Part shown: positions 1 to 13,964 of the stretch, piece after piece
Numbering within the stretch: the stretch's first letter is position 1
Layout of the letters: every line of letters begins with the position of its first letter
Source: Candidatus Aerophobota bacterium
GTDB lineage: Bacteria; Aerophobota; Aerophobia; Aerophobales; JAGGXI01
Direction of reading: 5' to 3'
Length of the DNA: 13,964 bases
NCBI GenBank assembly: GCA_021163155.1
Contig: JAGGXI010000077.1
Span: forward strand, 1-13,964
Position numbers and translations under genes: made by a program
The notes under the pieces: generated by a model
Databases searched by the model: none
Seen by the model: only the letters and a program-made list of their open reading frames with translations
What the model was told of the DNA's origin: nothing

Positions 1-438
1 AGACGGCAGTTTAGAGAAATCCCCGGGTTGATGGAAGGCAAAGGTAAAGCAGACCCAAATCAATGTGTAGATATTGCTACTAAAGGAGCTTTAAGAAGTA
101 TGGTGCTTCCGGGAATATTAGTTGTAGTTATTCCTATATGTATAGGCTTTTTTTTAGGTCCTGTAGCTTTAGGAGGGCTTCTAGCAGGCTCACTGATTGC
201 AGGCTTTCCTATGGCTATTCAAATGGCTAATAGTGGAGCGGCTATGGATAATGCTAAAAAATATATAGAAGAAGGAAATTTAGGAGGTAAAGGCTCAGAA
301 GCTCACAAAGCATCTGTGGTGGGAGATACAGTAGGAGACCCTTTAAAAGATACGATGGGGCCTTCTATTAATATTCTCATTAAACTTATGTCTGTAATCT
401 CCTTAGTATTAGCTCCCATATTTGTTTTATTTCATTAA
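1..438 (+). CDS. hppA: Membrane-bound ion-translocating pyrophosphatase, C-terminal part (5' end outside window)
   Basis: The frame is open from base 1 and gives the last 145 residues of a roughly 650-700 aa integral membrane protein. The enzyme hydrolyses cytoplasmic pyrophosphate and pumps H+ and/or Na+ across the membrane. Family landmarks seen in order: the [11 protein letters not shown] loop at the fragment start, [10 protein letters not shown], a transmembrane helix, the DNAKKYIE motif, then [17 protein letters not shown] followed by the last helix and a short tail. The Asp and Lys residues in the last two motifs belong to the pyrophosphate/Mg site. One deviation: the usual GGAW before DNAKK reads GAAM. 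The residues that decide K+ dependence and Na+ versus H+ specificity lie upstream of the window, so the ion cannot be assigned. Identification is firm. Confidence 0.95.
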
Positions 439-445
439 AGCCTCT

Positions 446-480
446 GATTACACAGATTCTTAAAAATGATTACACCGATT
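446..480. repeat. Short direct repeat GATTACAC(A/C)GATT, 22-nt period
   Basis: GATTACACAGATT at 446-458 recurs as GATTACACCGATT at 468-480 with one mismatch in 13 positions. It fills most of the 47-nt gap between hppA and amrB. No hairpin forms. It may be a two-unit remnant of a dispersed tandem repeat or a binding site; function unknown. Confidence 0.6.
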
Positions 481-485
481 TAAAG

Positions 486-1340
486 ATGAAAAAAAATATA
501 AGAGAAGCTGTAGTAGCGGGTAGTTTTTATGAAGGAACAGAGGAAGCATTAAAGAAACAGATTAAAGACTGTTATCTTCATTATCTCGGACCGGCCGAGG
601 TACCAGTAGTCTCTTTAAAGAAGGAAGGTAAAATATTGGGGTTGGTCTGTCCACACGCTGGATACCCTTATTCTGGCCCTGTTGCTGCCTGGGGATTTTA
701 CGAGATAATCAAAGAGAAGACTCCTGATGTTATAGTTATTATGGGTCCCAATCATTATGGTTTCGGTGCACAAGTAGCTATAACAGAAAAAGGAGGGTGG
801 GAGACTCCTCTGGGTATCTCTGAGGTAGATGATGATTTATCAAAAGAGATAGTGAATATTTGCCCATTTATTCACTTTGACGAAAAAGCTCATCAAAGAG
901 AACATTCCCTGGAAGTCCAACTTCCCTTTCTGCAATATAGCTATAAAGATAGTTTTAAGATAATTCCTATCTGCATAACGAAACAGGATTATAATACTTC
1001 TCGAAGAATAGGAGAAGCATTAGCCAAAGTACTCAAGGATAAAAATAGCTTAATCATTGCCAGCAGCGATTTTACCCATTACCAACCACAAGAGATAGCG
1101 GAAAGACAGGATAAAATGGCTATAGAAGCTATTTTATCTTTGAACCCTCAAAAATTAGAAGAGACAGTTTTCAAAGAGGAAATTTCTATGTGTGGCTCGG
1201 GGCCAATTATGGCTATGCTTACAGCCAGCTCTTTATTAGGGGCAAAAAAAGCCAGGCTCCTTAAATATGCTACTTCTGGAGAAATTACAGGTGATTATAG
1301 AGCAGTGGTAGGATACGCCTCCCTCGTTATAGAAAAATAA
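486..1340 (+). CDS. amrB: MEMO1 family protein (AmmeMemoRadiSam system protein B)
   Basis: This 284-aa protein spans the usual length of the MEMO family, related in fold to extradiol dioxygenases. Visible motifs are PHAGYPYSG (His57), GPNHYG (His90), EHSLEVQLPF (139-148), SSDFTHY (His198) and CGSGP (Cys236). The three His plus Cys correspond to the metal site of human MEMO1 (H49, H81, H192, C244), so a metal ligand set is intact. In many anaerobes the gene stands beside an AMMECR1-domain gene and a radical SAM gene; neither is in this window, so this copy is solitary here. Its exact reaction is unsettled in the literature. The ATG at 486 matches the family N-terminus (R-E-A-V-V-A-G-S-F-Y). 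The ribosome site is weak, only AAAG just before the start, and the gene follows hppA by 47 nt. Confidence 0.9.
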   Translation: MKKNIREAVVAGSFYEGTEEALKKQIKDCYLHYLGPAEVPVVSLKKEGKILGLVCPHAGYPYSGPVAAWGFYEIIKEKTPDVIVIMGPNHYGFGAQVAITEKGGWETPLGISEVDDDLSKEIVNICPFIHFDEKAHQREHSLEVQLPFLQYSYKDSFKIIPICITKQDYNTSRRIGEALAKVLKDKNSLIIASSDFTHYQPQEIAERQDKMAIEAILSLNPQKLEETVFKEEISMCGSGPIMAMLTASSLLGAKKARLLKYATSGEITGDYRAVVGYASLVIEK

Positions 1341-1552
1341 CTTCCCAGATATTTCTCAGACTGCATTCCGCATCCTTTTAAATCCACCATATTTATAGCT
1401 ATCATACTCATTTTCTCATTTTCTCATCATCCCATTCACTTATATCCCCTTCACTTGAGATGACTTTTTTGTGAGGGGTGAATAGCAAAAAGAGATTAAG
1501 CCCAAGGTTTTTTCTATTCACCATTTACTATTTACTATTCACTAATTAGTGG
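1341..1552. other. Non-coding stretch upstream of the uvrA promoter
   Basis: No credible gene was found on either strand. The stretch holds inverted repeats: CCCCTTCAC (1447-1455) can pair, with one bulge, with GTGAGGGG (1471-1478), and GGTGAATAG (1477-1485) pairs exactly with CTATTCACC (1514-1522). The two stems overlap by two bases, so they could not fully form together. A short microrepeat (TTTACTA, TTTACTA, TTCACTA) runs to a 12-bp perfect palindrome at 1540-1551. No U-tract follows either stem, so neither is a clear terminator for amrB. Confidence 0.5.
1540..1551. promoter_or_regulatory. Perfect palindrome CACTAATTAGTG abutting the uvrA -35 box
   Basis: The 12-bp sequence equals its own reverse complement and ends one base before TTGACA of the uvrA promoter. 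That position suits an operator for a dimeric repressor or activator. It does not resemble the well-known LexA boxes of E. coli or Bacillus, so the regulator is unknown. Function is inferred from position alone. Confidence 0.4.
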
Positions 1553-1581
1553 TTGACAATAGAAAAGGTGAGAGATAAAAT
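1553..1581 (+). promoter_or_regulatory. Sigma70-type promoter for uvrA
   Basis: TTGACA (1553-1558), a 17-bp spacer and TAAAAT (1576-1581) give a near-consensus housekeeping promoter pointing at uvrA. Without the inserted MITE at 1586-1777 (plus one 8-bp duplication) the -10 would lie about 17 nt before the ATG. The mRNA leader would then be only about 11 nt, which fits the lack of a Shine-Dalgarno sequence at uvrA. With the insertion, the predicted start site lies in the first bases of the element and the leader grows to roughly 210 nt. Confidence 0.65.
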
Positions 1582-1785
1582 AATAGTAACTATTCAGCCT
1601 GTTCAATTATAGTATGGGGCTAATTGGCTGTTTAGCGTGTAGGGGTGAGACTAATCGCCCTTTGTAAAACAAGAGTTAGAGGTAATTGGGAGGCTAAAGC
1701 CTCCCCTACCCTGCAGAGAGCTTTAATAGGTTGTCGAATCCTGGGCTAAAGTTAGCACAGGGTGCCTGAATAGTTACAAATAATA
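1578..1785. mobile_element. MITE-like element (1586-1777) with its 8-bp target site duplications
   Basis: GTAACTATTCAG (1586-1597) and CTGAATAGTTAC (1766-1777) are perfect 12-bp terminal inverted repeats bounding 192 bp. Directly outside them stand identical 8-bp direct repeats AAATAATA (1578-1585 and 1778-1785), the mark of transposition. There is no coding capacity, so it is a non-autonomous element. It contains a 75-nt REPIN-like hairpin pair at 1637-1711. Part of it, the REPIN and the sequence out to the right terminus, recurs in inverse orientation at about 10190-10295. The insertion lies between the uvrA -10 box and start codon, and the left duplication overlaps the -10. The transposase family is not evident; 8-bp duplications are made by several families. 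Confidence 0.8.
1637..1711. repeat. REPIN-like inverted hairpin pair, 75 nt, nested in the MITE
   Basis: The layout is 6-nt foot GTGTAG (1637-1642), a decayed 18-nt hairpin (1643-1660), a 27-nt spacer, an intact 18-nt hairpin GGGAGGCTAAAGCCTCCC (1688-1705) and foot CTACCC (1706-1711, reverse complement GGGTAG). Both feet carry GTAG when read outside-in, as REP sequences mobilised by RAYT transposases do. Lengths and spacing equal those of the inverted copy at 10221-10295. Confidence 0.75.
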
Positions 1786-1798
1786 ATTGGTAATTATA

Positions 1799-4672
1799 AT
1801 GAGACAAGATAAGATTATCATCAAGGGAGCAAGAGAACATAACCTTAAAAATATTGATTTAGAGATTCCCCGGAATAAGTTAGTGGTGATTACAGGCTTA
1901 AGTGGTTCGGGAAAGTCTTCCCTCGCTTTTGACACTTTGTATGCAGAAGGTCAACGAAGATATGTAGAATCACTATCCAGCTATGCTCGTCAATTTTTGG
2001 AACAGATGTCCAAACCCAAGGTAGACTATATTGAGGGTCTTTCCCCAGCTATTTCTATTGAGCAACGTAAAGCCTCCAGCAATCCCCGCTCCATAGTGGC
2101 TACTCTTACCGAGATCTACGATTATCTAAGACTCCTCTTTGCCCATATTGGCCAACCTCACTGTTATAAATGCGGCAGAAAAATTCGTTCTCAAACAATA
2201 AATGATATGGTAGAAAAAATTATGAGATTCCCTTTAGATTCATCAATTCAGATTCTCTCTCCTTTAGTACGAGGAAGAAAAGGAGAACACAGGGATATAT
2301 TAGAAGAGATAAGAAAAAATGGTTACTTAAGAGTAAGAGTAGATGGAAAAATTAGGCTTTTAGAAGAAGACATATTTTTAGATAAAAATAAGAAACATAC
2401 CATTGAAGTAGTAGTAGATAGAATGAAGATAAAGAAAGGAATAGAGAATAGATTAGCTGATTCTCTGGAGACAGCTACCGACCAGTCAAACGGTTTAGCT
2501 CTGGTTACTTTAAAGGAAGACTCCTCAAGTGAGGAAAAAGAGTCTGTCTTCAGTAGGCATTTTTCCTGTCCTTACTGTGGAGTTAGTTATGAGGAGATTT
2601 CTCCTCGAATGTTCTCATTTAATAGTCCCTATGGAGCTTGCCCTGGTTGTAATGGATTAGGGACAAAACAGACCATCGACCCAGACCTTGTGCTGCCAGA
2701 TAAAACGAAATCTTTAAATGAAGGAGCAATTATTCCATGGGATGAAGGGGTAGGATTCTATAGATGGGCAAGAACAGCCGCCAGATATTATTTCAAGCAA
2801 ATCGCCGCTGTAGCTAAACACTATAAATTCTCCTTAAATACGCCTTTCGAAGATTTACCTTTAAATATTCAAAATATTCTTTTGTACGGCTCAAACTCTG
2901 AAGAGATAGAATTTACTGAAAGAAGAGGGGGGAATTTCTATAATTACTGGGCTCCCTTTGAAGGAGTGATTCCTAATTTAGAGAGAAGATATAAAGAAAG
3001 TGATTCTAACTATGTACAGGAGGAAATCCTTAAATATATAAGAGAAACTCCTTGCCCTGAATGTGGAGGAGCTCGTCTTCGCAAAGAAAGCTTAGCGATA
3101 ACTATCAAAGATAAATCTATTTATGATGTGATTAAAATGAGTGTAAAGGAGTGTAAGGAATTCTTTTATCAATTAGATTTAACTCCACGGGAAAAATTAA
3201 TAGCGGATGAAATTTTAAAGGAAATAAAAAAGAGATTAAATTTTATGAGTAGTGTAGGATTGGACTATATTACACTGGATAGAAAGGTAGCCACTTTATC
3301 AGGAGGAGAAGCAGAAAGAATTCGTTTGGCAACACAGATAGGCTCGGGATTAGTAGGAGTAATTTATATTCTTGATGAACCTACCGTCGGCCTACATCAG
3401 AGAGATAATCAGAAGTTACTTAATACATTAAAAAATTTAAGGGATTTAGGAAATACAGTTATTGTGGTTGAGCATGATAGGGCTACTATAAAAGCAGCCG
3501 ATTATATAATCGATTTAGGCCCTGGACCGGGAGAACATGGAGGGGAAGTAGTTGCACGTGGTAGTTTAAAAGAGATTACATCTTGTCCACACTCTTTAAC
3601 AGGAAAATACTTAAAAGGAGAATTAACTGTTCCTCTTCCTAAATCTCGCCGTCCTCCAGGGGATAACCAATATATAGAAATTATTGGTGCCCAGGAGCAC
3701 AACTTAAAAAAGATAAATGTGAGAATACCTTTAGGAGTATTTATCTGTGTTACCGGCGTTTCTGGTTCAGGCAAAAGCACACTGGTAGAGGAAACATTGT
3801 ATAGAGCTTTAGCTCAGTACTTTTACAAAAGTAGAGTAAAACCGGGAAAGTATGAGAAAATAAATGGTATACAGCATATAGATAAGGTGGTGGTAATTGA
3901 CCAGTCTCCCATAGGGAGAACTCCTCGTTCTAATCCTGCCACTTATACAGGTCTTTTTACTCCCATAAGAAGTCTTTATTCACAAATAGAAGAAGCAAGA
4001 ATGAGGGGTTATCAGCAGGGTAGGTTTAGTTTTAATGTAAAAAAGGGGAGATGCCAGGCTTGCAGAGGAGAAGGAATGATTAAGATTGAAATGCAATTTC
4101 TTCCCGATGTTTATGTGCCCTGTGATGTGTGTAAAGGTAAACGTTACAATAAGGAGACTCTTCAAATAAAATACAAAGGGAAAAATATAGCTGATATTTT
4201 AGAGATGACAGTTGAAGAAGCTTTAAATTTCTTCCGTAATATTCCTCAAATTAAAAGAAAATTAAAGACTTTGTCCGATGTAGGATTAGGATATATAAAA
4301 CTTGGTCAGTCTGCCACAACTTTATCCGGGGGTGAAGCACAAAGAGTTAAGCTTTCCAGAGAACTCTCCAAGAAAAGCACAGGCAAGACATTTTATATTT
4401 TAGATGAGCCTACCACAGGCCTTCATTTTGCTGATATAGAGAAATTACTTAATGTATTAAATGAATTAGTAAATAGAGGAAACACTGTTTTAGTGATTGA
4501 GCACAATCCTGATGTAATAAAAGTTGCTGATTATATTATAGATTTAGGTCCTGAAGGAGGAGATGAAGGAGGTAAAGTAGTTGCTGTAGGAACTCCTGAG
4601 GAGATTATGCAAAATCCCCGCTCTTATACAGGTAAAATGCTGAAAGAAGTACTGCCTAAAAGGCAGGATTAA
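1799..4672 (+). CDS. uvrA: Excinuclease ABC subunit A (UvrA)
   Basis: UvrA is the damage-sensing ATPase of nucleotide excision repair; it loads UvrB on distorted DNA. The 957-aa length is normal. Seen in order: Walker A GLSGSGKS (K39), zinc finger C257/C260-C281/C284, ABC signature LSGGEAER (about 500), Walker [11 protein letters not shown] (D526), second Walker A GVSGSGKS (K659), second zinc finger C752/C755-C775/C778, signature LSGGEAQR (842-849) and Walker [11 protein letters not shown] (D869). No catalytic residue looks lost. I chose ATG 1799 because the family begins shortly before [16 protein letters not shown]; an in-frame TTG at 1787 would add four residues. Neither start has a recognisable Shine-Dalgarno. 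A MITE lies between promoter and start. The gene stands alone, with its own promoter and a repeat after it. Confidence 0.98.
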
Positions 4673-4681
4673 AGGATTAGG

Positions 4682-4738
4682 GAAGGCAAGATGCGGTAGC
4701 CGCAACTTTTAAGTTGCGTAAAAGATAAAGCGCAGGCT
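4682..4738. repeat. Truncated REPIN-like element after uvrA
   Basis: The stretch GAAGGCAAGATGC, foot GGTAGC (4695-4700), hairpin CGCAACTTTTAAGTTGCG (4701-4718), 12-nt spacer and CGCAGGCT (4731-4738) matches 7378-7434 with four differences. The copy ends exactly after the left arm of the second hairpin; the right arm and closing foot are missing. The next base begins the -35 box of the toxin-antitoxin promoter. The hairpin lacks a following U-tract, so it is not a typical terminator, though it could protect the uvrA mRNA 3' end. Confidence 0.8.
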
Positions 4739-4766
4739 TTGACAAAAACTCTCCATTTTATATACT
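4739..4766 (+). promoter_or_regulatory. Sigma70-type promoter for the AbrB-PIN module
   Basis: TTGACA (4739-4744), a 16-bp spacer and TATACT (4761-4766) lie about 70 nt upstream of the antitoxin ATG. The -35 starts at the exact end of the truncated REPIN. Direct repeats ATACTAA at 4762-4768 and 4778-4784 overlap and follow the -10; they could be autoregulatory AbrB sites, but this is only positional inference. Confidence 0.6.
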
Positions 4767-4833
4767 AATTATGTAAAATACTAAATTTGAAGATTATATA
4801 AATATGAAAGGAAAACTTAGAGGAGGGAACACA

Positions 4834-5022
4834 ATGCCCACAATTAAAGTACTGCGTAACGGTCAACTAACCTTGCCAGCACGATTTAGAGAGACCCTGG
4901 AACTTAAACAAGGAGATCTTTTAAATGCTGAACTTGAGGAAGATAAAATTGTTTTAAGACCGGTAACTACTGTTGAGCGAAAAAGAATAAAAGAAAAAAA
5001 AGAGAGAAATTCTTTAAGTTAG
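4834..5022 (+). CDS. AbrB/MazE-type antitoxin, prematurely ended by a frame break
   Basis: The 62-aa product has the SpoVT/AbrB swapped-hairpin DNA-binding fold: a start like PTIKVLRNGQLTLPARFRE followed by LKQGDLLNAELEEDKIVLRP. Such antitoxins bind their own promoter and neutralise the PIN toxin through their C-terminus. ATG 4834 is chosen over ATG 4804 because it has a strong GAGGAGG sequence eight or so bases upstream and starts at the family N-terminus. The frame stops at 5020-5022 just after a run of eight A (4994-5001). In the -1 frame coding-like sequence continues for about 44 residues to a stop at 5133-5135, four bases before the toxin ATG. The short product therefore probably lacks the toxin-binding tail unless slippage or frameshifting restores it. 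Confidence 0.8.
   Translation: MPTIKVLRNGQLTLPARFRETLELKQGDLLNAELEEDKIVLRPVTTVERKRIKEKKERNSLS
4994..5001 (+). other. A8 run at the frame break in the AbrB antitoxin
   Basis: Eight A residues lie in the zero-frame codons GAA AAA AAA, followed by GAG. A -1 slip on A-AAA-AAA, or transcripts with one A lost or two gained changing frame accordingly, would join the AbrB domain to the downstream C-terminal frame. Alternatively one A of an ancestral nine was deleted, or the read is wrong here. Confidence 0.6.
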
Positions 5023-5135
5023 TAGATAAAACCTGGGAGAAAAATAAAGATACTAATCCTAAAGAGGTAGAAAAAATAGTCAACGAGGCGGTAGAAGAAG
5101 TAAGAAAAGGGATTGCAGCAGAAACTAAAAAATAA
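5001..5135 (+). pseudogene. Displaced C-terminal coding segment of the AbrB antitoxin
   Basis: Read in the -1 frame from the A8 run, this gives about 44 residues with no stop: roughly K-F-F-K-L-V-D-K-T-W, then an acidic, helical tail with E-V-E-K-I-V and E-E-V-R-K, ending in TAA at 5133-5135. Composition and position match the helical toxin-binding tails of AbrB-class antitoxins. It ends four bases before the PIN toxin ATG at 5140, the tight spacing expected of a translationally coupled pair. That spacing is the best evidence that this segment belongs to the antitoxin. Confidence 0.65.
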
Positions 5136-5139
5136 ACTT

Positions 5140-5574
5140 ATGCTTAAAGCGGTCATTGATACCAATGTATTTGTTAGCGCTGCCATTACAGAAAAAGTTA
5201 AACCAGCCCAAATTCTTAAAGCATGGCGAGAAAAGAAGTTGGGAGTGATTATCTCACCCGGAATCCTTAAAGAAATCGGAGAAGTTATTTTTAAACCTAA
5301 AATTAAAAGAATCAGCTTTTGGACAGATAAGGAAAGACATCAACTTATAAAGGATTTAGCTAAAATCTGTATTTTTACTCCTGGCTCTCTTAAACTCAAA
5401 AAATTACTTAAACATGCACCGGATCATAAATTCATTGTTGCGGCTGAAGAAGGAAAGGCAGATTATATTGTAAGTGGTGATCGTCATCTTATAGATTTAG
5501 GAGCTTATAAAGGCATAAAAATTGTCTCTGTGACCGAATTTCTGCAAATTTTGAAGAATGAGCTTCAGGAATGA
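5140..5574 (+). CDS. PIN-domain toxin (putative TA toxin, COG1569-like)
   Basis: The 144-aa protein begins LKAVIDTNVFVSA, the first strand of a PIN ribonuclease domain with the metal-binding Asp7. Further acidic candidates are Glu45 (in ILKEIGEV), Asp95 (in HAPDHKF) and Asp114 (in IVSGDRHL); together they form the Mg/Mn site used for RNA cleavage. The C-terminus ADYIVSGDRHLIDLG...IVSVTEFL is typical of the putative TA PIN family. Start ATG 5140 is preferred over an upstream in-frame TTG at 5113 because it gives the canonical N-terminus. It has no Shine-Dalgarno, so translation probably depends on ribosomes finishing the antitoxin tail at 5135. If the antitoxin really stops at 5022, toxin expression should fall, which would limit harm. 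The toxin itself looks intact. Confidence 0.88.
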   Translation: MLKAVIDTNVFVSAAITEKVKPAQILKAWREKKLGVIISPGILKEIGEVIFKPKIKRISFWTDKERHQLIKDLAKICIFTPGSLKLKKLLKHAPDHKFIVAAEEGKADYIVSGDRHLIDLGAYKGIKIVSVTEFLQILKNELQE

Positions 5575-5668
5575 AAACAGCAAGAAAAAACATTGTCTCA
5601 CTCCCTAAACTCGCAAAATATGGGCATTAATGGAGATGATTTAAGGAGAGGGTAAAAAAGGAGAGAAA

Positions 5669-5888
5669 ACGAGCAAAGTAACATTTAAAGTTAATCTCGA
5701 TTTTGAGGAATTAAAAAAAAGCTATCTCTGAGCTTCCAGATGATGAGAAAGAGGAACTTTTCTTTATTCTTAACCCTGCCTGGGGGAAAGCTTTGCAAAA
5801 ATGGGAAAAAGAAGCTTTGAAGAATCTCCGGGAAGGAGAAACAGTGTCTTTGAAAAAAGTAGAAAATGAGTTACAGAATAGAGTTTGA
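5669..5888 (+). pseudogene. RelB-like antitoxin with ACG start and frame break at an A8 run
   Basis: Two frames join into a plausible antitoxin of about 72 aa: S-K-V-T-F-K-V-N-L-D-F-E-E-L-K-K, then after one extra base A-I-S-E-L-P-D-D-E-K-E-E-L, a W-G-K-A-L-Q-K-W segment, and L-R-E-G-E-T-V-S-L-K-K-V-E near the end. This pattern suits small RelB/Phd-class antitoxins encoded before RelE toxins. Two lesions are seen. A GGAG stands five bases before ACG (5669-5671) where an ATG would be expected, and no ATG, GTG or TTG lies in frame upstream to the stop at 5642. The run of eight A (5713-5720) puts the second half out of frame, so translation from the ACG would stop at 5729-5731. The end overlaps the toxin ATG by 23 nt. 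Either decayed, or rescued by slippage; an error in the read is possible. Confidence 0.65.
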
Positions 5889-6102
5889 GAAATTGGCACT
5901 CCAGCAGTTAAAGAAATTGGATCCTCATAAATATCCTTTACTTTCAGAGACTTTTGCAAGTTTTAGGAAAATAGCTTTAGGAACTCCGGGAGGAGAATAT
6001 AGAATTGTTTATGCTTTGGATAAGAAGTTCAAAGCAGTTAACATTGTTTTTATAGGATCCAGGGAGAACTTTTATAAGGAGCTTCAAAGATACTTAGGTT
6101 AA
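5866..6102 (+). CDS. RelE/ParE-family toxin
   Basis: The 78-aa protein starts S-Y-R-I-E-F and has an early helix (LALQQLKKLDP), then TPGGEYRIVYALD and a last strand-helix VNIVFIGSRENFYKELQRYL. This is the compact fold of ribosome-dependent mRNA interferases; the Arg in GEYRIVY and the C-terminal Arg/Phe/Tyr segment fall where catalytic residues usually lie. It is slightly shorter than most RelE proteins (about 85-95 aa), in the segment after the first helix. The frame overlaps the end of the RelB-like sequence by 23 nt, the common arrangement for coupled TA genes. The toxin looks intact although its antitoxin looks broken. It is followed ten bases later by the YhfC-like gene, so they may share a transcript. 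Confidence 0.8.
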   Translation: MSYRIEFEKLALQQLKKLDPHKYPLLSETFASFRKIALGTPGGEYRIVYALDKKFKAVNIVFIGSRENFYKELQRYLG

Positions 6103-6112
6103 GGAGATAATA

Positions 6113-6856
6113 ATGAAATTAAGTCCCTTATTTATAGCTTCTGGATTAGGAATGATTATAGTTGGATTTCTCTTTATTATTTATTGGAGAACGAAGACAA
6201 AAGTCAATTACTTACCATTTCTATCAGGTGCTTTAGTATGGATTGTTTCTGTTGCTCTAAAATTCGCCTGGGCTATCCCGATTAATAAAAGATTACTTAA
6301 TCTTTTATTATCAGTTTTAGGTAACAGTTTTGGCAACTTAATATTTTGGATATATGTTGGCTTGTTAACTGGAATATTTGAATGTGGAATAACATATCTT
6401 TTCATAAAATATTCTAAGATGAGGAAGTATAATTATAACCAGGCTGTTTCATTCGGCATTGGCTTTGGTTCTGTAGAAGCAATACTTTTAGGAGTTGTCA
6501 GTCTTTATTCTGTTCTTGTGGCTATATTAAGACCGGATCTTCTGCCTGGTAATGTTTTGCAGGCAATGAGACCTCAAAATCTGTTAGTAATTCCTGCTCC
6601 AATTGTTGAAAGATTATTTACTATTGTCATGCATACATTTTCATCAGTTTTGATTTTTTGTAGTATTAAGAATAAAGTATTCTCTCTTTTCTGGTTATCT
6701 TTTGTGTATAAAACTGTTATTGATGCTATTGCTGCCTGGGGAAATTTGTCATTCAATATTAATATTTTATCGCATCTCTGGATTATAGAACTGATCGTAA
6801 TTATATATGGTGTAACTGGATTCTACGGGATAAAGCGGATAAAAAGTAGATATTAA
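6113..6856 (+). CDS. YhfC-like multi-pass membrane protein, putative intramembrane protease
   Basis: The 247-aa protein is almost wholly hydrophobic, with about seven or eight membrane segments starting at residue 7. Motifs recall the YhfC family (PF10086, placed with glutamic-type intramembrane proteases): GIFECGITYLF (Glu90), GIGFGSVEAILLG (Glu122), VERLFTIVMHTFSSVLI (Glu166, Arg167, His174) and YKTVIDAIAAW (Asp204). Differences from what I recall of the family are Phe in place of the His usual in the GxGHGG-like motif before Glu122, and Lys where a His often precedes the last Asp. Activity is therefore uncertain. A good AAGGAGATAATA ribosome site stands before ATG 6113, overlapping the relE end region. 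Family assignment is from memory of motifs; the membrane nature is plain. Confidence 0.65.
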   Translation: MKLSPLFIASGLGMIIVGFLFIIYWRTKTKVNYLPFLSGALVWIVSVALKFAWAIPINKRLLNLLLSVLGNSFGNLIFWIYVGLLTGIFECGITYLFIKYSKMRKYNYNQAVSFGIGFGSVEAILLGVVSLYSVLVAILRPDLLPGNVLQAMRPQNLLVIPAPIVERLFTIVMHTFSSVLIFCSIKNKVFSLFWLSFVYKTVIDAIAAWGNLSFNINILSHLWIIELIVIIYGVTGFYGIKRIKSRY

Positions 6857-6903
6857 TAAAAAGATATAAAAATTGAACGTTTTTTATACGGGAGGTGAAT
6901 TAA

Positions 6904-7188
6904 ATGGTTGAAGAAGAAAGAGTAAAGGAGATAGTTAAAGAAGAATTTTTAAAACAAAGACTGGCAGGGATTAAAGCTGAAGCTAAAGGCTGGTATTACC
7001 ACTTGATAATCTATCTTGTGGTAAATGTATCTTTTTCAGTTTATGTTCTCATTACCGGTGGATTTTTCTGGCCAGTATTTCCCATAATCTTCTGGGGAGC
7101 TGGATTAGCTGTTCATTGTATAGGAGTCTTTGGGGAAAGAAAGAGAGTAAGCAAAGAAGTAGAGGTTTTGAAAAAGTCTAAGAAGTGA
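6904..7188 (+). CDS. 2TM domain-containing protein
   Basis: The 94-aa protein has a charged N-terminal helix (EEERVKEIVKEEFLKQRL), a K-A-E-A-K-G-W-Y-Y-H-L entry, two membrane segments (about residues 33-52 and 55-76) separated by a short GGFFWPVFP turn, and a basic C-terminal helix. This is the pattern of the 2TM domain (PF13239), whose molecular role is unknown; it is often found alone or fused to histidine kinases. The start is secured by GGAGGTGA (6891-6898), five bases before ATG 6904. It lies 47 nt after the YhfC-like gene, so the two may be one transcript. Confidence 0.8.
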   Translation: MVEEERVKEIVKEEFLKQRLAGIKAEAKGWYYHLIIYLVVNVSFSVYVLITGGFFWPVFPIIFWGAGLAVHCIGVFGERKRVSKEVEVLKKSKK

Positions 7189-7282
7189 AAAAGAGGAGAT
7201 CAGGTCTTCAAACTTGACATTTGATGGTGATATAGTAAAAGTAAGATTGTTACATGAAACGTCTTATATATTTTTGTTTATC

Positions 7283-7342
7283 TGTAAAGGTTTAATTCAT
7301 TAAACCCGCCAATTTTCTGGCTTCATAAATGAAGCCGCTACA
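7283..7342. repeat. REPIN-like inverted hairpin pair, 60 nt
   Basis: The layout is foot TGTAAA (7283-7288), hairpin GGTTTAATTCATTAAACC (7289-7306, 8-bp stem, 2-nt loop), 12-nt spacer, hairpin GGCTTCATAAATGAAGCC (7319-7336, 8-bp stem, AA loop) and foot GCTACA (7337-7342, reverse complement TGTAGC). Module lengths match the element 49 nt downstream although the sequences of the stems differ. Confidence 0.75.
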
Positions 7343-7377
7343 AAGGATGCGCAATTATTTATGTCGTTCCATATAAA

Positions 7378-7450
7378 GAAGGCAAGATGTGGTAGCCGCA
7401 ACTTTCAAGTTGCGCAAGAGATAAAGCGCAGGCTAAAGCCTGCGGTTACC
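7378..7450. repeat. REPIN-like inverted hairpin pair, 60 nt core (7391-7450) plus shared 5' extension
   Basis: The core has foot GGTAGC (7391-7396), hairpin CGCAACTTTCAAGTTGCG (7397-7414), 12-nt spacer, hairpin CGCAGGCTAAAGCCTGCG (7427-7444) and foot GTTACC (reverse complement GGTAAC). GTAG/GTAA feet are those of REP sequences. GAAGGCAAGATG(T) at 7378-7390 is shared with the truncated copy after uvrA, so the family unit extends 13 nt beyond the foot on this side. Confidence 0.85.
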
Positions 7451-7531
7451 AAACAAAGAGTATACGAGGATAGAGGTTACGCTTTTTCTTAATTATTTCT
7501 TAATCCTGAATTCTAAAGAAAAAGGAGAAAA

Positions 7532-8839
7532 ATGAAGACATTTAAACAAGGAATACATTTATCAGAAATGAAGGAGTTAAGTGAGGATAAAAAGATAGAA
7601 AAGCTTTTTCCCTCAAGAGTAATTTTACCCTTAAGCCAGCATACAGGTGCTCCCTGCAAACCTTTGGTGAAGAAAGGTGATTTAGTTGAGGAAGGCGAAA
7701 AGATTGCTGACAGTTCTTCTTTTATTTCCAGTCCTATCCATGCCAGTATCTCTGGAAAGATTACTTTAATTGGGAAAATGCCACATCCGGTAATGGGAGA
7801 GATGGGAGCAATAATTATAGAGGGAGATGGTGAGAAAAGAAAAAATTGGGAGGAAAACGAAGTTGATTTATCCTCATTAAAAAAAGATGAAATAAGAAAA
7901 ATAGTTAGAGAAGCAGGAATTGTAGGATTGGGAGGTGCAGCTTTTCCCACTCATGTGAAGCTTACCCCTCCTAAGGATAAGCCTATCGATACAGTAATAT
8001 TAAATGGCTGCGAATGTGAGCCTTACTTAACTGGAGATTACCGTATAATGTTAGAAAGAGCGGATGATTGTATCTATGGATTGAAAATTATTATGAGAGC
8101 AACGGATGCAAAAATAGGATATATAGGTATTGAGAATAACAAATCTAAGGCTATAAGCTTAATGAGAAGTAAATTAAAGAACGAAGATAACATAAAAGTA
8201 GTTCCTTTAAAGACAAAATATCCTGAAGGTGGAGAAAAGATGCTCATCAAGGCTGTTTTAAATAGGGAAGTTCCTGTCGGAGGATTGCCTTTAGATGTAG
8301 GAGTGGTAGTAAATAATGTGGGAACAGCAGTAGCCATTTTTGAAGCTGTAAAATACAGTAAACCCCTGATAGAAAGGGTAGTTACAGTAACAGGGGAAGC
8401 TGTGAATAAACCAGCTAATTTTTTAGTTCCTCTGGGGACACCTTTTAGCTATCTCCTTGAAAAATGTGGAAAATTAAAAGAAAATGCAAAAAAGGTAATA
8501 ATGGGTGGACCAATGATGGGGATAAGCCAATACACTTTAGATGTTCCTGTAATTAAAGGGACCTCCAGTATTTTAGTATTCACCGAGGAAGAGATAGAAC
8601 TTGAAGAAGAAAAACCCTGTATTAAATGCGCCCGATGTGTAGACCATTGCCCTATGGGTCTTCTTCCTACTGTTTTAGCTCGTTTAGTAAAAAATGAAAG
8701 ATGGCAAGAGCTAAGAGATTATAATATTATGGATTGCATTGAGTGTGGATGCTGCACTTATGTTTGCCCTTCCAAAATCCCTATCGTTCACTTAATTAAA
8801 CGGGGTAAATTGCAACTTAGAAAAGAGAAAGTGAAATAA
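7532..8839 (+). CDS. rnfC: RnfC, NADH/ferredoxin-side subunit of an Rnf-type electron transport complex
   Basis: RnfC is the peripheral subunit of the Rnf complex, which couples ferredoxin:NAD+ oxidoreduction to Na+ or H+ transport. The 435-aa protein has the N-terminal barrel-sandwich segment (residues 1-95, with SSPIHASISGKI), the GLGGAAFPTHVK nucleotide/flavin loop (132-143), NGCECEPYLTGD (158-169), KYPEGGEK (229-236) and two 4Fe-4S sets: C363/C366/C369/C373 and C402/C405/C408/C412, all present. The length is that of the short bacterial form. The start has AAGGAG four bases upstream. In most genomes rnfC begins rnfCDGEAB; here the next gene, 25 nt on, is a ROK kinase. The other subunits may lie elsewhere, or RnfC may serve another partner such as a soluble oxidoreductase. 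Confidence 0.93.
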   Translation: MKTFKQGIHLSEMKELSEDKKIEKLFPSRVILPLSQHTGAPCKPLVKKGDLVEEGEKIADSSSFISSPIHASISGKITLIGKMPHPVMGEMGAIIIEGDGEKRKNWEENEVDLSSLKKDEIRKIVREAGIVGLGGAAFPTHVKLTPPKDKPIDTVILNGCECEPYLTGDYRIMLERADDCIYGLKIIMRATDAKIGYIGIENNKSKAISLMRSKLKNEDNIKVVPLKTKYPEGGEKMLIKAVLNREVPVGGLPLDVGVVVNNVGTAVAIFEAVKYSKPLIERVVTVTGEAVNKPANFLVPLGTPFSYLLEKCGKLKENAKKVIMGGPMMGISQYTLDVPVIKGTSSILVFTEEEIELEEEKPCIKCARCVDHCPMGLLPTVLARLVKNERWQELRDYNIMDCIECGCCTYVCPSKIPIVHLIKRGKLQLRKEKVK

Positions 8840-8864
8840 ATTAAGAGAAAGTTTTGATGAAAAA

Positions 8865-9854
8865 ATGAACCCTGTTAACTATAATTTTATTGGCATAGAT
8901 TTAGGGGGGACAAATATTGTTTCCCTTCTTGTAAATAAAAAAGGGGAGATAATAAGCAAGGATAAAAGGAAAACATTAGCTAAAGACGGAAAAGAGAAAA
9001 CCATTAATCAATTAGTTAATTCAGCAAAGAGTATAATTAAGGAAGGAGAAAAAAGAGGAATTGATTTTGAATCAATATTAGGGTTGGGAATCGGTGCTCC
9101 CGGACCTTTAAATATAAGAAAAGGAATAGTCTGTTCTGCTCCCAATTTGCCTGATTGGCGAAATGTTCATTTGACGAAAATCTTAAGAGATAAATTAAAA
9201 TTACCTGTATTTTTAGAAAACGATGCCAATGCTGCTGCATTGGGTGAATGGTGGAAGGGTGCAGGAAAAAATGTTAAGAATTTGGTCCTACTTACATTAG
9301 GAACGGGAATTGGGGGAGGAATAATCATTAATAATGAAGTTTTTCATGGCTCCTACGATGCTGCAGGAGAAATAGGGCATATGATAATTCATGAAGGAGG
9401 ACTTCCCTGTAGTTGTGGAAAAAGAGGATGTTTTGAGGCTTATGCCTCTGCAACAGGGGTTGTCAAAAGAACTATTACTGCTATAAAAGAAGGAGGAGAA
9501 AGCATTCTTCTTGATTGGATATCAGGTAATTTAGAAAAGATTAATTGTAAATTGGTTTATCAGGCAGCAAAAGAAAAAGATAAGCTAAGCCAATGGATAG
9601 CCGAAGAAACAGCGAGATACTTAGGTATAGGTATTGCTAACATAGTTAATATCTTAAATCCGGAGATGATTATTCTTTCTGGTGGAATGAGCCAGGCTGG
9701 AGATTTACTACTTAAACCGGTGAGAAAATATGCTAAAAGATATGCTCTTGAACCGGCTATTAAAAGAGTAAAGATAGTGCGGGGTAGCTTAAAAGATGCA
9801 GGAGCTATCGGAGCAGTTGTTACTGTGTTAAAGAGAAAAAAATTAGGAGTTTAA
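8865..9854 (+). CDS. ROK family sugar kinase (glucokinase-like)
   Basis: The 329-aa protein has the ROK/ASKHA plan: phosphate loop IDLGGTN (11-17), GIGAPGPL (75-82), the sugar-binding ENDANAAALGE with catalytic Asp120, GTGIGGG (146-152), AGEIGH with zinc-ligand His172, and the ROK zinc motif CSCGKRGC (Cys182, Cys184, Cys189) followed by Glu191. The C-terminal half has ILSGG (ATP site). With these, phosphorylation of glucose or a related hexose or N-acetylhexosamine is expected; the substrate cannot be read from sequence, and there is no N-terminal helix-turn-helix, so it is an enzyme rather than a NagC/XylR repressor. ATG 8865 is the first start fitting the family N-terminus; its ribosome site is weak. 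It follows rnfC by 25 nt and is followed by the next gene after one base, suggesting one transcript. Confidence 0.92.
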   Translation: MNPVNYNFIGIDLGGTNIVSLLVNKKGEIISKDKRKTLAKDGKEKTINQLVNSAKSIIKEGEKRGIDFESILGLGIGAPGPLNIRKGIVCSAPNLPDWRNVHLTKILRDKLKLPVFLENDANAAALGEWWKGAGKNVKNLVLLTLGTGIGGGIIINNEVFHGSYDAAGEIGHMIIHEGGLPCSCGKRGCFEAYASATGVVKRTITAIKEGGESILLDWISGNLEKINCKLVYQAAKEKDKLSQWIAEETARYLGIGIANIVNILNPEMIILSGGMSQAGDLLLKPVRKYAKRYALEPAIKRVKIVRGSLKDAGAIGAVVTVLKRKKLGV

Positions 9855-9855
9855 A

Positions 9856-10188
9856 ATGGAAATTTTAGCCATTTTCCTTTACGACAACAATTATTTACAG
9901 GACTTTCTGGATGTATTAGTTGAAGAAGGAATAGAAGATGTAATGATAGTAGAAGCTCAGGAAATTAAAAGTTTTCTTGCTTTTAAAATGCCTCTTTTCA
10001 AGGAGCTTCAAACTACATTTGGAGGACAAAAAAGAGAACCTAAATTAATCTTTGCTATGGCAGAAGAAGAAAAAACCAAAAGAATGTTAAATTCGTGGAG
10101 AGAGGACCTGGAAATAGACAAGGAAGAAATTGCCACTATTTTCAGCCTTCCGTTAAAACTTTTGCAAAAGGCACCACACTTCTATTAA
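9856..10188 (+). CDS. Hypothetical protein, alternating strand-helix pattern (PII/ferredoxin-like fold possible)
   Basis: I do not recognise this 110-aa protein. It begins with a hydrophobic strand (EILAIFLYD), a helix (YLQDFLDVLVEEGIE), a second strand (DVMIVEA), a less regular middle (to about residue 60), a third strand (KLIFAMA), a helix (EEKTKRMLNSWREDL) and a strand-like IATIFSLPL. This strand-helix-strand order resembles small regulatory folds such as PII-like proteins, but no diagnostic motif is visible. ATG 9856 is one base after the kinase stop with AGGAG about seven bases upstream, so it is co-translated with the kinase. The last residues (about KAPHFY and the stop) lie in sequence that partly aligns with the terminal part of the uvrA-upstream MITE; a repeat insertion may have reshaped the C-terminus. 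Confidence 0.7.
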   Translation: MEILAIFLYDNNYLQDFLDVLVEEGIEDVMIVEAQEIKSFLAFKMPLFKELQTTFGGQKREPKLIFAMAEEEKTKRMLNSWREDLEIDKEEIATIFSLPLKLLQKAPHFY

Positions 10189-10189
10189 C

Positions 10190-10298
10190 CCGGATTCGGC
10201 AATCTATTAACTTAACCTTTGGGTAGGGGAGGCTTTAGCCTCCCAATCGCCTTTAGCTCTCACTTTGCAAAGGGCGACTAAAGTCGCCTCTACCCGAG
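10190..10298. mobile_element. Second, inverse copy of the uvrA-upstream element (partial), with 75-nt REPIN at 10221-10295
   Basis: The reverse complement aligns with 1637-1750. Matching parts are the REPIN, and outside it a flank reading CCC-GGATTCGRCAAYCTATTAA on this strand. The REPIN has foot GGGTAG (10221-10226), hairpin GGGAGGCTTTAGCCTCCC (10227-10244), 27-nt spacer, hairpin GGGCGACTAAAGTCGCCT (10272-10289) and foot CTACCC (10290-10295); its second hairpin is better kept than in the uvrA copy. Clear terminal inverted repeats and target duplications are not visible here, so this copy is older or partial. AGGCACC in the end of the preceding gene may be the eroded terminus. Confidence 0.7.
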
Positions 10299-10498
10299 AA
10301 AGAAAATATTTTTGTTTATAGAAAATTTTAGAAAAAACTTAACTTCTATGAAAGTTAAATCCAGAATAATACTCCAAGATGAGCTTGATGATCATTATTT
10401 AAATCGTCGAATATAGGATTAAATAAGGAAATTTGCTAAAAATTAATATTATCTTCTCCTTTGAAAATATAAGAAGTCTCTGACAAGGATTAAATAAA
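10299..10498. other. AT-rich leader region of the antiporter gene
   Basis: No gene is supported; ATG 10348 opens only a 22-codon frame. A hairpin with TTAACTT (10339-10345) and AAGTTAA (10352-10358) around a 6-nt loop is present. The gap could hold a promoter or a leader, but I find no near-consensus -35/-10 pair at proper spacing and cannot match a known riboswitch. Confidence 0.45.
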
Positions 10499-11701
10499 AT
10501 GAATGTTCTTTTAACAATAGGAATAGCAATTATATTAGGATTCACAGGTGGAAAGTTAGCTAAACAGTTGAAGATTCCTATGGTTACTGGATGGGTAATT
10601 ATGGGAGTAATTTTTGGGGGTTCAATTTTAGGAGTTTTCCGGGAAGATATCCTTCAAAAAGTAGACATTATCTCCGACCTTGCCTTAGGGATAATCGCTT
10701 TTAGCATTGGAGGAGAATTAACCGTATCTAATTTAAAACGCTTAGGGAAATCAATTGCAGTAATTGTTATCTGTGAGAGTACGGGAGCTTTTTTATTTGT
10801 TAGTATAATAACGTTTTTGATCTCTCGCCAACTTTACACAGCCTTAATTCTGGGAGCTGTTGCTTCAGCTACGGCACCAGCAGCTACAGTAATGGTTATA
10901 AATGAAGTAAAAGCAAAGGGGGATTTAACTACTACTATTATTTCTGTAGTAGCTATAGATGATGCAATGGCTTTGATTATTTATGCTTTTGCCTCATCTT
11001 TTGCTAAGATTTTTATCTCTTCTGGAGCTACTATTACTCTGGGAGCAGTTTTTATAAATCCTATCAAGGAAATACTGGGAGCTTTATTTATAGGTTTTAT
11101 CATCGGCCTTTTAATTAGTCTTCTTGGTCGATGGATGCGTTCCCGAAGCGACTTTTTTACTCTTATGGTAGGAGCAATTTTGCTCTCTTTAGGTTTATCT
11201 TCTCATTTTCATCTCTCAGCACTATTAACTAATATGGCTCTGGGAATGACAGTTGCTAACTTTGCTCCTCGAAGTTCACGGAGTATATCCAATACCTGGC
11301 AAATTGTTACTCCCTTTCTTTATATAGCTTTCTTTTGCCTGGCAGGAGCTCATTTAAATATTAAACTCTTACCTCAAATAGGTCTTATCGGGCTTGCTTA
11401 TACTGGTGCAAGAATGGCAGGAAAAATCTGTGGTGCTTCATTGGGAGCAAAATTATCTCGTGCTCCCCAGGTAGTACAAAAATACATAGGTTTTTCTCTT
11501 TTTTCTCAGGTTGGTGTAGCTTTAGCTTTAGCTATAGTAGTAGGTAGAGATTTTGGAGGTTATGGAGCAGCGGGTAAGTATTTAGCTGTTATGGTGATAA
11601 ACATTTTACTTTTCACTACAGTTATTACAGAGATAGTGGGTCCCTACTTAACCAGATGGGCATTAATAAGATCGGGGGAAGCCAGGGAGAGAAAAATATA
11701 A
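10499..11701 (+). CDS. Cation:proton antiporter, CPA2 (Kef/NapA-like) family
   Basis: The 400-aa protein is an integral membrane carrier with about 12 hydrophobic segments and no C-terminal RCK/TrkA domain. Family marks are LKIPMVTGWVIMGVIFGG near the N-terminus, FSIGGELTVSNLKRLGK (68-84), SATAPAATVMVINEVKAKG (123-141) in the unwound helix, and AIDDAMALI with paired Asp154-Asp155 in the ion-binding helix. Paired Asp is the signature of electrogenic Na+(K+)/H+ exchangers of the NapA/NhaA kind, whereas electroneutral members carry Asn-Asp. Expected role: Na+ extrusion or pH control, complementing ion pumping by HppA and Rnf. Start ATG 10499 has a distant AAGGA. It is followed 36 nt later by cinA; co-transcription is possible. 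The ion is inferred. Confidence 0.87.
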   Translation: MNVLLTIGIAIILGFTGGKLAKQLKIPMVTGWVIMGVIFGGSILGVFREDILQKVDIISDLALGIIAFSIGGELTVSNLKRLGKSIAVIVICESTGAFLFVSIITFLISRQLYTALILGAVASATAPAATVMVINEVKAKGDLTTTIISVVAIDDAMALIIYAFASSFAKIFISSGATITLGAVFINPIKEILGALFIGFIIGLLISLLGRWMRSRSDFFTLMVGAILLSLGLSSHFHLSALLTNMALGMTVANFAPRSSRSISNTWQIVTPFLYIAFFCLAGAHLNIKLLPQIGLIGLAYTGARMAGKICGASLGAKLSRAPQVVQKYIGFSLFSQVGVALALAIVVGRDFGGYGAAGKYLAVMVINILLFTTVITEIVGPYLTRWALIRSGEARERKI

Positions 11702-11737
11702 TCTGTTTATAAATTAGTGCATTCGGAGGTGTAGAGG

Positions 11738-12964
11738 ATGGAGACAGAAATAATATCCATAGGAACAGAGCTTTTATTGGGAGATGTTATAGATACAAAT
11801 GCTGCTTATATAGCTCGTAAGTTATCCTTTTTGGGAATAGATCTTTTTCGTAAAACAGTGGTAGGAGATAATAAAGAAAGAGTATCCAGAATATTAAGAG
11901 GAGCTCTGGATAGAGTAGATTTGGTTATTACCACGGGAGGATTGGGGCCCACTGAGGATGATCTTACTAAAGAAGCAATAAGTGAAGTAATGGAGGAAGA
12001 ATTAATAGTGGATGAAGAGGTAGTTAAAAATATCCAGCGAAGATTTTCTTCTAAAAATTTACCAGAGAAAGCTATTATTAAACAAGCTCTTATTCCTTCT
12101 TCAGCAAAGATTATTATAAATGAAGCAGGCTCAGCTCCTGGAATTATTCTTGAGAAAAAAGGAAAAATAATCATCTCTCTCCCTGGTGTTCCTCGAGAAA
12201 TGGAAAAAATGATGGAGAAAGTAATTTCTTATCTCTCCGTAAAAAAGATAGGAAAAGAATGTATTCAATCCCGAATCCTTAAAATATGGGGAATGGGAGA
12301 ATCTCAAGTAGAAGAAAAAATTGCTGATATTTTAAAAAAGCAATCTAACCCCACCATAGCTCCATTAGTCGGGAAAGGAGAGGTTCATCTTAGAATTACG
12401 GCAAAATTTGAAAATAAAAAAGTTAGAGAAAAAAAGATTAAAGAGTTAGAAGATAAGATAAGAGAGCAACTTGGCGATTATATTTATGGGGTTGATGAAG
12501 AAACTCTGGAATCGTTAGTTGCCTCTTCATTAAAAAAAAGAGGCTTAAAGCTTGGAGTTGCCGAATCCTGCACAGGTGGCCTATTTTCTCATCGTCTTAC
12601 TAATATTTCGGGGAGTTCTAATTACTATAATTGTGGAATAGTGAGTTATAGTAATCAAGCTAAATCCGAGCTTTTAAATGTTCCTCCCTCGCTCATCCAG
12701 GAAAAAGGGGCTGTAAGTCCTGAGGTAGCTGAAAAAATGGCTGAAGGAGCAAAGAAAGCTGCAAAGGCAGATATAGGCGTAGGAATTACAGGCATCGCCG
12801 GACCCACCGGAGCTACCCCTGAAAAACCTGTAGGATTGGTTTACATTGCTATTTCTGCACAGGATAAAAAGATATGCCGAAAGTTTATATTTTCTGGAAA
12901 TAGAGAAAATGTTAAGTGGAAAGCATCCCAGGCAGCTCTATATTTGCTGAATAAGAGTATATAA
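11738..12964 (+). CDS. cinA: CinA: competence/damage-inducible protein A, NMN deamidase
   Basis: The 408-aa protein has the usual two domains. The N-terminal MoCF-like domain begins EIISIGTELLLGD and carries TTGGLGPTEDD (65-75) and SLPGVPREMEKM; in CinA it is associated with ADP-ribose pyrophosphatase activity. The C-terminal PncC domain has VAESCTGGLFSHRLT (Ser277/Cys278 region), GIVSYSNQAK, the segment GAVSPEVA, and GITGIAGPTGATPEKPVG. PncC deamidates nicotinamide mononucleotide to the nicotinate form, recycling the NMN left by NAD-dependent DNA ligase. All motifs look intact. The start is fixed by GGAGGT (11725-11730), seven bases before ATG 11738. In many Firmicutes cinA neighbours recA; here it lies between an antiporter and a methyltransferase. 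Confidence 0.95.
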   Translation: METEIISIGTELLLGDVIDTNAAYIARKLSFLGIDLFRKTVVGDNKERVSRILRGALDRVDLVITTGGLGPTEDDLTKEAISEVMEEELIVDEEVVKNIQRRFSSKNLPEKAIIKQALIPSSAKIIINEAGSAPGIILEKKGKIIISLPGVPREMEKMMEKVISYLSVKKIGKECIQSRILKIWGMGESQVEEKIADILKKQSNPTIAPLVGKGEVHLRITAKFENKKVREKKIKELEDKIREQLGDYIYGVDEETLESLVASSLKKRGLKLGVAESCTGGLFSHRLTNISGSSNYYNCGIVSYSNQAKSELLNVPPSLIQEKGAVSPEVAEKMAEGAKKAAKADIGVGITGIAGPTGATPEKPVGLVYIAISAQDKKICRKFIFSGNRENVKWKASQAALYLLNKSI

Positions 12965-13036
12965 GCAGTCGCCTTAATATAAAGAGTTCGGAGTCGGGGG
13001 TAGATAAAGAGAAGATGGTTTTTATACGAGGATTTA

Positions 13037-13564
13037 ATGGATAAACCAGAACCCAATTTTCATTTCAAATTAATGTCTTTCACCTACAAATTTCGTGACT
13101 TATTCTCACCGCGTAAAAATATTTTAAAAGAAGTAGGAATAAAACCCGGTTTTCATGTACTTGATTATGGATGTGGGCCTGGGGGTTATATTACCGCTAC
13201 AGCAGAATTGGTAGGAAAATCAGGAAAAATTTATGCCCTGGATATCCATCCGCTTGCAATTCAGATGGTTCAAAATATCGCTTCAAAAAAGCAACTGACG
13301 AATGTGAAAACCATTTGTTCCGATTGCAAAACAGGATTGCCTGATAATAGCATAGATGTAGTTCTATTATATGATATATTTCACGACTTGAATGACCCAA
13401 ATGGAGTAATGAAAGAGTTACATAGAGTATTAAAACCAGATGGAATTCTATCCTTCAGTGACCACCATATGAAAGAAGATGAAATACTGTCTAAAATGAC
13501 AAATAAAGGATTGTTTAGACTATTGAAAAAAGGCAGAAAAACATATAGTTTTTTGAAGGAGTAA
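13037..13564 (+). CDS. Class I SAM-dependent methyltransferase
   Basis: The 175-aa protein has the Rossmann methyltransferase order: motif I HVLDYGCGPGGY (about 40-51), acidic end of strand 2 at IYALDIHPLAIQMV, motif II-III CSDCKTGLPDNSIDVVLLYDIFHDL, and the post-III segment MKELHRVLKPDGILSFSDHH. The N-terminus with FKLMSFTYKFRDLFSPR is a helical cap that may shape the substrate site. It resembles UbiE/ArsM-like methyltransferases common in anaerobes, but lacks the Cys residues and length of true ArsM, and ubiquinone synthesis is unlikely to be the role. The substrate is unknown. ATG 13037 has CGAGG about eight bases upstream. The C-terminal TYSFLKE is a plausible natural end for the family. 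It is 72 nt from cinA. Confidence 0.87.
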   Translation: MDKPEPNFHFKLMSFTYKFRDLFSPRKNILKEVGIKPGFHVLDYGCGPGGYITATAELVGKSGKIYALDIHPLAIQMVQNIASKKQLTNVKTICSDCKTGLPDNSIDVVLLYDIFHDLNDPNGVMKELHRVLKPDGILSFSDHHMKEDEILSKMTNKGLFRLLKKGRKTYSFLKE

Positions 13565-13964
13565 AACAAGGAAGGTTGCTTTGTCTAAAAGTGTTAGCTT
13601 TCTCTATCAGCTGGAAAAATGGCCAAGAATAAAGTTATCGACAGGAAGCTTGTAAGAAAAGTTTGGAAGTTTCCTTTCTGGAAGGGGTAAAAATTAAAAA
13701 AAGAGTGGATAAAAAGTATTAGTTCAGGATTGATATGGTTATCGAGGGACTTTCCCTGAAGGAGCTTTATAGGAACTACCTTAGAAACAATCCAAAGCGG
13801 ATATACAGCGACGAAGAGGAAAAATCCCGAGATTTTCTTGACAACCAACTTTTGCAGGAAACTCATCTTATTAGATTTTTATAATATCTTACAATCCGTA
13901 ATATTTGCATTAATAACGATCTATGTAAGAAGAGAAAGATTAATTTCAAAATCACAAATATCAC
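13565..13964. other. Terminal stretch with little recognisable content
   Basis: No established gene, RNA or repeat is seen in the last 400 bases. Short frames occur at 13619-13690 (about 23 codons, lysine-rich) and 13735-13884; neither resembles a known family. The remaining sequence to 13964 is AT-rich and may hold the promoter of a gene beyond the window. Confidence 0.4.
13735..13884 (+). CDS. Doubtful small ORF, 49 aa
   Basis: ATG 13735 follows AGGA (13726-13729) at five bases and opens 49 codons to TAA 13882-13884. The product is mixed and hydrophilic, with L-K-E-L-Y-R-N-Y-L and S-D-E-E-E-K-S-R-D-F segments, which look more like protein-coding sequence than its flanks do. No family is recognised. 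It could be a remnant of a longer gene, since stops bound it closely on the 5' side (TAG at 13720). Confidence 0.25.
   Translation: MVIEGLSLKELYRNYLRNNPKRIYSDEEEKSRDFLDNQLLQETHLIRFL

Follow-up and report, generated by a model that had tools for sequence, protein, structure and literature searches.

The excision-repair locus of Candidatus Aerophobota bacterium (contig JAGGXI010000077.1) raises the question of how an apparently intact promoter comes to lie 217 nt from the gene that it serves, and of what the intervening DNA does to that gene. The window, by which we mean the whole stretch of 13,964 nucleotides that was analysed, carries uvrA (excinuclease ABC subunit A, 957 aa) at 1799–4672, with its ATG at 1799; all features are on the + strand unless stated otherwise. 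The product is identified as UvrA by the equivalog NF001503 at 1529 bits, and the gene upstream of uvrA encodes a Memo-like protein. The uvrA promoter, TTGACA-N17-TAAAAT, presents its –35 hexamer at 1553–1558 and its –10 hexamer at 1576–1581, separated by a 17-bp spacer, and scores 11/12 against the consensus. The gap between the Memo gene and uvrA at 1407–1548, on the 5' side of this promoter, contains AT-rich repeats (CTCATTTT, present twice, and CTATTCACCATTTACTATTTACTATTCACTAATTAG) that may be remnants of other repeats.

The distance is accounted for by a discrete element of 192 bp at 1586–1777. Its left terminal inverted repeat (TIR) is GTAACTATTCAG (1586–1597) and its right TIR is CTGAATAGTTAC (1766–1777, – strand), the perfect 12-bp reverse complement of the left end. 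Two identical copies of the 8-bp sequence AAATAATA, to which no strand is assigned, flank the element as target site duplications (TSDs) at 1578–1585 and 1778–1785. The left copy takes in the final four bases of the –10 hexamer. The interior contains no open reading frame of 60 aa or more anywhere in 1586–1777, and the size of 192 bp, the perfect 12-bp ends and this lack of coding capacity are those of a MITE. When the flanks are joined around a single AAATAATA they read ...TAAAATAATA on the left and ATTGGTAATTATAATG on the right, and the distance from the –10 box to the ATG falls from 217 nt to 17 nt. An earlier note on this DNA, made from its letters, had proposed these ends, duplications and span, an overlap of the duplicated bases with the –10 box, and a promoter about 17 nt before the ATG once the element and one duplication are removed. 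The ends, duplications and span are exact on direct reading, the overlap is confirmed for the final four bases of TAAAAT, and the computed distance is 17 nt.

Comparison with relatives bears on the lineage in which the insertion arose. Eight genomes of the same order have a readable uvrA start region; they belong to families other than that of the source organism, their UvrA proteins are about 77–82% identical, and the order is the nearest rank compared. The element is absent before uvrA in all eight order-level relatives. A sigma70-like promoter equivalent to that of the window precedes the gene in seven of them. Its –10 box lies 17, 17, 19, 20, 21 and 26 nt from the uvrA start in six relatives and ends 59 nt before the start in the seventh, while in the eighth the Memo gene is followed almost directly by uvrA. 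What the relatives show of the empty site is thus a conserved architecture at the level of the order; no allele that aligns across a single AAATAATA is among them. When 98 genomes were searched at the DNA level, the matches outside the organism's own genome were just short ones to the core of the element and one weak remnant of its right end. Since the relatives lack the element and keep the promoter close to the gene, the insertion most likely arose in this lineage, and the short uvrA leader would be the ancestral state.

The element is not alone in its genome. GTAACTATTCAG occurs 22 times in the 1.83 Mb (0 for the reversed control), and the spaced two-ended TIR pattern is found at 6 loci (again 0 for the control), which argues that the ends do not occur by chance. 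A search of the genome with the element as query gives 8 copies with both ends and about 10 fragments. Among the two-ended copies, five have perfect 8-bp TSDs (AAATAATA, AAGTAATT, AAAATATT, AAAATTTT and AACTATTA), one matches at 7/8 and two at 6/8, so that the element is multicopy with target duplications of fixed length. The complete copies measure either 190–192 bp (the window copy, L002 and L006) or 205 bp (L003, L004, L005, L008 and L009), and the two lengths differ by a short segment close to the left end. Outside the element the flanks of the copies are unrelated, and this loss of similarity beyond the duplications is the signature of transposition. The earlier note had let its reading of a MITE insertion depend on two observations, further genomic copies with these ends and an uninterrupted promoter-to-uvrA arrangement in relatives. 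With eight two-ended copies plus fragments, and with that arrangement seen in order-level genomes, the reading survives both, and the short ancestral leader that it had proposed is supported by the 17–26 nt of the six relatives. In one copy (L011/L017, G000:C28:5264-5587) the element is split by about 120 bp of pyrimidine-rich DNA (CCTCACCCT...); a broken copy nearby contains this sequence too, which suggests another mobile repeat.

Part of the interior recurs elsewhere. The core at 1639–1750 matches many more places in the genome that lack the GTAAC ends. At least two further repeat families in this genome contain it: one of about 200–245 bp with the ends TTAACCCAGATTCGGCAA...TTGCCGAATCTGGGTTAA, and one beginning GATTTAAGAACTTC. 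Over loci L015–L030, a two-hairpin core of about 100 bp is common to at least three differently ended repeat types. The presence of one core in repeats of differing ends makes these elements look mosaic. As read from its sequence, the MITE is a composite of IS66-type ends and a core that is also found in other repeats.

The ends point to the enzyme that moved them. ISDge4, a member of the ISBst12 group that has been seen to transpose, has the TIRs GTGACTACTCAGCA/GTAACTGCTCAGCA and produces an 8-bp DR on insertion (PMC12898284). The window element presents both the GTAACTxxTCAG-type TIR of this group and its 8-bp target duplication. Among 27 IS66 loci examined, exact CTGAATAGTTAC lies 120–192 bp downstream of the IS66 domain at 12, which come from four genomes carrying same-ended MITEs, and a one-mismatch version lies there at 2 more. 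On the Oceanisphaera plasmid pA, an IS66 element of 1570 bp has exact GTAACTATTCAG at both ends; its reading frame is broken and a matching TSD is absent. Single-ORF IS66 elements of Planococcus (1549 bp) and Chlorohelix (1504 bp) have close-variant ends of the GTAAC type with perfect 8-bp TSDs. Because its ends match those of IS66/ISBst12 elements, we assign the MITE, by its ends, to the ISBst12 type of the IS66 family. Searches of the organism's own genome, which is 93% complete, with PF03050, NF033517 and a full-length transposase query gave no IS66 transposase, and PF03050 has no matches in 16 further genomes of the order. Long TIR-bounded elements at the collected loci contain no transposase recognisable by eye, and no IS66 relatives were confirmed in viral contigs. 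Neither an autonomous element nor an active pair with a transposase of the same genome is thus seen. As no IS66 transposase was detected in genome or order, we infer the partner enzyme from other organisms; and as none was found in this genome at 93% completeness, its copies are probably stranded, immobile relics.

Elements with the same ends and length class are widespread. At least 112 occur elsewhere, in diverse bacteria and archaea, and the matches listed include Methanosarcinales, Altiarchaeales, Planctomycetaceae, deltaproteobacteria, Clostridia and Treponema. Of the 112 listed elements, all with enough flank, 62 have TSDs that are perfect at 8 bp (0.52 expected on shuffled pairing) and none has a TSD perfect at 9 bp. 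The interiors of the listed elements fall into 71 groups, none of which resembles the interior of the window element. Loci L099–L212 present more than 110 elements with identical GTAACTATTCAG ends, mostly 8-bp duplications and about 71 unrelated interiors. A limited search of open-access papers gave no hit for the TIR string and no described IS66 MITE family. Across the listed matches, a single 12-bp end of an under-studied IS66 subgroup is common to many unrelated miniature elements of bacteria and archaea.

The window is thus very probably explained by a non-autonomous MITE that was once mobilised by a single-ORF, ISBst12-type transposase of the IS66 family and that inserted at the uvrA promoter to become a folded leader. 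The 8-bp target, which is AT-rich and overlaps both the –10 box and the start region, would have been cut by the transposase and joined to the element. Repair would then have created the 8-bp duplication, and because this duplication overlaps the –10 box, the box has stayed whole. Insertion and duplication are read from the sequence and from the comparison with relatives. Transcription from the old promoter would start at about 1588, within the left TIR, and read through the element. With the start assumed 7 nt past the –10 box, the predicted leader is of 211 nt (1588–1798), and uvrA would thereby have exchanged a leader of about 11 nt for a folded one of about 210 nt.

This leader is predicted to fold at –73.1 kcal/mol, compared with –60.9 ± 4.5 kcal/mol in shuffles (z –2.7). 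Both ends of the element are paired in the predicted fold, which also contains internal hairpins such as AGGGGTGA/TCGCCCTT at 1641–1662 and, within the element, the perfect hairpin GGGAGGCT/AGCCTCCC at 1688–1705. A long structured leader before an ATG that lacks a Shine-Dalgarno sequence, to which the element adds none, is what one would expect if the insertion lowered or abolished uvrA expression as a disabling mutation. This outcome is improbable, however: the leader has no terminator-like site, the open reading frame is intact over 957 codons, and the predicted pairing close to the ATG does not change when the element is removed. With no better ribosome site, no terminator, no usable promoter and an unchanged start-codon hairpin, uvrA is expected to remain expressed. 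Continued expression with a changed leader is the most likely outcome, and mRNA stability or yield may be modestly altered.

A second alternative concerns the choice of site, namely that the insertions are promoter-directed, with the transposase or the host favouring an open promoter bubble. For the window copy at uvrA (L001), for the copy upstream of the class II fructose-bisphosphate aldolase gene fba (L008) and for L009, exactly 4 bp separate the end of the –10 box from the left junction, and the three promoters score 9–11/12 and point into the element. The offset is seen at 3 of 21 flanks against a rate of 0.6% for AT-rich intergenic 8-mers; the resulting P of about 2.5e-4 stands before correction for an offset that was picked after inspection of the data. 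Against this, among the matches listed from other genomes just 2 of 221 flanks of same-ended elements have that offset, which is about the background rate, and the register could also come from selection or from a preference for AT-rich targets. General promoter targeting by same-ended elements was accordingly rejected, as those listed matches give no excess at that offset. Promoter direction is thus an unlikely explanation of the three sites, and the –10-box register of the copies in the organism's own genome is a lead only. More doubtful still is a broader proposal, in which identical 12-bp IS66/ISBst12-type ends repeatedly capture unrelated interiors of 150–180 bp across many bacterial and archaeal lineages and, in this genome, prefer open promoter regions, so that genes with short leaders (uvrA, fba) would acquire a shared, transposon-derived structured leader as a common post-transcriptional handle.

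The two remaining alternatives fare worse. The uvrA promoter could have been replaced by an outward one located at the right end or across it, since GTTACA-N16-TATAAT is present at 1773–1800 (10/12) and there is a precedent in Neisseria gonorrhoeae, where a Correia element can drive uvrB (PMC10969869). The –10 box of this candidate, however, overlaps the ATG (1799–1801), so that its transcripts would start within uvrA, too late to include the start codon, and the original 11/12 promoter is intact; the candidate was rejected for this overlap, and such a replacement is very improbable. The least credible reading takes the element for a conserved cis-regulatory RNA in the uvrA leader, similar to a riboswitch or an attenuator, and for no insertion at all. 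Its place between the promoter and the gene, a fold more stable than those of shuffles and the presence of other copies just 5' of genes, for example fba (L008), speak for this reading. Against it, the element is missing before uvrA in relatives, which refutes an ancestral regulatory leader, it is carried with 8-bp duplications by many unrelated loci, and it has no Rfam match (the best hit, E 0.57, lies outside the element).

The insertion of a MITE into the uvrA leader is a well-supported case of a known kind of event, and it is a clean one: a miniature transposon rewrites the 5' leader of a core gene of DNA repair, leaves the promoter untouched and has comparative support. With the ISBst12 group, of which ISDge4 is an example (PMC12898284), the window element shares GTAAC-type ends finishing in CAG and an 8-bp target duplication, and elements with matching ends carry the single-ORF IS66 transposase. 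It differs in being of 192 bp, in having no transposase gene and in residing in a genome with no detected IS66 transposase. MITECca01 of Cardinium, derived from IS982 (PMC9769881), is likewise short and multicopy and has the ends of its parent IS, but the IS family is a different one and the parent of MITECca01 is intact in the Cardinium genome. A parallel in position is given by the Correia repeat enclosed elements of Neisseria (PMC10969869), also MITEs, which adjoin a nucleotide-excision-repair gene (uvrB) and at mtrCDE sit immediately downstream of the promoter. The ends of the window element assign it to another transposase family. While Correia supplies a promoter to uvrB, the window element would become the leader of uvrA, and the native promoter is kept.
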